From the NCBI GenBank assembly GCA_027459665.1, contig DAIDHN010000024.1, positions 1-58,664 on the forward strand: DNA of 58,664 bases, written 5' to 3'. Made by a program: the position numbers and the translations under genes. Each line of letters starts with the position of its first letter. Position 1 is the stretch's first letter. This document shows, in pieces, positions 1 to 58,664 of this stretch. Source of the stretch: Chthonomonadaceae bacterium. Its GTDB lineage: Bacteria > Armatimonadota > Chthonomonadetes > Chthonomonadales > Chthonomonadaceae. Under the pieces are notes generated by a model. The model had not been told where the DNA came from, did not search any database, and worked only from the letters and a program-made list of their open reading frames with translations.

Positions 1-1
1 G

Positions 2-115
2 CCGTGGCGCGATGCCTGCGAGACAGCGCTGGGGGCTGAGCAGCACGCCCTCTGTTTGCAGGAGGGCAGCGCGCTCACGCTGGAGCAGGCTTGCGAACTC
101 GCTCTGCAGCAGTGA
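2..115 (+). CDS. C-terminal end of a predicted ATPase/transcriptional regulator (partial)
   Basis: Only the last 37 codons lie in the window; the gene begins upstream. The frame opening at base 2 ends in EGSALTLEQACELALQQ followed by TGA. The E-G-x-x-L-T-L-E-x-A-x-x-L-A-L pattern is how many large predicted-ATPase or SARP/LuxR-type regulators with TPR tails finish, so that is the best guess; the fragment is too short to be sure. A near copy of its last 43 bases recurs at 872-914. Confidence 0.4.
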   Translation, partial: PWRDACETALGAEQHALCLQEGSALTLEQACELALQQ

Positions 116-121
116 ACCCTG
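79..121 (+). repeat. 43-bp direct repeat, copy 1 (3' end of the upstream gene)
   Basis: The 43 bases ending just after the stop codon of the partial gene recur at 872-914 with two mismatches. The second copy keeps the same reading frame and stop (LEQACALALQQ then TGA), so it looks like the tail of a paralogous gene. Confidence 0.8.
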
Positions 122-129
122 GCCTTTGC

Positions 130-177
130 CACGGGGTTGAAACCCCGTGCTGACACACCAAGCCCTCTTCGAGGGCT
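130..177. repeat. REP-like double hairpin, left copy
   Basis: Two adjacent palindromes are visible: CACGGGGTT-GAA-ACCCCGTG (130-149), a short linker, and AGCCCTC-TTC-GAGGGCT (161-177). The same two-hairpin layout occurs in inverted orientation at 817-865 on the other side of the transposase gene. Non-coding palindromes in inverted pairs around a Y1 transposase are the hallmark of REP/BIME elements mobilised by REP-associated or IS200-type transposases. Confidence 0.6.
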
Positions 178-345
178 GCAGAGTTATGCTGCCGGGTTGA
201 AACAGCCCTCAGCGCCCCTCTTTCACCCCTTGTCATGTGCTGCAAGGCAGTATATTGCACAAAGCATCGAATAACACCTGGTATCAACGCAATCATGGTA
301 CATTAGCGCTTTAAGGTTCTAAGACAGCAGAGAAGAAGATGACTT

Positions 346-984
346 ATGCCAAATTCACATACAGAGGTATACATCCATTTTGTTTGGGCAACCCAAAATA
401 GGCAGCCCATAATTACCATAGAATACGAAGAGCATTTGTACAGCTTTATTCGTTCACGATGCCAAAAAATGCAGGCACACTTTGTTGCCATTGGCGGTAT
501 GCCAGATCACATCCATCTTCTCATAAGAATGCCTTCCTCACTTTCAATTTCCAATGTCGTTAAAGATATCAAAGGCAGTTCCAGTCACTTCATAACTCAC
601 TCCCTTGGGCAAACCGAATTCCAATGGCAAGGGGCTTATGGGGCATTTAGCGTTGATAGAGACCGGGTGTATGTTGTCTCCAATTACATCATGAATCAGA
701 AAGAACATCATGCTGCGCATACTATTCAAGAACAATGGGAAATTGTCGAAGATGTTCAATCATCGTCCTGGCGGACGGCAGTGGGCATGCAGAGCGGTAT
801 AGTGCATTGTGCATTTAGTCCACGGAGTGGACTTTTGCCTGTTAGAACGTGGTTTCAACCCCGTGACATAGGCTGGAGCAGGCTTGCGCACTCGCACTGC
901 AGCAGTGAACCCTGCCGCCAGCCTGCTGTTTTCGCACCTTGCGACAATTATGATACAATTACCCGGTATTGCAAGTGCAAATAA
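346..984 (+). CDS. IS200-type Y1 (HUH) transposase with abnormal C-terminus
   Basis: Residues 1-140 match the IS200/IS605 TnpA fold: a start of the form TEVYIHFVWATQNR, the HUH metal-binding motif in MPDHIHLL, the WQGAYGAFSV block, and a YIMNQKEHH segment carrying the presumed catalytic tyrosine. Such proteins are usually about 140-150 residues. Here recognisable homology stops near residue 142 (IQEQWEIVED), and the frame then runs through the right REP-like hairpins, the duplicated gene tail and almost into the dapB ribosome binding site. The native C-terminal helix therefore appears lost and the last 70 residues are probably not native. It may be inactive, or need a partner copy elsewhere. 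Confidence 0.8.
   Translation: MPNSHTEVYIHFVWATQNRQPIITIEYEEHLYSFIRSRCQKMQAHFVAIGGMPDHIHLLIRMPSSLSISNVVKDIKGSSSHFITHSLGQTEFQWQGAYGAFSVDRDRVYVVSNYIMNQKEHHAAHTIQEQWEIVEDVQSSSWRTAVGMQSGIVHCAFSPRSGLLPVRTWFQPRDIGWSRLAHSHCSSEPCRQPAVFAPCDNYDTITRYCKCK
817..865. repeat. REP-like double hairpin, right (inverted) copy
   Basis: Read on the minus strand this is a hairpin resembling CACGGGGTTGAAACCACG (848-865), a linker of about 13 bases, and AGTCCACT-CCG-TGGACT-type pairing (817-833). It has the same order as the left copy, inverted. Both copies share the CACGGGGTTGAAACC core and the two lie on opposite sides of the transposase core. Confidence 0.55.
872..914 (+). repeat. 43-bp direct repeat, copy 2 (remnant gene tail upstream of dapB)
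   Basis: This matches 79-121 with two substitutions, including the in-frame stop codon. No open frame leads into it that resembles the body of the upstream gene, so it looks like the scar of a deleted or rearranged paralogue. Confidence 0.7.
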
Positions 985-1001
985 AAGGGAGAATCGCAGG
1001 G

Positions 1002-1829
1002 ATGAGCCAGAGAACGAGTGCGGCAGTGTGTGGTGCGGCAGGGCGCATGGGGCGCGAAGTGATCGGCGCGCTGCTTGAGGCGGGCGATATAGATTTGAGG
1101 GCGGCGATAGACCGTCAGCACTGCGGCGAGGATGCAGCTGTGCTGGCAGGAAAGTTGGCCTGCGGGGTTTTGGTAGAAGCCGATTTGCGGCAGGTTCTGG
1201 AGCGCACCCGCCCGGAGGTAGTAGTAGATTTTTCTGTGCCAGATGCTGTGCTGGGCAATGCAATCACTGCACTGGAGTGCGGTACGCGCCCCGTGATAGG
1301 CGCTACCGGCCTTGGCCCCGATGAACTGAAACAGCTGGACAGCATGGGCAGGGAACTGGGCCTGCCGGTGTTTGTTGCACCCAATTTTGCCATAGGCGCA
1401 GTGCTTATGATGAGGTTTGCAGAGCAGGCCGCGCGCTTTTTGCCTGATGTAGAAATTATAGAGCTGCACCACGACCGTAAACTTGACTCTCCTTCGGGTA
1501 CAGCCCTGCTGACAGCGCAGCGCATAGAGGCCGCGCGCAGAGAAGCAGGCAGAACAGCGCTTGCCCTGCCTGAAAACTGTGTAGAAAAAGCGCCGGGGGC
1601 ACGTGGAGCGCGCCATGAAATTACCGGCGGCGTACCGGTACACAGCGTGAGGCTGCCGGGCTTTGTGGCGCACCAGGAGGTGATTTTTGGCGGCACTGGG
1701 CAAACGCTTACCCTGCGCCACGATTCAATTGACAGAAGCTCGTTTATGCCCGGCGTAGTGCTTGCTGCCCGGCGCGTGGCCAGCCTGCCGCCCGGCCTGA
1801 CTCTGGGGCTTGAAAAACTGCTGGAGTAG
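1002..1829 (+). CDS. dapB: 4-hydroxy-tetrahydrodipicolinate reductase
   Basis: DapB reduces 4-hydroxy-tetrahydrodipicolinate with NAD(P)H in the diaminopimelate/lysine pathway, feeding peptidoglycan synthesis in the cytoplasm. The protein (275 aa, normal size) shows the nucleotide-binding loop GAAGRMG at residues 11-17, the catalytic segment ELHHDRKLDSPSGTA (His156/His157, Lys160, substrate-binding SGT near 165), and the C-terminal HSVRLPG, AHQEVIFGG and RHDS blocks. I chose ATG 1002, preceded by AAAAGGGAG, over the upstream in-frame TTG at 969, because DapB proteins start just before the Rossmann strand. The glycosylase gene follows after 6 bases, so the two are probably co-transcribed. Confidence 0.97.
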   Translation: MSQRTSAAVCGAAGRMGREVIGALLEAGDIDLRAAIDRQHCGEDAAVLAGKLACGVLVEADLRQVLERTRPEVVVDFSVPDAVLGNAITALECGTRPVIGATGLGPDELKQLDSMGRELGLPVFVAPNFAIGAVLMMRFAEQAARFLPDVEIIELHHDRKLDSPSGTALLTAQRIEAARREAGRTALALPENCVEKAPGARGARHEITGGVPVHSVRLPGFVAHQEVIFGGTGQTLTLRHDSIDRSSFMPGVVLAARRVASLPPGLTLGLEKLLE

Positions 1830-1835
1830 CTGCCC

Positions 1836-2348
1836 GTGACAGAGCATAGCCTGCTGCCCGATTTGCTGCAAACTGGGCTGAATGTGGTGTTTGTCGGCGC
1901 TGCCGCCAGCCTCTGGTCGGCAGAAGCAGGGCATTATTACGCCGGCCCAAGCAACCGGTTTTGGCCGCTGCTGCATCAGGCAGGGTTTACGCCCAGGCAG
2001 CTGCGCCCTGAAGAAGATGCAGAAGCGCTGCAGTATGGAATAGGGCTGACCGGGTTGATGAAACAGAGCGCGAGCAGCGCCAACCACCTGCTGCCTCCGC
2101 CTACGCTGCAGCAGCGGCGCACCCTGCAGCGCAAACTGGCGCAAGCCAGCCCCCGCTGGGTCTGCTACAATGGCAGAGACGTGTACCGCATGGCGCTTGG
2201 GAGCGAGTGCGAGAGATGGGGCGAGCAGACTGCTGTACCGGCAGAGGGCACGCGCGTTTTTGTGACCATCAGCAGCAGCGCACGCGCCGATCGCTGGGGG
2301 GCAGAGCGCCTGGCCCTGTTTCGTGAGCTGCGCTTTCTGCTGGGCTAA
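1836..2348 (+). CDS. Mug/TDG-like mismatch-specific DNA glycosylase
   Basis: This 170-residue protein starts at GTG 1836, 6 bases after dapB. The N-terminal block LNVVFVGAAASLWSAEAGHYYAGPSNRFW is the uracil-DNA glycosylase superfamily signature, and YGIGLTGLMK follows where Mug-like enzymes have their second conserved loop. Such enzymes excise uracil or thymine from mismatches, or hypoxanthine, in base-excision repair. Motif 1 reads GAAAS instead of the GINPG of classical Mug/TDG, so the general-base or water-binding Asn is missing. This agrees with a variant subgroup I recall with GTAAG-type loops. The exact substrate cannot be read from the sequence. It converges on the zinc-ribbon gene, overlapping by 4 bases. 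Confidence 0.82.
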   Translation: MTEHSLLPDLLQTGLNVVFVGAAASLWSAEAGHYYAGPSNRFWPLLHQAGFTPRQLRPEEDAEALQYGIGLTGLMKQSASSANHLLPPPTLQQRRTLQRKLAQASPRWVCYNGRDVYRMALGSECERWGEQTAVPAEGTRVFVTISSSARADRWGAERLALFRELRFLLG

Positions 2349-2548
2349 AGATAATCTCCGTTGGCTTCAAACGGTCTCTTGCAGCGCCAGCATACCGCCG
2401 CCTCTGCCGCAGAAATGCTTTTGCAGCGCGGGCACAAATGTATTTTTACCGGAAAGCGCCCACACTGTGCGCACCGGGTGCTGTCTCCAAACACCAGTGC
2501 GCCGCAATGCTGGCAGGCGCTTGCTTCATCTGGCCTAAGCCGCTTCAT
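2345..2548 (-). CDS. Small double zinc-ribbon protein
   Basis: This 67-residue protein has two four-cysteine clusters, CQHCG...CAQCG and CPRCK...CWRCK, typical of a double zinc ribbon; the two knuckles probably bind one or two Zn ions. No other domain or membrane segment is visible. The frame is open further upstream, but ATG 2548 with GAGAAG ahead of it is the sensible start, since anything longer overlaps the upstream protease gene. It sits 14 bases downstream of the M50B-like gene in the same direction and is probably co-transcribed. Its partner (nucleic acid or protein) is unknown. Confidence 0.7.
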   Translation of the reverse strand: MKRLRPDEASACQHCGALVFGDSTRCAQCGRFPVKIHLCPRCKSISAAEAAVCWRCKRPFEANGDYL

Positions 2549-2562
2549 GCGCTTCTCTGCGT

Positions 2563-3309
2563 TCAACTCTCTTCTCTCCGAACGCTGTGCGAGGTGGCCC
2601 GCCAGTATCCACGCAGCGAAACCCCCAGTATCAGCATGGCTAGCAGCGCCCATGACACTGCCCAGAAAGTCGCAGGAATGTGGCTGACGTGCGCCATGTT
2701 TGAGGCATCGTTGTCGCCCAGGTTATTGGCCGTTATAAGCAGCAGAGTTCCCAGGTCATTGAGGGCATCGAGGCAGCACTGCACTGCCAGAAACACTGCC
2801 AGAAACAGAGCGGTTTCGGCGCGGGTGTAAAACGCCGCCAAACCCAGCAGCACAAACACTGTCAGCCCCGCAGCAGGGGTGAACAAGCCCGATACCAGCG
2901 GGTTATGGCACCATACCAGCGTGGCCGCCAGCACCGCTGCCGCCATTGCGCCCAGCACCATGCGGCCGGCATTGCGGCCGCCCAGCCTGCCTGTTTGCAG
3001 CATAACTGCCCCAAACAGCGCGGCGCCCAGGTAACCAGCAGGGTCTATTACCCACTGCGCCCAATACGGCCCCTGGGTAAGGGTGACGCCGCTGGTATTG
3101 GGAGACAGGGCAATGCCCCGAACCACGCTGCCGGTGAGGGTGGCCGCCAGTGCATGCCCGCTTTCATGAATGAGGGTAACAAACAGTCGCACCGGATAGA
3201 GCAGGTATTGGCTGTAAGGCACAAAAAGCAGCACCGCCGTTACCAAAGTCGCCAGCAGAAGTCTGCGCCGGGCCAAAGCCGCCTGCACAGATTGAGAATT
3301 GGTTGTCAT
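2563..3309 (-). CDS. M50B-like integral membrane metalloprotease family protein
   Basis: This 248-residue protein begins with a membrane segment (residues 17-35) followed by LFVTLIHESGHALAATLTG, where His48-Glu49-x-x-His52 is the zinc-binding HExxH motif of the M50/site-2-protease-like superfamily. The SPNTSGVT and DPAGYLGAALFG blocks and several further hydrophobic helices agree with the M50B-like family, usually 200-250 residues. Substrates of this family are mostly unknown. ATG 3309 is preferred to the in-frame GTG at 3327 because GGAGGAG lies at the right distance before it. It is transcribed divergently from cysS and followed by the zinc-ribbon gene. Confidence 0.8.
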   Translation of the reverse strand: MTTNSQSVQAALARRRLLLATLVTAVLLFVPYSQYLLYPVRLFVTLIHESGHALAATLTGSVVRGIALSPNTSGVTLTQGPYWAQWVIDPAGYLGAALFGAVMLQTGRLGGRNAGRMVLGAMAAAVLAATLVWCHNPLVSGLFTPAAGLTVFVLLGLAAFYTRAETALFLAVFLAVQCCLDALNDLGTLLLITANNLGDNDASNMAHVSHIPATFWAVSWALLAMLILGVSLRGYWRATSHSVRREES

Positions 3310-3425
3310 GGCATGATTCTCCTCCACTCCTTCTCATACGTTTCCACTGCCGATACGGTTTTTCCTGTATGCCCTGGCCGGTTGTTTGCAGCACGAACTG
3401 GAAGTAAGCGCCTTCTCTGTACAGG

Positions 3426-3431
3426 TATAAT
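3426..3431 (+). promoter_or_regulatory. Candidate -10 box for cysS
   Basis: TATAAT lies 41 bases before the cysS start in the divergent intergenic region. No good -35 box is seen 17 bases upstream, so this is only a partial match to a sigma-70 promoter. Confidence 0.45.
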
Positions 3432-3472
3432 AAACTGATAGTACAAACGCTTGTCAGAAATGGAGATAGCAC

Positions 3473-4843
3473 ATGTTGGTCTCGCTTTACAATACAGCCT
3501 CGCGCAGCAAACAGGAATTTGTTTCTCTGGAACCGGGCAAGGTACGTTTGTACTGCTGTGGGCCAACGGTGTACAATTACGCGCATATTGGCAATTTGCG
3601 CACCTATATTTTTGAAGACCTGCTGCGCCGCATACTCGAATTCAACGGGTATGAGGTGACTCATGTGATGAATGTTACCGATGTTGGCCATATGACTACC
3701 GATGAGGATGCGGGCGATGACAAGATGGAGGTTGCTGCCCGGCGCGAAAACCGGTCGCCCTGGGAGATAGCGCGTTTTTATGAGGAGGCGTTTTTTCATG
3801 ACACCGCCCGCCTCAACATTCTGCGCCCGCATATTACGCCGCGCGCCACAGAACATGTGAAAGAGATGATCGCGCTGATAGAAAAGCTGGAGAAGGGCGG
3901 CCTTACCTATCGCACTGCAGAGGGCATCTACTTTGATACAGCCCTTTTTGCCGACTATGGCAAAATGGCGCGCCTCAACCTTACCGGCCAGCGTACAGAA
4001 CGTGAAGAAGTGGTGGCGGATGACAGCAAGCGCAACCCTTCTGATTTTATGCTCTGGTTTCTCAACAAGCCTACTCACATTATGCAGTGGACCAGCCCAT
4101 GGGGGCCAGGCTACCCAGGGTGGCACATAGAGTGCTCGGCAATGTCTATGAAGTACCTCGAAGAGACTTTTGACATACACTGCGGCGGGGTAGACCACAT
4201 TCCGGTACACCACACAAACGAGATTGCGCAGAGCGAGGGGGCTACCAGCCGGCCGTTTGTGCGCTACTGGATGCACGGTGAGTTTTTGCTGATGGGCAAA
4301 GAAAAAATATCCAAGTCAAAGGGGGGCAGCATCAATACTCTGCAATCGCTGATAGATGCCGGTTTCGACCCCATGGCATATCGCTACTTCTGCCTGCAGG
4401 CGCACTATCGCACCGAACTCAATTTCTCGCAGGAGGCGCTTGCCGCTGCCACGGCCGGGCTGCGCAAAATATACTCGCTCTCTACGGAAAACGACTCGCT
4501 GGCACAAAATGAAGAGGGCTTTGCAGCAGCGAAAAGCAAGGTGCTGGCAGTGCTGAATGATGATTTGGGAGTGCCGCAGGCGGTAGGCATGCTCAATTTC
4601 TACAACAGCCTGCGGCTCTGGCTCGCATTTGATTCGGTACTGGGCTTGCAAATAGCCGAACATGTGCATCGTGAAGAAGAACCGATTCCGGCCCAGGTGC
4701 AGGCGCTGATTTCTGAGCGCAGCGCTGCCCGCGCAGCAAAACAGTGGGCAGAGGCAGACCGCCTGCGCGATCTGCTCATTAGCCAGGGGTATGAAGTGGC
4801 AGACGGGCCAGAGGGGGCTGCTGTACGCAAAAAGGTTATTTAA
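3473..4843 (+). CDS. cysS: Cysteinyl-tRNA synthetase
   Basis: This class I aminoacyl-tRNA synthetase charges tRNA-Cys. Class signatures are clear: HIGN at residues 38-41 (ATP site) and KISKS at 278-282. Zinc ligands are in place: Cys29, Cys221 in GWHIECSAM, His246 and Glu250 in HHTNE. At 456 residues it is full length. The C-terminal part (EADRLRDLLISQGYEVADGPEG) is the usual DALR/anticodon-binding end. It heads a run of + genes and is followed 18 bases later by the M24 peptidase. A TATAAT box lies just upstream. Confidence 0.98.
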   Translation: MLVSLYNTASRSKQEFVSLEPGKVRLYCCGPTVYNYAHIGNLRTYIFEDLLRRILEFNGYEVTHVMNVTDVGHMTTDEDAGDDKMEVAARRENRSPWEIARFYEEAFFHDTARLNILRPHITPRATEHVKEMIALIEKLEKGGLTYRTAEGIYFDTALFADYGKMARLNLTGQRTEREEVVADDSKRNPSDFMLWFLNKPTHIMQWTSPWGPGYPGWHIECSAMSMKYLEETFDIHCGGVDHIPVHHTNEIAQSEGATSRPFVRYWMHGEFLLMGKEKISKSKGGSINTLQSLIDAGFDPMAYRYFCLQAHYRTELNFSQEALAAATAGLRKIYSLSTENDSLAQNEEGFAAAKSKVLAVLNDDLGVPQAVGMLNFYNSLRLWLAFDSVLGLQIAEHVHREEEPIPAQVQALISERSAARAAKQWAEADRLRDLLISQGYEVADGPEGAAVRKKVI

Positions 4844-4861
4844 CCGACAGGAGAGCAGGCA

Positions 4862-5971
4862 GTGAACGATTTTCAATTGAGAGTAGAGCGTTTGCAGGCG
4901 CTTTTGCAAAAACGCAAAATAGCGCTCGCTATTCTTTCTTTTTCCGACCAGATGCGCTACTTGAGCGGATATGCCGAACATGGGCACGAACGTTTGCTTG
5001 CCCTGCTGGTGCCTGCAGAGGGCAAACCGGTTTTTTTGGTGCCTTCTCTTAGCGAGCAGGCGGCGCGCGGCAACCCTGCGCACATAAAACACATTGTTGC
5101 CTGGGAAGACCAGGATGGCTGGCAGATGGGGTTTACCAGCCTGCTGGCAGATATGAACGTACATCGAAGCGATACGCTGCTGATAGATGACGAGCTGCCC
5201 AGCGTACACCTTATGCAGATGCAGGCGCTGATGCCCGGCATAATCTGCCTGCCGGCCGGCGAACTGCTTTCCAGCTTGCGGCGGGTGAAATCGGAGGTGG
5301 AACTGGCGGCAATGCAGCAGGCTGCTTCTGCAATTGATTCGGTCGCCGATGAAGTGATAGGGTCGCTGAGGGCAGGTGTTACAGAAAAAGCAGTGCAGCG
5401 GTCTGTGCTGGATGCCTGTGCTGTAAGGGGAATGCCGCCGGCTTTTACGCCGCTGGTATGCTTTGGAGCCAATGGAGCCATGCCCCACCATGCCAGCGGC
5501 GAAACCTGCCTGCAAGCCGGTGATATGGTGATTTTAGACATAGGCTGCATGGCAGGCGGATACTGCTCTGATATTACACGCACCCTCTCGTTTGGAAAAC
5601 CAGCCGATGCAGACGCAGAAAAAGTGTACGATATCGTGCTGCAGGCGCACCATGCAGCACGCAGCGCAGCGCGGCCCGGAGTATCTTGCGAGGAGGTAGA
5701 TGCCGCTGCACGCGCCTGCATAGAGGCCAGGGGATACGGCAAACAGTTTCTGCACCGCACAGGCCACGGAATTGGCCTTTCATGCCATGAACCGCCCTAC
5801 ATTGTGAGAGGCAATGCCACCCTGCTTGAACCAGGATTCTGCTTTTCGGTTGAACCGGGCATCTATCTGCCCGAACGATTTGGCGTGCGCCTGGAGGTAA
5901 TTGCTGCCGTTACCGCAGCAGGAACGGTGTCGCTCAATGCAGACCCGCCTTCCAGCCTGCTCGTTGTGTAA
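4862..5971 (+). CDS. M24 family metallopeptidase (Xaa-Pro aminopeptidase/prolidase type)
   Basis: The protein (369 aa) has an N-terminal creatinase-like domain (about 1-130) and a C-terminal pita-bread M24 domain. Dinuclear metal ligands can be traced in LDIGCMAGGYCSDITRT (two Asp), HRTGHGIGLSCHEPP (His), SVEPGIY (Glu) and GVRLEV (Glu). This family removes N-terminal residues ahead of proline or cleaves Xaa-Pro dipeptides in the cytoplasm. It starts at GTG 4862 after a GGAGAG sequence, 18 bases after cysS, so it is probably in the same transcript. PepP versus PepQ specificity cannot be decided from the sequence. Confidence 0.9.
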   Translation: MNDFQLRVERLQALLQKRKIALAILSFSDQMRYLSGYAEHGHERLLALLVPAEGKPVFLVPSLSEQAARGNPAHIKHIVAWEDQDGWQMGFTSLLADMNVHRSDTLLIDDELPSVHLMQMQALMPGIICLPAGELLSSLRRVKSEVELAAMQQAASAIDSVADEVIGSLRAGVTEKAVQRSVLDACAVRGMPPAFTPLVCFGANGAMPHHASGETCLQAGDMVILDIGCMAGGYCSDITRTLSFGKPADADAEKVYDIVLQAHHAARSAARPGVSCEEVDAAARACIEARGYGKQFLHRTGHGIGLSCHEPPYIVRGNATLLEPGFCFSVEPGIYLPERFGVRLEVIAAVTAAGTVSLNADPPSSLLVV

Positions 5972-6082
5972 GACCCCCCGCACACTCCTGCAGGAGAGGA
6001 TGTAGGGTATATTAAAGTGCTGAAAACAAATCGCCGCCCTCATCACCAGCAGTATGAGCCGGCGCAAGGAGATAGACTCGTT

Positions 6083-6343
6083 ATGGCGTACGTAATTGCA
6101 GAGCCTTGTATTGGCGTAAAAGACAAGTCTTGCGTGACAGTCTGCCCGGTAGACTGCATTCACGAAGGTTCGATTTCTGAAGATGGCAAAGTGTACGATA
6201 TGCTTTTCATCAATCCAGATGAATGCATAGACTGCGGTCTGTGCGAACCTGAATGCCCGGTGACGGCAATATATGCCGACAGCGATGTGCCCAAACAGTG
6301 GGAATCGTACATTCAACTGAACGCTAATTTTTACCGCAAATAA
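6083..6343 (+). CDS. Seven-/eight-iron ferredoxin (FdxA type)
   Basis: This 86-residue electron carrier has two cluster motifs: C9-x7-C17-x3-C21-P with an extra Cys25, and the canonical C48-x2-C51-x2-C54-x3-C58-P. The first spacing is that of the 3Fe-4S or atypical 4Fe-4S site of 7Fe/8Fe ferredoxins, the second a standard 4Fe-4S site. ATG 6083 is preceded by AAGGAG at ideal spacing, and the protein then begins MAYVIAEPC as expected for the family. Upstream in-frame codons are not conserved-looking. A hairpin terminator follows directly. Confidence 0.93.
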   Translation: MAYVIAEPCIGVKDKSCVTVCPVDCIHEGSISEDGKVYDMLFINPDECIDCGLCEPECPVTAIYADSDVPKQWESYIQLNANFYRK

Positions 6344-6346
6344 CCT

Positions 6347-6370
6347 CGCCCACACCAGCGGGGCGGTTTT
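6347..6370 (+). terminator. Intrinsic terminator after the ferredoxin gene
   Basis: A CGCCC/GGGCG stem with a 9-base loop is followed by TTTT, starting 4 bases after the ferredoxin stop. Confidence 0.6.
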
Positions 6371-6403
6371 ATTGACTGCCCCGCACTTTTTCTACCCTGA
6401 GCC

Positions 6404-6997
6404 ATGTCATTAAAGATATACACTCGCACCGGAGACAACGGTCATACCGGCCTGTTTGGCGGGGTGCGCGTACCAAAATACGACCTGCGTGTAGAGGCAT
6501 ACGGGGCAGTAGATGAACTCAATGCTGCGCTGGGGCTGGCTGCTGTGCACCCTTGTCAGCCCGATATGCAGCAGCTGATTACCCGCCTGCAAAGTGAATT
6601 GTTTGAGCTGGGCGCAGACCTTGCCGCCCCAGGCCTGCATGCAGAAAAAAGAGGCAAAGCTTTTGTGAAGCGTATTCGCGCTGAACATGTACTGCATCTG
6701 GAAGAAGAGATAGACCGCTATGAGGCCGAGCTGGAGCCTCTGCGCTGCTTCATTTTACCCGGCGGGTCTGCTCTGGCTGCTGCCCTGCACTGGGCGCGCG
6801 TAGTGTGCCGGCGGGCTGAAAGGCAGACTGCGGCACTGCTGCATGCCCATGAGCAGCTGGCAGAACCCGATGTAAACCCTGAAAGCATGCGGTACCTGAA
6901 CAGGCTGGCAGACCTGCTGTTTGTGCTTGCACGCGCCGCCAATAAACGCCTGGAAGTTTTGGATATTCCATGGACTTCAGAACCGGCAGAAGAATAA
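6404..6997 (+). CDS. Cob(I)yrinic acid a,c-diamide adenosyltransferase (PduO/MMAB type)
   Basis: This enzyme transfers the adenosyl group of ATP to cob(I)alamin, making coenzyme B12. PduO-type signatures are present: YTRTGDNGHTGLFGG near the N-terminus (ATP binding), YGAVDELNAALG, FILPGGSALAAALHWARVVCRRAER, and PESMRYLNRLADLLFVLARAAN near the end. Length (197 aa) is normal. No other B12 genes lie nearby, which suggests salvage or a scattered pathway. The stop overlaps the next start (TAATG), so translation of the two is coupled. The combination with an exported LolA-like protein has no obvious functional meaning. Confidence 0.95.
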   Translation: MSLKIYTRTGDNGHTGLFGGVRVPKYDLRVEAYGAVDELNAALGLAAVHPCQPDMQQLITRLQSELFELGADLAAPGLHAEKRGKAFVKRIRAEHVLHLEEEIDRYEAELEPLRCFILPGGSALAAALHWARVVCRRAERQTAALLHAHEQLAEPDVNPESMRYLNRLADLLFVLARAANKRLEVLDIPWTSEPAEE

Positions 6998-7983
6998 TGA
7001 AGCTTTCTCACAGCCTCACCCCCGCCCTGATCTGTTGTGCCCTTGCCGCCCCGGTTTTACCAGGCTGGGCGCAAAATCGTTCAACCGCACATGCGCTTCG
7101 TCTGCTGCATGAAATGGCCGATGCCTACAGGCAGCTGAACACGCTAGACCTTACCACGCGCACTTACGCCATAGAGCTTCCACAGCCTTCAAAAACCACT
7201 CCGCTGCCTGCGCTGATTACCTCACAGCTGCAGGGCAAAGCTACCGGCAGGGAATTGAGGCTGAAGGTGGAAAGACCCAATAAGCTGGTGTTCGCGGTGC
7301 GAAACAAAGACGATGGAGACGCCTCGATGTGGGTGTGCGACGGCCGCCGCCTCTGGTCGTATCTGCCCAACACCACCATAGGCAGCGCGCACGGCAATTT
7401 TTATACCCGCTCACATGCTCCGGCAAACCTGTCGGAACTGGCACGCATGAAAGATATGCCGCCCGGCTCGCTCGAACTGATGATGATGGAAGGGCTTGAC
7501 CCGTTTGCCCGGCTGGCTGCAATGGTGCAAAGCATTCGCTATGAGGGTGAAAAAACAATAGCAGGCGTTGTAACCAGTATTGTAGAACTGCACTCGCAGG
7601 CAAACGGCCAGTCGGTGCGCATTGCTTTTTGTATCGGCAAAACAGACCACCTGCTTTACCGAATGATCGTTCAGGAACGGCAGCTTCCTGCTGCTGCAAA
7701 CCCGGCGCTGGTAGGAGACCGCTTTGATGCGCTAGTGGAAAACAGCAGCCCGCATGCGAATAAAACCCCTGCTGTTCCCAGACCGGTGATGCGCATTACA
7801 CTCGACAACCGTATTCGGCAGCCGCAGTATTTTGGCTCAGATACCTTTTTCTTTGTAATACCCAAAAATGCGCAGAGGTACACGCCCATCAATGGCTCGC
7901 ATGTGCTTACTTTAGGTTCTGCCGGAATTCCCAATTCTGCAGGGCATCTGTACAACTTTCCTTTCTTGAAACACCGCCGCTGA
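6997..7983 (+). CDS. Exported LolA-like / DUF2092-like protein
   Basis: The 328-residue product opens with a Sec signal peptide (MKLSHSLTPALICCALAAPVL..., likely cleaved after GWAQ). The mature part has the LolA/LppX-like pattern: an N-terminal helix with LLHEMADAYRQLNTLDLTTR, a strand LRLKVERPNKLVFAV, and MWVCDGRRLWSYLPNT, which resembles the D-G-x-x-x-W-x-Y-x-P block of the DUF2092/outer-membrane-lipoprotein-carrier-like families. A role in lipid or lipoprotein handling in the periplasm is possible but inferred. The start overlaps the stop of the adenosyltransferase by one base; nadK follows after 19 bases. Confidence 0.7.
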   Translation: MKLSHSLTPALICCALAAPVLPGWAQNRSTAHALRLLHEMADAYRQLNTLDLTTRTYAIELPQPSKTTPLPALITSQLQGKATGRELRLKVERPNKLVFAVRNKDDGDASMWVCDGRRLWSYLPNTTIGSAHGNFYTRSHAPANLSELARMKDMPPGSLELMMMEGLDPFARLAAMVQSIRYEGEKTIAGVVTSIVELHSQANGQSVRIAFCIGKTDHLLYRMIVQERQLPAAANPALVGDRFDALVENSSPHANKTPAVPRPVMRITLDNRIRQPQYFGSDTFFFVIPKNAQRYTPINGSHVLTLGSAGIPNSAGHLYNFPFLKHRR

Positions 7984-8002
7984 GGCAAAGGCAGCATATT
8001 TT

Positions 8003-8884
8003 ATGGCCAGAACGATTGGTATGGTGGTGCATCGCAGCAACCCTCAGGCATGGGAACAGGCGCACCTGGTAATAGACTGGCTGCATAGCCAGGGCATAGA
8101 AGTATGGCTGGATGAGGCTTCTGCCCGGCGCCTGCACTGTGTAGAGCTTTCGATGCCCGAAGCAGGATGGGGCGGCACAGAGTTTATTGTTTCGCTGGGG
8201 GGAGACGGAACCATACTTTCGGCAGCGCGTATGGCGGCCCCGGCCGGCGTGCCCATTTTAGGGGTGCATCTGGGCCGGTTTGGCTTTATTGCCGAAGCTC
8301 ACCCTGTGGGGCTGCTTGCGCATTTGCAGCGCGCCTTGCAGGGGCATGTGCGCCTGGAAGAACGGCTGATGCTGCATACCGAGATTTTGCGGCATGGCGA
8401 GCGTATCTACGCAGGCATAGGTCTGAACGATGCCGTGGTGAAAAGCGCTTCCTCCAGCCTGCTTCATCTGCATCTGGTGCTGGCGGGCGGTTCTTTTGCT
8501 ACCTACCCTGCAGATGGGGTAATTATTGCCACCCCTACAGGTTCTACCGGCTACTCGCTTTCTGCGGGCGGCCCCATTGTAGAGCCGACGGTGCAGGCGC
8601 TGGTCATAACTCCCATTTGCCCGCATACTCTCAGCGCCCGCCCCATGGTGGTTCCGTGTACGCACAGTGTGGAAGTGCATCTGGAGGAGGAAGAAGAAGA
8701 GGCGCTGTTTAAGATGGATGGGCAGGAGGCAGTGACCATTCGGTGGGAAGACCGTGTAATGATACGCCGGTCTGAATACATTACCCGCCTCATGGCGCCA
8801 GAAATCAGTTCGTTTTACCGCAAGGTGCGGGGGCGATACCTTTATGGCGAGAGACAAAATGCCCCTGAAGCCAGCGGCCCGTAA
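8003..8884 (+). CDS. nadK: NAD kinase
   Basis: NadK phosphorylates NAD to NADP. The protein (293 aa) has the catalytic GGDGT motif at residues 66-70 followed by a Gly/Arg-rich loop, the NDAVV block, and the diagnostic PADGVIIATPTGSTGYSLSAGGPIV signature, then PICPHTLSARPMVVP. Length and order are normal. It continues the + operon after the LolA-like gene. Confidence 0.97.
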   Translation: MARTIGMVVHRSNPQAWEQAHLVIDWLHSQGIEVWLDEASARRLHCVELSMPEAGWGGTEFIVSLGGDGTILSAARMAAPAGVPILGVHLGRFGFIAEAHPVGLLAHLQRALQGHVRLEERLMLHTEILRHGERIYAGIGLNDAVVKSASSSLLHLHLVLAGGSFATYPADGVIIATPTGSTGYSLSAGGPIVEPTVQALVITPICPHTLSARPMVVPCTHSVEVHLEEEEEEALFKMDGQEAVTIRWEDRVMIRRSEYITRLMAPEISSFYRKVRGRYLYGERQNAPEASGP

Positions 8885-8988
8885 ATTTCACCCTCTATTC
8901 TTTTTGATGAGCAGTGTATAATTGATATAAGAATGCAGTATCAAAGTTGCACGCAAAATGGGCGTGCATGTGTGAAGGAGCTGGTCTA

Positions 8989-9774
8989 ATGACTAATATG
9001 CAGCGCGGGGCCGGGCAGTACTTCAATTCCTCCCGCAGCCCGGGCACACTGGGAATTATTGCAGCAAATGTCGCAGCGTTTTTTATAGGCGCTTTTTCTG
9101 CCAAACTCCTGAGCTACTTTGTGTTTGCTCCTGCTTTCTGGTTGACTCGGCCCTGGACGCTTGTTACCTGGTCGCTGGTTACGCATGACCCCATCAGCCT
9201 GCTGTTTTCAGCGCTATGGGCAATGTGGTGCTGCAGCAGCCTGGAAAGAAGCTGGGGCACAAAACAATTTCTTGGCTTTTATTTTGCAGTGAATATCATC
9301 ACCGCTCTTACCGTATGGGTAGGCGCTTCGCTGCTGAATGCGCACTTTCTTTTGCTCTCTGGTTTGTGGGCCGGGCTGGCAGCGCCAACCATAGCGTGGT
9401 GTACCATCAACCGCCGCGAATCTATCTCCTTTTTTGGCATAGTGCCAGTTTCCGCCCCTCTGCTGGCAGCAATAACGCTGGTGCTGCTTTGGTATTCGGT
9501 TGGGCCGCCTGTGCTGGGGCTGTTTGCGCTTTCGGGCTGCGCTGCCGCCTGGTGGTATGCATCGCGAGGCAGATATGCCTTTCAGGGGTATGCACCTGTG
9601 CAAAAGCACAAACCCAAACTGCGGCTGCACGATGTAGAACTGGAACCAATGGGGCCAAAAGGTCTGGCCCCCATGCAGCGCTACAAGGCATGGCAGGAAC
9701 GCCGTAAACTGAAAGCTCTGCTCAAACGCTCTTTCACCAAAAATGACCCCGAAGAAAGAAGCAACAAACGCTAG
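8989..9774 (+). CDS. Rhomboid-like membrane protein, probably not an active protease
   Basis: This 261-residue protein has about six hydrophobic segments. The segment RPWTLVTWSLVTHDPISLLFSALWAMWCCSSLERSWGTKQFLGFYF has the layout of the rhomboid L1 loop and TM2 (R-x-x-T-x-x-x-x-H...LE...G). The GxSG motif is changed to LLSGLWAGL (Ser124 kept, first Gly lost). The final helix, where the catalytic His should stand, reads LGLFALSGCAAAWWYA without a His. It is therefore best read as a rhomboid-superfamily pseudoprotease. A basic cytoplasmic tail (KAWQERRKLKALLKRS) closes it. ATG 8989 follows GAAGGAG. A symmetrical hairpin lies after the gene. Confidence 0.7.
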   Translation: MTNMQRGAGQYFNSSRSPGTLGIIAANVAAFFIGAFSAKLLSYFVFAPAFWLTRPWTLVTWSLVTHDPISLLFSALWAMWCCSSLERSWGTKQFLGFYFAVNIITALTVWVGASLLNAHFLLLSGLWAGLAAPTIAWCTINRRESISFFGIVPVSAPLLAAITLVLLWYSVGPPVLGLFALSGCAAAWWYASRGRYAFQGYAPVQKHKPKLRLHDVELEPMGPKGLAPMQRYKAWQERRKLKALLKRSFTKNDPEERSNKR

Positions 9775-9784
9775 CACAGGCCGC

Positions 9785-9804
9785 CTGCCGCCTTAAGGCG
9801 GCAG
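9785..9804. terminator. Hairpin between convergent genes
   Basis: A perfect 8-bp stem, CTGCCGCC-TTAA-GGCGGCAG, lies between the rhomboid-like gene (+) and the large exported protein (-). It could stop transcription from either side, although the following T-tract is weak. Confidence 0.5.
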
Positions 9805-9848
9805 CACCTGTTCTTTATTTGCCACACAAGTCAGCATGTTCTGCCGGT

Positions 9849-12800
9849 TTAGTGCGTCTCCAGCGTAATTGCCGCAATGCGCACTTGAGGCGCATTGGGC
9901 AAACGGATGGCAATCAGCTTGTGCATGCTGCTCACAGGTATGGTGATGGCATAAAGCGCCCTTGCACCCGGCACCGTGTTGTGCTGAACGGTGTGAACAG
10001 GCGAGAAAAAGCCAATCTGACCGGGATGCAGCGCCGGGTTACTCCAACTGGGCACTGCAATGGCGTACAGATTTGCCGAGACGCCGTTGGCTTCCTGAAA
10101 TTTCAGCTCCAGGCGGCAGGTGGTTCCCTCTGCAGCAGATGCAAGCAGCAGGTGTACCGATTTGTAGGTTCCTGCCTGTTTTCCCAAATCAATGAGCTGC
10201 CCGCGGCAGGCTATAAACTGGCTTGCTGCCTGGTTTTGCGGCAGCCAGCGGAATGAAATATGCCGGGGAGAGGTGATGCCCTTGCCGCCGTTTGCCTGCC
10301 AGAGACCAGAGGGTACGGTATCGGTGAGCGCGTAGGGAGGCAGCATGCTGGCCGGGAAGTTTTCACCTTTGCCGTCAAACCCGGCCTCCGCTTCCACGCG
10401 GTGCGCCCGTTTTTTGGAGGGCAGCGTGCGCAGCTGGCTCATGTCTACAAAATGCAGTTTTCCATTGATTACCCGAATTGGCAGCACCAGGGTTTCATTC
10501 GGGCTGGCGGCGCCGCGAGTGCTTGCCCATGTATCGCCCACCTTCACATCCCACACCAGGTAGTACAGCCCATTATAAGGCGGCACATTTACCCATGCCA
10601 GCAGGTTTGAGGCAGAAGCGCCCGGAGCAATGTTGGCGGTGAGGGGTGTGATTTCATCGTTGAATACTACTTCGGTGCCATCCATGTAATACCAGTGATA
10701 GCCCAGCGCCACGGCTTCTTTTTTCCAGGTTTGCACCCCTCTGTTTTTCAGGCTGAGCAAAACAGGCATGCGCTTGCCTGCAGGAAGCTGTGCAGGGGTG
10801 AGGCTGCCTGTGAAATCTACGCCAAAATCGTAGCGCCTTACTGCAATAGGCGCAAGCGGTATAGATACCCCCCGGTTGTGAGGTGTGGCAATTTCTACCT
10901 GTACCATGTCGGCGCCATAGTTTGCCAGCGGCAGCGGCGCTCCATCTGGACGGGTAAGCGGCAGCGGCACATCGACCGATACAACAGCGCCGGGCGCTGC
11001 AGATGTTTTGAGCAGCACAGTAGCATCTGCCGACTGTACAGGCTGCAGGCTGTTTTCCTCGCCGCGCGAATAGAGCCGCAAGGTAATTCTATAGCCAGGC
11101 TTCCAGCTAAAAGAGCCATCGTTGCGCAGCACAAGACGAACCATATATTCGCTGGCGGTTTCCAGTTCAGAATGCATGCTGCTGTATATCACCCTTGCCT
11201 GCATAAAAGCAGGGGAGGCTGCAGGCAGAATGGTTACTGGCAGCAGAAGGCTGTTTCCGGGGCTGTTTTCGCCCAGAAACGGGTTGCTGGAAGCCGCGGA
11301 CTGCAGGGTGGCCAGCCCGATTTGCAAGGTGTAGTCTCCGGGAGGCAGTGGTTTGCCGTCTGTGCCCAGCGCGGCAACCGGAAAACCGGCTTCGGTGTTG
11401 TGCAGGGGCATTACGCTGCTTATGAGCGGGGTAGGCGGGCTGTAGCCAACTACCCTGCCATTGCGCAGCCAGCGCACCGCCCATGCCACTGGCAGAGAAG
11501 GCGTTTCACTGCCCCAGGCCTGCGTACCTGTGTTTCGCGCCAGCACATGAATGGTGCATATTTCTCCTGCCTGCATTTGCAAAGGGGCATCGCTCCAAAG
11601 CATCTGCGCCGACTGCTGCGACAGCCCCAGCAGCCGCCGTTCCATTTCCACGGTAATATCGGCTGTGGCGTAGCCCTGTTCCAGCGAGGGGGCTATTTCA
11701 GAAGCGGTAGAAAACTGGTTCCAGCCATTCAGCAGCACCCAGGGAGCCTGGGTTTGCAGCGCCTGTTCCCAGTGCGCACGATAGGCAGCGCCCTCAAGCC
11801 GGGGCTGGTACTTGCTGAGAGCATTGGGGTGTGCGATTACAGGGTCGTACCCTGGCGAAATAGAGACCAGCTTCATCCAGCCGCCTGTGAGGCTGGTTAG
11901 CCCTCCAGAGGCTCCTGCCGGCGTGAACCGTCCGTCGAGTTTCGAGGTGAAATCGGGGGTGCCCAGCAGCAGCAGGTCGGTTTTATGAAACCGCGCAGCA
12001 AATCTGGCGCGCAGATAGTCTGGCCAGCCCGGCTGGTTTTTCAGTGCTTCTCCCCCTTGCAAAAAGAGCGGGCAGGCCATGCCTCCGCCATTGTTTGCGC
12101 TGAGCGGAACGGCCAGCCTGTCTGCAGGAGGCAGCGAGCTGTAAAAAACTGCTACAGCCTGCCAGAGACGCTGCGGGGTAAGAGAGCCTGCCGGCAGGTT
12201 TTTCAGATTGAGCATCAATCCAATTTGAGGCGCGGGCAGGTTGTTTTGCGCAGCGTACTGCAGCGCCCGGGCCAGTGCAGAAAGTGCGCCGGCAGGCTGC
12301 AGGCCGTGTGCGGTAAGTTGAAATTCGGGCAGCAGCGCCTCTATTCCTGCCAGCGAAGCATTGGTAAGCTGTGACAGCTGCCAGTTGGCACTGCGATACG
12401 AAAGCCAGGGGCCGGTTCCGTTGTAAGGGTGGTGCGCCAAAGCAGAGGCTCCGCTTTGCAGCGTCACATTTTGCGTGGGTGCATTGAGGCGGGGATTGCC
12501 CTGAAAGCCCTCGTTCAGAATGGCCAGAGTGAGCGGCGGAAGCGGCTGGGGCGCATGCGGCGCCGGTGCAGGCAGCACGGCGGCTGGCAGGGCAATAACA
12601 GGTCGCGGCGGTTCTGAGGCAAAAGGCGCTCTTATGCGCGCAATATCTGTTCTGGTGGCGTTTAGGCCGGTAAGTTCGGAGATGCTTACGCCAAACTGCA
12701 GAGATGTCTGCTCTGGCCACTCTCCCTGGCTGATGCGACCGTCTATAACAGGCGAGGTTTTTTCGGTATGCAGGCATACCGCCATTGCCGCAGAGCCTTT

Positions 12801-13526
12801 GGCGGGTGTGGTCTCAAACTCCATCTGGTTCCAGAGCGATGGGTTGAAAACGTCTTGTCTGGAGGTGGCTTTACTGCTCCAGCTGATCACGGCGGGGCTG
12901 TCTGAAGAGATGGAGAGGGCTGCGACGTTGAAACCGATTTTCATGCCTGGCGTGGGAATGCTTCCCAGGTCAACCCAGGGAATGGCGATTTCTACGGTGT
13001 AGCCCGGCATAAATGCGCCAGTAGCGCGCTGAATGCCGTGTTGCGTAACCTGAAACCTCAAAATGCGCTGCATAAGGGCCAGGCGGCGGGTCTCGCGCTC
13101 TGCTGGATTAGTAATTTTTTGCACTTGCTGCATTTCTGCAGTAAAGCCTTCCATGCCCTGAAAAAGCGGTGCAAGTTTGGAACCGCGGTAAAGCTGCACG
13201 CCTCCTTCGGCACTGGCTGCCAGAACAGCGGTATAGCTGTTTGGCTTGTTGGCAATGTGTTTCAGGTTGGTTTGCAGTGCAAAAACAACGGCATCGTCTT
13301 GCAGCGGATCGGAGAATGCTGTGCTGTTGGTTCCATGCAGGGTAGGTTTGTTGACTACGGCCGCTAAATAGAGATAGCGGTTGTTCCAGGCAGAATAGAC
13401 CTTGACATGATCTGACTGCTGAGAGGGAACTTGAAGAGCAGTTTGCGATGCTGCACAGTGCGGAAGCAGCAGGCTTGCTGTGAGGAGCGCTGCCAGCGCT
13501 GCGGCGCTCCGGACGGACATGGCCAT
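9849..13526 (-). CDS. Large exported multidomain protein: CBM9-like, GH99-like core, Ig-like repeats
   Basis: The product has 1225 residues. A signal peptide (about 1-27) precedes a region typical of CBM9/DOMON-like carbohydrate-binding modules: DHVKVYSAWNNRYLYLAAVV, DDAVVFALQT, YTVEIAIPW and GFNVAA. Around 320-640 lies an alpha/beta region ending in WVLLNGWNQFSTASEIAPS, which resembles the W-N-x-x-x-x-x-E-I-E-P-S block of GH99/DUF5010-like hydrolases. The second half looks like repeated beta-sandwich modules with NDGSFSWKPGYRITLRL and LKNRGVQTW patterns, as in NEW-type Ig-like domains. It probably acts on or binds extracellular polysaccharide; the substrate is unknown. ATG 13526 follows AAGGAG. 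Catalytic residues cannot be assigned with confidence. Confidence 0.7.
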   Translation of the reverse strand: MAMSVRSAAALAALLTASLLLPHCAASQTALQVPSQQSDHVKVYSAWNNRYLYLAAVVNKPTLHGTNSTAFSDPLQDDAVVFALQTNLKHIANKPNSYTAVLAASAEGGVQLYRGSKLAPLFQGMEGFTAEMQQVQKITNPAERETRRLALMQRILRFQVTQHGIQRATGAFMPGYTVEIAIPWVDLGSIPTPGMKIGFNVAALSISSDSPAVISWSSKATSRQDVFNPSLWNQMEFETTPAKGSAAMAVCLHTEKTSPVIDGRISQGEWPEQTSLQFGVSISELTGLNATRTDIARIRAPFASEPPRPVIALPAAVLPAPAPHAPQPLPPLTLAILNEGFQGNPRLNAPTQNVTLQSGASALAHHPYNGTGPWLSYRSANWQLSQLTNASLAGIEALLPEFQLTAHGLQPAGALSALARALQYAAQNNLPAPQIGLMLNLKNLPAGSLTPQRLWQAVAVFYSSLPPADRLAVPLSANNGGGMACPLFLQGGEALKNQPGWPDYLRARFAARFHKTDLLLLGTPDFTSKLDGRFTPAGASGGLTSLTGGWMKLVSISPGYDPVIAHPNALSKYQPRLEGAAYRAHWEQALQTQAPWVLLNGWNQFSTASEIAPSLEQGYATADITVEMERRLLGLSQQSAQMLWSDAPLQMQAGEICTIHVLARNTGTQAWGSETPSLPVAWAVRWLRNGRVVGYSPPTPLISSVMPLHNTEAGFPVAALGTDGKPLPPGDYTLQIGLATLQSAASSNPFLGENSPGNSLLLPVTILPAASPAFMQARVIYSSMHSELETASEYMVRLVLRNDGSFSWKPGYRITLRLYSRGEENSLQPVQSADATVLLKTSAAPGAVVSVDVPLPLTRPDGAPLPLANYGADMVQVEIATPHNRGVSIPLAPIAVRRYDFGVDFTGSLTPAQLPAGKRMPVLLSLKNRGVQTWKKEAVALGYHWYYMDGTEVVFNDEITPLTANIAPGASASNLLAWVNVPPYNGLYYLVWDVKVGDTWASTRGAASPNETLVLPIRVINGKLHFVDMSQLRTLPSKKRAHRVEAEAGFDGKGENFPASMLPPYALTDTVPSGLWQANGGKGITSPRHISFRWLPQNQAASQFIACRGQLIDLGKQAGTYKSVHLLLASAAEGTTCRLELKFQEANGVSANLYAIAVPSWSNPALHPGQIGFFSPVHTVQHNTVPGARALYAITIPVSSMHKLIAIRLPNAPQVRIAAITLETH

Positions 13527-13622
13527 CCTGAATTCTCCTTACAAATCGAAAATAACCCTGTATGCAGGGCATAAGAATAATGCTGCATTAGTGTAGCATA
13601 ATTTGCAGGAGAGGGGCAGGAG

Positions 13623-13658
13623 AAAAGGGTTGGCTGCACAGCAGCAGCCAACCCTTTT
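13623..13658 (-). terminator. Strong intrinsic terminator after the 509-aa exported protein gene
   Basis: A perfect 15-bp stem (AAAAGGGTTGGCTGC and its complement) with a 6-base loop, flanked by A and T runs, lies just downstream of the minus-strand gene that ends at 13676. Confidence 0.85.
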
Positions 13659-13675
13659 GCAGAAAGCGTGGAGAG

Positions 13676-15205
13676 CTATTTGCTTTCTATGCGCAGGTGG
13701 CCCGTGCGTGCATTGAAATGCACTTTCACGTTGAGCGCTTCTTTCACAAACGAGATCGGCACCATAGAGCGTCCATGATCCAGGAAGGGAGTTACCTGAA
13801 TATCCACCTTTTTGTTATTGATGGTGGCATGTTTGTGCCCAATGCGGAATATGATTTCGCTGGTGCTGTTGATTGCGCGCACTGTTTTGGAGTGGTTGTA
13901 CCAGTGTATCTGCCCGCCGGTATGTTCAAATATCTGACGGAATGGTGCAATGGGGATGCCATTGAGTACGCGGGGCGGCACATCAAACACAATGCGTGTG
14001 TTGTTGAAAGCCACCTGAATGCTTTTTGCTCCGTTGGTGAGCGGGCCGTGGCCCACTATCAGCGGTTCGACCCGGGCTGTTTCTGTTTTGCTGCGGAAGC
14101 CGGAAGAGGCCACTGCAAACGCGGGTGGCACTGCAGCGAAATTGCCCGAACGAATGGGTGCAAAGAGAGTGGGAGCTGCCAGGCGGGTAGCAGGCCTGTT
14201 GAATCGGAAGGCCGGGGCCGGGTTGGCCAGAATGCCTGCCATGTGCGGCTGCGGGGTCTGCATAACAGGAGCGTAGCTGGGTACGCTGGAAAGAGCGTGC
14301 TGCGCACTGGCGAGCGCCGGCGCCAGCGTATGGCTGGAGAATCGGGCGGGAGCGGTTTGCGCAACAGGAGAGACCGTTGCCGGAGAAAGCAGGGAAGGCG
14401 CTGCAATTGCTGGTGTTTCTGGTGCGCTGAGCGCCCCTTCTACATGCGACTTAAGCGCTGTAACGGGTGAGAGAAGCGCAGGCGAGTGAATATTGGCGTG
14501 CTGCGGAGTAAGCGTTTGCCGCACAGTGAAACCACCCGGGTTATTTACCAGAATGGGAATGTGCAGAGTTTGCACACGCACCTGGGTAGCACCGTCTATT
14601 ACCTCTACTGTAATGGTGTGGGGGCCGTTGGAGATGTGTGCGCTGTTCCAGTTGAAGGTAAAGGGAGCATAGTTGCTCAGCTCAAGAAAGTGGTTGTCTA
14701 TGAAGAAGCTTACAAAAGGCTGCGAGATGGTGGGGTCTACTTTTACCTGAAGCGGCACAACGCCCTGCACCGTGGCATTGGCCTGCGGGTACACCATTGC
14801 AACGGGGCCGGCTGGAGCTGGCTGGCTGCTGCGAACGCTGAGGTGTGCGGCAGATGAATTGCCTTGCAGATCAGAAGCTTCTACTGTGATGAGGTGAACT
14901 CCGGGCGGCAGCAGGGAAACAGGCACCTTGAATTCAATCTCTCCATCGCCCGAACGGGTATACAGTGGTTTGTGGCTTACCATAGCTCCATCAATAAAGA
15001 GCTTGATGAAGCCGATATTGCCATGGTGAAAATGCACGGTAACGGGCACATAGTTTCCGTTTTCGGTGCTTGCAGAAGTGATAGAAAGCTGCAGGCCGCC
15101 TGTTTGCGCTACAGTATGGTTGTCGGCCAGAGCCGGTTTATTTACTGCAGTAATACCAAACCCTGCGCCGGCAGCCAGCGCCAGCACAAAGGCCATCTTT
15201 TTCAT
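13676..15205 (-). CDS. Exported protein with Ig-like domains and a copper-amine-oxidase-N-type domain
   Basis: The 509-residue product starts with a signal peptide (MKKMAFVLALAAGAGFGITAV). Two beta-sandwich modules follow (about 35-130 and 135-230), with the PVTVHF...VKLFIDG and NGPHTITVEVIDG patterns of bacterial Ig-like folds. A long Ala/Pro-rich linker spans about 235-385. The last 120 residues (VVNGIPIAPFR-like stretch, HWYNHSKTVRA, DHGRSMVPISFVKEAL) are the copper-amine-oxidase N-terminal-like domain often found in cell-wall or surface proteins. No enzyme active site is seen; a structural or adhesive surface role is likely. GGAGGG precedes the ATG, and a good minus-strand promoter lies about 200 bases upstream. 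Confidence 0.8.
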   Translation of the reverse strand: MKKMAFVLALAAGAGFGITAVNKPALADNHTVAQTGGLQLSITSASTENGNYVPVTVHFHHGNIGFIKLFIDGAMVSHKPLYTRSGDGEIEFKVPVSLLPPGVHLITVEASDLQGNSSAAHLSVRSSQPAPAGPVAMVYPQANATVQGVVPLQVKVDPTISQPFVSFFIDNHFLELSNYAPFTFNWNSAHISNGPHTITVEVIDGATQVRVQTLHIPILVNNPGGFTVRQTLTPQHANIHSPALLSPVTALKSHVEGALSAPETPAIAAPSLLSPATVSPVAQTAPARFSSHTLAPALASAQHALSSVPSYAPVMQTPQPHMAGILANPAPAFRFNRPATRLAAPTLFAPIRSGNFAAVPPAFAVASSGFRSKTETARVEPLIVGHGPLTNGAKSIQVAFNNTRIVFDVPPRVLNGIPIAPFRQIFEHTGGQIHWYNHSKTVRAINSTSEIIFRIGHKHATINNKKVDIQVTPFLDHGRSMVPISFVKEALNVKVHFNARTGHLRIESK

Positions 15206-15517
15206 GCAGTGTTACCCTCCTTTTGAGAAATGGACTGCGCAGCAAATGCCCCCGCACAAATGCAATTACCCGCCGGCGCTGCATACGCAAAATTTCAAAG
15301 TGTGCAGAGAAAACCTGCTTAGCGGGCGGCAGACACACAGCAGCCAAATTTGCCTGGCTATAACGGGAATTGTGCCGCACGAGCAGGATGCCCTGATATT
15401 ACGACGTACTGTAACACATTCCAATGCATATGTCAAGCATATTTTTTTAAGCATTGCCTGTTTTTTGAAAACAGGCGCGCTTTACTGCAAAAACGGCTCT
15501 GCGATATGCTGCGGCAG
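15206..15517. other. Intergenic region with no gene seen
   Basis: This 312-base gap between two minus-strand genes carries a consensus-like promoter (15408-15436, minus) and a GCCTGTTTT-TTG-AAAACAGGC hairpin (15456-15476) that may end transcripts of the upstream terpene-cyclase-like gene. No convincing small gene was found. Confidence 0.6.
15408..15436 (-). promoter_or_regulatory. Sigma-70-type promoter for the 509-aa exported protein
   Basis: Read on the minus strand, TTGACA (15436-15431) is separated by exactly 17 bases from TACAGT (15413-15408). The predicted transcript starts about 195 bases before the ATG at 15205. Confidence 0.7.
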
Positions 15518-16642
15518 TTACTTTTGCTGCAGGGCGAGAATGGCGTAACTGGAGGCGGCATCACGCATAAACCTGCCGGTCATGCTGTGGGGGTTGCGCA
15601 GCCCGTTTATGTAGTCTGCAGGCCATGTGCCGTTTTGCTCATGGGTTGTCAGCCAGGTTACGCCGCGCCTTACTGCCGGGGCAGCTGCGGGCATACCGGC
15701 CCGTTTCAGCGTCAGCACTATCAGCCCGGTGGCATAGCCATCGCTTGCTGAACCTGACGGAAACGCGCCCGGGCTTGACCAAATGCTCGCCTGCCCGCCT
15801 GCGCTTCCCAGAGAAGCAAGGCTCCAGCCGCCATCGGCATGTTGCAGGTGAAGCAAACTTTGAATGAGAGCTTTTTTCGTATTGTTCGAGAGTATGCCCG
15901 GCAGCCAGGTAGAGGCAAGCAGACACACCGTTTCATCGTGCAGCCTTGCCTGTAAAAAACCCTGTGCAAGGTAAGTGCGCAGTAAATGCAGATGAGGGGA
16001 TATAGCCGGGTTTGTATAGTAGGCCCTGCCAGCCATGCCTACAGCAAGTGCGGCAAGCGCGCTGCCATAATAGCCGCCGTCATGCTCCCAGGGGCTTAAG
16101 CCAAATTCCAGCCAGAGCCATGAACCGTTGGGCTGCTGCTGCTGCCACAGATAGCTCAGCGCCTCTCTGGCTGGCAAAGACAAGCCCGCCTTGCGTGCGC
16201 GGTCATAATTTGTTAGCACAAGCGCGTTCATTACCGACTCGGTACCCAGCGAAGAGGGCTGCTTATCGGCATAAAAGCACTGTGCGGCATTGCCTGGCTG
16301 AGCGCCCTGTGCGCAAATAGCATGCCAGCTCTCTACCCGCCTGACTACATTGCCTACCAGCAGGTTTTCGGCGTGAACGGCTTCTGTGTGGTGCGGCGCA
16401 TTGTACAGGGAGGCAAGAGACATGGCCAGAGGCAGCCCGGTATGGCAGGAGATGCAGGCCGTTCCGCCGCCGCGGGCAGAACCGCCCCAGTGCAGCCATG
16501 CCTGCGTGCGGGCAGCAAGGTACCTAGCTGCGCTGGCCCTGTTCCAGGAATGCTGTGCGGTGCTGCCGCGAACAGGCATGCAGGCTGCGATGCCTGCCAG
16601 CAGTAGAGGGGTGCAGATCATGGCAGCAGACAGTCTTCTCAT
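15518..16642 (-). CDS. Lipoprotein with a CXXCH haem-c motif and a terpene-cyclase-like alpha-barrel
   Basis: The product (374 aa) has a lipoprotein signal: IAAC with Cys21 after a hydrophobic stretch. A single CISCH motif (Cys63-Cys66-His67) in a GGTACISCHTGLP context suggests covalent haem c. The remainder shows QW/prenyltransferase-like helical repeats: LSYLWQQQQPNGSWLW, LLHLQHADGGWSLASLG and GVTWLTTHEQNGTWPA. I recall similar proteins in Acidobacteria annotated as squalene-hopene cyclase-like, with a CVSCHT motif. The acidic DXDD cyclase motif is not evident, so it is probably not a cyclase but an exported alpha/alpha-barrel cytochrome of unknown role. AAGGAG precedes ATG 16642; upstream in-frame codons are not needed. 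Confidence 0.72.
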   Translation of the reverse strand: MRRLSAAMICTPLLLAGIAACMPVRGSTAQHSWNRASAARYLAARTQAWLHWGGSARGGGTACISCHTGLPLAMSLASLYNAPHHTEAVHAENLLVGNVVRRVESWHAICAQGAQPGNAAQCFYADKQPSSLGTESVMNALVLTNYDRARKAGLSLPAREALSYLWQQQQPNGSWLWLEFGLSPWEHDGGYYGSALAALAVGMAGRAYYTNPAISPHLHLLRTYLAQGFLQARLHDETVCLLASTWLPGILSNNTKKALIQSLLHLQHADGGWSLASLGSAGGQASIWSSPGAFPSGSASDGYATGLIVLTLKRAGMPAAAPAVRRGVTWLTTHEQNGTWPADYINGLRNPHSMTGRFMRDAASSYAILALQQK

Positions 16643-16770
16643 GTATCGTTTCTCCTTCTGCACCGGGCTGCAAGAATTTATGTGCAGTAATTTGATGTAT
16701 TGCATGTTACCACCAATTGCAGAATTTGCATAAAAACAGCACAGATGGTATTGCATGGGCAGAAGAACAG

Positions 16771-16808
16771 CAAAGCCGTTTGCCCGTATAGGAGGGCAAA
16801 CGGCTTTG
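16771..16808 (-). terminator. Intrinsic terminator after the small proline-rich membrane protein gene
   Basis: A perfect 15-bp stem, CAAAGCCGTTTGCCC with its complement, is separated by an 8-base loop. It lies 57 bases downstream of the minus-strand stop at 16865. Confidence 0.8.
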
Positions 16809-16864
16809 ACAGCAAGCACGATGTTCAGTCAGAAGTGTACCGTGCAGAGTCAGAACGCAAACAG

Positions 16865-17320
16865 TTAACGAACTTTGGCCGGAATGGCAGCTGGTCCGCC
16901 GGAACTGGGGATGGGCATGGAAGGTGGAGTAGGCGGCGGCGCCGGGTGGTCTTTCAGTTCCTGTTTCCATTTTGCAACCAGCTGCTGCTCTTTCTGAATG
17001 CCGTTCACCCCCATTTGCCCCTGATGCCAGTAGGCATCTGTCGTCACGATGGAGTATGGGTTGGGCGGTGGTTTGTAGCCTCCCTTGCCCTTCGAAACTA
17101 CAGGGCGTCTTTTCTGCTCTTCCTGCATTTCATGCATTTTTGCCTGCATCTGTGCTCGCATTTTTTGTACATTTTCACGTGTGGCCGAGAGCGAGGGGGC
17201 CGGGGCAGGCGGTTTTGGAGGGCCGGGCGGCGGCGGGTTTACTCGTATGGAGACCAGGTACAGGCCCCCAATCAAAACTGCCATCAGCACGAGAGTGGTG
17301 AGGCTGACACCTCTTTTCAT
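16865..17320 (-). CDS. Small single-pass membrane protein, Pro-rich, unknown function
   Basis: This is a 151-residue protein. An N-terminal membrane segment (GVSLTTLVLMAVLIGGLYLVSI) is followed by a proline-rich stretch, a charged Gln/Met-rich helix (MRAQMQAKMHEMQEEQKRR), and a C-terminal Pro-rich tail. The order is reminiscent of pseudopilin-like or envelope anchoring proteins, but no pilin motif is present. ATG 17320 is preceded by AGGAG. I do not recognise the family. It sits in a run of minus-strand genes for exported proteins and ends in its own strong terminator. Confidence 0.6.
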   Translation of the reverse strand: MKRGVSLTTLVLMAVLIGGLYLVSIRVNPPPPGPPKPPAPAPSLSATRENVQKMRAQMQAKMHEMQEEQKRRPVVSKGKGGYKPPPNPYSIVTTDAYWHQGQMGVNGIQKEQQLVAKWKQELKDHPAPPPTPPSMPIPSSGGPAAIPAKVR

Positions 17321-17477
17321 AAGTTCAATTCTCCTAAAAAACATTCCAATGCAGCGGCTTTTGCACAAAGCCGCCCTGCAGAATAATCTGCGGTATGTTA
17401 TAGAACTGCTTTTGCACCGCTTTTATGCGGCGTGTTATCACCCCTAGTACGCTTTTTGCCGGTCAAAAGGTTTCCAG

Positions 17478-17741
17478 CTAAAAAGGCTTCTCCAGCGATT
17501 CTGCACGGTGCGCCAGTGCAAATGTGCGTTCGCCATACACGGGCGCTGCATGCTTCTGACTGATGCGGTAATCTTCATCTATGATGAATGTGAAGGCATC
17601 TGTCATGCGGCAGAATCGTTTCAGTTCTGCTACCTCCTCGGTTGTTTCAGGCACCAGACGCAGCACCAGGGCAATGCGTCTGCCTTCATTATCGGTAAGT
17701 ATCGGCTCTCCGGGCCGCATTCCCTCAATTAGAGCTTTCAC
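17478..17741 (-). CDS. Small soluble protein of unknown function
   Basis: The product has 87 residues and starts at GTG 17741 behind AGGAG. Its N-terminus (GMRPGEPILTDNEGRRIALVLRLVPE) has the shape of the G-E-P-v-x-L-T-x-x-G-R-x-x-A-v pattern seen in Phd-like antitoxins. No toxin partner is adjacent, so that reading is weak. It is divergent from the histidine kinase gene, and a link to it is possible but unsupported. Confidence 0.5.
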   Translation of the reverse strand: MKALIEGMRPGEPILTDNEGRRIALVLRLVPETTEEVAELKRFCRMTDAFTFIIDEDYRISQKHAAPVYGERTFALAHRAESLEKPF

Positions 17742-17860
17742 GATGGCTACTCCTTTTCTGCCTTCATATTGTGCAGTATTTTTTTAATGCGTGCTTTTTC
17801 CCTCATGTTTCCCAGTGTTTTTACCGAAAAACATATACTGATTTCAGGGAGGATGCCTGA

Positions 17861-19657
17861 ATGTGCGCCTGTTTTGTAGAAAGAACCGAAAGTCTGCTCA
17901 ACCGCGCCCTGACTGCGCATGATTTGGGTGCATTTTTTCAGGATACCTTGCAGCAGGCTCTGGAAGCGACAGGCGGCCTGCGTGCGTTTTTGGCAGGCAT
18001 AGACCCTGCAACGGGTGCCATGCACGTACTGTATGCCGCTGGGCCAGGCTGGACCGAAAGCGCCCGCCTGAACCGTTTATATGCTCACAACCGCACCGAA
18101 GGCGGCATCACCGCCCATGCTGCGCGCAGCGGGCAGCTCTGGGTCTGCCCAGATGTGCATTCCGATCCTTACTACGTAGAGCATTTTTCAGATGTGCAGA
18201 GCGAAGTGGCTGTGCCCTGTTTCGATACAGAAGCCAGAGTGTGCGGAGTGCTGAATGTTCAGAGCCAGCGGCCTGCAGCCTTTGCACCGCGCCACTGTGC
18301 ACGCCTCAAAACCCTGGCGGCGGCGGCGGCGCTTGCCCTCGCCCTGCAAGAGTACCGGGAACGCGAGCGCAACCTGGTGGAAATCGGCTTGCAGCTTTCT
18401 GTGACACAGCAGAAAGGCGCTTTTCTGCAAAGCGTTGTAGGGGCTGTGCAGCGCGCCCTGCGCTGCGAAGCCTGCTCCCTTTTTTTATTAGACGAGGGCA
18501 CACAGCAATTAGTGCTGCGCGCCTCTTCCAGCAGTCTGGCAGGCAAAGAGGGTGAGGTGGTTTACACTCCTGGCGAGGGGCTTACCGGTTCGGTTGTGCT
18601 GACCGGGGAGACAATTCGCCTGGAAGACCCGCGCACAGACCCTCGCTGGAAGGGCAGGCACCCAGAATTTGTGCCTGATGCCATGGGGGCGTTTTTGGCA
18701 GCGCCCATTAGCGGGCACCGCGGCATTGCGGGTGTTTTGCGCGCCTCGCGTCCGCGCACAGGCCCTACCTGGTTTCAGGCTCGTTTTACCGAGAGCGATG
18801 AGCAGATGCTGCGTGCCATTGGGGCGCAGCTGGGTGCAGCGCTGGAAAACCGCAGCGCACTGGAACAGCAGCTGCACAATGAGCGCATGGCCGCATGGGG
18901 AGAGCTTTCAGCAAGATCGGCGCACATGATTGGCAACAGGGTTTTTGCGATAAAAGGCGATTTGAATGAGCTTAAATACCAGCTGGCAGAATCGCCGGCT
19001 TGTTCAGAACAGGTCACTGTTCTGGTGAATGGGCTGGAACAGGGGTTGTACAGGCTGGAAGACATACTGCGCGAGTTTCGCGATTTTGTGGTGGCTACGC
19101 GCATTGCGGTTTCCTGCTGCAGCATCAACGATTTGCTGGCCGAAGCGCTGTCTGAAACAGTACCGGCGCTTTGCCCTGTGAAGGTGTGTACCGATTTTGA
19201 GCCGAATCTGCCTGCCCTGCATCTGGATGCTACCAGGCTGCGCAGGGCTTTTGCCGAACTGATTGAAAACGCAATCAGTTTTCAGCCCGAAACTGGCTGG
19301 CTGAAAGTAGCCTCGTGCCTGACCGGGCGGGAGGAGATGGAAAGCCAGGTGCGTTTGAACCCGCTGCAAACGTATCTGAAAATCACTTTTGAAGATGGGG
19401 GGCCAGGGGTGCCAAAAGACCGAAAGGAGCAGATATTCACTCCTTTTTTCACCTCTCGCGTACGCGGCATGGGGCTGGGGCTTTCTATTGTGCGCGGTAT
19501 TGTAGAGGCCCATTACGGCATCATTGCAGAAACTGGAACAGCAGGTGAGGGGGCGCGCTTTGAAATTTATCTCCCTGTTCCCAGAGGAGCGCAGGGAACA
19601 GGCGCACAGCTGCCTGGAAAGGAAATAAAGCATGGGACGGATTTTGGTGGTAGATGA
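17861..19657 (+). CDS. Cytoplasmic GAF-GAF sensor histidine kinase
   Basis: This is a 598-residue protein without membrane segments. Two GAF domains occupy about 10-165 and 175-335; both have the C-D-x-x-A-R-V-x-G-V-L-N or LFLLDEGTQQLVLRA patterns. A helix then leads to AWGELSARSAHMIGNRVFAIKGDL, where His355 is the presumed phosphorylation site. The ATPase lobe has ELIENAISFQ (N box), EDGGPGVP, FTPFFTSR and GMGLGLSIVRGIVEAH. The H box lacks the usual H-E-I-x-N-P and reads H-M-I-G-N-R. The start follows GGGAGG. The 3' end overlaps the receiver gene by 26 bases, so the two form a cognate pair. Confidence 0.88.
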   Translation: MCACFVERTESLLNRALTAHDLGAFFQDTLQQALEATGGLRAFLAGIDPATGAMHVLYAAGPGWTESARLNRLYAHNRTEGGITAHAARSGQLWVCPDVHSDPYYVEHFSDVQSEVAVPCFDTEARVCGVLNVQSQRPAAFAPRHCARLKTLAAAAALALALQEYRERERNLVEIGLQLSVTQQKGAFLQSVVGAVQRALRCEACSLFLLDEGTQQLVLRASSSSLAGKEGEVVYTPGEGLTGSVVLTGETIRLEDPRTDPRWKGRHPEFVPDAMGAFLAAPISGHRGIAGVLRASRPRTGPTWFQARFTESDEQMLRAIGAQLGAALENRSALEQQLHNERMAAWGELSARSAHMIGNRVFAIKGDLNELKYQLAESPACSEQVTVLVNGLEQGLYRLEDILREFRDFVVATRIAVSCCSINDLLAEALSETVPALCPVKVCTDFEPNLPALHLDATRLRRAFAELIENAISFQPETGWLKVASCLTGREEMESQVRLNPLQTYLKITFEDGGPGVPKDRKEQIFTPFFTSRVRGMGLGLSIVRGIVEAHYGIIAETGTAGEGARFEIYLPVPRGAQGTGAQLPGKEIKHGTDFGGR

Positions 19658-20045
19658 CGAGGATGCAATACGGCATTCTTTGCAGAGAAGGCTGGAGCGG
19701 GAGGGGCATACGGTACACACGGCCTCGGCTGCAGCGGCAGGCATGGAAAAAATACAGAGTGGTGAAGCCAGTTACGATCTGGTTATTACAGACATGTCGA
19801 TGGAAGAAGGCGAATCGGGCATGCAGATGCTGTGCGCTGCGCTTGAACGAGACCCTGATATACAGGTAATTGTTCTTACTGCCTATGGCAATGTGCGCAA
19901 TGCCGTGGAATGTATGCAAAAAGGCGCAAGCGATTACGTAGAAAAAAATATACCCGATGTAGATGTATTTGAATTGCTTGTTATAAAAGCAGAGCGGGCA
20001 CTGATACAGAGAAGCTGCAGGCTGCAGGCAAGAAATGCTGCCTGA
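19632..20045 (+). CDS. Single-domain response regulator (CheY-like receiver)
   Basis: This 137-residue receiver has the acidic pair in VDDED, phospho-acceptor Asp54 in DLVITDMSM, the switch Thr in VLTAYG and the conserved Lys in DYVEKN. It has no output domain, so it must signal through protein partners or further phosphotransfer. It overlaps the kinase gene by 26 bases and is followed by a clear terminator, so kinase and receiver form a two-gene operon. Confidence 0.92.
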   Translation: MGRILVVDDEDAIRHSLQRRLEREGHTVHTASAAAAGMEKIQSGEASYDLVITDMSMEEGESGMQMLCAALERDPDIQVIVLTAYGNVRNAVECMQKGASDYVEKNIPDVDVFELLVIKAERALIQRSCRLQARNAA

Positions 20046-20056
20046 AAATCAAGAGA

Positions 20057-20083
20057 GCCTCTCGCGAACAATGTGCGAGAGGC
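20057..20083 (+). terminator. Intrinsic terminator of the kinase-receiver operon
   Basis: GCCTCTCGC and GCGAGAGGC form a 9-bp stem with a 9-base loop, followed by TTTCTT, 12 bases after the receiver stop. Confidence 0.85.
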
Positions 20084-20110
20084 TTTCTTCCTTCCTTCCC
20101 GAAGAATGGC

Positions 20111-20356
20111 TCAGGCGGCCACTTTAGATTCTGAAAACTGGGCGGGTGTTGCAGCAGGCGTTTCACCGCACACAATAATGCTAACCACTCTGTCTAGGCG
20201 AATATCATCTTCATTCGTTACCACATATCCACCGTACAAGGGTACATAAGTCACATCATAAATATGTGAAACAGAGTGTTGTTCCCGGCCGCACCGGTCT
20301 GACCAACACACTTCACATTGTTTTCCAATATATGCTTTCGCTTCATTCAGTGTCAA
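20111..20356 (-). CDS. Small protein of unknown function (81 aa)
   Basis: The frame is open further upstream to an ATG at 20383, but AGGAGGG lies 9 bases before an in-frame TTG at 20356, giving a product that starts MTLNEAKAYIGKQCEV. The body (CWSDRCGREQ, YDVTYVPLYGGYVVTNEDDIRLDRVVSI) looks like a compact beta-rich domain; I believe short proteins with this YVPLYGGY...DIRLDRV pattern recur in related genomes but know no function. It lies alone between the receiver terminator and the SDR gene, on the opposite strand. Confidence 0.6.
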   Translation of the reverse strand: MTLNEAKAYIGKQCEVCWSDRCGREQHSVSHIYDVTYVPLYGGYVVTNEDDIRLDRVVSIIVCGETPAATPAQFSESKVAA

Positions 20357-20536
20357 TTTTTCTACCCTCCTGCTGGGAACCATCGTTCCGTCGGAGAGAA
20401 TTATCGGAATGCTCTCTGCCCCATTTTATCAGTGGAAGTACCAGTTTCTGAATGCGTGCTGCAGCCGCCAGAGTGGAGTAGCTCACCGCCCACATTCGTA
20501 TAAAACTGTGTAGTTATATGGGTGAAGGAGGAAAAC

Positions 20537-21286
20537 ATGCTTGGAAAGCTAAGTGGAAAAACCGCGCTGGTTACCGGCGCCTCTTCGGGAATAGGGGAGG
20601 CCACTGCCCTGCAGCTGGCAGCAGAGGGCGCACTGGTAGCCATTGCAGCACGCCGGGCCGATCGTTTGGAGGCACTTGCTGCACGCATTGAGACCCTGGG
20701 CGGCAAAGCTCTGCCGCTGGTGGGCGATGTTTGCATTGAAGAGGATGCAAGGCGCATGGTGGAAGCGCTGACTGCATCGGCAGGTCGAATAGACATTCTG
20801 GTGAACAATGCGGGGGTTATGCTGCTGGGGCCGATTTTGCACGCAGATACCGAAGACTGGCGGCGCATGGTAAACACCAATGTGCTTGGCCTGCTCTACT
20901 GCACACATGCCGCACTGCCTCACATGGCAGAGGCAAAAAGCGGTCACATTGTGAACATTTCTTCGGTGGCAGGGCGTACAGCCCGTGCCGGTGCTGCAGT
21001 GTACAACGCCACCAAATGGGGGGTGGGGGCATTTTCTGAAGCCCTGCGCCAGGAGGCGCTTGCGCATAAAATTCGAGTAACCATCATCGAACCGGGGCTG
21101 GTGGCTACCGAACTGCGCGATCATATTACCCATCAAGAATCAAAACAGAGCATAAACGCCTGGGCAGAGTCGCTTACGCAGCTTACCAGCGAAGACATAG
21201 CTGCTTCTGTGGTGTATGCGGTAACGCAGCCCTGGCACGTCAACGTGAATGAAATTCTTATCAGGCCCACCGAGCAGCTGGGGTAA
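20537..21286 (+). CDS. Short-chain dehydrogenase/reductase
   Basis: This classical SDR (249 aa) has the nucleotide-binding motif TGASSGIG near residue 14, the structural NNAG motif (VNNAGVMLLG), catalytic Ser in VNISSVAG, and YNATKWG carrying the active-site Tyr-x-x-x-Lys. The AARRADRL stretch after the second strand (Arg-rich) suggests NADP(H). Substrate is unknown; the closest pattern is the YdfG/serine-type subgroup. ATG 20537 follows GAAGGAGG at good spacing, better than the in-frame GTG at 20522. It is monocistronic and converges on the HD-GYP gene. Confidence 0.92.
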   Translation: MLGKLSGKTALVTGASSGIGEATALQLAAEGALVAIAARRADRLEALAARIETLGGKALPLVGDVCIEEDARRMVEALTASAGRIDILVNNAGVMLLGPILHADTEDWRRMVNTNVLGLLYCTHAALPHMAEAKSGHIVNISSVAGRTARAGAAVYNATKWGVGAFSEALRQEALAHKIRVTIIEPGLVATELRDHITHQESKQSINAWAESLTQLTSEDIAASVVYAVTQPWHVNVNEILIRPTEQLG

Positions 21287-21293
21287 GAAGCGG

Positions 21294-22403
21294 TTATTCT
21301 GAAGCTCTGGCGCGCAGCTGCTTCCATCTGGTTTCGGGCACGCGCTCAAACAAATCTACAACAGTTGGATCAAACTGGCGGGAACTGTATCTGACTATCT
21401 CTGCACGCGCTTCTGAAAAAGTGCGTGCGGTACGGTACGGGCGGTTGCTGGTCATAGCATCGAGGGTGTCGGCTATGGCAAACAGGCGCGCTCCAAGCGG
21501 TATCTGCTCACCGTGCAGACTATCGGGGTAACCGCTTCCATCCCACGCTTCGTGGTGATGCAGTACAATGCGCGCAGCTTCCTGCAGGCTGGGAATGCGG
21601 CAGCACATCTGGTAGCCAATCACCGGGTGCCGCCGCATTTCTTCCCATTCTTCTTCTGTGAGTTTTCCAGGTTTGAGCAGTATGCGGTCTGGCACGCCTA
21701 TTTTTCCTATGTCGTGCAGCAAAGCCCCGCGTTCCACATGGTACAGTTCTTCCTCGTTCAGGCCCCACCGTTCTGCCAGTTCTATGGTGTAGGCAGTTAC
21801 CCGTTCAGAGTGCCCCTGTGTTTCTGTGTCGCGCGTATCCAGCGCGGTGAGTAGCGCATCCAGTATGCTTTCCTGGCTGGAAAGAATGGCATCACGGTAT
21901 ACCCTGGTATGGCGGCTCTGCACGGCCTGGCGGGTAAGGTTGCGCTGCATTACAATAGGCAGTTCGCCTGGGCTGCAGGGTTTTGTAACAAAATCAGATG
22001 CCCCGCTTGCCAGAGCCTCACGCGCCATGCTTGTGTTGCCATAGGCTGTGATCATTACTACAGGCAAATCAGGGTAATGTGCGCGCACCTTGTGCAGCAA
22101 ATCCATTCCGTTGGTGCCTGGCATGTAAAAGTCGCTCAGAACGATGTCGAATCTGGTCTGCTGCAGTTTTTCCCAGGCTGCTTCTGCAGAAACTGCACAC
22201 TCCACACGGTATCCTTCATGCTCCAGTATAGAGGCAAAGGTTTCCAGCACCAGTACATCATCATCTATCACAAGCGCAAGAATACCTTTTTCCTTGTTGC
22301 AGGCAGCTTCATGCAAAGGCAGGTTGGGTTCTTCTCTGCCGACCTCTTCAGGGGGGATCAGGCTGCTGGGAGGATGAATAATACGCTGACGTGGTTGATA
22401 CAT
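21294..22403 (-). CDS. HD-GYP response regulator (probable c-di-GMP phosphodiesterase)
   Basis: The product (369 aa) has an N-terminal receiver with Asp91 in DIVLSDFYMPG and ITAYGN...VTKPCSPGE, then a linker helix and an HD-GYP domain: HSERVTAYTIELA, LLHDIGKIGVPD (His230-Asp231), HHHEAWDGSGYP (GYP at 291-293) and IADTLDAMTSNRPYR. All metal ligands appear present, so it should be an active phosphodiesterase for cyclic di-GMP (or a related dinucleotide), controlled by phosphorylation. It lies 30 bases downstream of the degenerate GGDEF gene on the same strand, so the two are probably co-expressed. Confidence 0.95.
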   Translation of the reverse strand: MYQPRQRIIHPPSSLIPPEEVGREEPNLPLHEAACNKEKGILALVIDDDVLVLETFASILEHEGYRVECAVSAEAAWEKLQQTRFDIVLSDFYMPGTNGMDLLHKVRAHYPDLPVVMITAYGNTSMAREALASGASDFVTKPCSPGELPIVMQRNLTRQAVQSRHTRVYRDAILSSQESILDALLTALDTRDTETQGHSERVTAYTIELAERWGLNEEELYHVERGALLHDIGKIGVPDRILLKPGKLTEEEWEEMRRHPVIGYQMCCRIPSLQEAARIVLHHHEAWDGSGYPDSLHGEQIPLGARLFAIADTLDAMTSNRPYRTARTFSEARAEIVRYSSRQFDPTVVDLFERVPETRWKQLRARASE

Positions 22404-22433
22404 GTTTCTGTTCCGTTTTGAATGCCGGCAGAG

Positions 22434-23063
22434 TTATTCCGCATCCTGTTTCAACTGTGAAACTGTTTGTGCATGGCTCCAGACGCATCCTCCTCCTGCC
22501 CTGCGCGCTCTGCGCAAACCATCGAGTGCGCGGGCTATCAGGGTATCGGGGGTGGAAGTATCTATAGAGAGTGAGGCTGTGCCTATGCTGATGCTGAGCC
22601 AGGCATTTTTCCCTGAAGCAGCAGGAGTGGCCATGGCTGAAAGCAGCCTTTCAGACATGGTTTGTATCTGGCTTTCTGTAACCAGCGGGCAAATCACCAG
22701 AAAAGAAAGCGGAAAAGCAGTGGTTTCTACACAGCCGACGACGTCGTAGTCGCGTGTTTCCTGGCGAACGCAGCGCACTATGGCGCGCCCAATCAGTCTG
22801 GCGCCCTCTTCTCCCAAAAATTCCAGCAGATGCAGATCATCAGGCGCGATGGCAAGAAGCGTCAGGGTCTGACCATGCCGTGAAGTCATCTCTATGATGG
22901 CGCGCAGGTAAGTGAGAAAAGCTTCTTCACTTACGGCCCCTGTGCCTTTGTCTGCAGGAAGCAGCATATCAAGGCGCTGAGAGTGGCTTGCAGGTTTTTG
23001 CTCAGGGGCATTTTCCGGTTTTTTCGAGGCGCTGTTAGTATTTTCTTCCCAGTCCATCCACAT
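22434..23063 (-). CDS. Degenerate GGDEF-like (diguanylate-cyclase-fold) protein
   Basis: The product (209 aa) shows GGDEF-domain order: EEAFLTYLRAIIEMTSRHGQTLTLLAIAPDDL (substrate-binding start), a central strand pair, and the C-terminal LSISIGTASLSIDTSTPDTLIARALDGLRRARRAGGGCVW pattern of GGDEF proteins (S-I-G-x-A...A-x-x-A-x-x-x-A-K-x-x-G-x-x). The catalytic hairpin is replaced by VVGCVETTAFPLSF, so it should not make c-di-GMP; it may bind GTP or act as a partner. The start at ATG 23063 has AAGGA upstream, and earlier in-frame codons look non-coding. It is the first gene of an operon with the HD-GYP regulator. Confidence 0.7.
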   Translation of the reverse strand: MWMDWEENTNSASKKPENAPEQKPASHSQRLDMLLPADKGTGAVSEEAFLTYLRAIIEMTSRHGQTLTLLAIAPDDLHLLEFLGEEGARLIGRAIVRCVRQETRDYDVVGCVETTAFPLSFLVICPLVTESQIQTMSERLLSAMATPAASGKNAWLSISIGTASLSIDTSTPDTLIARALDGLRRARRAGGGCVWSHAQTVSQLKQDAE

Positions 23064-23408
23064 GGCTGCATCCTTACTAAAAAATAGGTATTGGGCAGTT
23101 ACGCCCTTACGCAGAGGCATTATCGGCCAATATGCTGCCTGTCTGTATAGTAAACAGGCATGCAAACGTACAAAAGTAGAGAAGAGGCAGTGTCTGCCTT
23201 TGAGAGAGAGCGCATAACAGAGGCAGGGCAGGCAGAGCAGGTGAACCAGCGATTGCCAACGGCAAAAATATGCAGGTGTATTGAGCATGCGTGCAGGTGA
23301 AAACGATAACTTTTCATGCACAGTGCATGCGGGGCTTGAAAACGCATCAAATTGTTTGGCGATAGTTGTGTTCTTGACAGAAATATGAATTATGCAGGAA
23401 AATGTTTT
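23064..23408. other. Divergent intergenic region with no gene seen
   Basis: These 345 bases separate the GGDEF-like gene (-) from hflX (+) and must contain their promoters. A TTGACA sits 34 bases before the hflX start, but no matching -10 box is found at the right distance. Short frames on either strand lack ribosome binding sites. Confidence 0.5.
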
Positions 23409-24731
23409 ATGTCTAAAAAATCAATGCTGCAAACTGATGAGAAAGAGCGGGCGCTTATTGTCTCGGTAGAACGAGATGAAGAGCTGCTTCCCTATGCCCG
23501 CGAAGAACTGATTGCGCTTCTGGAAACTGCAGGAGCGGAAGTGGTGGGAGAATTTCACCAGAGGCGCAACAAGCCTGATGTTGCCTACTACATTGGCACG
23601 GGCAAAACCAGTGAGTTATATGCAGGCGTACAGGATACTGCTGCCAACCTTGTGGTGGTAGACAGCGAACTCAACCCTGTGCAGGCGCGCAACCTGGAAG
23701 AGGCCGTAAAGTGCCGCGTCATAGACCGCACCCAGCTTATTCTGGATATTTTCGCCCAGCGCGCCCAAACCCGCGAGGGCAAGCTGCAGGTAAGCCTTGC
23801 ACAGCTTACCTACCTGCTGCCTCGCCTCTCTAACCTGTATACCAGATTTGAACGCCAGCAGGGAGGAATTGGCGTACGCGGAGGGCAGGGAGAAACCAAG
23901 CTGGAAACCGATCGCCGCAAGGTGCGTGATACCATTCGCGATCTTGAGGCCCAGATAGCCGAGGTGCGCTCTATTCGCCAGACGCAAAGGGTGTACCGCA
24001 AACGCCTGCCTTTTCCCACCATTGCCCTGGTAGGTTACACCAGCGCAGGCAAGTCGAGCATTTTGAACAGGCTGTCTGGCAGCGAGGCTCTGGTAGACCC
24101 GCGCCTGTTTGCCACCCTCGACCCCACCACGCGGCGGGTTTCCCTGCCCGATGGCTGGGCGGTGCTGCTCACCGATACCGTAGGCTTTATTCGCAATCTG
24201 CCCACTCACCTTGTGGCTGCATTTCGCGCTACCCTGGAAGAAACGGTGGAAGCCGACATACTTTTGCATGTTGCAGATGCCTCGCACCCGCACTGCCTGC
24301 TGCAGATGCAAGCAGTGCATGAGGTGCTGGATCAGCTGGATGCAGGCGAGAAGCCTATGATTACCGTGTTCAACAAATGCGACCTGGTTTCAGACAGGTA
24401 TGCGCTGCAGGAAAAAATTGCAGACACGGAAAATTCGGTGGCCATATCGGCGCTTACTGGTGAGGGCGTGCCTGAATTGATGCGCCATATCTCTGCTGCA
24501 CTGCAGGGGCTGCTGGTGCAGGTAAATGTGCTGCTGCCTTACCAGCGCACCGATCTGCTGGCGCAGTGCCATGAGTACGGAAGGGTGGAAAAGGTGGAAT
24601 ACGGCGAGTATGGCATTGAAGTAACCGCCTGCGTTACCCGTTATCTGGCAGGGCATTTGCAAAACTTTGCCTCACCTGAAATCATGCCAGAGAGAGAAAC
24701 TGCACTTGCCGAAAATTTAACATCGCCTTAA
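23409..24731 (+). CDS. hflX: GTPase HflX
   Basis: HflX is a ribosome-associated GTPase that helps recycle or rescue stalled 70S ribosomes under stress. The 440-residue protein has the N-terminal HflX domain (YIGTGKTSELYAGV, LNPVQARNLEEAVKCRVIDRTQLILDIFAQRAQT), the glycine-rich linker RGGQGETKLETDRR, and the G domain with GYTSAGKSS (209-217), DPTTR (switch), DTVGFI and NKCD. ATG 23409 is favoured because homology begins shortly after it; the upstream codons from 23352 do not look coding. A good terminator follows at 24804. Confidence 0.97.
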   Translation: MSKKSMLQTDEKERALIVSVERDEELLPYAREELIALLETAGAEVVGEFHQRRNKPDVAYYIGTGKTSELYAGVQDTAANLVVVDSELNPVQARNLEEAVKCRVIDRTQLILDIFAQRAQTREGKLQVSLAQLTYLLPRLSNLYTRFERQQGGIGVRGGQGETKLETDRRKVRDTIRDLEAQIAEVRSIRQTQRVYRKRLPFPTIALVGYTSAGKSSILNRLSGSEALVDPRLFATLDPTTRRVSLPDGWAVLLTDTVGFIRNLPTHLVAAFRATLEETVEADILLHVADASHPHCLLQMQAVHEVLDQLDAGEKPMITVFNKCDLVSDRYALQEKIADTENSVAISALTGEGVPELMRHISAALQGLLVQVNVLLPYQRTDLLAQCHEYGRVEKVEYGEYGIEVTACVTRYLAGHLQNFASPEIMPERETALAENLTSP

Positions 24732-24803
24732 TATGGCTTTTGGTATACTTGTAAATGAGCAGTTCGATGAGCGATCCGCACTGGCGGGTTGCATCCTCCT
24801 TGG

Positions 24804-24832
24804 CCCCGGCAATGGCGCCGGGGTCTTTTTTT
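24804..24832 (+). terminator. Intrinsic terminator after hflX
   Basis: CCCCGGC and GCCGGGG form a 7-bp stem with a 6-base loop followed shortly by TTTTTTT. Confidence 0.85.
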
Positions 24833-24852
24833 ACGCCTGCTGCTTCATTGTT

Positions 24853-24881
24853 TTGACAAATATTGTAAGTCGTGTTATACT
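24853..24881 (+). promoter_or_regulatory. Near-perfect sigma-70 promoter for the Cys-rich secreted protein
   Basis: TTGACA (24853-24858), a 17-base spacer and TATACT (24876-24881) lie directly upstream of a GGGAGG ribosome binding site and ATG at 24935. The predicted 5' leader is about 47 bases. Confidence 0.85.
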
Positions 24882-24934
24882 GCCAAAAGCAATGCGCAAA
24901 CATGGGCAGTACACTCTGCCGGGAGGTCAAGATC

Positions 24935-25310
24935 ATGACATCAATCACCCCCCCCTCCCCGCACCCGCGGGGAGGATGTTTCTTTTGTAGCAGTCTGCAT
25001 ACTCATAAGTCTACTTGCCATAGCTGGCGCAGCAGCGCTTCGGTTTCCCGCCCCCTGGGGTGCAGCGCCTTTCTGCCGCACTCTGCAAAACTCGCTTGAA
25101 CCACCCTGCCACCCCTGTGCAGTGGGAGCATGCCCTGCAGGATATGTGCGTGCCAATTCCAGCTCTGCTATTGCCTGCAATGCAGATCAGACCTCCTGCG
25201 AGACTTACCCAGCCTACATTTACATCTATCCTAATGGGAGCAGCTGCACAGCCATCACCCAGTGTAAGGGAATAAACCCAGTGCTCGGCCACTGCATCAT
25301 AGGCAACTGA
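24935..25310 (+). pseudogene. Secreted Cys-rich protein gene, frame-disrupted at a C8 tract
   Basis: A consensus promoter, GGGAGG and ATG 24935 start a frame that runs MTSITPPSPHPRGG and ends as a low-quality 54-residue product. One base further on, the next frame is open without a stop from 24939 to 25310 and encodes a hydrophobic export segment (FVAVCILISLLAIAGAAAL) and a Cys-rich domain with at least ten cysteines (CPAGYVRA, CNADQTSCETYP, YIYIYPNGSSC, CKGINPVLGHC). That frame has no ATG, GTG or TTG before the hydrophobic segment. The break maps to the C8 run at 24948-24955; with seven Cs the ATG, the export segment and the domain would form one protein of about 124 residues. Options are phase variation, +1 ribosomal frameshifting at the proline codons, a recent mutation, or a sequencing error. 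Function unknown. Confidence 0.7.
24948..24955 (+). repeat. C8 homopolymer tract at the frame break
   Basis: Eight cytosines, followed by T and four more Cs, lie 13 bases after the ATG of the Cys-rich secreted gene. This is exactly where the translated frame must change to reach the export segment. Confidence 0.9.
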
Positions 25311-25343
25311 ACTGTATGGGTTGCTGTTTTGAGGGAGGATGCC

Positions 25344-26000
25344 ATGGAGGAAGAGAGCAAACGCCGCAGCCTTCGCCGCAGAGCGCTGGCTGGGGTGTGC
25401 CTTGCCCTTGTGCTTGCTGTGCTGCTGGGTGCGGGGCGGTGGGTGTACGAACGCTATGTGCCCTATCGGGTTGAAATCAGCAAGGTTCCCTCTGCCGCCA
25501 AAGAAAAGCAGATAGAGCAGGCAATGAAGCGCATAGGCGACGCCTGGCTGCGGTACAAGCCAACAGCCGCCCAGCTTTCGGCTACCACCCTGGGAGTTTA
25601 CTATCTCAAGGATGCTCTTGCATTTCGCATGACTGAGCAATTGCACATATTTCCCACTGTAACAGAATACTACTATGGCATGCGTTATCCCAGCCGCTAC
25701 ATTTTAACCTGCAACGAGTTTGAGCAGCACATCAACCGGTATTACCACGATGGCAGGCAAGTAAGCATTACCCGCGGTTTCTGGCTGGTATACGACTCAA
25801 AAACGCGCAGCGTGCTGCACATTCCAGCCTGGCAGGTGCACTGGGCGCCTTCATATCAGGTCCAGAAGCCAACTCTGCACTCGACAGGCGGGTCACAGGG
25901 TAATTTTCAACTCCCGCTGTTTCCCAACGATCCACGGTATGCCGCCCTCTATGCCCGCACCACCAACGGCAGCATACCCGGCGTCAACATAGTAGAGTAG
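25344..26000 (+). CDS. Membrane-anchored protein of unknown function
   Basis: The product (218 aa) has a basic N-terminus (KRRSLRRRALAG) and one membrane segment (VCLALVLAVLLGAGRWVY), then a predominantly soluble part with many Tyr and Arg residues (VTEYYYGMRYPSRYIL, HINRYYHDGRQVSITRGFWLVYDSKTRSVLHIP). The tail is likely extracytoplasmic. I recognise no family. ATG 25344 follows GGGAGG, 33 bases after the disrupted Cys-rich gene, so it may share that gene's promoter. Confidence 0.65.
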   Translation: MEEESKRRSLRRRALAGVCLALVLAVLLGAGRWVYERYVPYRVEISKVPSAAKEKQIEQAMKRIGDAWLRYKPTAAQLSATTLGVYYLKDALAFRMTEQLHIFPTVTEYYYGMRYPSRYILTCNEFEQHINRYYHDGRQVSITRGFWLVYDSKTRSVLHIPAWQVHWAPSYQVQKPTLHSTGGSQGNFQLPLFPNDPRYAALYARTTNGSIPGVNIVE

Positions 26001-26134
26001 CAAAGCAGGCAGCGCGTGCGGCTGAGACGGACAGGCCAATGCGTCTGCGCAGGCTTCATGCCAGAATATGCCTGTCTGCATGCTCTTATGGTTTGGGCGG
26101 GATATGCATCTGTGTGGGGTATTCTGTTAGGCAG

Positions 26135-27085
26135 ATGGAAACAGATAATCTATCCAAACCCCCGCTGCCTTTTCGCAAGCGTATAGAGCGTGCTGCAGGG
26201 CGCGCTGGGCTGAGGCTGGTAGTTGGCCCGGTGCGCAGCATGCCGCTGGGCATGGCGCGAAAAACCGGGCGGGGCATAGGGTATGCTCTCTACCTTTTGC
26301 TGCGCCGCTACAGGCGTGTGGCGCACAAAAACCTGGAACTGGTGTACGGCAGGGAATGGAGTGAGCAAGACCGCCGCCGCATGGCAAAAGCCGTGTTTGT
26401 GCATTTTGGGCAGGTGGCCACAGAGTTTCTCAAGCTGCCTGCACTGTCGAAAGATGAGGTGGATGCTCTTTCTACAGTAGAAGGGGAAGAGCGTTTGCAG
26501 CAGGCTCTGCAAAAGGGCAGGGGAGCTTTTATTGTAACGGGGCATTTTGGAAACTGGGAGTTTCTGGCGCGCTGGCTCACTCTGCACGGTTATTCACTCA
26601 ACGTAATTGCCCGCAAGGCAAATGACCCGGAAGCAGACCGCATTTTGCAGGGTACGCGTACAGAAGGCGGCGCACAGGTATACAATCGGGGCAATTCGGC
26701 ACGCGCTGTGCTACAATGTTTGAAAAAGGGTGAACTGGTGGGTATTCTTCCCGATCAGAACGCAGCGGATGTGTTTGTGCCTTTCTTTGGGCTTTCTACC
26801 GGCACAACCAACGGCCCTGCAGTGCTGCACCTGCGCACCGGCGCCCCTCTGGTGTGCACATGGTGTACCCGAAAGCCGGATGGAAGTTTTCACATTCTCT
26901 TTGAGGAGCCGCTGGAGGCTGTGCCCGGCCCCGACCGCGAGCAGGATGTGCTTGCTGTGATGACCGAGATCAACCGCCGGCTGGAAGCGCAGATACGCCG
27001 CCAGCCCTCTCAGTGGCTCTGGCTGCATGACAGATGGCGCGCTTCGCCGCATGTTTTTCAAAATAAAATGGACTCTGCACAATAA
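26135..27085 (+). CDS. LpxL/HtrB-type lysophospholipid (lipid A) acyltransferase
   Basis: The family transfers a secondary acyl chain to Kdo-lipid A precursors at the inner face of the cytoplasmic membrane. The 316-residue protein carries the H-x4-E catalytic motif in VTGHFGNWEF (His137, Glu142), followed by NVIARKANDPEAD, GILPDQNA, VFVPFFG and a C-terminal PSQWLWLHDRW, as in LpxL/LpxM proteins. ATG 26135 is taken as start because homology begins soon after; the frame is open earlier. It opens a tightly packed glycan operon, ending directly against the heptosyltransferase-like gene. Its presence with kdsA implies an LPS-type outer membrane. Confidence 0.9.
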   Translation: METDNLSKPPLPFRKRIERAAGRAGLRLVVGPVRSMPLGMARKTGRGIGYALYLLLRRYRRVAHKNLELVYGREWSEQDRRRMAKAVFVHFGQVATEFLKLPALSKDEVDALSTVEGEERLQQALQKGRGAFIVTGHFGNWEFLARWLTLHGYSLNVIARKANDPEADRILQGTRTEGGAQVYNRGNSARAVLQCLKKGELVGILPDQNAADVFVPFFGLSTGTTNGPAVLHLRTGAPLVCTWCTRKPDGSFHILFEEPLEAVPGPDREQDVLAVMTEINRRLEAQIRRQPSQWLWLHDRWRASPHVFQNKMDSAQ

Positions 27086-28126
27086 ATGACAATGCTTTCT
27101 GATGCAGAACGCGCCGGCATTCGGCGCATTCTGGTTTTGAAAATGAGTGCGCTGGGGGATATTGCCAAAACCATTCCCACTGTAGAAGCCCTGCGCTCTG
27201 CTTTCCCACAGGCGGAAATAGCCTGGGTAGTGCGCCGCGGCCTGCATGACCTGCTGGAAGGCTGCCCCGCCATAGACAGGCTGTTTGCAGCTCCCCGCGG
27301 CCTTGCAGCACTGCGTGAGACCGCTCCGGCGCTGAGGCGGTTTCGCCCGGATATTGCGCTTGACATGCAGGGGCTGCTTGTAAGCTCGAGCCTGGCGGCA
27401 CTTTCAGGTGCGCCTCTTCGCTATACCTGGGCTACCAACCGCGAACTGAGCGGGCTGTTGTGTAAAGCAGTTGTGCCCGCCCCGGAAGACAAAAACGCTG
27501 TGGAATGCCTTTTCAATTTCGCGCGCCTGCTGGGGGTCGAGAAACTGCCAGACCAGCCGCCCGCCTACCTTACGCAGGCCCCCGAACTCTGCGCCCGCGC
27601 CGAGGCTTTGCTGCATGGGCTGCCCCGCCCGCTGGCCGGCATGCACATAGGGGCCTCTACGGCAAATAAAACGTGGCCCCCGCAGCGCTGGGCCGAATTG
27701 ATAGAGCTTCTTTTGCAAGAGGGTATTTCGTGCGTGCTGTTTGGCGCAAACGCAGAAAAGGAAGCGGAAAAAGAAATTTTGCAGCAAACAGGAGAACGAG
27801 CCGGTCTTCGCTCGCTGGTAGGGCGTACCACTCCGCGAGAACTGGCCGCCGCCATCGCACAGTGCAATGTTTTTTTGGGCGGAGATACCGGAGCTACGCA
27901 CATTGCGTCGCTGGTGCATACCCCGATAGTTGGGCTGATGGGGGCTACCGACCCGCTTCGCGTAGGCCCGTTTGGCGAGCAGCACCATATTATCTCACTG
28001 CACCTGCCTTGCAGCCCCTGCTACCGTCACCCTACCTGCGGCGGAGCGTATACCTGTATGAGCAGCATAGATGCCCTGCGCGTGCTGAATGCCTGCAGAA
28101 TGCAGCTGAGAAAAAGCAGCATATGA
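27086..28126 (+). CDS. GT9 family (heptosyltransferase-like) glycosyltransferase
   Basis: This 346-residue GT-B enzyme has typical heptosyltransferase features: ILVLKMSALGDIAKTIPTVEALRSAFP near the start, DIALDMQGLL, MHIGASTANKTWPPQRWAELI, and GDTGATHIASLVHTPIVGLMGATDP near the end, then a Cys-containing tail (CSPCYRHPTCGG) common in this family. These enzymes add heptose or a related sugar to the LPS inner core. The start codon lies directly after the stop of the acyltransferase; the 3' end overlaps the next gene as ATGA. A later ATG at 27092 is also possible. Confidence 0.92.
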   Translation: MTMLSDAERAGIRRILVLKMSALGDIAKTIPTVEALRSAFPQAEIAWVVRRGLHDLLEGCPAIDRLFAAPRGLAALRETAPALRRFRPDIALDMQGLLVSSSLAALSGAPLRYTWATNRELSGLLCKAVVPAPEDKNAVECLFNFARLLGVEKLPDQPPAYLTQAPELCARAEALLHGLPRPLAGMHIGASTANKTWPPQRWAELIELLLQEGISCVLFGANAEKEAEKEILQQTGERAGLRSLVGRTTPRELAAAIAQCNVFLGGDTGATHIASLVHTPIVGLMGATDPLRVGPFGEQHHIISLHLPCSPCYRHPTCGGAYTCMSSIDALRVLNACRMQLRKSSI

Positions 28127-29154
28127 GAGTGCTGCATCTGATTACTCCCAGGCATGTGGGGGGAGCAGAGCTTCTTGCCCTGCGCATGATGCAGACCCAG
28201 AAAGAGATGGGTGTGACTTCGCGCCTGCTGCTGCGTCATCATCCCCATATGGAACTGTATGCGAAGAGGCAGGGTCTGGACGTAGTGACCGCGCCCATAG
28301 GCGGCAAACTGAACCTGCGGGCGGTATCGGCAATTGCTCAGCAGATACGCAGCTTTCGCCCCGATGTGGTGTGTACGCACCTTTCCAGCGCAACGCTCTG
28401 GGGTTCACTGGCGGCAAGAATGTGCAAGGTGCCCTGCGTTGCATTGGTACACGGATTCAACTCCGCTTCTGCGTACAGGTTTGCCACGCGCCTGGTGTGT
28501 GTTTCGCAGGCGGTAGGCGAGTTTATACTGCAGCAGGGCATACCGCACGAAAAAATAGAGGTAATACACAACGGCATAGACCCCCGCCCCTACCTTTGTG
28601 CAGAGCCTGCCTGCCTGCCGCTGCCTGCCGCTGCTTTTTGCGTAGGGACCGTGGCGCATTTATCGGTGAAAAAAGGCTACCGGGAACTGGTACAGGTGGC
28701 GCAGATGACCCCGCATGCTCATTTTGTGCTGGTGGGCGAGGGGCCGCTGAGAAAGGAACTAGAGCAGGCAGCAGCAGGAACGCTGCAGGGAAGACTGCAT
28801 TTGATGGGATTTCAGGAGAATATTCCGGCCCTTATGAAGCGTTTTGATGTGTTCTGCCTGCCTTCGCACAAAGAGCCTTTCGGGCTGGTTGTGCTGGAAG
28901 CCATGGCCGCAGCAAAGCCGGTAGTTGCCTTTCGTGAAGGGGGAGTGCCTGAAATTGTGGTAGAAAATGAAACCGGCTTGCTTTCTTCCTTTTCAGATAC
29001 AGCAGCAATGGCGCAGAACCTGAAGCAGCTGCAGCAGAATGTGCAAATGCGCGAAAGCATGGGCATGGCAGGAAGAGCCAGAGCGCTGAGTGAATTTACG
29101 CTGGAACGCTGCTGCCGCAGACTGCTTGATCTGTTTGAAGAGGTGAGCAGATGA
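28123..29154 (+). CDS. GT4 family glycosyltransferase
   Basis: The product (343 aa) begins MRVLHLITPRHVGGAELL, the usual GT4 acceptor-domain start, and has VVCTHLSSATLWG, IEVIHNGIDPR, VGTVAHLSVKKGYREL, and the donor-site block FCLPSHKEPFGLVVLEAMAAAKPVVAFREGGVPEIV with the E-x7-E motif. It should transfer a nucleotide-activated sugar to a surface glycan on the cytoplasmic side. The start overlaps the previous stop by 4 bases and the end overlaps the next start by 4 bases, so it is translationally coupled on both sides. Confidence 0.92.
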   Translation: MRVLHLITPRHVGGAELLALRMMQTQKEMGVTSRLLLRHHPHMELYAKRQGLDVVTAPIGGKLNLRAVSAIAQQIRSFRPDVVCTHLSSATLWGSLAARMCKVPCVALVHGFNSASAYRFATRLVCVSQAVGEFILQQGIPHEKIEVIHNGIDPRPYLCAEPACLPLPAAAFCVGTVAHLSVKKGYRELVQVAQMTPHAHFVLVGEGPLRKELEQAAAGTLQGRLHLMGFQENIPALMKRFDVFCLPSHKEPFGLVVLEAMAAAKPVVAFREGGVPEIVVENETGLLSSFSDTAAMAQNLKQLQQNVQMRESMGMAGRARALSEFTLERCCRRLLDLFEEVSR

Positions 29155-30239
29155 GAGTGATGGAGATTGTATCTGGGGTAGGGGTAAACGGCGCAGTGAT
29201 GCATGCTCTCATGCTGTCGAGACAAATGGACTTGCACGGGCACGAGGTAACGCTTGTCTGCCGCCCCGGAGCCTGGATAGGAAAGCAGCTGGAGGGAACC
29301 GGGGTGAGCGTGCTGGAAAGCAATATGAACCGCTGGCCGTTTACCGATCTGCGCGCCATGAAGGATGTGCTGAAAGAAAAGCGCATTCAGGTGATGCATA
29401 CGCACATGACTAGGGCACACAACTTCGGCGTATTTCTGTGCCGTATCACCGGGGTTCCTTCTGTGGCTACCGCTCATTCACACCGTCTGCATCCGCACTG
29501 GATGCTTGAAAGCCACATCATTGCGGTGTCTGAGGTAACCCGCAGGTACCATCGCAGGCACCACCTTATTCCGGCTGACCGCATAGAGCATATTCCCGGC
29601 TTTGTAGATGCTCACCGTTTTGCGGCTGCCATCCCCGATGCAGCACCTGCCTTGCGCAGCGAACTCGGCCTGCCGCCAGACACACCGCTGCTGGGAGCAA
29701 TAGGCGATTTTCTGCCAAGAAAAGGGCAGCTTTATCTGGTGCGGGCCATGCCAGCCATATTGAAAGCCGTGCCAGAGGCACGCCTGATACTGGCGGGAAC
29801 GGTGCGAAAGCCGGAATACTACGCGCGTATTCAGCAGGAAGCAAAGCATTTGAACGTAGACAGCCATATTATTTGGGCAGGTTACCGCTCTGATGTAGAC
29901 CGTCTGCTTGCTGCACTGGATGTATATGTGCTGCCCTCTCTGGATGAAATGTTTCCGGTTGCGGTGCTTGAGGCAATGTCTGCCGGATGCGCATGTGTTG
30001 CTACAGCTGTAGGCGGAACTCCTGAATGCGCCCTGAACCCGGATGCGCTTTCTCTGGTGCCTCCTGCAAACCCTGCAGCATTGGCAGAAGCAGTGCTTGC
30101 ACTGCTTCAAAACCCGCAGATGAGCGCCCTGCGCAGGGAGACAGCTCGCCAGACTGCACTGCAGAATTTTGCCGTTGAACAGGTCGCACCGGCTGTAGAG
30201 GCCGCGCTGCAGAGAATAGCCGGTATTTGCGCTGTCTAG
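29151..30239 (+). CDS. GT4 family glycosyltransferase
   Basis: This second GT4 enzyme (362 aa) shares the fold but is clearly distinct: start MRVMEIVSGVGVNGAVMHAL, VMHTHMTRAHNFGVFL, IEHIPGFVDAHRF, LGAIGDFLPRKGQLYL, and donor block YVLPSLDEMFPVAVLEAMSAGCACVATAVGGTPE. It overlaps the previous GT4 gene by ATGA, indicating stepwise assembly of one glycan. Sugar specificity cannot be read from sequence. Confidence 0.92.
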   Translation: MRVMEIVSGVGVNGAVMHALMLSRQMDLHGHEVTLVCRPGAWIGKQLEGTGVSVLESNMNRWPFTDLRAMKDVLKEKRIQVMHTHMTRAHNFGVFLCRITGVPSVATAHSHRLHPHWMLESHIIAVSEVTRRYHRRHHLIPADRIEHIPGFVDAHRFAAAIPDAAPALRSELGLPPDTPLLGAIGDFLPRKGQLYLVRAMPAILKAVPEARLILAGTVRKPEYYARIQQEAKHLNVDSHIIWAGYRSDVDRLLAALDVYVLPSLDEMFPVAVLEAMSAGCACVATAVGGTPECALNPDALSLVPPANPAALAEAVLALLQNPQMSALRRETARQTALQNFAVEQVAPAVEAALQRIAGICAV

Positions 30240-32116
<1,877 letters not shown>

Positions 32117-32138
32117 AACGGTTTGCTGCAGGTTATGT

Positions 32139-32177
32139 GAGCGGGGTCTGTTTTGCAAAACAGACCCCGCTCATTTT
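32139..32177 (+). terminator. Strong intrinsic terminator closing the glycan operon
   Basis: A perfect 17-bp inverted repeat with no unpaired loop bases (GAGCGGGGTCTGTTTTGC and its complement) is followed by ATTTTT. It also lies just past the stop of the convergent GH35 gene and may serve both. Confidence 0.9.
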
Positions 32178-35128
32178 TAGTGCAGGTGTGCAGTACCCAT
32201 GCTTCGTAGACGGCTGGCAGGCTTTTCTACTATGAGGTGCGCCTGCAAGGGCGGCAAACCCTGTTCGTCAAAAATGACAATTGAATTTTTGCCGTTTTTG
32301 AGCCAGCAGGGAGGCAGATAGAGGCCGGGAGCAGGAGTAAGTTCGGGATAGCGCCCCAGATTGTGCCCGTTCAGCCATACAAACCCGCCAGACATGCCCG
32401 TGGTTTGCAGTCTTAGTACCGGGCAGGCGCCGGGATTGCCATGCGGAATGGTGAACTGTGCGCGGTACCATTCTGCCCCGCCTTGCTGCGGTAAGGCGGC
32501 AAGAGGCTGCCAGAGTGCAGAAGGCACGTTTACAGGGCCGATGCCCCCGCGCATCTGCCAGCCCTCTATGGGAGTGCCGGGCAGAGCAGGCTGATTGGAA
32601 AGGGTGATGGGGCCAATCAGTCCGCCAGTGCCATCTGTATTATGAATCAGCACTTCAAGCTCATTGGGGCCGTGCGGGTTCCATGCGCTGTCGAGGCTGA
32701 CGCGAAACGGGTCGTTCCAACCCTGATGAACCAGCAGCTTTACCCCGTTCAGATACACCGTACCATTGTCGTCTACCCCCTGAAAGGCAACTGTATGATG
32801 TTTGCCTGCAACTGTCGGCAGAAAGGTGCGCACCCAGAGCCAGCCTGGCTGATGCGCAAACAGGTCTTTGCCTACCTGTACAGGCTGCCAGGCATCTGAT
32901 CTCTGCGGGCCGTTTGCACCCTTGTGCGGGGCCGGGCGGCCTTGCCAGCGAGTAAGCTGGTATTCTGAAGCGGTGACGGTACGTGTATTTTCCCAGGTTA
33001 CCGGCCCCGCCAGCCCCTTGCACATAATGCGGCGCATAGGCCCCAGGTATGAGTACAGTTTTGGCCTTCCGTAGTGAGCCGTAAGTACTGCCAGGGTAGA
33101 AGTTCCGGCTGGCAGTGCAACGGTTACATCCTGAGCAACAGGCGCTTCGTAGCGGCGTTTTAGCTGCCCGTTTGCCGCATGCACCCCGTTGATCCAAACC
33201 GAGAACCAGTCTCCTGCATCGCTGAAGTGAATAATGTATTTGCCTGCCTTGGGTACATTTACAGTAGAGCGGTACCAGGCATAGGCTCCATTGTAGCCAT
33301 CTGCCCCCATTTGCCGGGGTGTATTTGATGTAAGCCAGAAACTGGCTGCATAGTGTCGGGCAGCCCGCAGGTGCCCCGAACGCTGCTGCCATGCATATAG
33401 AACAGGGGCTGCAGGCAGGCTGGCAGGGCGGGGAGAGTGCAGGGGAGATGGGAAAAAGTTGTTTGCAAGTACAAACGCCGCCGGCTGGGTTTTGCCGGCG
33501 GGTGTGCTGGTTTGCACGTGCAGCACGCTGCCCTTCTGCCACACAGCCCCTACCGAGTAGGGGCCGGCCACTATAAAATGCTTTCCGTTTGCCTCTACCG
33601 GCCAGGTTCTGCTCGCCTCACTGCTGTTTTCAAGCAGAATGCGCACAATTTTCCCCTGTGAGGCAAACGAAAACAGCTGCGGTGCAGCATGCGGCGCTGC
33701 ATGCAGCGATACGAGGCCGTGCAGCATGTTCCACTTACCGGCAGTTCCGCGAAAACCGTGTGCGTTTGGCGCTTGAAAATCTATTTCCCCCTTTTCGCCT
33801 GCCGGGTTGTACAGTACCAGGGTGGTAATGCGTCCCTGCGGCACAATAGAGAGCAGATGATACGTGCAGAAATGCATCTGAATGCCAGGCAGCATGGCAT
33901 ACTGCATTATTACGGGGCGAATTTCGCCGGGCTGTACGGTGAGAGTGCCGCTGCCTGCCTGAGTGTGCAGAACAGTAGCCTGCGGCTTGCCGGTATTGTT
34001 GTCTAGAAACAAAATGGTTCCGTAGGCAGAAGAGCGGGCGGTAACCTGCAAGGCGCTGTTGGCTGCAGCATTGGCATATTCTGCGGTAGCATTGTCGCTG
34101 GTTTCGAGTATCTGCTGCATGCTGCGGGCAAACAGCGCCGCTTTTTTGAAGCGGTAATAAATAGGGCGCAAATCGCCTGCCTGCCCAATGGCGCCGCCGT
34201 AGTCATAGCAGGCGGCTACCTCATCGTCGTTGGTGTACCCAAAATTGGTACCGCCGTGCAGCATGTAGTAGTTGTAGCCGCAGCCGCCATAGGCAATGAT
34301 CTTCCAGGTGCCGCGTGTAAAAAAGCGGAGCCTTGCCGGGTCAAGCGGGCCATACAGGTTGTACCAGCCGGGCCAGAACTCGGTGGTGTACCAGGGGGTG
34401 GTGCGGTTTTTGCTCGACCATGGCTGGCTGCCGGCAGGGTCTGAACCATGGTGCAGACCGCTGAAGAAAAACGGGGTTTGTATGCCGTACTTTACAGCCA
34501 GGTTTTTCAGAAACCTGAAGTACTGGTTTGGCATATCAGTGCCCCAGCCCTGCGGGTCTTCATTTTCCAGCTGAACCAGAATCACCGGGCCGCCGTGGTT
34601 GATCTGGTTGCGGGCTACAATAGGCAGCAATTTACGAAAGTACTGCTGCACAGCAGTTTCAAAAGGCGCATCTGCTTCCCGAACCTTCAAGCCTTTTATA
34701 AACCGCAGCCATACTGGGTAGCCGCCGCTGTCCCATTCGGCGCAGTAGTACGGGCCAACGCGCAGGGTAGCGTACATGCCCATTTTATGCACCAGCTTCA
34801 AAAACGCATCCAGATTGTGGCGGCCATGAAAATCGAAGACGCCCGGCTCCGGTTCATGGTAGTTCCAGAACACGTAGGTTTGCACGGTATTGAATCCGGC
34901 TCTTTTCATCTTGAGCAGAATATTGCTCCACAGCGCCCGCGGCACACGGGCATAGTGAAGGCTTCCTGACACAATAAAAGTGCGTTTGCCCCGTATAACA
35001 AACCCTCGCCCGTCAAAGTGAATGTAGGGCGCGGCAGCAGGCGCGGGCGGAAACATATCGTCATTCGCCCGCGCGCCTGTGGGCAAGAGTAAAATGTACG
35101 CGAAAAGCAGTAAAAGCAGGCGTTTCAT
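32177..35128 (-). CDS. Exported GH35 beta-galactosidase
   Basis: This 983-residue enzyme has a signal peptide (MKRLLLLLFAYILLLPTGARA). The GH35 TIM barrel (about 35-370) shows SGSLHYARVPRALW, WNYHEPEPGVFDFHG, RVGPYYCAEWDSGGYPVWL, VQLENE (acid/base Glu190) and TTEFWPGWYNLYG (nucleophile Glu250), then MLHGGTNFGYTND. Several beta-sandwich modules follow, including two galactose-binding-like domains (YRSTVNVPKAGKYIIHFSDAGDWFSVWING; WVRTFLPTVAGKHHTVAFQGVDDNGTVYLNG). It should remove terminal beta-galactose from plant or microbial polysaccharides outside the cytoplasm. It ends a minus-strand operon with a beta-helix protein and a ferredoxin. ATG 35128 has TGGAG upstream. Confidence 0.95.
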   Translation of the reverse strand: MKRLLLLLFAYILLLPTGARANDDMFPPAPAAAPYIHFDGRGFVIRGKRTFIVSGSLHYARVPRALWSNILLKMKRAGFNTVQTYVFWNYHEPEPGVFDFHGRHNLDAFLKLVHKMGMYATLRVGPYYCAEWDSGGYPVWLRFIKGLKVREADAPFETAVQQYFRKLLPIVARNQINHGGPVILVQLENEDPQGWGTDMPNQYFRFLKNLAVKYGIQTPFFFSGLHHGSDPAGSQPWSSKNRTTPWYTTEFWPGWYNLYGPLDPARLRFFTRGTWKIIAYGGCGYNYYMLHGGTNFGYTNDDEVAACYDYGGAIGQAGDLRPIYYRFKKAALFARSMQQILETSDNATAEYANAAANSALQVTARSSAYGTILFLDNNTGKPQATVLHTQAGSGTLTVQPGEIRPVIMQYAMLPGIQMHFCTYHLLSIVPQGRITTLVLYNPAGEKGEIDFQAPNAHGFRGTAGKWNMLHGLVSLHAAPHAAPQLFSFASQGKIVRILLENSSEASRTWPVEANGKHFIVAGPYSVGAVWQKGSVLHVQTSTPAGKTQPAAFVLANNFFPSPLHSPRPASLPAAPVLYAWQQRSGHLRAARHYAASFWLTSNTPRQMGADGYNGAYAWYRSTVNVPKAGKYIIHFSDAGDWFSVWINGVHAANGQLKRRYEAPVAQDVTVALPAGTSTLAVLTAHYGRPKLYSYLGPMRRIMCKGLAGPVTWENTRTVTASEYQLTRWQGRPAPHKGANGPQRSDAWQPVQVGKDLFAHQPGWLWVRTFLPTVAGKHHTVAFQGVDDNGTVYLNGVKLLVHQGWNDPFRVSLDSAWNPHGPNELEVLIHNTDGTGGLIGPITLSNQPALPGTPIEGWQMRGGIGPVNVPSALWQPLAALPQQGGAEWYRAQFTIPHGNPGACPVLRLQTTGMSGGFVWLNGHNLGRYPELTPAPGLYLPPCWLKNGKNSIVIFDEQGLPPLQAHLIVEKPASRLRSMGTAHLH

Positions 35129-35182
35129 AAAACAAACTCCAGTTTCTAAAAAGGTTTTGTTCGCTGCAGCTGCAAACAAGTG

Positions 35183-35509
35183 TTAGAAGTCATTGTGAGG
35201 CGCGTTCCAATGCTGCGGCTCTTCCAGCGGTTCTGCAGTCACCTTGCCGCCCAGTAGAATTGCCTGGCACGAGAGACGAACATCGGGCTGCCAGATTCCG
35301 GTGAGCTGCAGTCTGTCCTGTTCGGGTTCCTGCTGCGCCGACAGGCATTCCATGCCCTGCCATATGCGCACCCGGCAGGTAGTGCAGGCGCAGCTGCCTC
35401 CGCATTCATGCGCCAGTTCAATTCCGTTTTGCAACGCGGCATCCAGCAGCGTATCGCCTGGCAGATAGGGCGCTGCCGTGTGGTCTGGTAGAAACAGCAC
35501 CTTGTTCAC
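35183..35509 (-). CDS. Adrenodoxin/Fdx-type 2Fe-2S ferredoxin
   Basis: The product (108 aa) has Cys36-x5-Cys42-x2-Cys45 in HECGGSCACTTCRV and the fourth ligand Cys81 in RLSCQAIL, the adrenodoxin/Isc-ferredoxin spacing. It should be a cytoplasmic electron carrier. The GTG start overlaps the stop of the beta-helix gene by 4 bases (GTGA), so it is translationally coupled to it; the GH35 gene follows 54 bases later. No isc genes are near, so its presence between two carbohydrate-related genes is puzzling. Confidence 0.92.
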   Translation of the reverse strand: MNKVLFLPDHTAAPYLPGDTLLDAALQNGIELAHECGGSCACTTCRVRIWQGMECLSAQQEPEQDRLQLTGIWQPDVRLSCQAILLGGKVTAEPLEEPQHWNAPHNDF

Positions 35510-37260
35510 GGGGCGGCTTTCAGCAGCAGAGGCGGAAGGGGTTTGCCGTGTGCCGGCTCAAACTCTACGCTGCACCCTCCCTGCAGGCCATGCGCCGGGT
35601 AGAGAAACTGCAGCAGCGTGTCGGCTTGGCGCAGCAGCACGGCGGGCTTGCCATTCAGCAGCAGTACACCCTGTGCAAGCCCGGCGCCAGTGAGCGTAAC
35701 GGAGGCGCCGCGTGTAAGCACCCCGGCTGGCGTTACCTGCTCTATGCGCGCCCCCGCCGGCCAGAGCAGCGTGCATTGCAGTGCGGCGCGCCAGCCAGAG
35801 GCTGCCAGCTCGCGCACCTGGGCATGTGCGGGCTGCAGGCCCTGCAGAGCGTCGGCGGGCAGCAGGTATTGGCCAGATGCAGAGCCTGGCATGAGCGGTA
35901 TGTGATTGATTTCGACCAGATGAGGCAGGCCAGAAAAGAAATCTGCTGAAGGCAGAGCAATGCGCCCGCCTGCCCGAAGCGCCAGGCTGTGCGTGCTGAT
36001 ATGAACAGAGTGCATTTTCTCAAACCTGTTTTTCTGCAGCAGATACTGCGATGCACTGACGGCTTTTATCCATTCGGGCTGGGCAGCTGCCAGGGCAATA
36101 TTGTGTTGAAAAGTTGTTTTGCCTGTTTTTATGAGCTGCAGGCAGGTTTGCGCCCCATAAAACAGGTTGTTGTAAAAGCGGTATGGGCCGGAGGGGGTGG
36201 CATCGCGCCCGTTCTGCCGCAGCAGTACCAGGGGGTCTGCGGCATGCGAAGCGTCGTAGCCAAACAGGTTGCGGGTGAAGAGGCCGTCCTGCCCGTTTTC
36301 TATTTCTATGGCACGGGTAGTGTCTTGTATGCAAAGGTTGCCCGTTACTCTGCTGTGCCGCGAGTATCCAAGCCACATGCCATAGTTGGAGAGAGAACAG
36401 TTGTTGCCCGCAATAACGGTATTGGCCACCAGGTCTACCTCAATGGCGTTGTTGGGGCTGAACGCGCAGTTGTTGTAGAGCAGCTGGCTGCCGTCTGAAC
36501 TGTTGAGCGGGGGCACTGGTTTGCCAGGCATTTGAGGGCCTTCGTTTGCGCGAATAAATATGCCGTCGCCGCCAAACCGCAGGTCGTTGTATGCAATGGT
36601 GTTTCGGTTGCTGTTGTGTTCTATGCACACTGCTTCCGCATCGTAGGTTTGCCAGCCGCCCAGTCCCTGGTAAAGGCTGCCTGCCCCTGTGGTACACCAG
36701 ACAGCCCGGTTGTGTGCAAACAGATTGTGCGATGAGTTCCATAAATGCAGGCCCCAGTTGCTGTTGTATGAAAAATTGCTTCGGGTAATGCTGCATCTGC
36801 TGCTGTTCACCAGGTCTATGCCATCCCATTCTCTTTGCGCACTGCTGTATTCAACGGTGCAGTGCTGGCAGCTTTGCAAAAGTATGCCGCCGCCATGGTC
36901 GCTTTGCGGAAGCCTGCCGCTTTCATCTATGACCGTGCCTGCCGGCAGGTTTGCGTTGCGAGAAGAAGTGCAGTAAAGCAGATGCACCCTGCTGCAGCGT
37001 TTCAGCACAATGCCCCAGGTACACCCGCTCACGTTAAGCCCGCTTATTGTAATATTGCTTGCATCGTGAATGTACATGCCAATGCTTTTGCCATCACCCT
37101 GCAGCCGCACCCCCTTGAAATGCAGCGACATGCCGCTGCCAGATACCTGCAGCAGGGCTTCTCCGCCGGAATGCAGGCGGTAGAGGCCGGGGCGAATGTT
37201 GGCGCTGCGGGTAATAACCATACCGGCATGCAGGGAAACGGGAGGCGGGTTTTGCAGCAT
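35506..37260 (-). CDS. Right-handed parallel beta-helix repeat protein
   Basis: The product (584 aa) consists mainly of NosD/pectate-lyase-like coils: ITISGLNVSGCTWGIVLKRCSRVHLLYCTSSRN, CSITRSNFSYNSNWGLHLWNSSHNLFAHNRAVW, and CSLSNYGMWLGYSRHSRVTGNLCIQDTTRAIEIENG. The C-terminal part includes an IPT/TIG-like segment (TPAGVLTRGASVTLTGAGLAQGVLLLNGKPAVLL). The fold is usual for enzymes or adhesins acting on polysaccharides. No signal peptide is visible, and an in-frame stop lies 5 codons upstream, so no longer start exists. Export by another route or cytoplasmic location is therefore open. It heads the operon with the ferredoxin and GH35 genes. Confidence 0.82.
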   Translation of the reverse strand: MLQNPPPVSLHAGMVITRSANIRPGLYRLHSGGEALLQVSGSGMSLHFKGVRLQGDGKSIGMYIHDASNITISGLNVSGCTWGIVLKRCSRVHLLYCTSSRNANLPAGTVIDESGRLPQSDHGGGILLQSCQHCTVEYSSAQREWDGIDLVNSSRCSITRSNFSYNSNWGLHLWNSSHNLFAHNRAVWCTTGAGSLYQGLGGWQTYDAEAVCIEHNSNRNTIAYNDLRFGGDGIFIRANEGPQMPGKPVPPLNSSDGSQLLYNNCAFSPNNAIEVDLVANTVIAGNNCSLSNYGMWLGYSRHSRVTGNLCIQDTTRAIEIENGQDGLFTRNLFGYDASHAADPLVLLRQNGRDATPSGPYRFYNNLFYGAQTCLQLIKTGKTTFQHNIALAAAQPEWIKAVSASQYLLQKNRFEKMHSVHISTHSLALRAGGRIALPSADFFSGLPHLVEINHIPLMPGSASGQYLLPADALQGLQPAHAQVRELAASGWRAALQCTLLWPAGARIEQVTPAGVLTRGASVTLTGAGLAQGVLLLNGKPAVLLRQADTLLQFLYPAHGLQGGCSVEFEPAHGKPLPPLLLKAAP

Positions 37261-37347
37261 GAGCAGTGAACCTTATCAGAAAAATTGAGATAAAGTTCGT
37301 CAGCGGGCTTTTTTTTCCCTTCCTGCATTAGGCTGCAAAAAAAGCGT

Positions 37348-38940
37348 TTAGGCGCTTTTGCGCAGAACCCTGCCAGCAGGCGACGTTGAGAATGTACCTC
37401 GCTCCAGGGCAGTGTTTCCGTTTACAATTACCATTTCAATGCCCTGCGCATACTGATGCGGGCTGTTGAATGTTGCCAGATCGGAGATGGTATTCGGGTT
37501 ATAGACCACCAGATCGGCATAAGCTCCTGGGCGCAGCACTCCGCGGTCATGCAGGCCCATTCTGGCTGCAGGCAGCGATGTCATGCGGCGCACTGCCTCT
37601 GTTTCGCTCAAAATGCCAAGCTCTCGTACGTAGTGCCCCAGCACTCGCGGAAAAGTGCCGTAGGTACGCGGGTGAATCTGGTCTGCTCCGTTCACCCCTC
37701 CCGGATGGGTGCCCACTCCATCAGAGCCTATAGACGTGTTGTGGTACTGCAGTACGCGGGCAATGTCTTCTTCACCAATGGCAAAGTTTACAGCGCTTAC
37801 AAACCCTTCTGTTTGCTGCAGCAGGCCGAGTACATAGTCGAGCGGGTGCAGACCTGCCTCTTGTGCGAGTTCTGCCACAACGCGTCCCTGCAGCTCCGGG
37901 TGTCCGCGGCATACGCCGATCTGTATGCGTTTCCAGTGCGAATGAGGGCTGTTGTCTTCAAATTCGGGGTGGGCCTGCAGCACCGCTTCACGCATGCTGC
38001 TTTTCTGCTGTGGGTCTGCAAGCGTTGCGAGCGGCGTATTCATCAAGTGCATGGGCAGGGTTTGCACAGCCAGGCTGGTCATAAAGGCGGTATAGGGGTA
38101 CTGGTCCATCTGCACATCCATGCCTGCCTTGCGCGCTTCTTCGACCATATGCAGCGTGGTTTTAGTTTTGCCCCAGTTTTGCCTGCCTTCTGCCTTGTGA
38201 TGAGAAAGCTGCAGAGCAACCCCTGCTGCGCGCGCCACTTGCATGGCCTCTTGCACAGATTCTATCAGCGTATCGCCCTCATTGCGCAGATGAGTGGCAT
38301 ACAGCCCCTTGTGCGGGGCAATTACCCGGCACAGCTCGGTAAGTTCTGCAACATCTGCATAGCCGGAGGGCGTGTATTCCAGGCCGGAAGACAATCCCCA
38401 TGCGCCTGCTTCCATGGCTCCTTGCAGCAGCTGCTGCATCTGCAGCATTTCGTTCTGGTCTGCCAGCCGGGCAGCATTTCCCATCACGCGCTTGCGCAGG
38501 GTGCCGTGCCCGGCCAGAGGCACATAGTTGGTGCCCACGCCCCCTTCTTCCACCTGCTGCAAATGTTCTGCAAAACTGTGCCAGCGTATGCGCGCCTTGT
38601 GAGGGGCCAGCCACCTTTTTTCAAACTCAAATACATCAGAGTCGACTGCGAACCCTGGCGAGAGACCGCAGTTGCCCACTACCTGCGTAGTGACCCCCAT
38701 GCCCAGCGCACTGTTTTGGCCGGGATGAAAGGTAATTGATATGTCTGAATGGGTGTGTATGTCTATAAACCCTGGCGCAATATGCATGCCGTTCAGCTGC
38801 ACGCAGCGGTTCGCCTCCATCTGCAGCTGGCTGCCTATGCTGAGTATGCGGTTATTGAGAATGGCAATGTCTGCCTGAATCGGTTCTGCGCCTGTTCCAT
38901 CCAGTAGAATGCCGCCCTGCAAAAGAATGTCTGCCCGCAT
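37348..38940 (-). CDS. N-acyl-D-amino-acid deacylase family amidohydrolase
   Basis: The product (530 aa, normal length) is an amidohydrolase-superfamily enzyme. Features are GFIDIHTHSD (metal-binding His-x-His), GVTTQVVGNCGLSPGF (the cysteine typical of D-aminoacylases), YTPSGYADVAELTELCRV, YATHLRNEGDTLIESVQEA, LQLSHHKAEGRQNWGK and IGSDGVGTHPG (metal Asp). It hydrolyses N-acyl-D-amino acids, or related dihydropyrimidine-type or peptide-derived substrates; a role in peptidoglycan-derived D-amino-acid salvage is a guess. It is on the same strand as cdsA, 48 bases downstream. Confidence 0.92.
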   Translation of the reverse strand: MRADILLQGGILLDGTGAEPIQADIAILNNRILSIGSQLQMEANRCVQLNGMHIAPGFIDIHTHSDISITFHPGQNSALGMGVTTQVVGNCGLSPGFAVDSDVFEFEKRWLAPHKARIRWHSFAEHLQQVEEGGVGTNYVPLAGHGTLRKRVMGNAARLADQNEMLQMQQLLQGAMEAGAWGLSSGLEYTPSGYADVAELTELCRVIAPHKGLYATHLRNEGDTLIESVQEAMQVARAAGVALQLSHHKAEGRQNWGKTKTTLHMVEEARKAGMDVQMDQYPYTAFMTSLAVQTLPMHLMNTPLATLADPQQKSSMREAVLQAHPEFEDNSPHSHWKRIQIGVCRGHPELQGRVVAELAQEAGLHPLDYVLGLLQQTEGFVSAVNFAIGEEDIARVLQYHNTSIGSDGVGTHPGGVNGADQIHPRTYGTFPRVLGHYVRELGILSETEAVRRMTSLPAARMGLHDRGVLRPGAYADLVVYNPNTISDLATFNSPHQYAQGIEMVIVNGNTALERGTFSTSPAGRVLRKSA

Positions 38941-38988
38941 AGTGTTCTCCGTGCTGTATGGTATGTCTGTTATACGCTGCAGCGCTGT

Positions 38989-39816
38989 TTAATGCGCCAG
39001 CAGCGCCATGAGCGCCAGGGTTGCCAGCGGCGCCACAAAGATAAGGCTGTCGAGGCGGTCCATCATGCCGCCGTGTCCGGGCATAAGCGTGCCAAAATCC
39101 TTGCAGTTCTGTTCTCGTTTCAGGGCAGATTCCCACAGGTCTCCCAGCGGCGCCATGCCTCCGGCAATGGCTCCTGCCGCCATACCCGCCAGTGGGCTGC
39201 CAATGAGTACACCAAAGAGCAGGCCGGCTGCCAGTGCGCCCAAAATGCCTGCAATTAGCCCTTCGGTGGTTTTGCCGGGCGAGAGGCGGGGGGCAAAGTG
39301 GTTTTTGCCCCATTTGCGCCCAATCAGAAAAGCAGTGGTATCGGCCGCCCATACGCATGCCAGCACGCCCAGAGTAAGCCAGGGGCCTTCGCCCGGCTTG
39401 CCCAGTTTGTGCAGCAGAATGAGGCTGGAGAGAGGGATGCCGATGTAAATAAAGGCGATTGCTCCGTTTTTGCCCCGCAGCCCGCCCAATGCCGGGCCGC
39501 CTCGTGCATACCGTGCAAGCAGAAGAAGAAAAAGCGCAATGGGCGCAGCAGCCAGCAGCGCATCCGGATACTGCGGGCGGCCTGCCTCACCCAGTGCGAC
39601 AGCCAGCGCCAGCGGATAGCATGCGCCTGCTACAGTGAGCAGCGGGTTGAGAATGCGCCCGGCGGGGCCGTTGCAGTTTTGATACACTGCAATCCATTCT
39701 CTGGCGCAAAGCAGTGTGAACATAGTCACCCCAACTGGCCAGAACCAGTGCCCTCCAAAACAGATAAGCAGAAATACGCCAATACCCGCCAGGCTGCTGA
39801 TAATTCGCCGCATCAT
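38989..39816 (-). CDS. cdsA: Phosphatidate cytidylyltransferase
   Basis: CdsA makes CDP-diacylglycerol from CTP and phosphatidic acid, the branch point of phospholipid synthesis. The protein (275 aa) has multiple membrane helices and the C-terminal signature region: SPGKTTEGLIAGILG, then GDLWESALKREQNCKDFGTLMPGHGGMMDRLDS, which matches the CDS family pattern. The start overlaps the MFS gene stop (ATGA). Here cdsA is not next to uppS or dxr, its common neighbours. Confidence 0.96.
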   Translation of the reverse strand: MMRRIISSLAGIGVFLLICFGGHWFWPVGVTMFTLLCAREWIAVYQNCNGPAGRILNPLLTVAGACYPLALAVALGEAGRPQYPDALLAAAPIALFLLLLARYARGGPALGGLRGKNGAIAFIYIGIPLSSLILLHKLGKPGEGPWLTLGVLACVWAADTTAFLIGRKWGKNHFAPRLSPGKTTEGLIAGILGALAAGLLFGVLIGSPLAGMAAGAIAGGMAPLGDLWESALKREQNCKDFGTLMPGHGGMMDRLDSLIFVAPLATLALMALLAH

Positions 39817-41066
39817 ACGCCGCTCTCCCGTAACTGGAATCTGCGCGCTTCAATTTCATCGGGAGCGCGTTCCGGCTTGAGTCTGCCAAGAAACACCAGG
39901 GCGGCAGCCAGCCCTGCTGCGCATACCACAAAGATATATCTGTACGAGCCATGATTGATCAGCATGCCAGTAACAACGAGTGTAGCAGGCTGTGCGAGCG
40001 ATGCTGCAGCGGTTTGCAGGCCAGAATAAAAGCCCTGTTCTTCCTGCGGCACCAGCAGGGTAAGCATGGGGTAGGTAGCTGCGCTCAGCGCTGCATTTCC
40101 CAGCCCTGCAACGGCCAGTACCACCTCTATTTGCTGCAGGGTATGCACAATCAGCCCGGCCAGCGAGGCAAGCAGCACCAGGTAGAGACCTGCGGCCAGC
40201 ACCCTCTGCGCCCCCAGACGGTCTGTAAGGCGGCCAGCTGGAAGTACAAACAGGGCGGTAAACGCCACAATCACAAAAAACATGTGTTCTGCTGTAGTGT
40301 GAGAGCAGTGTGTGACCGACTCTATGTAGAGCGTGAGGTAGGGGAGCACCGAACCGATAGCCACCCCCGAAAAAAAGAATACCCACAGCCCGTTTTTTGC
40401 CTGTATAAGCACATTCAATCCCCTAAGCCCTTCCCTGCATTCCTGCAGCAGCCTGTGTGTCTGCTGCATTTCGGGCGGGGGCGGCTCGTGCACTGCCAGG
40501 CAGACAGCTGCTGTTGTGATGATCATAACCACAGCGGTGAGATAAATTTTGGCATCTGTTTTCAGCGGAAGCAGCAGCAGAGCCGCCTGCCCGATCAGCC
40601 CCAGAAAAGCCCAGATTGCAGTAACATTCCCCCTCTGATTTTCGGGGGTAATGTCTGGCATAAGCGCCTGATACGGGTCGAAAGCAATGTTGAAAAGCAT
40701 GGTAAACAGGAAAATATCGGCAATGAGTGCTGCCAGTCTCCATGCGTGCGTCAGATGCTCGGCTGCCGGCATGAGTAGAAGAAACAGTACGCTGAGAGGA
40801 ATGAATACAATGAGGTACGGCCTTCTTCTGCCCAGTGAAGTTTTGAGGCGGTCGCTCAACGCCCCTGTGACGGGCTGAATAATGATGCCTTCAAAAGAAT
40901 GGCTGCTCGACATCAGGCCAAGCAGAATAGCATTGGCCGTGTATTTTTTTAGAAACGGGCCAATGACAGCATTGTTGAATGCAAAGAACATGCCATATCC
41001 CAGGTTGGCAGAGCTGTACCAGAGTATGGTAGAGAGAGGAAGTTTGCGCTGGGTATTCACCTGCAC
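39813..41066 (-). CDS. MFS transporter, SLC45/sugar-transporter-like
   Basis: The product (417 aa) has about 12 hydrophobic segments. The start (LSTILWYSSANLGYGMFFAFNNAVIGPFL), followed by PVTGALSDRLKTSLGRRRPYLIVFIP (the loop 2-3 motif D-R-x-x-x-x-G-R-R-R-P), is typical of the SLC45/glycoside-pentoside-hexuronide-type sugar transporters. The second half repeats LPAGRLTDRLGAQRVLAAGL. The substrate is probably a sugar. It overlaps the nucleotidyltransferase upstream by 10 bases and cdsA downstream by 4 bases, so all three are translated from one message. Confidence 0.88.
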   Translation of the reverse strand: MQVNTQRKLPLSTILWYSSANLGYGMFFAFNNAVIGPFLKKYTANAILLGLMSSSHSFEGIIIQPVTGALSDRLKTSLGRRRPYLIVFIPLSVLFLLLMPAAEHLTHAWRLAALIADIFLFTMLFNIAFDPYQALMPDITPENQRGNVTAIWAFLGLIGQAALLLLPLKTDAKIYLTAVVMIITTAAVCLAVHEPPPPEMQQTHRLLQECREGLRGLNVLIQAKNGLWVFFFSGVAIGSVLPYLTLYIESVTHCSHTTAEHMFFVIVAFTALFVLPAGRLTDRLGAQRVLAAGLYLVLLASLAGLIVHTLQQIEVVLAVAGLGNAALSAATYPMLTLLVPQEEQGFYSGLQTAAASLAQPATLVVTGMLINHGSYRYIFVVCAAGLAAALVFLGRLKPERAPDEIEARRFQLRESGV

Positions 41067-41860
41067 CCTCCGCGCGGCAGTTTTTCAGCGTTTTGCAGCA
41101 TCCATTGGTAATCTTCTACAGTATCAATATCCAGCGCCAGTTCGGGCGGCGCATGCAAAAGCGCGGCAGGCGTGCATTGCAAAATATTCTGCAGCCTGTG
41201 TGCGGCATGCTCTACGCTGAGCTGCCCTGCAAGCAGACGCAGTGCAATGCCCGGGCCGGCAAGCCTGGCGGTTTTCCACTGGCTTTTGCGCGCCGCAAAG
41301 AGGGGTTCGAGCCTGGGGCGCAGTTCCCGCAGCATGCTGGTGCGAATCAGATAGGCGCAAGCCAGTGTGAATTCTCCTTCCTGCAGGTGCAGCCAGGTGC
41401 TTTTGGTGCAGGGGTAGCGTTGTTCAAACACCCTGCGCGGCACCAGGGGAAGCAGAAAATCGGCGCTGGAAGGGAAACCGGCCAGGAGCAGCGAGAGCGC
41501 CTCCGGGCAGACGGCCGGCAGATCGGTAGCCAGCATCAGCAGAAGCGGGGCGGCGCCTCCGGGCTGTTTCTCAAGCAGGTCAAGCCCATGCAGCATGTTT
41601 TGGGGGCCAGTGCCGCTGCACTCTGCCAGCAGGCAGCGCCCGCACTGCGCAGCCTCGTGCAGCGTTTCGGGCGGCCCTGCCACCACTATGTTGCGCGCAT
41701 GCTCCCACTGCAGTACAGAATGAAGCGTACGGCAAAGCAGAGTAGCCCCATTGCTTTGTATAAGGGCTTTGAAGGCGGTGCGGGCAGTTTTGGCCAGTTC
41801 CTTCCCTGTGCCGCCCCCTGTCGGCAGTATGCAGTCGCAATACAACGGTTGTGCGATCAC
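41057..41860 (-). CDS. MobA-like NTP transferase domain protein
   Basis: The product (267 aa) begins CDCILPTGGGTGKELAKTARTAFKALI, a variant of the nucleotidyltransferase L-A-G-G-x-x-x-R...K signature, and continues with LLMLATDLPAVCPEALSLLL, the D-x-P block of MobA-like enzymes. It probably uses CTP or GTP to activate a sugar, polyol or cofactor precursor. I place the start at GTG 41860, preceded by GGGAGAGAG; the frame is open to an ATG at 41962, but those residues are encoded across a hairpin and do not resemble the family. It is the first gene of the operon with the MFS transporter and cdsA. Confidence 0.75.
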   Translation of the reverse strand: MIAQPLYCDCILPTGGGTGKELAKTARTAFKALIQSNGATLLCRTLHSVLQWEHARNIVVAGPPETLHEAAQCGRCLLAECSGTGPQNMLHGLDLLEKQPGGAAPLLLMLATDLPAVCPEALSLLLAGFPSSADFLLPLVPRRVFEQRYPCTKSTWLHLQEGEFTLACAYLIRTSMLRELRPRLEPLFAARKSQWKTARLAGPGIALRLLAGQLSVEHAAHRLQNILQCTPAALLHAPPELALDIDTVEDYQWMLQNAEKLPRGGCR

Positions 41861-41912
41861 CCTCTCTCTCCCATTATGCAATCTGTCTGGAGATATTATA
41901 GACAAAAACAGA

Positions 41913-41934
41913 GCGGTCGGCGTATGCCGACCGC
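41913..41934 (-). promoter_or_regulatory. Hairpin plus T-run in the 5' leader (attenuator candidate)
   Basis: GCGGTCGGC-GTAT-GCCGACCGC is a perfect 9-bp stem. In the minus-strand direction it is followed by TCTGTTTTTG, so it looks like an intrinsic terminator placed between the promoter and the first gene. Confidence 0.55.
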
Positions 41935-42059
41935 CATGTTTCATGAGGACATAAGAGGTCAAATCACCACTTTGAGCGCCTTTTCTTTATCTGCGGGGGA
42001 TCGCAGTATCTTTCGGGCGCTTCTTTTGGAAGGAATCGGGTGTACATTGACACACGGGC

Positions 42060-42088
42060 ATTGTATCACTTTGCAATGTGGCTGTCAA
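42060..42088 (-). promoter_or_regulatory. Sigma-70-type promoter of the nucleotidyltransferase operon
   Basis: Read on the minus strand: TTGACA (42088-42083), a 17-base spacer, TACAAT (42065-42060). Confidence 0.7.
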
Positions 42089-42165
42089 GCGTTTTGAAAG
42101 ATGTTTATGCAAATATTTTCATTACAGATGGCAGTTTGTAATACAAAATCATGTTTTTATATTAT

Positions 42166-43071
42166 TTACTGCAGGGTGTGTTCCGATCCATGCCACCCCA
42201 GTCTGTTCACCCACTCTGCATACTCATGCGGGGCAAGTGGTTCCAATCCTTTGCCTGCCAATGCGCAGAGCGCTGCCTCCATCAGGTTGGTGCCGCCGGT
42301 TACCCCTTCCAGGTCGGGGGTGGTGGTGATCACCCTTCCTGCCCCGGCCTGTTTGAACTGCTGCAGCGTTTCGGGGCGGGTGGTGTTGGTGAGTATGGTC
42401 TGCCCCTGCAGTCCGTCGGGCATATGTTTCCAGATAAGGTGCCTGTCGCCTGCAATGAGGTCTGCTTCTAGGTAGTAGTGTGCAAAACGCGCATCGGGCC
42501 TTCGTTCTGTTTGTCTGGCTCCGGTTGGGTAGAGCATAGAGAAAGGCATGGTGAGCAGACGGGTTCTGTATTTTGCCGCCAGTTCGGCCAGTTCGTTCAG
42601 GGTAGCCAGAGGGTAGTCGATGGCCATGTTGAAGATAAGGTCTCCAAAAATGCACTGGCAGCCTGCCTCCAGCAGCGCCTCTGCCATTCCTGCCCTGTCG
42701 AGTGCGCTTACCATAAGCGCTTTTGTGCCGTGTCCGATTTTGCCATTTTCTGCAAGCTTGCGCACCGCTTCTCTTTCGAGGGTGTGCTTGAGTCCGCTGC
42801 CATCTACGACGGGTGTTTTTACTGCTGCTTGCGAAAGTCGTTTGCCATCGCCAATATAAAAGCGTTCTCCCTGCACTTCCAGGGCAATGTCTATTCCCCC
42901 CAGTCCGATAGCGTCTACCCTGCCATCCAGTTCCCGAATGCGTTTTTCGGCACGCTGCATATCACCTTCTGCGCCTTCGCGCCTCAAAAGCAGTTCTGCA
43001 TGGTTCCAGTGTACTGTGCGTTCAAAATCTCCGCTGCACGCGCCCAGGCTTACGCTTACGGCCTGTTTCAT
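42166..43071 (-). CDS. Quinate 5-dehydrogenase-like protein
   Basis: The product (301 aa) matches a family I recall being annotated as quinate 5-dehydrogenase: start KQAVSVSLGACSGDFERTV, then GDMQRAEKRIRELDGRVDAIGLGGIDIAL and TPVVDGSGLKHTLEREAV, with IFGDLIFNMAIDYPLATL later. The annotation rests on little experimental work, so true activity is uncertain. ATG 43071 is taken over the in-frame start at 43095 because homology begins immediately after it. The gene lies 16 bases downstream of the B-box membrane protein. Confidence 0.65.
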   Translation of the reverse strand: MKQAVSVSLGACSGDFERTVHWNHAELLLRREGAEGDMQRAEKRIRELDGRVDAIGLGGIDIALEVQGERFYIGDGKRLSQAAVKTPVVDGSGLKHTLEREAVRKLAENGKIGHGTKALMVSALDRAGMAEALLEAGCQCIFGDLIFNMAIDYPLATLNELAELAAKYRTRLLTMPFSMLYPTGARQTERRPDARFAHYYLEADLIAGDRHLIWKHMPDGLQGQTILTNTTRPETLQQFKQAGAGRVITTTPDLEGVTGGTNLMEAALCALAGKGLEPLAPHEYAEWVNRLGWHGSEHTLQ

Positions 43072-43087
43072 AAAACCCCCAGTGTTT

Positions 43088-43582
43088 TTATTCAAGGTAG
43101 CGAATGCGTTTTACTGCCACCACCGCCGCAAGCACCAGCATACCCCATACAAGCAGACTTGTTTGCACCCCCGCGATAAAAACAGCGGCCGCCATGCCGG
43201 CAGCAGTTCCGCCCCCTGCCGCCGCTTCTACTTTTGGGCCTCGTTTTCGGCTGGTAATAACGAGTGCAGTTTGCGCCAGAAGCCCTCCCAGTATGATCGC
43301 TGCGAAATAGGCAAAGATGCCTATGATGTTTTCGAGCTGTATAAGCAGCCACCCAAGCCCTACGCCCAGCAGCGTGCAGGCTCCCAGTGCAGCGGCAAAC
43401 CGGGCGGGTTCCACCTGAAAAAGCGGCTGCAGGTTGATGCTTGAACAGGCTCTGCAAATCATGCCGGTTGGGGTCTGCACCATGCATGCGGGGCAGATGG
43501 GGGCATTGCATCTGCCGCATCCCAGTCGGGTAGGGGCATGGCGACGGCAATTGCAGCGGGGCAGGTTTTCTGTTTCAGCCAT
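43088..43582 (-). CDS. B-box-type zinc-binding membrane protein
   Basis: The product (164 aa) starts with a cysteine/histidine-rich zinc-binding region (CNCRRHAPTRLGCGRCNAPICPACMVQTPTGMICRAC), like bacterial B-box zinc fingers, and continues with about four hydrophobic helices (ALGACTLLGVGLGWLLI, GIFAYFAAIILGGLLAQ, and two near the end). Such proteins are common in diderm genomes and have no assigned role. ATG 43582 has AGGAA upstream. It is followed by the quinate dehydrogenase-like gene. Confidence 0.75.
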   Translation of the reverse strand: MAETENLPRCNCRRHAPTRLGCGRCNAPICPACMVQTPTGMICRACSSINLQPLFQVEPARFAAALGACTLLGVGLGWLLIQLENIIGIFAYFAAIILGGLLAQTALVITSRKRGPKVEAAAGGGTAAGMAAAVFIAGVQTSLLVWGMLVLAAVVAVKRIRYLE

Positions 43583-43603
43583 GGGTATTCCTGTAGAAGA
43601 TAT

Positions 43604-44284
43604 TCAGTGCTTCTTTTTGTGAAAGCTTGCGTCGGGCGTATTTCCGTTGGCATCCAGCCCAAGCGAAGTAATCTGGTTATTCAGGCCGTTTACCATATCT
43701 GCCAGTGCCCTGCTCATTTGCGCTCCATTTATAACGGGGTTGCCTTGCAGCAGCAGGCAGGAGCCAGGTGCAATCATATGTGCATTTGCCAGGTAGTGCA
43801 GCGCCGCCCATGCTGGGCTTGCGTGCGGCACAGAGATACGCGGGGTGGGAGGCACCACAATAGATTTACCGGTATCTTTTGCTGTTTTTGGGGCGCGGGT
43901 AATGCCATGCCAGCAGTAGTTGCCCATGCGTGCAAGCACTTCGGCCAGCATATAGCGGGTAACCGGCTTCGCCTGCCAGTCGCCCAGTTTTTGTTCGTGC
44001 ATTATGCTGTCTGGCAGGGGCTGGCTGGCTTCGGCGGCCCATGAGCCGTTTTTGAGGCTTTGCGCAAGCCTAGCCAGTGCGATGGCCAGTTCCTGGCTGT
44101 GCACAGTCTGCTTCCCATGAAAAAGCCCGTCGGAAAGAGGGTGCAGAATGCCGTTTGCGGTGGTCTGTTTTATCGCTCTGGCTGCCCAGAAGTTTGCCGG
44201 CACATCGGGCGGCAGTGCCATTGCACGGCAGGAGAGGAGAACTGCTGCTAGAACAGAGAGAGAGGTTTTGTATGAAATTGACAT
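43604..44284 (-). CDS. Exported protein with SLH-like domains
   Basis: The product (226 aa) has a signal peptide (SYKTSLSVLAAVLLSCRAMA). The mature part contains an S-layer-homology-like repeat (DVPANFWAARAIKQTTANGILHPLSDGLFHGKQTVHSQELAIALARL), a partial second one (PVTRYMLAEVLARM), and a possible third (SPAWAALHYLANAHMIAPGS...INGAQMSRALADMVNGL). SLH domains hold proteins to cell-wall polymers or, in some diderms, link outer membrane to peptidoglycan. ATG 44284 follows AAAGGA. It lies 34 bases after mreB on the same strand, so it may be co-transcribed with the wall genes. Confidence 0.75.
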   Translation of the reverse strand: MSISYKTSLSVLAAVLLSCRAMALPPDVPANFWAARAIKQTTANGILHPLSDGLFHGKQTVHSQELAIALARLAQSLKNGSWAAEASQPLPDSIMHEQKLGDWQAKPVTRYMLAEVLARMGNYCWHGITRAPKTAKDTGKSIVVPPTPRISVPHASPAWAALHYLANAHMIAPGSCLLLQGNPVINGAQMSRALADMVNGLNNQITSLGLDANGNTPDASFHKKKH

Positions 44285-44318
44285 AGTGTAATCCTTTGCA
44301 GCACTGGTTTGCGGTCTG

Positions 44319-45332
44319 CTAGTTTTTGTCGGATTTACGAATGGCATTCATCTCTTCGAGCGCACGCCCGGTTCCTATGGCCACACAGGAAAGCGGGTCT
44401 TCTGCCACGTAAACAGGAATGCCGGTAGCTGCGGCCAGTAAACGATCGAGGCCCTGCAGCAGCGCTCCCCCTCCTGTAAGTACGATGCCAGAGCCGATAA
44501 TATCGGCAGCCAGTTCGGGGGGAGTTTGTTCCAGCACCCTCTTCACTTTTTCTACAATGCTGTTTACGGGTTCAGTAAGCGCTTCTCTCACTTCTTCTGA
44601 GGTGATCTGCACGGTTTTTGGCAGCCCTTCCACCATGTCCCGCCCTTTTACATCGAAGCGCGATTCTTGCTCAAGAGGGTATGCAGAACCGATCTTTACC
44701 TTTATTTCTTCGGCAGTCCTCTCGCCAATCATCAGGTTGTGGCTGGTGCGCACATGGCGAATGATTACCTCATCCATTCGGTTGCCCGCCACGCGCAGGC
44801 TTTCGCTGGTGACAATGCCTCCCAGCGAAATGACGGCGACATCTGTAGTGCCTCCGCCAATATCCACCACCATGTTGCCTCCCGGCCTATTGATGGGCAT
44901 GCCCGCCCCAATTGCGGCGGCCATAGGTTCTTCTATGGTGCGTGCATCTCCTGCTCCTGCGGCAATGGCGGCCTGCTCAACCGCTCGCCGCTCTACGCTG
45001 GTTACCTGTGAAGGCACGCAAAGCAGCACTCTGGGTTTCATAAATGGCAGGCGGTTGCGCCCCACCACTTTTCGAAACAGGTATTCCAGCATTTTGCGGG
45101 TAGTGGTATAGTCTGCAATCACCCCATCGCTCATGGGCCGTATGGCCACAATGTTTCCGGGGGTGCGGCCCAGCATGAGGCGCGCTTCTTCGCCTACTGC
45201 CAGAACCCGCCTGGTTTGTGTAGAAACCGCCACCACCGAAGGCTCGCGCAGTACAATGCCCTTGCCATGTACATACACAAGAATGTTGGCGGTGCCGAGG
45301 TCTACCCCCAGTGTTGGAATAATGTTAAGCAC
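44319..45332 (-). CDS. mreB: Rod shape-determining protein MreB
   Basis: MreB is the bacterial actin that guides lateral peptidoglycan synthesis at the inner membrane. The protein (337 aa) shows LGVDLGTANILVYVHGKGIVLREPSVVA (phosphate 1), RPMSDGVIADYTTTRKMLEYL, EEPMAAAIGAGMPI, VVDIGGGTTDVAVISLGG (phosphate 2), and GIVLTGGGALLQGLD (adenosine motif). The start is GTG 45332 with AGGAAA upstream; it overlaps the end of murA by 8 bases, suggesting coupled translation. mreC and mreD, the usual downstream partners, are absent here. Confidence 0.97.
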   Translation of the reverse strand: MLNIIPTLGVDLGTANILVYVHGKGIVLREPSVVAVSTQTRRVLAVGEEARLMLGRTPGNIVAIRPMSDGVIADYTTTRKMLEYLFRKVVGRNRLPFMKPRVLLCVPSQVTSVERRAVEQAAIAAGAGDARTIEEPMAAAIGAGMPINRPGGNMVVDIGGGTTDVAVISLGGIVTSESLRVAGNRMDEVIIRHVRTSHNLMIGERTAEEIKVKIGSAYPLEQESRFDVKGRDMVEGLPKTVQITSEEVREALTEPVNSIVEKVKRVLEQTPPELAADIIGSGIVLTGGGALLQGLDRLLAAATGIPVYVAEDPLSCVAIGTGRALEEMNAIRKSDKN

Positions 45333-46611
45333 TCTGTAGTTTTCCTGTAGTGTTTGGAGAATTTGATCTGCGGATGTCTGCCCCAAGGTTCTGGAGGTTT
45401 TCCACCAGGTTTTCGTACCCTCGGTCGAGGTGTTCCAGTTCAGAGAGAATGGTAACTCCCTGAGCCGCCAGCCCGGCGCACACCAGTGCTGCCCCTGCGC
45501 GCAGGTCGGTGCATGAGACAGGCGCTCCGGTGAGCATGGGCACCCCTGTAATAATAGCCGAGCGGCCTTCCACCCGCACATCCGCTCCCATGCGCTGCAG
45601 CTCGGTGGTGTACCTGAAGCGGCTTTCGTACACTGTTTCGGTTACCACCGAAGTGCCGTCCGCCAGGGTAAGCAGTGCTGCAAACGGCTGTTGTACATCG
45701 GTAGGAAAGCCCGGATGCGGCAGGGTTTTGATGTCTGTGGGCATCAACCTGCCATTACGCCTCACATGAATTTCGTCTGCGCGGGCAATTACCTCCACGC
45801 CGGTTTCTGCCAGTTTGCTCAAAACGGGCCGGCAGTGTTCTGCCTGAATGTTGCAAATAGTTACATTGCCGCCAGTGATGGCTGCCGCAATGGCAAAAGT
45901 GCTGGCCTGCAGCCTGTCGGGCAGAATAGAGTATTCTGCGGGGTGCAGTGAAGAAACACCTTCTATGCTGATGTTGGGTGTTCCCATGCCTGAGATTTTG
46001 GCGCCGCAGGCATTCAAAAAGCCTGCCAGGTTGACCACTTCCGGTTCTTGCGCGCAGTTTTCTATAGTGGTAACGCCTTCTGCACAGGCAGCTGCGCACA
46101 TGAGGTGCTGGGTAGCCCCTGCTGATGGGAATTCAAGATAGACTTCAGTTCCATTCAGGCGGGGAGCAGTGCCCTCGTACACTCCATGTTCCAGCATAAG
46201 ATGCGCACCTAGCTGCTCAAGCCCTTTTACGTGAAAATTTACCGGCCGTGCCCCTATATTGCATCCGCCTGGCATGGCCACAGAAGCCTTGCCAAACCGC
46301 GCCAGCAGCACCCCCAGCAGGTTGAATGAGGCGCGCATTTGCTGTACCTGGTCTTGCGGGGTATCGAAGCGGTGAATAGCGGAGGCATCTATTTCCAGCG
46401 CTCCATCGGGCAGAAACCTTGTATCTGCTCCCAGGTAACGCAAAATATTGAGCAGGCGCTCTACATCGCTGATGCGCGGCACATTGCGCAGTTTTGTAAT
46501 TCCGGGCACCAGCAGCGCTGCAGGTATGATTGCGAGGGCATCATTTTTGCTGCCGCCTACCTTTACAGAACCATGCAGGGGCCTGCCGCCTCGAATCTTG
46601 ATAGTATCCAT
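45325..46611 (-). CDS. murA: UDP-N-acetylglucosamine 1-carboxyvinyltransferase
   Basis: MurA carries out the first committed step of peptidoglycan synthesis, adding enolpyruvate to UDP-GlcNAc. The 428-residue protein has SVKVGGSKNDALAIIPAALL, RASFNLLGVLLARFG, the catalytic loop MPGGCNIGARP with Cys117 (the fosfomycin-sensitive form), and EHLDRGYENLVENLQNLGADI at the end. ATG 46611 has AAGGA upstream. It is the first gene of a murA-mreB operon with an extended -10 promoter upstream. Confidence 0.97.
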   Translation of the reverse strand: MDTIKIRGGRPLHGSVKVGGSKNDALAIIPAALLVPGITKLRNVPRISDVERLLNILRYLGADTRFLPDGALEIDASAIHRFDTPQDQVQQMRASFNLLGVLLARFGKASVAMPGGCNIGARPVNFHVKGLEQLGAHLMLEHGVYEGTAPRLNGTEVYLEFPSAGATQHLMCAAACAEGVTTIENCAQEPEVVNLAGFLNACGAKISGMGTPNISIEGVSSLHPAEYSILPDRLQASTFAIAAAITGGNVTICNIQAEHCRPVLSKLAETGVEVIARADEIHVRRNGRLMPTDIKTLPHPGFPTDVQQPFAALLTLADGTSVVTETVYESRFRYTTELQRMGADVRVEGRSAIITGVPMLTGAPVSCTDLRAGAALVCAGLAAQGVTILSELEHLDRGYENLVENLQNLGADIRRSNSPNTTGKLQSA

Positions 46612-46937
46612 GTACATCCTTAAAATTGTGAAGCCGAAAACCGCAACAGTAATGAATAGTAGTATGCGAATGGCTTTCCGTACGGGGTAAATATTCAGGA
46701 TAAATTATAGCACAAAAACAGCCCGGTCTGTTTCTGTACAGGGCGCAACCGCCGCAGTGATCAGCACAGACTGCCCTGCCGCCCGAAAGCAGCTAGAAGC
46801 GCCTGCCGACAAAACAAATAAGGCAAAAATGCCAAAGGCAAGATTTGCGAGCAGCATTGGTGCGGGCAGAGGGTTGTGCTTACACAAAATATAGCAAGGC
46901 ATATGCAAACACAACCATTTTACACTTCTGAAGCAGT
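46612..46937. other. Intergenic region between GH39 and murA
   Basis: These 326 bases follow the end of the GH39 gene and precede murA, both on the minus strand. They contain the murA promoter. A short hydrophobic open frame (46857-46705, minus) ends inside that promoter and has no ribosome binding site, so it is not called. Confidence 0.5.
46704..46712 (-). promoter_or_regulatory. Extended -10 promoter of the murA-mreB operon
   Basis: Read on the minus strand the sequence is TGCTATAAT, the extended -10 consensus, about 93 bases before the murA start. A -35 box is not evident, as expected for extended -10 promoters. Confidence 0.6.
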
Positions 46938-48521
46938 TTAGTGCAATGTGCGCAGCAACTTTACAAGAACAATATCGTTACTGTTCATGGGTATAGTTAT
47001 AGTGATTACGCCATGCGAACCGCTTTTCACAATCTTATCAGAAACGGGCGCATCGCGAGTGATAAAGTTTAAGTGCGCCACCTGCTCAGAAGTCAACTGC
47101 TTTGGAGCGCCCATCTTGATGTAAGCCGTGTACGCATCGTTAGCCTGAAACCCAGTTCGGTACACCTGCAAACGGTAGGAAGTGTTTGGAACCAGGTGAG
47201 TAACCTTTAGTTCAACGGGCGCTGCCGGGTGGCTGGGCAGCACCTTTGTGTAGAAGGAGCGATTGCTCACTGTTTGTAATGGCTGTTCGAAGTCCCAAAT
47301 TACACCTGTAAAATTGCCGCCTGCTGTAGACAACCACGCCTGCTGGTCACTTGTGGCGACGTTTTCGCCGTGAAGTGCATGGAGGTATTTATACGCGAAG
47401 AAAGCCGGCTTGCGAATGCCTTGCGGGTTCAACAATCCGAATCCACCCTGAAAGGGGCGTGTGGGAGGGCCTGGTTCTTCAAATAAATCCGTATACGTCC
47501 AGTAACTCATACCCTGTGCATATCCCTCGCACGCCTTCAGTTTAGTGAGAATGTAGGGTGCACTTATGTAGGAATCATGGATAGAGTCGCGGGGAGTATA
47601 GCTGGTGCTCCATTCTGTGATGTAGAGCGGCAGCGAGGGAAATGGCGAAGTGGATATCTGGGCACGAACCCGGCGGACATCACCAACGATTGCGTTTGGG
47701 GATGGATCCAGTTTTGTATCGCTTTTCCCATTCTCGTCAAGAAAGCCGCCCAACACTCCATATGTGTGGGTGGTGACAAAATCAACGGGCGCACCACTCT
47801 TTTTGCAGTAGTCAAGAAACTGCGGAACCCAGGCTGCGCCTGCTGTTGCAGGACCGCCAACTCGCAGTTTGGAATCAACTGACTTAATGGTTGTTGCAGT
47901 CAAGCGGTACAGCGCGAAATACGCCTTCTCATCGGCACCCTCCCAAAACCCGGAAAGATTTGGTTCGTTCCATACCTCAAAATACCAGGTGCGCACTTCA
48001 GCCACGCCATACCGTGACTCTATGTGCCGTACAAAGGCATCTATGAGGTCTCGCCAGCCCTGCGGGTTTGGGTGGGATGTGTTGCCCTGCCAATAGAAGA
48101 TGCTGTTGTTTGAGGTTGCCAGCGCATGCGGTGTAAAACCCAGTTCTACAAAGGGCTTGATATGCCTTGCCAGCAAATCGTCATACAGTTTGTCTATTCC
48201 TGTCCAGTTGTAAACGGTTTTGCCGTTTACTATTTGCACCGTGCCCAGCACATCATGAAAAATGGCGTGAAACCGAAGGTAACGAAAGCCCAGCTCATCT
48301 GTAACCATCTGCAGCTGTGTCTGATTGTCGGCGTGAAGGAGTGTGCCGGGATAATCGGACCCTACAGACAGGTCAAAGAATCGATTGACAGGGCCCGACG
48401 GTTGGCCAATATTGGCGACTATACGGCGTGGCGGAAGCTGTTGCGCAATCGCAGCTGCTGCCAGCACAAGTGAGGCAGCCATGGTAAAGATAGATAGGTA
48501 CAGTCGCACTATTCGGTTCAT
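46938..48521 (-). CDS. Exported GH39 beta-xylosidase-like glycoside hydrolase
   Basis: This 527-residue enzyme has a signal peptide (YLSIFTMAASLVLAAAAIAQ). The GH39 barrel shows ELGFRYLRFHAIFHDVLG near residue 76, HIKPFVELGFTPHAL, FEVWNEPNLSGFW with acid/base Glu186, and LYITEWSTSY with nucleophile Glu303, then a C-terminal beta-sandwich. GH39 enzymes include beta-xylosidases and alpha-L-iduronidases; the bacterial exported form is more often the former. ATG 48521 is preferred over an in-frame GTG at 48533, which lies in the likely ribosome binding region. By eye its codon use is less biased than that of its neighbours, a weak hint of transfer. Confidence 0.93.
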   Translation of the reverse strand: MNRIVRLYLSIFTMAASLVLAAAAIAQQLPPRRIVANIGQPSGPVNRFFDLSVGSDYPGTLLHADNQTQLQMVTDELGFRYLRFHAIFHDVLGTVQIVNGKTVYNWTGIDKLYDDLLARHIKPFVELGFTPHALATSNNSIFYWQGNTSHPNPQGWRDLIDAFVRHIESRYGVAEVRTWYFEVWNEPNLSGFWEGADEKAYFALYRLTATTIKSVDSKLRVGGPATAGAAWVPQFLDYCKKSGAPVDFVTTHTYGVLGGFLDENGKSDTKLDPSPNAIVGDVRRVRAQISTSPFPSLPLYITEWSTSYTPRDSIHDSYISAPYILTKLKACEGYAQGMSYWTYTDLFEEPGPPTRPFQGGFGLLNPQGIRKPAFFAYKYLHALHGENVATSDQQAWLSTAGGNFTGVIWDFEQPLQTVSNRSFYTKVLPSHPAAPVELKVTHLVPNTSYRLQVYRTGFQANDAYTAYIKMGAPKQLTSEQVAHLNFITRDAPVSDKIVKSGSHGVITITIPMNSNDIVLVKLLRTLH

Positions 48522-49006
48522 AATAATCTGCACTTCCTCATCTGGGTATTGGTAACTGTAGTCTACGGTTTGGCAGCTCCTTCATGGAGTAATTTCCACT
48601 CTGGCTGCAAAGCATTCGTACAGGCATATGCGGCCTAAGCTGCCATTCATAACGGTGCAGCGAGGTACGTGATGGTGGCTGCTTATTTGAGCAAAAACGC
48701 CATATTCTCAATTGCAAAGAATTTGGTGCAGAAGATTATACCATGCACTATCTGATTGTCTGTATGTCGCGATAGGGGGGAGCGCCCGTGTGAACCGGGT
48801 GTAATTTTATTCACGCAGCCTTTATCATCGGTTGCCCTGCTGCGCCCATTGCAGCAGGGCCTGCCTGCAAACCAAATACGCCAAAACGCCAGCCGGCAGC
48901 GCTGTGAGCGCCTTATCTATAAAGACCGGATACGTTAAAGAAGGAATTTGCATGGTTTGTGCATGAAAACGCAGTAAGCGCTGCCAGGAATGGAAAGGAA
49001 ACCGCT
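48522..49006. other. Divergent intergenic region, no gene seen
   Basis: This 485-base gap lies between the GH39 gene (-) and the GH141-like gene (+). It contains a GCCCTGCTGC/GCAGCAGGGC hairpin (48837-48863) of unknown role. No consensus promoter, riboswitch or small gene could be recognised; short frames here lack ribosome binding sites. Confidence 0.5.
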
Positions 49007-51016
49007 ATGAAACTGCTCACAGTGATGTGCCTTGTGCTTGTGTGCTGCAGAACCGCTACCGCACGTACAGTGCATTTTTATGTATCGCCCGCTGGCAGCA
49101 ACCGCTGGACAGGGAGAACCCTGCATGCTGGAAAAGACGGGGCCGGGCCGCTGCGTACGCCTGCGGCAGCGCTGCGGGCAGTGCAGGGCTACCTGGCGGG
49201 CCACGCCAGCCGACAATGCTCGCTGGAGATAGACATTGCGCCCGGCGCGTACACCCTGCGCACAGGGCTGCAGATAGAGCTTGCCAAAAACTGCGTGCAG
49301 CTGCGCATACGCGCCCTCAAAACCGGTACAGCGCTGCTTTCGGGAGGGCCAGCGCTGCATAGCTGGACGCGCAGTCTGCCGGCATCTGCCGCCGCATTGT
49401 TTGACTCGCAAGCTCTGCCGCATATAATTGGCTGCAGCCTGTCTGCCCAAAATATACAGCAAACAGGGGCGCTGCACGATCGCGGCTTTGGCGGCCCTAC
49501 GCCCGTTTGCCCCGCAGAGCTGTTTTATTACGGGCAGAGAATGCAGCTGGCGCGCTGGCCGGAAAAAGGCTTTTTGCTGACTGCAAACCCAGTCTCGGCA
49601 AATGAGACCGGGTTTACAGCAGACCTGCCCGCCAACATGGAAAAAGACCCCGATTTGTGGGTACACGGCTATTGGAATTTTGACTGGGCAGACACTACCG
49701 ACCCTGTGGCGCACCTGGATGCCGCCGCCCATACGCTGACAATAAAAAAAGAAGCGAATAATTACGGCTATAAGCCGCAAAGAAGATTTTTCTTTCTCAA
49801 TGCGCCGCAGGGCCTGCTGGGGCCGGGAGAATATTACCTCGACAAGGCGGCAGGAATGCTCTACTTCTGGCCTCCTGCCGGGTTTGAGGCGGCTGCCGTG
49901 CGCCTCTCTCTGTTAAAAACGCCCCTGATTACCATACTAAACAGTTCGCATGTAACCCTGCAGGGGCTAGTGCTTCAGTGCGGCAGGGCAGATGGCGTTT
50001 TGGTGCAGGGAGGCGGCTACAACCTGCTGCAGCAGTGCACCCTGCGCGGAATAGGGCTGAACGGTGCAGTGCTGCTAAACAGCCCGCACAGCGGCCTGGA
50101 AGGCTGCGCCATTCACGATACGGGCGATGGCGGGGTGGTGATGCAGTGCGGCGACCGCACAACCCTCACGCCCGGCCACGACTTTGTGAGCAGCTGCCGC
50201 ATTCACGATTATGCCCAGATAGACTATACCTACCATGCGGGTGTTGCAGTGGGAGGGGTGGGAAACAGGGTAGACCACAACGAGATATACAACGCACCGC
50301 ATCAGGCCATTGCGTTTAGCGGCAACAACCAGCAGATAGAGTACAACAACATACACAACGTCTGCCTGCAAACAGGCGATGCAGGCGCGATTTACAACGG
50401 GCGCGATACCACGCAGCGCGGCGCCATAGTGCGCTGCAACTACTTTCACAACATTCTGACTACCCTGCATACGCCCGGCAACTACGATGACGTGGTGTGC
50501 GTGTATCTGGATGACTGCCTGAGCGGCACTACAATAGAGCGCAACTATTTTGTAAACACCTCTCACTCTATTTTGATCGGTGGCGGGCGCGACAACACCG
50601 TGTCTGACAATTTGTTTGTGCATTGCAGCCTTGCTGTTTCGATAGATGCCCGCGGGCTGAGCTGGGCAGCAAACTGGTTTCAGCCCGGCGGTACAATAAT
50701 GCGCCGCCTGCTGGCAATGCCGTACAACCGCCCTCCCTACAGCACCCAGTATCCGCACCTGGCCAACATTTTGCATGAGAACATTGCTGCACCCGACTAC
50801 AACGTTGTTGCAGGCAACCTGATTGTCAATTCTCCACAGCCCTGGCTGCAAAAGCAGAGTATTCCGGCAGGTTCTGTTACTTTACAAAACAACCATGCAT
50901 ATACCACTGGAGAATTGGATAATCACCTTTCCCTCGGTTTCCTGCCCGGTTTCAGCGCCCTGAATCTGCCTCCCATGCGCAGCATTGGGCCGCAGACCCC
51001 TGTAGCTGCCAACTAG
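49007..51016 (+). CDS. Exported beta-helix enzyme, GH141-like
   Basis: The product (669 aa) has a signal peptide (KLLTVMCLVLVCCRTATA) and the start VHFYVSPAGSNRWTGRTL, typical of right-handed beta-helix proteins. An inserted domain contains AELFYYGQRMQLARWPEKGFL and FLNAPQGLLGPGEYYLDKAAGMLYFWPP, a pattern I associate with GH141 (fucosidase/xylanase) proteins. Helix coils follow: HNEIYNAPHQAIAFSGNNQQIEYNNIHNV, GAIYNGRD and VCVYLDDCLSGTTIERNYF. It should act on extracellular plant-type glycans such as pectin or xylan side chains. The Asp cluster in YLDD could be catalytic, but this is inferred. ATG 49007 has AAAGGAAA upstream. Confidence 0.75.
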   Translation: MKLLTVMCLVLVCCRTATARTVHFYVSPAGSNRWTGRTLHAGKDGAGPLRTPAAALRAVQGYLAGHASRQCSLEIDIAPGAYTLRTGLQIELAKNCVQLRIRALKTGTALLSGGPALHSWTRSLPASAAALFDSQALPHIIGCSLSAQNIQQTGALHDRGFGGPTPVCPAELFYYGQRMQLARWPEKGFLLTANPVSANETGFTADLPANMEKDPDLWVHGYWNFDWADTTDPVAHLDAAAHTLTIKKEANNYGYKPQRRFFFLNAPQGLLGPGEYYLDKAAGMLYFWPPAGFEAAAVRLSLLKTPLITILNSSHVTLQGLVLQCGRADGVLVQGGGYNLLQQCTLRGIGLNGAVLLNSPHSGLEGCAIHDTGDGGVVMQCGDRTTLTPGHDFVSSCRIHDYAQIDYTYHAGVAVGGVGNRVDHNEIYNAPHQAIAFSGNNQQIEYNNIHNVCLQTGDAGAIYNGRDTTQRGAIVRCNYFHNILTTLHTPGNYDDVVCVYLDDCLSGTTIERNYFVNTSHSILIGGGRDNTVSDNLFVHCSLAVSIDARGLSWAANWFQPGGTIMRRLLAMPYNRPPYSTQYPHLANILHENIAAPDYNVVAGNLIVNSPQPWLQKQSIPAGSVTLQNNHAYTTGELDNHLSLGFLPGFSALNLPPMRSIGPQTPVAAN

Positions 51017-51180
51017 GCCATGCACTGCTAGCCGGCAGCAGCACCCGGCCATTCGGCGCAGAACGCTGGTGCAATATATAATCACACCGAATGCATACAG
51101 GCGCCCCCACTGGCGCACCGCTTTCTGAAACTGGCGCAGATTTGAGGTATTCTGACTGTAATGCAGCATGGAGGCAGTGC

Positions 51181-53064
51181 ATGAGTGACATAAGAAAGGT
51201 GGCGCAAACCATGAGGCGCAGGCAGCAGAACGCCCAATTTGCTCTGCAGGTAATAGGCTGGGTAGTCGCCATAGTTGGCTTTGGGGCGCTGGGCATACTG
51301 CTTCGCCTCAAAACCCCCGGCGCGGCAGCAAAATCTGCCGCCGGCATTGCGGCATCTGTTACCCGCACCATTCATTCTGTGCTGCCGCCGGTGTCAAATG
51401 CCGTTTCAGAAGGTGCGCCCAATCTGCTGGTGCAGGGAACCATGGCTGTGCCGGTGATTATGTACCACGATGTGCTGCCCAGCAAGCAGGTATGGTTCGA
51501 CCTTACTACCAGTGAATTTGCCGCTGAAATGGCAGACCTTGCTCAGGCGCACGCACACCCTGTTACGATACAGCAGTATTACGACCATTTTGCGCAGGGA
51601 AAGCCGCTGCCCAGCCGCCCCATTCTGCTTACATTTGACGACTGCACGCTGGGGCAGTACACACAGGCCCTGCCTATTCTTGAGCAGTATCACTTTCCGG
51701 CAGTGTTTTTTGTGCAAACTGCCAGTGTAGGCGTGACCACAGTGAAGCAGCACATGGACTGGGAGCAGCTGCGCCAGGCAGAGGCAACCGGCCTGATCAC
51801 AGTAGAAAGCCACACTGTTACGCACCCGGAAGATATGACCATTCTCACGCCAGACAGGCTGGATGCCGAGATGCAGCAAAGCAAGGCAGCACTGGAAGCG
51901 CATCTGCATCATCCCATTCAATTTCTTGCCTACCCCAGCGGCACCTGCGATGCGGCAGTAGCCCATGCCGCCAAAGAGGCGGGCTATCTGGCTGCATTCA
52001 CCATGGACAGGGGCTGGACGGTCAGCCCTGCCCAGAGCTATTTTCTGCCCCGCTTCACCCCAAAGCGTGTGGAAGAAGTGATTGCCGTTTGGGAAGGGCG
52101 CATGGAGATGGCACCGCCGCCGGCCAGGATGATTGCAGTCAACCCTGCTCCTGTCACCATGGGAGTGTACACCGGGGGGCGCTTTCCGGTAGAGTGGCTT
52201 GCCGGCGGTTCGCTTGCCACAGAAACCCTTGATCACAGAGACACAGTGGGCAACATGGCGCAGCAGGCAGGCGCACAGGCTGCGCTGAACGGCACTTTTT
52301 TTGCCGATGCCCGCGTGCAGAGCAACAGCGGCGCCATGATTGGGCCGTGCCTGAGCCGCGTAAACCATTACTACGCCAAAGTAGACCCCGGCGACAATGC
52401 GCGCATTGAAGGCAGGCCCCTTATTTTATTTGGCGACAAAGAGTGCATTGTATTTCCGTATACCGCTCACCTCGGCGGTTCTGAACGCGTGCTGCAGCAG
52501 ATGATGCCCGATGTGCAGGATGCCTTTGTAGCGGGCGGCTGGATTGTGCATTACGGCAAGGCTGTTTCACGCGAGCAGATGGCGCTCTGGTCTTCCTCTG
52601 ACTTCAAAGACCCCCGGCACCGCTCGTTTGTGGGCATAGACGCTCAGGGAAGGTATATGCTGGGCGCTACCCAGGACAGCATCAGCTGCGGAGAGCTTGC
52701 CCGCCTGCTGGTACAAATGCATGTGCAGGAGGCCTGGCTGCTTGACAGCGGCTTCAGCACATCGCTTATCTGGCAAAACAGGGTGCTGGTATCGGGCCAT
52801 TCGCAGCCCGGCATTCCTAGCCGCCCCGTGCCGCACGCCCTGTTTTTGCTGGGCAGCACAGCGGCCAATGCCCCGCCGCCGCCTGCAGATGCCGTGCCCG
52901 CCGCAGGTACTGGGGCAGCCACCCTGCAGCAGGCGCTTTCGGCCGACAGCACCGCCGGCGCCGCCACCTACTACTCGCGCTACCACATTCGCCGACGCAC
53001 AATGCACCGGCGCCACAGGAGTCAAAATGTACCCTCTGTTTACCCGCCTGCGGCCAACCCTTAG
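51181..53064 (+). CDS. Fusion: membrane-anchored polysaccharide deacetylase plus phosphodiester glycosidase (NAGPA) domain
   Basis: The product has 627 residues. A membrane helix lies near 20-42. A NodB-type deacetylase domain (about 88-330) carries VPVIMYHDV, LLTFDDC (metal Asp pair at 153-154), VESHTVTHPED (metal His pair) and FLAYPSGTCD. A second domain (about 345-560) matches phosphodiester glycosidase/NAGPA (DUF2233): AALNGTFFADARVQSNSGAMI, VAGGWIVHYGKAVS, RSFVGIDAQGRYML and EAWLLDSGFSTSLIW. An Ala/Pro-rich tail ends it. The enzyme probably removes acetyl groups from, and trims phosphodiester-linked sugars of, an exported polysaccharide. GGAGG precedes ATG 51181. It overlaps the phosphatase gene by 38 bases. 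Confidence 0.85.
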   Translation: MSDIRKVAQTMRRRQQNAQFALQVIGWVVAIVGFGALGILLRLKTPGAAAKSAAGIAASVTRTIHSVLPPVSNAVSEGAPNLLVQGTMAVPVIMYHDVLPSKQVWFDLTTSEFAAEMADLAQAHAHPVTIQQYYDHFAQGKPLPSRPILLTFDDCTLGQYTQALPILEQYHFPAVFFVQTASVGVTTVKQHMDWEQLRQAEATGLITVESHTVTHPEDMTILTPDRLDAEMQQSKAALEAHLHHPIQFLAYPSGTCDAAVAHAAKEAGYLAAFTMDRGWTVSPAQSYFLPRFTPKRVEEVIAVWEGRMEMAPPPARMIAVNPAPVTMGVYTGGRFPVEWLAGGSLATETLDHRDTVGNMAQQAGAQAALNGTFFADARVQSNSGAMIGPCLSRVNHYYAKVDPGDNARIEGRPLILFGDKECIVFPYTAHLGGSERVLQQMMPDVQDAFVAGGWIVHYGKAVSREQMALWSSSDFKDPRHRSFVGIDAQGRYMLGATQDSISCGELARLLVQMHVQEAWLLDSGFSTSLIWQNRVLVSGHSQPGIPSRPVPHALFLLGSTAANAPPPPADAVPAAGTGAATLQQALSADSTAGAATYYSRYHIRRRTMHRRHRSQNVPSVYPPAANP

Positions 53065-53656
53065 CGCGGCCGCGCTTTGCAGCTTGCTGGCAGGCTGCCA
53101 TTCTTCCAATGCGCCAGCAGTTTCCGTCTCGCCAGCCAGTCATCCGGTGCTTCACCGGCCCACCATCGCCCGCGGATTCCACTGGCCGGCTCTGCACATT
53201 ACCGCCAAAGATGTGCCCAACTTTCATATGGTAACTCAAACGCTGCTGCGCGGCGGTGCGCCCGACTGGAAAGGGCTGGAGGAGCTGAAAGCCGCGGGGG
53301 TAAAAACCGTGGTAGACCTGCGCATTGCCCCCAAACATGTGCATGCCGAGCGCTTGCAGGTAGAGAAGCTGGGCATGCATTCGGTGAACCTTGCCATGAG
53401 CGGCAACCCCCCTACTGCCCGACAGATAGCCACCTTTTTGCGGCTTACCCAAAGCCCTGGCGCGCAGCGCGTGTATGTACACTGCCAGCATGGGGCCGAC
53501 CGAACAGGGTGCATGGTGGGAATTTACCGCGAAAAGTTTCAGGGCTGGAGCTATGCACGCGCTTTTGCTGAAATGCGCAAGTATGGCTTCAACCCGCACT
53601 GGACCGGTTTGAGCGGCACAGTGCGCAAATTTGCGCCAAAACAGGTCAAAAAGTAA
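53027..53656 (+). CDS. Lipoprotein tyrosine/dual-specificity phosphatase
   Basis: The product (209 aa) has a lipobox LLAGC with Cys24, so it should be anchored on the extracytoplasmic side. The mature part carries VHCQHGADRTG, the cysteine-phosphatase loop H-C-x5-R-T (Cys153, Arg159), preceded by LLRGGAPDWKGLEELKAAGVKTVVDLR, as in Siw14/DSP-like and phytase-like phosphatases. ATG 53027 follows AGGAG inside the end of the upstream fusion gene; its stop overlaps the next ATG by one base. Its substrate could be a phosphorylated glycan, lipid or inositol phosphate rather than a protein. Confidence 0.87.
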   Translation: MYPLFTRLRPTLSAAALCSLLAGCHSSNAPAVSVSPASHPVLHRPTIARGFHWPALHITAKDVPNFHMVTQTLLRGGAPDWKGLEELKAAGVKTVVDLRIAPKHVHAERLQVEKLGMHSVNLAMSGNPPTARQIATFLRLTQSPGAQRVYVHCQHGADRTGCMVGIYREKFQGWSYARAFAEMRKYGFNPHWTGLSGTVRKFAPKQVKK

Positions 53657-54444
53657 TGCGCATACACCGCCTGCCGCCCGCTTTTGCATTACTGCTTTGC
53701 TGCGTACTGCCGGTTTCTGCCGGAGGGATGGGCAGACCGCTGCCCCGCCCGGTTTCTGCGGCGCGCAGGCCGTACCTGGTTATTCTCGACTGGCATGATG
53801 TGGTTGCGCGCAAAACCGTGTGGTTTGATACGCTGATTTCAACTTTTCGCGCCCAGCTTGCAGCCATTCACCGGGCGGGATGTCATATTATTACCCTGCG
53901 CGAACTGGAGGCGCATTTGCTGCAGGGTTCACCGGTGCCCTCCCGGCCGGTGCTGATTACTTTTGACGATAACAACGAAGGCATTTACCGCAACGCATTT
54001 CCGATTTTGAAGCAGTACGGCTACCATTTCACTCTTTTTGTACATACCGCCTATGTGGGAGTGACAACAGACAAGCGCCATAACTCATGGGCAGAACTGA
54101 AGGCCATGCAGCAGAGCGGCCTGGCTACAGTGCAAAGTCTCACCGCCAGTCACCCTGAGGATATTTTGCTGCTCAGCAATGCCCGCATAGCCCATGAGCT
54201 GAATGTATCGCGCCATTCCATAGAGTACCACCTGGGCACGCCGGTGTATGCATTTGTGTACCCGTGCGACAAATTTGACGACCGGGTTGCACGTGATGTA
54301 TATCGCGCAGGCTACAAAATGGCTTTCACCGAGGAGTGGGGCAATGCCGGCTCCTCACCCAGCCTATACGAAATACACCGCTATCCGGCCATTCTTCGCT
54401 TTGCCCAGGCGATGAGCGACCTGGAACGCCGCGACCCTGAGTAG
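53656..54444 (+). CDS. Exported polysaccharide deacetylase (NodB domain)
   Basis: The product (262 aa) has a signal peptide (LPPAFALLLCCVLPVSAGG). The NodB motifs are LITFDDNNEGIYRNAFPIL (Asp pair), FTLFVHTAYVGVTT, and VYAFVYPCDKFDD; the metal His motif reads SLTASHPEDI, so the first His of the usual S-H-T-x-x-H is replaced (QSLTASH). That may lower or abolish metal binding. It resembles the deacetylase half of the fusion protein two genes upstream (same KTVWFD, VGVTT and HPED positions), suggesting duplication within the operon. Start and upstream stop overlap (TAATG). Confidence 0.87.
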   Translation: MRIHRLPPAFALLLCCVLPVSAGGMGRPLPRPVSAARRPYLVILDWHDVVARKTVWFDTLISTFRAQLAAIHRAGCHIITLRELEAHLLQGSPVPSRPVLITFDDNNEGIYRNAFPILKQYGYHFTLFVHTAYVGVTTDKRHNSWAELKAMQQSGLATVQSLTASHPEDILLLSNARIAHELNVSRHSIEYHLGTPVYAFVYPCDKFDDRVARDVYRAGYKMAFTEEWGNAGSSPSLYEIHRYPAILRFAQAMSDLERRDPE

Positions 54445-54523
54445 GCAGGCAGGCAGCAAACGGCTGGCTGTGCACAAAAGCCATGACTGCAAAACGGTGT
54501 TGTGCAGGCGGCTGCAATGAGGC

Positions 54524-55315
54524 TTAGTGCAGGGTGAGAAACGGCTCCATTTTTGCAAACTTTTTGGGGCCGATGCCTCGCACCTGCCGCAGGTCATCGA
54601 GAGTCTGAAAGCCGTGGTTTTGCTGCCGAAATGCCAGAATGCGCGCCGCCATGGCTGGGCCAATGTCTGGCACGCGTTCAAGCTCTGCCTCCGATGCCGT
54701 GTTGATATTCACCTGGCCCTGTGAAGGCGAACGCAGTTTATTGGCGCGGCTGCCAGAGTGGCGGCTTTTGCGTGCGGCAGGCGAGGCCGGGGCGGCGGCG
54801 GTGCCTGCAGAATCTGCTGACGGCTGCGAGGCAGAGACATCTGTACCGGGCGCTGCGCCGCCGGAAGGATGTTCTGCGCGGGTGGGGAAGTAGAGCTGGC
54901 TGCCATCCTGGGCAGGCGCCGCCAGGTTGATGGCATCGGTATTGGCCTGCGGGGTGGGGCCGCCTGCTGCATTCAGGGCATCTATGTTGCGCGCACCGGG
55001 CTGCAGATGATATACACCCGGATGCTTCACCGCGCCGGCTACATCGACTATTTCTCCGGCAGGGGCAGCAGGCGGCGCGGTTGTTGTGGAAGCTGGCGAG
55101 GGAGGGGCGGCGGTTTGAGAGACAGGCGTTTGTGAAGAGTTGGCGGATGAGGCAGCAGATGAGGAGGGGGGCACGCCCGGAGCTTGTGGAAATGCCTGCT
55201 GCAGAGTGATGGGTGTGCCTGTAACCGCACCGCTGACTGCATGAAAGGCCATAAAGGCAGCAATGCCCAGTACTGCGATCCAGACCAGGGTTTTCACCAT
55301 TTTTCTCTGCTTCAT
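54524..55315 (-). CDS. comEA: ComEA-type competence/DNA-binding protein (SLBB plus helix-hairpin-helix)
   Basis: ComEA binds incoming double-stranded DNA in the periplasm during natural transformation. The 263-residue protein has an N-terminal membrane anchor (MVKTLVWIAVLGIAAFMAF), a Ser/Pro/Ala-rich linker, an SLBB domain (GEIVDVAGAVKHPGVYHLQPGARNIDALNAAGG), a second linker rich in Ser/Ala, and a C-terminal double helix-hairpin-helix (VNINTASEAELERVPDIGPAMAARILAFRQ...DDLRQVRGIGPKKFAKMEPFL). That order is classical ComEA. No comEC lies next to it. ATG 55315 is the start with GGAGAG upstream. Confidence 0.94.
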   Translation of the reverse strand: MKQRKMVKTLVWIAVLGIAAFMAFHAVSGAVTGTPITLQQAFPQAPGVPPSSSAASSANSSQTPVSQTAAPPSPASTTTAPPAAPAGEIVDVAGAVKHPGVYHLQPGARNIDALNAAGGPTPQANTDAINLAAPAQDGSQLYFPTRAEHPSGGAAPGTDVSASQPSADSAGTAAAPASPAARKSRHSGSRANKLRSPSQGQVNINTASEAELERVPDIGPAMAARILAFRQQNHGFQTLDDLRQVRGIGPKKFAKMEPFLTLH

Positions 55316-55707
55316 GCCTGCATGCTCTCCTGTGATGTTTGTGTGCGCTTTTGGCGTGCGATAAAAACGGGGCATTTGAGTGAAATCGGCTGCCTGCGAG
55401 TATTTTGTACAACAGAGCGCCCTCAAGTCAAGCGTTTTTTTGAATATGAAATGCAGACAGGTTGTGCGCAGCGGTAGTATTTGCCGCTGCGGGCATTGCC
55501 CTGTGGCGCTGTTTTTTTATACAGCGTGCGAGCCATGCTTTTGGTGCTGAACGGCATAAATAAACTGAAACAGGCAGTGCAAAATATTTTTTCATAAACG
55601 TATTGACATCAGAATGCAATGCTGTTATAATTGCATAGATAAGAGTTGCTAAAAGTTCTTTTAGGTACATTCACTCGCATTTTGTTTAGCATCTGGAGGC
55701 AGGCGTC
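55316..55707. other. Divergent intergenic region with the C39/RHS promoter
   Basis: These 392 bases hold an AT-rich stretch and a fully consensus promoter for the C39/RHS locus (55603-55631). Nothing else coding was recognised. Confidence 0.6.
55603..55631 (+). promoter_or_regulatory. Perfect consensus sigma-70 promoter of the C39/RHS locus
   Basis: TTGACA (55603-55608), 17-base spacer, TATAAT (55626-55631): both hexamers match the consensus exactly. Expected transcript start is near 55638. Confidence 0.92.
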
Positions 55708-55824
55708 ATGAAGTTCCTGAGGCACAGCGGTGAGCGAAATTCGTTTTTCGCACACAGTTTAGGTATACATTTGTCCTCCCCTCACGGTTTTCCCGCTCCA
55801 TGCGAGTTGCGGCATGGGCAGTAA
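55708..55824 (+). CDS. Short leader ORF overlapping the start of the C39 gene
   Basis: ATG 55708 stands 7 bases after a strong GGAGG and opens a 38-codon frame (MKFLRHSGERNSFFAHSLG... ending HGQ). It overlaps the C39 peptidase start (ATG 55800, no ribosome binding site of its own) by 25 bases in another frame. It may be a leader peptide that couples translation to the C39 gene. Alternatively a single-base indel could have separated the real start from the export signal. The peptide resembles nothing I know. Confidence 0.45.
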   Translation: MKFLRHSGERNSFFAHSLGIHLSSPHGFPAPCELRHGQ

Positions 55825-56927
55825 TATTTCTGTTTCTCTGGAATTTTAGTCTTTTCCCCATGGCTTATGCAATGGGCCACCCCGTCAAAAAACCGCTGCA
55901 GAACCCGTCTGCCGTAAAACCCATCGTTGCCCGTCCGCATCCATCCTGGCATACAGTAAATTACTATGCTCCCCAGAAAGCTGTGCCTCGGTACCTTTCA
56001 GCTTCTGTGCAGCGAGCTTACCGCGACTGGCCGTTTCCGCTGGTAGATGCCACCGGTCATTTCACCCATTCACTGCATGCAGGCACTGTGCAGCAATGGA
56101 AGCAGAAGCTGCATGAGGGCGGCCTTTCGGGGCATATGCAGGCACGGCTGCATCTTTTGCTGGGTGAGCAGCTTATCGGAGCAAAGTACCCGGAGGCAGC
56201 CAACTGGCATTTTAGGGCAGTAGAGCGCATCATGCCCCATACATCCCCGTTTTATGGCCGTGCGGCATTTGACCTGGCGCTCGCCAGGTACCGAAGCGGA
56301 GAGTATGGCGCTGCGGCACGTGCCTGGCAGCGTCTTCTGAAACCGGGAACGCACCTGTGCGGCTTCGACTTTAGAAATGCCGCTCTTATGGAACGGCATG
56401 CACAGACCTGCTCCGGGTATCATCACGCGCACCGGCGGCTTGGCATTCCTGAACCCTCATCGCTCGACCCGCTCTGCGGGGCAGCTGCTCTGGCTGTGTG
56501 CCTGCGCTCTCTGCACGAAAAGTATGCCCGCAGCTACGTAGCCTGCCGCGTGCCGCACACCGGGGAAGGCAGCACTCTGGCTGACCTGAAAAAGGGGGCG
56601 CGCACTTTTGGGCTTGTGCCGGCAGAATTCTCGCTGCAATCTCTCAAAAACGTGCGAAGCCTGCCTCTTCCCTGCATAGCTTTTGTAGAGCACGATCATT
56701 TTGTTGCGGTTACAAATGTGAATGCACAAGGAGTTGCCTATATTTGCAGCGACTGTGACCACGTTCGGCCCTGGCGGCCCACTGGCCCGCACGAGCGGCG
56801 GCCGCACGCTGCTCTACACGCCGGATGCGAGCGGCAACGTGAGCCAGCAACTGGATGCGGCAACTGGTGCGGCGGTTGCCAGCTACGCCTTCGATGCGTG
56901 GGGCGGCCGTTCGGCAGTCACCAGTGA
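55800..56927 (+). CDS. Exported C39-family cysteine peptidase domain protein, truncated by an RHS junction
   Basis: The frame has a signal peptide (AAWAVIFLFLWNFSLFPMAYA), a TPR-like helical part (about 100-182), and a C39 peptidase-like domain: SSLDPLCGAAALAVCL with catalytic Cys226, STLADLKKGARTFGL, and PCIAFVEHDHFVAVTNV with His300, then YICSDCD with the third residue. C39 domains cleave leader peptides or toxin precursors. Recognisable sequence stops near residue 319 (base 56757). From there the frame reads antisensically through RHS core DNA that codes in another frame, so the last 55 residues are not native. The whole looks like the 5' part of a C39-RHS gene whose middle was deleted. 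Confidence 0.75.
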   Translation: MRVAAWAVIFLFLWNFSLFPMAYAMGHPVKKPLQNPSAVKPIVARPHPSWHTVNYYAPQKAVPRYLSASVQRAYRDWPFPLVDATGHFTHSLHAGTVQQWKQKLHEGGLSGHMQARLHLLLGEQLIGAKYPEAANWHFRAVERIMPHTSPFYGRAAFDLALARYRSGEYGAAARAWQRLLKPGTHLCGFDFRNAALMERHAQTCSGYHHAHRRLGIPEPSSLDPLCGAAALAVCLRSLHEKYARSYVACRVPHTGEGSTLADLKKGARTFGLVPAEFSLQSLKNVRSLPLPCIAFVEHDHFVAVTNVNAQGVAYICSDCDHVRPWRPTGPHERRPHAALHAGCERQREPATGCGNWCGGCQLRLRCVGRPFGSHQ

Positions 56928-57594
56928 CCCGACAGCAGCGCTCGACCCGTATGCGGGGTACGGCGGCATGCACGGGTACTACATCGACCCTGAGACAGGG
57001 CTGCAGTTGTGCGGCCTGCGTTACTACGACAGCGGGGCTGGCAGGTGGCTGAACCGCGACCCCATTTCGTACACGGGGGGCATGAACCTCTACGGCTACT
57101 GCGGCAACGGGGCGCTGGGAGCCAGCGACGCAAGCGGGTTAATTCCTAAGCCTCCAAGTCAAGGTGTTGGTATGAGCTGTGGCATCAAGGCATTGCTTTC
57201 GCTTATTGGTTCAAGTGGAGGGTTTCATAATGGGTTCGACTGGAATGCACTATGTGCTGCTATCTGTAGCGTAATAATGAACTGTGGTGCGGGAGCGATG
57301 TGCACTGCACTGGGAAACCTCTCCGACTTGGGCGGGTTGTGGACTGGCTGCTTTGTTGGGGCAGTATGCTCGGTTTCGGCAAATATTCTCACAGATTTTT
57401 GCACCCTGTTCACAGATTGCCCCGGACATGAAAACGTGCCGAAAATGTTATGTAACATGCTGTCGTCGGCAATTTCCGGGTGTATAAGCGGTGGTGTGCC
57501 AGATTTCGGCAGCATATTGGGGCGAGTGGCATCTGGAGTTGGTTCATTGATATGTAATTACTTGTCGGGTGGCAATGGTACGTGGTTATTTTGA
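56722..57594 (+). pseudogene. RHS core fragment with variable Cys/Gly-rich C-terminal tail (displaced or silent Rhs tip)
   Basis: The frame opens at ATG 56722 inside the C39 gene, but RHS homology begins near 56750: TTFGPGGPLARTSGG, LLYTPDASGNVSQQLD, YAFDAWG, PYAGYGGMHGYYIDPETGLQLCGLRYYDSGAGRWLNRDPISYTGG, and MNLYGYCGNGALGASDASG, the conserved RHS repeat-associated core ending. A 151-residue variable tail follows (57142-57591) with 12 cysteines, many glycines and several hydrophobic stretches. This is the position of the toxin in Rhs proteins. The stop overlaps the next ATG (TGATG). The fragment lacks its own ribosome binding site and the thousand-plus residues of RHS repeats expected upstream. 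Confidence 0.75.
56822..56898 (+). repeat. 77-bp exact direct repeat within the RHS core, copy 1
   Basis: These 77 bases are identical to 58588-58664. The second copy runs off the window end, so the true repeat is probably longer. They code for DASGNVSQQLDAATGAAVAS and the residues after it in the RHS core. Confidence 0.97.
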
Positions 57595-58577
57595 TGGATA
57601 CACATTCATCTTCGAAACCGATACAGGATGGAGTGCTTTCACAGTCAAACAAAGAAACCGCGCACCTGGAACTTCGAAAATTTTGCAGTGAACTTACTGA
57701 GGCAAACCGTGGCGGCATAGAAATCACATCAATTGCGCGCTATATTCGAATTATTAAGTGTGCGATGGTTGCCCTGATGCTATTCTCATATTTGAGCGTT
57801 TTTTGGGTACTTACCCATTTAGAGGGAGAAATTGAAGAGGTTCTGTGTTCCCTGCTTATAATTAATTTCATCTTGTGTTTGAATGTATTAGCGTCAAGAG
57901 CAGCAAATAACATAAAACAGCAAGGTGCCTTTGAGAATGAACTATGTACGTTTGAAGCTGTTATCAACAAGGATAGAAATTTTTTAAATTCTATCGACTT
58001 TGAATTGGTCAGCAGTGCTGACCGCGCGATGGCAACAGAAACATTCGTTGCCTATGCGTTGCGTAGTCTCTCCGTATGCCGGGTTGAAAAGAGTATAGCA
58101 TTTCCAGTAACCGAGCGGAGAGTGACTCGCTATGGTGCAGAGTTTCTAGGTGTGTTTGAACCTGACCTTACTATTTTAAGGGCACTGGGTGATTTGCTGC
58201 GCATAGGAATTTTAACGAATTCATTGCTCTGTAGTACAGCCAAAATAGAGTCAATCGTACATGATCTTTGGATTCTCAGAACGAAGACCGGAAATGAACG
58301 CAGAGAGAGAAAAACCATGCCGGATGGTGACTACGAGAAAATTCAGACACAATTTGTGCGGTACCTTGGCTGCTACGGTAGTGCCCGTTCGGTAGGCGTA
58401 CTGCACACCCTGGCTCGTGATAAACGGTACCCGGCGCTGCAGGGTGAGGCTAAACAGGCAATTGAACAGGTAAAATCTCGCATGGCTGGAGCTAATGGCG
58501 AGCTTCTTCATATTCCCTCACCTGCTCAGGATAATGACCTGTTGCACAGCACAGATGACTACCGTAGATTAAAGTAG
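57594..58577 (+). CDS. Membrane protein coupled to the Rhs tip, candidate immunity protein
   Basis: The product (327 aa) has a soluble N-terminus, two adjacent membrane helices (CAMVALMLFSYLSVFWVL and VLCSLLIINFILCLNVLA), a central domain of unknown type, and a C-terminal helical stretch (FVRYLGCYGSARSVGVLHTLARDKRYPALQGEAKQAIEQVK) with the look of HEAT-like repeats. Its ATG shares one base with the stop of the RHS tail (TGATG), the arrangement expected for an immunity gene behind an Rhs toxin. Base composition is more AT-rich than in the rest of the window, also typical of exchangeable cassettes. I do not recognise the family; the immunity role is inferred from position only. Confidence 0.6.
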   Translation: MDTHSSSKPIQDGVLSQSNKETAHLELRKFCSELTEANRGGIEITSIARYIRIIKCAMVALMLFSYLSVFWVLTHLEGEIEEVLCSLLIINFILCLNVLASRAANNIKQQGAFENELCTFEAVINKDRNFLNSIDFELVSSADRAMATETFVAYALRSLSVCRVEKSIAFPVTERRVTRYGAEFLGVFEPDLTILRALGDLLRIGILTNSLLCSTAKIESIVHDLWILRTKTGNERRERKTMPDGDYEKIQTQFVRYLGCYGSARSVGVLHTLARDKRYPALQGEAKQAIEQVKSRMAGANGELLHIPSPAQDNDLLHSTDDYRRLK

Positions 58578-58587
58578 GCATGTCAAG

Positions 58588-58664
58588 CGGATGCGAGCGG
58601 CAACGTGAGCCAGCAACTGGATGCGGCAACTGGTGCGGCGGTTGCCAGCTACGCCTTCGATGCG
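58588..58664 (+). pseudogene. Start of a second, orphan RHS core copy (runs off the window)
   Basis: The 77 bases before the window edge repeat 56822-56898 exactly. In the RHS frame the only codons between the preceding in-frame TAG (58575-58577, the stop of the membrane protein) and the repeat are four without ATG, GTG or TTG. This copy therefore cannot be translated on its own and is a silent tip cassette. Confidence 0.85.

What the first reader, a model, noticed from the sequence alone, without database searches (positions are those of the whole stretch)
56722..58664. Orphan Rhs tip cassette array with tandem core repeats
The sequence shows an RHS repeat-associated core, a variable tail, a coupled membrane protein gene, and then a second RHS core start identical to the first over at least 77 bases. 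In known Rhs/polymorphic toxin systems, tandem silent core-toxin-immunity cassettes allow the active toxin tip to be swapped by recombination between core repeats. Finding this layout attached to a C39-peptidase gene in what is probably an Armatimonadota-type genome would widen the known range of tip switching.
Basis: partly seen in the sequence, partly recalled or inferred. Interest (0 to 1): 0.85.

Follow-up and report, generated by a model that had tools for sequence, protein, structure and literature searches.

The report
Orphan Rhs toxin-tip array, beheaded here
The end of this contig opens a real tandem array of spare tips, each with a partner gene, for a large bacterial competition toxin (Rhs); the array type is known from other bacteria, but here it serves a toxin whose gene start in several relatives carries a run of G or C bases that could switch it on and off.

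Summary
The 77-bp terminal match is only the assembler's overlap: contig C24 (the window) ends where a 317-bp exact repeat begins, and contig C33 starts at that repeat's last 77 bases. C33 carries unit 2, two more units and remnants; contig C66 carries two more. At the last core base (GCAAGCGGG|) identity between units falls from 93-100% to chance. Cores are 94-97% identical within the genome but about 78% to another genus, while tails and partner genes recur as matched types across genera; tail types orphaned here follow long Rhs frames elsewhere. This is C-terminal displacement as known in enterobacteria, in a new phylum (probably Armatimonadota). The functional reading needs correcting. The C39 gene is not an accessory gene: in relatives it is the N-terminal head of the Rhs protein, and here it has lost the RHS barrel and is out of frame with the core. 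Every Rhs head assembled in this genome is broken, so the array is probably a silent archive. Newer: poly-G/C tracts of 8-12 separate start or signal peptide from the body in seven heads of five genomes, six out of frame, which suggests phase variation of Rhs.

The parts
55708..55799 (+). Old 5' end of the C39-Rhs head: ATG at 55708 (MKFLRHSGER...) in another frame than the C39 ORF; at the place of the C-tract of relatives only CCTCCCCTC (about 55775-55783) is left
   Evidence: three-frame reading compared with G014:C153 (C11) and G011:C26 (no tract)
55800..56754 (+). Truncated head of a C39-Rhs protein: signal peptide, helical linker, C39 peptidase domain cut off at YICSDC
   Evidence: Peptidase_C39 PF03412 E=6e-10, profile 13-100 of 133; heads of relatives 38-57% identical; in G004, G001 and G017 the same head continues into Rhs in one ORF
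56750..56760 (+). Deletion or fusion joint between C39 head and core, out of frame, with short microhomology GTGAC
56755..57138 (+). RHS-associated core of unit 1, 68.8% GC
   Evidence: TIGR03696; 93% identical to C33:3722-4105; GC
56822..57138 (+). 317-bp exact repeat shared by units 1 and 2; assembly-graph repeat that links C24 to C33
   Evidence: contig-end 77-mers, bases on both sides differ
57139..57594 (+). Variable tail type t1: 151 aa, Cys-rich, hydrophobic, helical tendency; putative membrane-active toxin tip
   Evidence: 75% identical to G014 tail, 65% to G011 tail; no Pfam or NCBIfam match outside the core; single-sequence model only pLDDT 43
57582..58577 (+). Putative immunity gene of t1 (likely start ATG 57594), 2 TM segments, C-terminal helical region, 44% GC
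   Evidence: homologues sit behind t1 tails in G014 and G011, and one in G001 lies behind a broken core
58588..58664 (+). First 77 bases of the exact core repeat of unit 2 (its tail and partner gene are C33:78-569 and C33:581-1699)
   Evidence: exact copy of 56822-56898

Best explanation
The window ends in a string of displaced Rhs C-terminal cassettes. Each cassette is a 3' piece of an rhs gene (conserved core up to the DASG cleavage-type motif), a variable tip and the tip's immunity gene. Shown: at least four such units plus remnants lie in C24-C33 and two in C66, cores are homogenised within the genome, tips and partner genes travel as matched pairs, and tip types orphaned here follow long Rhs frames in other genera. 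Inferred: cores recombine (gene conversion, unequal crossing over or insertion), so a new tip can be joined to a head and the old one shunted downstream; the pairs here are membrane-active toxins with membrane immunity proteins; the orphan partner genes may still protect against siblings. In this genome the head at the array (signal peptide plus C39 peptidase domain) has lost its RHS barrel by deletion and is out of frame, so the tips are probably silent. In relatives, heads are exported by signal peptide and often carry a G/C tract between start or signal peptide and body, which would let slippage turn the toxin on and off.
For: Other units and contig-end logic. Sharp identity drop at the core end and ragged upstream ends. 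Core identity 94-97% within the genome versus 78% mean, 80% maximum, to G011 and G014, even for units with the same tail type. Tail and partner linkage: 5 of 10 tail-homologous cross-genome pairs have homologous partners against 2 of 1346 other pairs, Fisher p=1.4e-10. t1 then t2 order also in G014:C560. t5 is the attached tip of a 1815-aa Rhs in G004 and of a long Rhs frame in G001, and t1 follows a 1297-codon Rhs frame in G014, but all are orphans here. Arrays of 2-11 units in other families of the phylum, one with a DUF4329 tail next to Imm-NTF2-2, another with a Tlde1-type tail. C39 and RHS_repeat in one ORF. No VipB/TssC in the genome. GC mosaic core 69, tail 48, partner 44%.
Against: No activity or immunity was tested. 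The tails and partner proteins of this genome match no known toxin or immunity family. The t5 pairs, and two other tail-homologous pairs, show no partner match. C24-C33 adjacency is inferred from k-mers, not reads. An intact head could hide in an assembly gap. The deletion joint could be an assembly error, though no long repeat sits there.
Confidence: 0.85

Rival explanations
1. A live tip-switching locus: the array feeds an intact, expressed Rhs gene in this genome and tips are swapped often.
For: Units 1 and 2 share 317 identical bp, which fits a recent exchange. C1 (Rhs 5' part) and C66 (core plus tip) end in assembly gaps that may join.
Against: The C24 head lacks the barrel, C1 has G12 and two further frameshifts, C81 lost most of the barrel; RHS_repeat hits other than C1 are single fragments.
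Confidence: 0.2
2. Plain genomic debris: ordinary tandem duplication and decay of one Rhs 3' end, with no selection for diversity.
For: Several units are remnants: C33:1770, C33:10110, and C66:1996 with a tail-to-partner deletion.
Against: Tails of neighbouring units are at chance DNA identity while their cores are 93-100% identical; the same tails occur in other genera with their partner genes and open frames.
Confidence: 0.08
3. Assembly artefact: the second core start is a false duplication.
For: The repeat sits at the contig end and is exactly 77 bp, an assembler overlap length.
Against: C33 starts with the matching end of the same repeat and carries a different tail; G014 shows t1 then t2 in one contig.
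Confidence: 0.03
4. The tails are not toxins but structural or adhesive ends of secreted YD/Rhs proteins, and the partner proteins are membrane anchors or receptors.
For: The own-genome tails are one loosely related Cys-rich hydrophobic family without known toxin domain.
Against: The same core type carries a DUF4329 tail with Imm-NTF2-2, a Tlde1-type tail and a nucleotidyltransferase-like tail in relatives; matched-pair linkage is what immunity predicts.
Confidence: 0.15

Closest known systems
Rhs C-terminal displacement arrays of enterobacteria (Jackson et al. 2009, PMC2935791)
   Same: Core fragments of variable 5' length with unrelated tips, in strings downstream; near-identical cores in a genome; distinct GC signatures of core and tip
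   Different: Other phylum; head with C39 peptidase domain and signal peptide; no T6SS (VipB) found; array head is broken here
Salmonella Typhimurium LT2 rhs-main / rhs-CT-orphan with rhsI genes (PMC3967940)
   Same: Orphan tip plus immunity gene with a core stretch (522 bp, 95% identical there; 317 bp, 100% here) able to recombine
   Different: There an intact main gene and experimental activation; here no intact main gene and no experiment
Neisseria MafB silent cassettes (PMC4287609) and Ornithobacterium hominis arrays with 26 orphan Rhs tips (PMC13183296)
   Same: Many silent CT-immunity cassettes behind one toxin gene
   Different: MafB is not Rhs; the O. hominis paper mentions a putative phase variation mechanism for FSD adhesins, not for Rhs

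Membership tests
Rhs polymorphic toxin orphan-tip array | RHS-associated core domain (TIGR03696) at the 5' side of each unit | tested here: met
   57.9, 58.3 and 53.2 bits against cut-off 32.5 in C24, C33 and C66; C33:8485 and the remnants hold only the core's end
Rhs polymorphic toxin orphan-tip array | Abrupt change from conserved core to variable tip at the DPxGL-type site | tested here: met
   93-100% to about 25% identity at GASDASG; the motif here is DASG plus M, L, T or I, not canonical DPxGL
Rhs polymorphic toxin orphan-tip array | Cognate immunity gene directly downstream of each tip | tested here: met
   Linkage by sequence, p=1.4e-10; protection itself not tested
Rhs polymorphic toxin orphan-tip array | Full-length rhs gene upstream of the orphans | tested here: not met
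   Only a barrel-less C39 head in C24; met in relatives G033 and G017
Rhs polymorphic toxin orphan-tip array | Tip is toxic to bacteria | not testable with these tools
   needs expression in a laboratory strain
T6SS-delivered Rhs effector | T6SS sheath gene in the genome | tested here: not met
   no VipB match in the own genome, control positive in E. coli
Phase-variable (contingency) gene | Long homopolymer inside the 5' coding region that sets the frame | tested here: met
   For Rhs heads other than the window's: G12 and G10 in own C1 and C81, C11 G014, C9 and C8 G004, C10 G001, G11 G017; expected 0.016 of 12 heads for tracts of 9 or more. The window's own head has no such tract.
Phase-variable (contingency) gene | Tract length varies among cells of one strain | not testable with these tools
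   no reads or sister isolates; only paralogues differ (G12 and G10 in otherwise 94% identical C1 and C81 pieces)

The most novel reading that the evidence does not exclude
In one order of this phylum, secreted C39-Rhs and Tat-Rhs toxins are under two switches: slippage of a G/C tract between signal peptide (or start) and body decides whether the toxin is made, and recombination between core repeats decides which tip it carries. G001:C75 (1698 codons) and G017:C63 (1828 codons) have open bodies out of frame with their own signal peptides by one slip at C10 and G11.
Probability: 0.5. Interest if true: 0.75.

Novelty: new variant of a known kind. Interest (0 to 1): 0.5.

Why it matters
It carries Rhs tip displacement, known from Proteobacteria and Bacteroidota, to a little-studied phylum, where arrays of 2-11 units are common and supply many unnamed toxin and immunity pairs. 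It identifies a C39-peptidase head as the export end of these Rhs proteins and offers a directly testable on/off switch for a costly weapon. It also shows that an array can outlive its head, which bears on whether orphan tips are kept for switching or for immunity.

Tried and rejected
AlphaFold models of tail t1 and its partner from single sequences had mean pLDDT 43 and 41, so no fold search was made. PADLOC gave nothing useful. Synteny of the window's flanking genes with the G011 and G014 head contigs: none. Naming the phylum through glnA in L132's genome failed, 35% identity, probably another paralogue. The idea that all long G tracts of this genome are contingency loci was dropped: the crude test passes 8 of 13 tracts but also 66% of random positions. 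The C9 tract near the C28 Rhs remnant lies in a rearranged stretch and was not counted. Taking the 77 bp as the recombining repeat was rejected.

Full report
WHAT WAS CLAIMED AND WHAT IS THERE. The window is the complete contig C24 of a 3.67-Mb, 118-contig genome (99.86% complete, 0.04% contaminated). At its end lie, on the + strand, a C39-peptidase ORF (55800), an RHS-associated core (56755-57138), a variable tail (57139-57594), a partner ORF (57582-58577, likely start ATG 57594, overlapping the tail's stop as TGATG) and 77 bases that repeat 56822-56898 exactly. The core is a curated-threshold hit of TIGR03696.

THE 77 BP AND WHAT FOLLOWS. Three contigs of this genome end in exactly 77 bases shared with another place: C24's last 77 = C24:56822-56898, C33's first 77 = C24:57062-57138, C66's first 77 = C33:3899-3975. 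That is what a de Bruijn assembly with k=77 leaves at unresolved repeats. The bases just outside 56822-57138 differ between copies, so the exact repeat is 317 bp. It has two entries (the C39 side, and 58587 on C24) and two exits (tail t1 on C24, tail t2 on C33). Because the second entry lies downstream of the first exit on the same contig, the only single path is C39 side - repeat - t1 - partner 1 - repeat - C33. An independent check: G014:C560 has t1 and then t2 on one contig. The joined sequence was not built; the argument needs coordinates only. Copy number of unit 1 is not fixed by this argument.

THE ARRAY. C33 carries: tail t2 (78-569) with a 372-aa TM partner (581-1699); a core remnant (1770-1817); unit t4 (core 3722-4105, tail to 4465, 490-aa partner 4515-5987); unit t5 (8419-9042, partners 9059-9370 and 9379-10113); a core fragment (10110-10216); then ordinary genes (LacI regulator, glycosidase). 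C66 carries unit t6 (1-675, partner 687-1889) and a second unit with a deletion between tail and partner (1957-2529), then glnA. AbiEi/AbiEii and an HTH/M78-peptidase gene with a small neighbour sit on the opposite strand between units.

EVIDENCE OF RECOMBINATION. In 30-bp bins anchored at the last core base the DNA identity of unit pairs is 93-100% up to GCAAGCGGG and mostly 10-50% directly after it; the only pair that stays alike is t2 and its C66 relic. Upstream ends are ragged. Within the genome full cores are 94-97% identical; to G011 and G014 (another genus of the family) they are 78% on average and 80% at most, also where the tail type is the same (73-80%). Tails run the other way: t1 is 75% identical in G014 and 65% in G011, t2 60% in G014, t4 75% over 65 aa in G011, t5 33% in G001 and G004, and types barely match one another. 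Partner genes follow the tails: 5 of 10 tail-homologous pairs between genomes have homologous partners against 2 of 1346 other pairs. t5, an orphan here, is the attached tip of a 1815-aa Rhs ORF in G004 and of a long Rhs frame in G001; t1 follows a 1297-codon Rhs frame in G014, with one frame change in the core. GC is 69% in the core, 48% in the tail and 44% in the partner gene, against 55.6% for the window.

HOW GENERAL. 39 of 61 related genomes match the core-tail profile. Among fetched loci, G032:C42 has about ten to eleven cores in 12 kb, G017:C89 and G047:C52 six each; G033:C21, G033:C5 and G017:C63 have a full-length Rhs followed by one or two orphans. Tails there include DUF4329 next to an Imm-NTF2-2 immunity protein, a Tlde1-type domain (30.0 bits, cut-off 30.1) and a nucleotidyltransferase-like domain. 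That supports the toxin-immunity reading for the family; for the Cys-rich hydrophobic tails of the own genome with multi-TM partners, membrane action is inference from composition only.

THE C39 GENE. The window ORF 55800-56754 is 38-57% identical to heads in G011, G014, G004, G001 and G017. In G001 (1698 aa), G004 (1815 aa) and G017 (1828 aa) the C39 domain and RHS region lie in one ORF; in G001 and G004 the C39 domain continues as CSDCGPWPGG...W.QW and then into DPVNL(A/S)TGEEEYGP, and Pfam finds C39 and RHS_repeat together in G004 and G017. In the window the ORF is cut at CSDC and runs out of frame into the core. So this is an Rhs head with barrel and C39 end deleted, with about 5 bp of microhomology at the joint. 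C39-type heads occur in 18 of 291 genomes of the phylum. The other own heads are broken too: the Tat-signal Rhs at the start of C1 has G12 behind the start codon and two more frame changes (near C1:1925 and C1:985), and its paralogue on C81 (G10, in frame) has lost most of the barrel. C1's Rhs 5' part and C66's core plus tip are the two unpaired ends; they may be one gene across a gap. No VipB/TssC was found, so export would be by Sec or Tat signal.

THE G/C TRACTS. Behind start codon or signal peptide lie: own C1 G12 (out of frame; 10 or 13 would be in frame), own C81 G10 (in frame), G014:C153 C11, G004:C266 C9 and C8 (two heads; the C9 head also has a TGA further on), G001:C75 C10 and G017:C63 G11, these last all out of frame by one slip; G011, the window head, G014:C307, G005 and heads of other families have none, and G004:C65 is interrupted and in frame. 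Tracts of 9 or more number about 5-20 per genome, so about 0.016 of 12 heads would carry one within 400 bp by chance; six do (p about 2e-14). In G001 and G017 a clear signal peptide stands before the tract and about 1700-1800 open codons after it. The plain reading is slipped-strand phase variation; homopolymer miscounts in the assemblies would change the stated phase but not the tracts. In other heads a start codon after the tract could still serve, so the effect may not be all-or-none. Four library searches found no paper on homopolymer-switched Rhs or on Rhs in Armatimonadota; subscription papers are not in that library.

COMPARISON. Jackson et al. 2009 (PMC2935791) describe strings of dissociated core-tip fragments with variable core length and propose displacement by recombination; PMC3967940 shows such a switch in Salmonella; MafB cassettes (PMC4287609) and O. 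hominis arrays (PMC13183296) are parallel cases. The present array is the same kind of thing. Differences: phylum, C39 head, no T6SS, broken head and the candidate phase switch. Two verdicts: by sequence features it is, and would work like, an Rhs orphan-tip array; as a live switching system it fails one test here (no intact main gene assembled).

TAXON. The best named match to the core-tail profile is an uncultured Armatimonadetes MAG (50% identity); genomes of the search collection are unnamed, so the phylum remains probable, not proven.

Noticed in passing
L034 (C1):2232-2243 and L121 (C81):69-78: Paralogous Tat-signal Rhs starts with G12 (out of frame) and G10 (in frame) directly behind MSEQDRNHDANH; the pieces are otherwise 94% identical.
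   Followed up: yes
L038 (C33):1906-3422 and 6288-7996, minus strand: AbiEi/AbiEii toxin-antitoxin genes and an HTH plus M78-peptidase gene with a small neighbour, both lodged between Rhs cassettes on the opposite strand.
   Followed up: partly
L035 (C28:40000-49370):6630-7550, minus strand: Another Rhs remnant (core plus a tail that begins a Hint-like domain, PF05203 below cut-off), with a C9 tract upstream in a rearranged stretch.
   Followed up: partly
C16:28161, C27:29095 and C20:6901, C79:1712 (L078, L082, L080, L087): Two pairs of paralogous loci where a G10-G11 tract lies just behind a possible start and before a signal-peptide-like stretch in another frame; may be further phase-variable secreted proteins.
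   Followed up: partly
L097 (G032:C42:36000-55000):3772-15942, minus strand: About ten to eleven Rhs cores in 12 kb with different tails and partners, one pair DUF4329 / Imm-NTF2-2: the largest array seen, in another family of the phylum.
   Followed up: partly
G011:C21:10604-10627 and G011:C46:36400-36417: G tracts of 24 and 18 bases in a related genome, unusually long for bacteria; context not examined.
   Followed up: no
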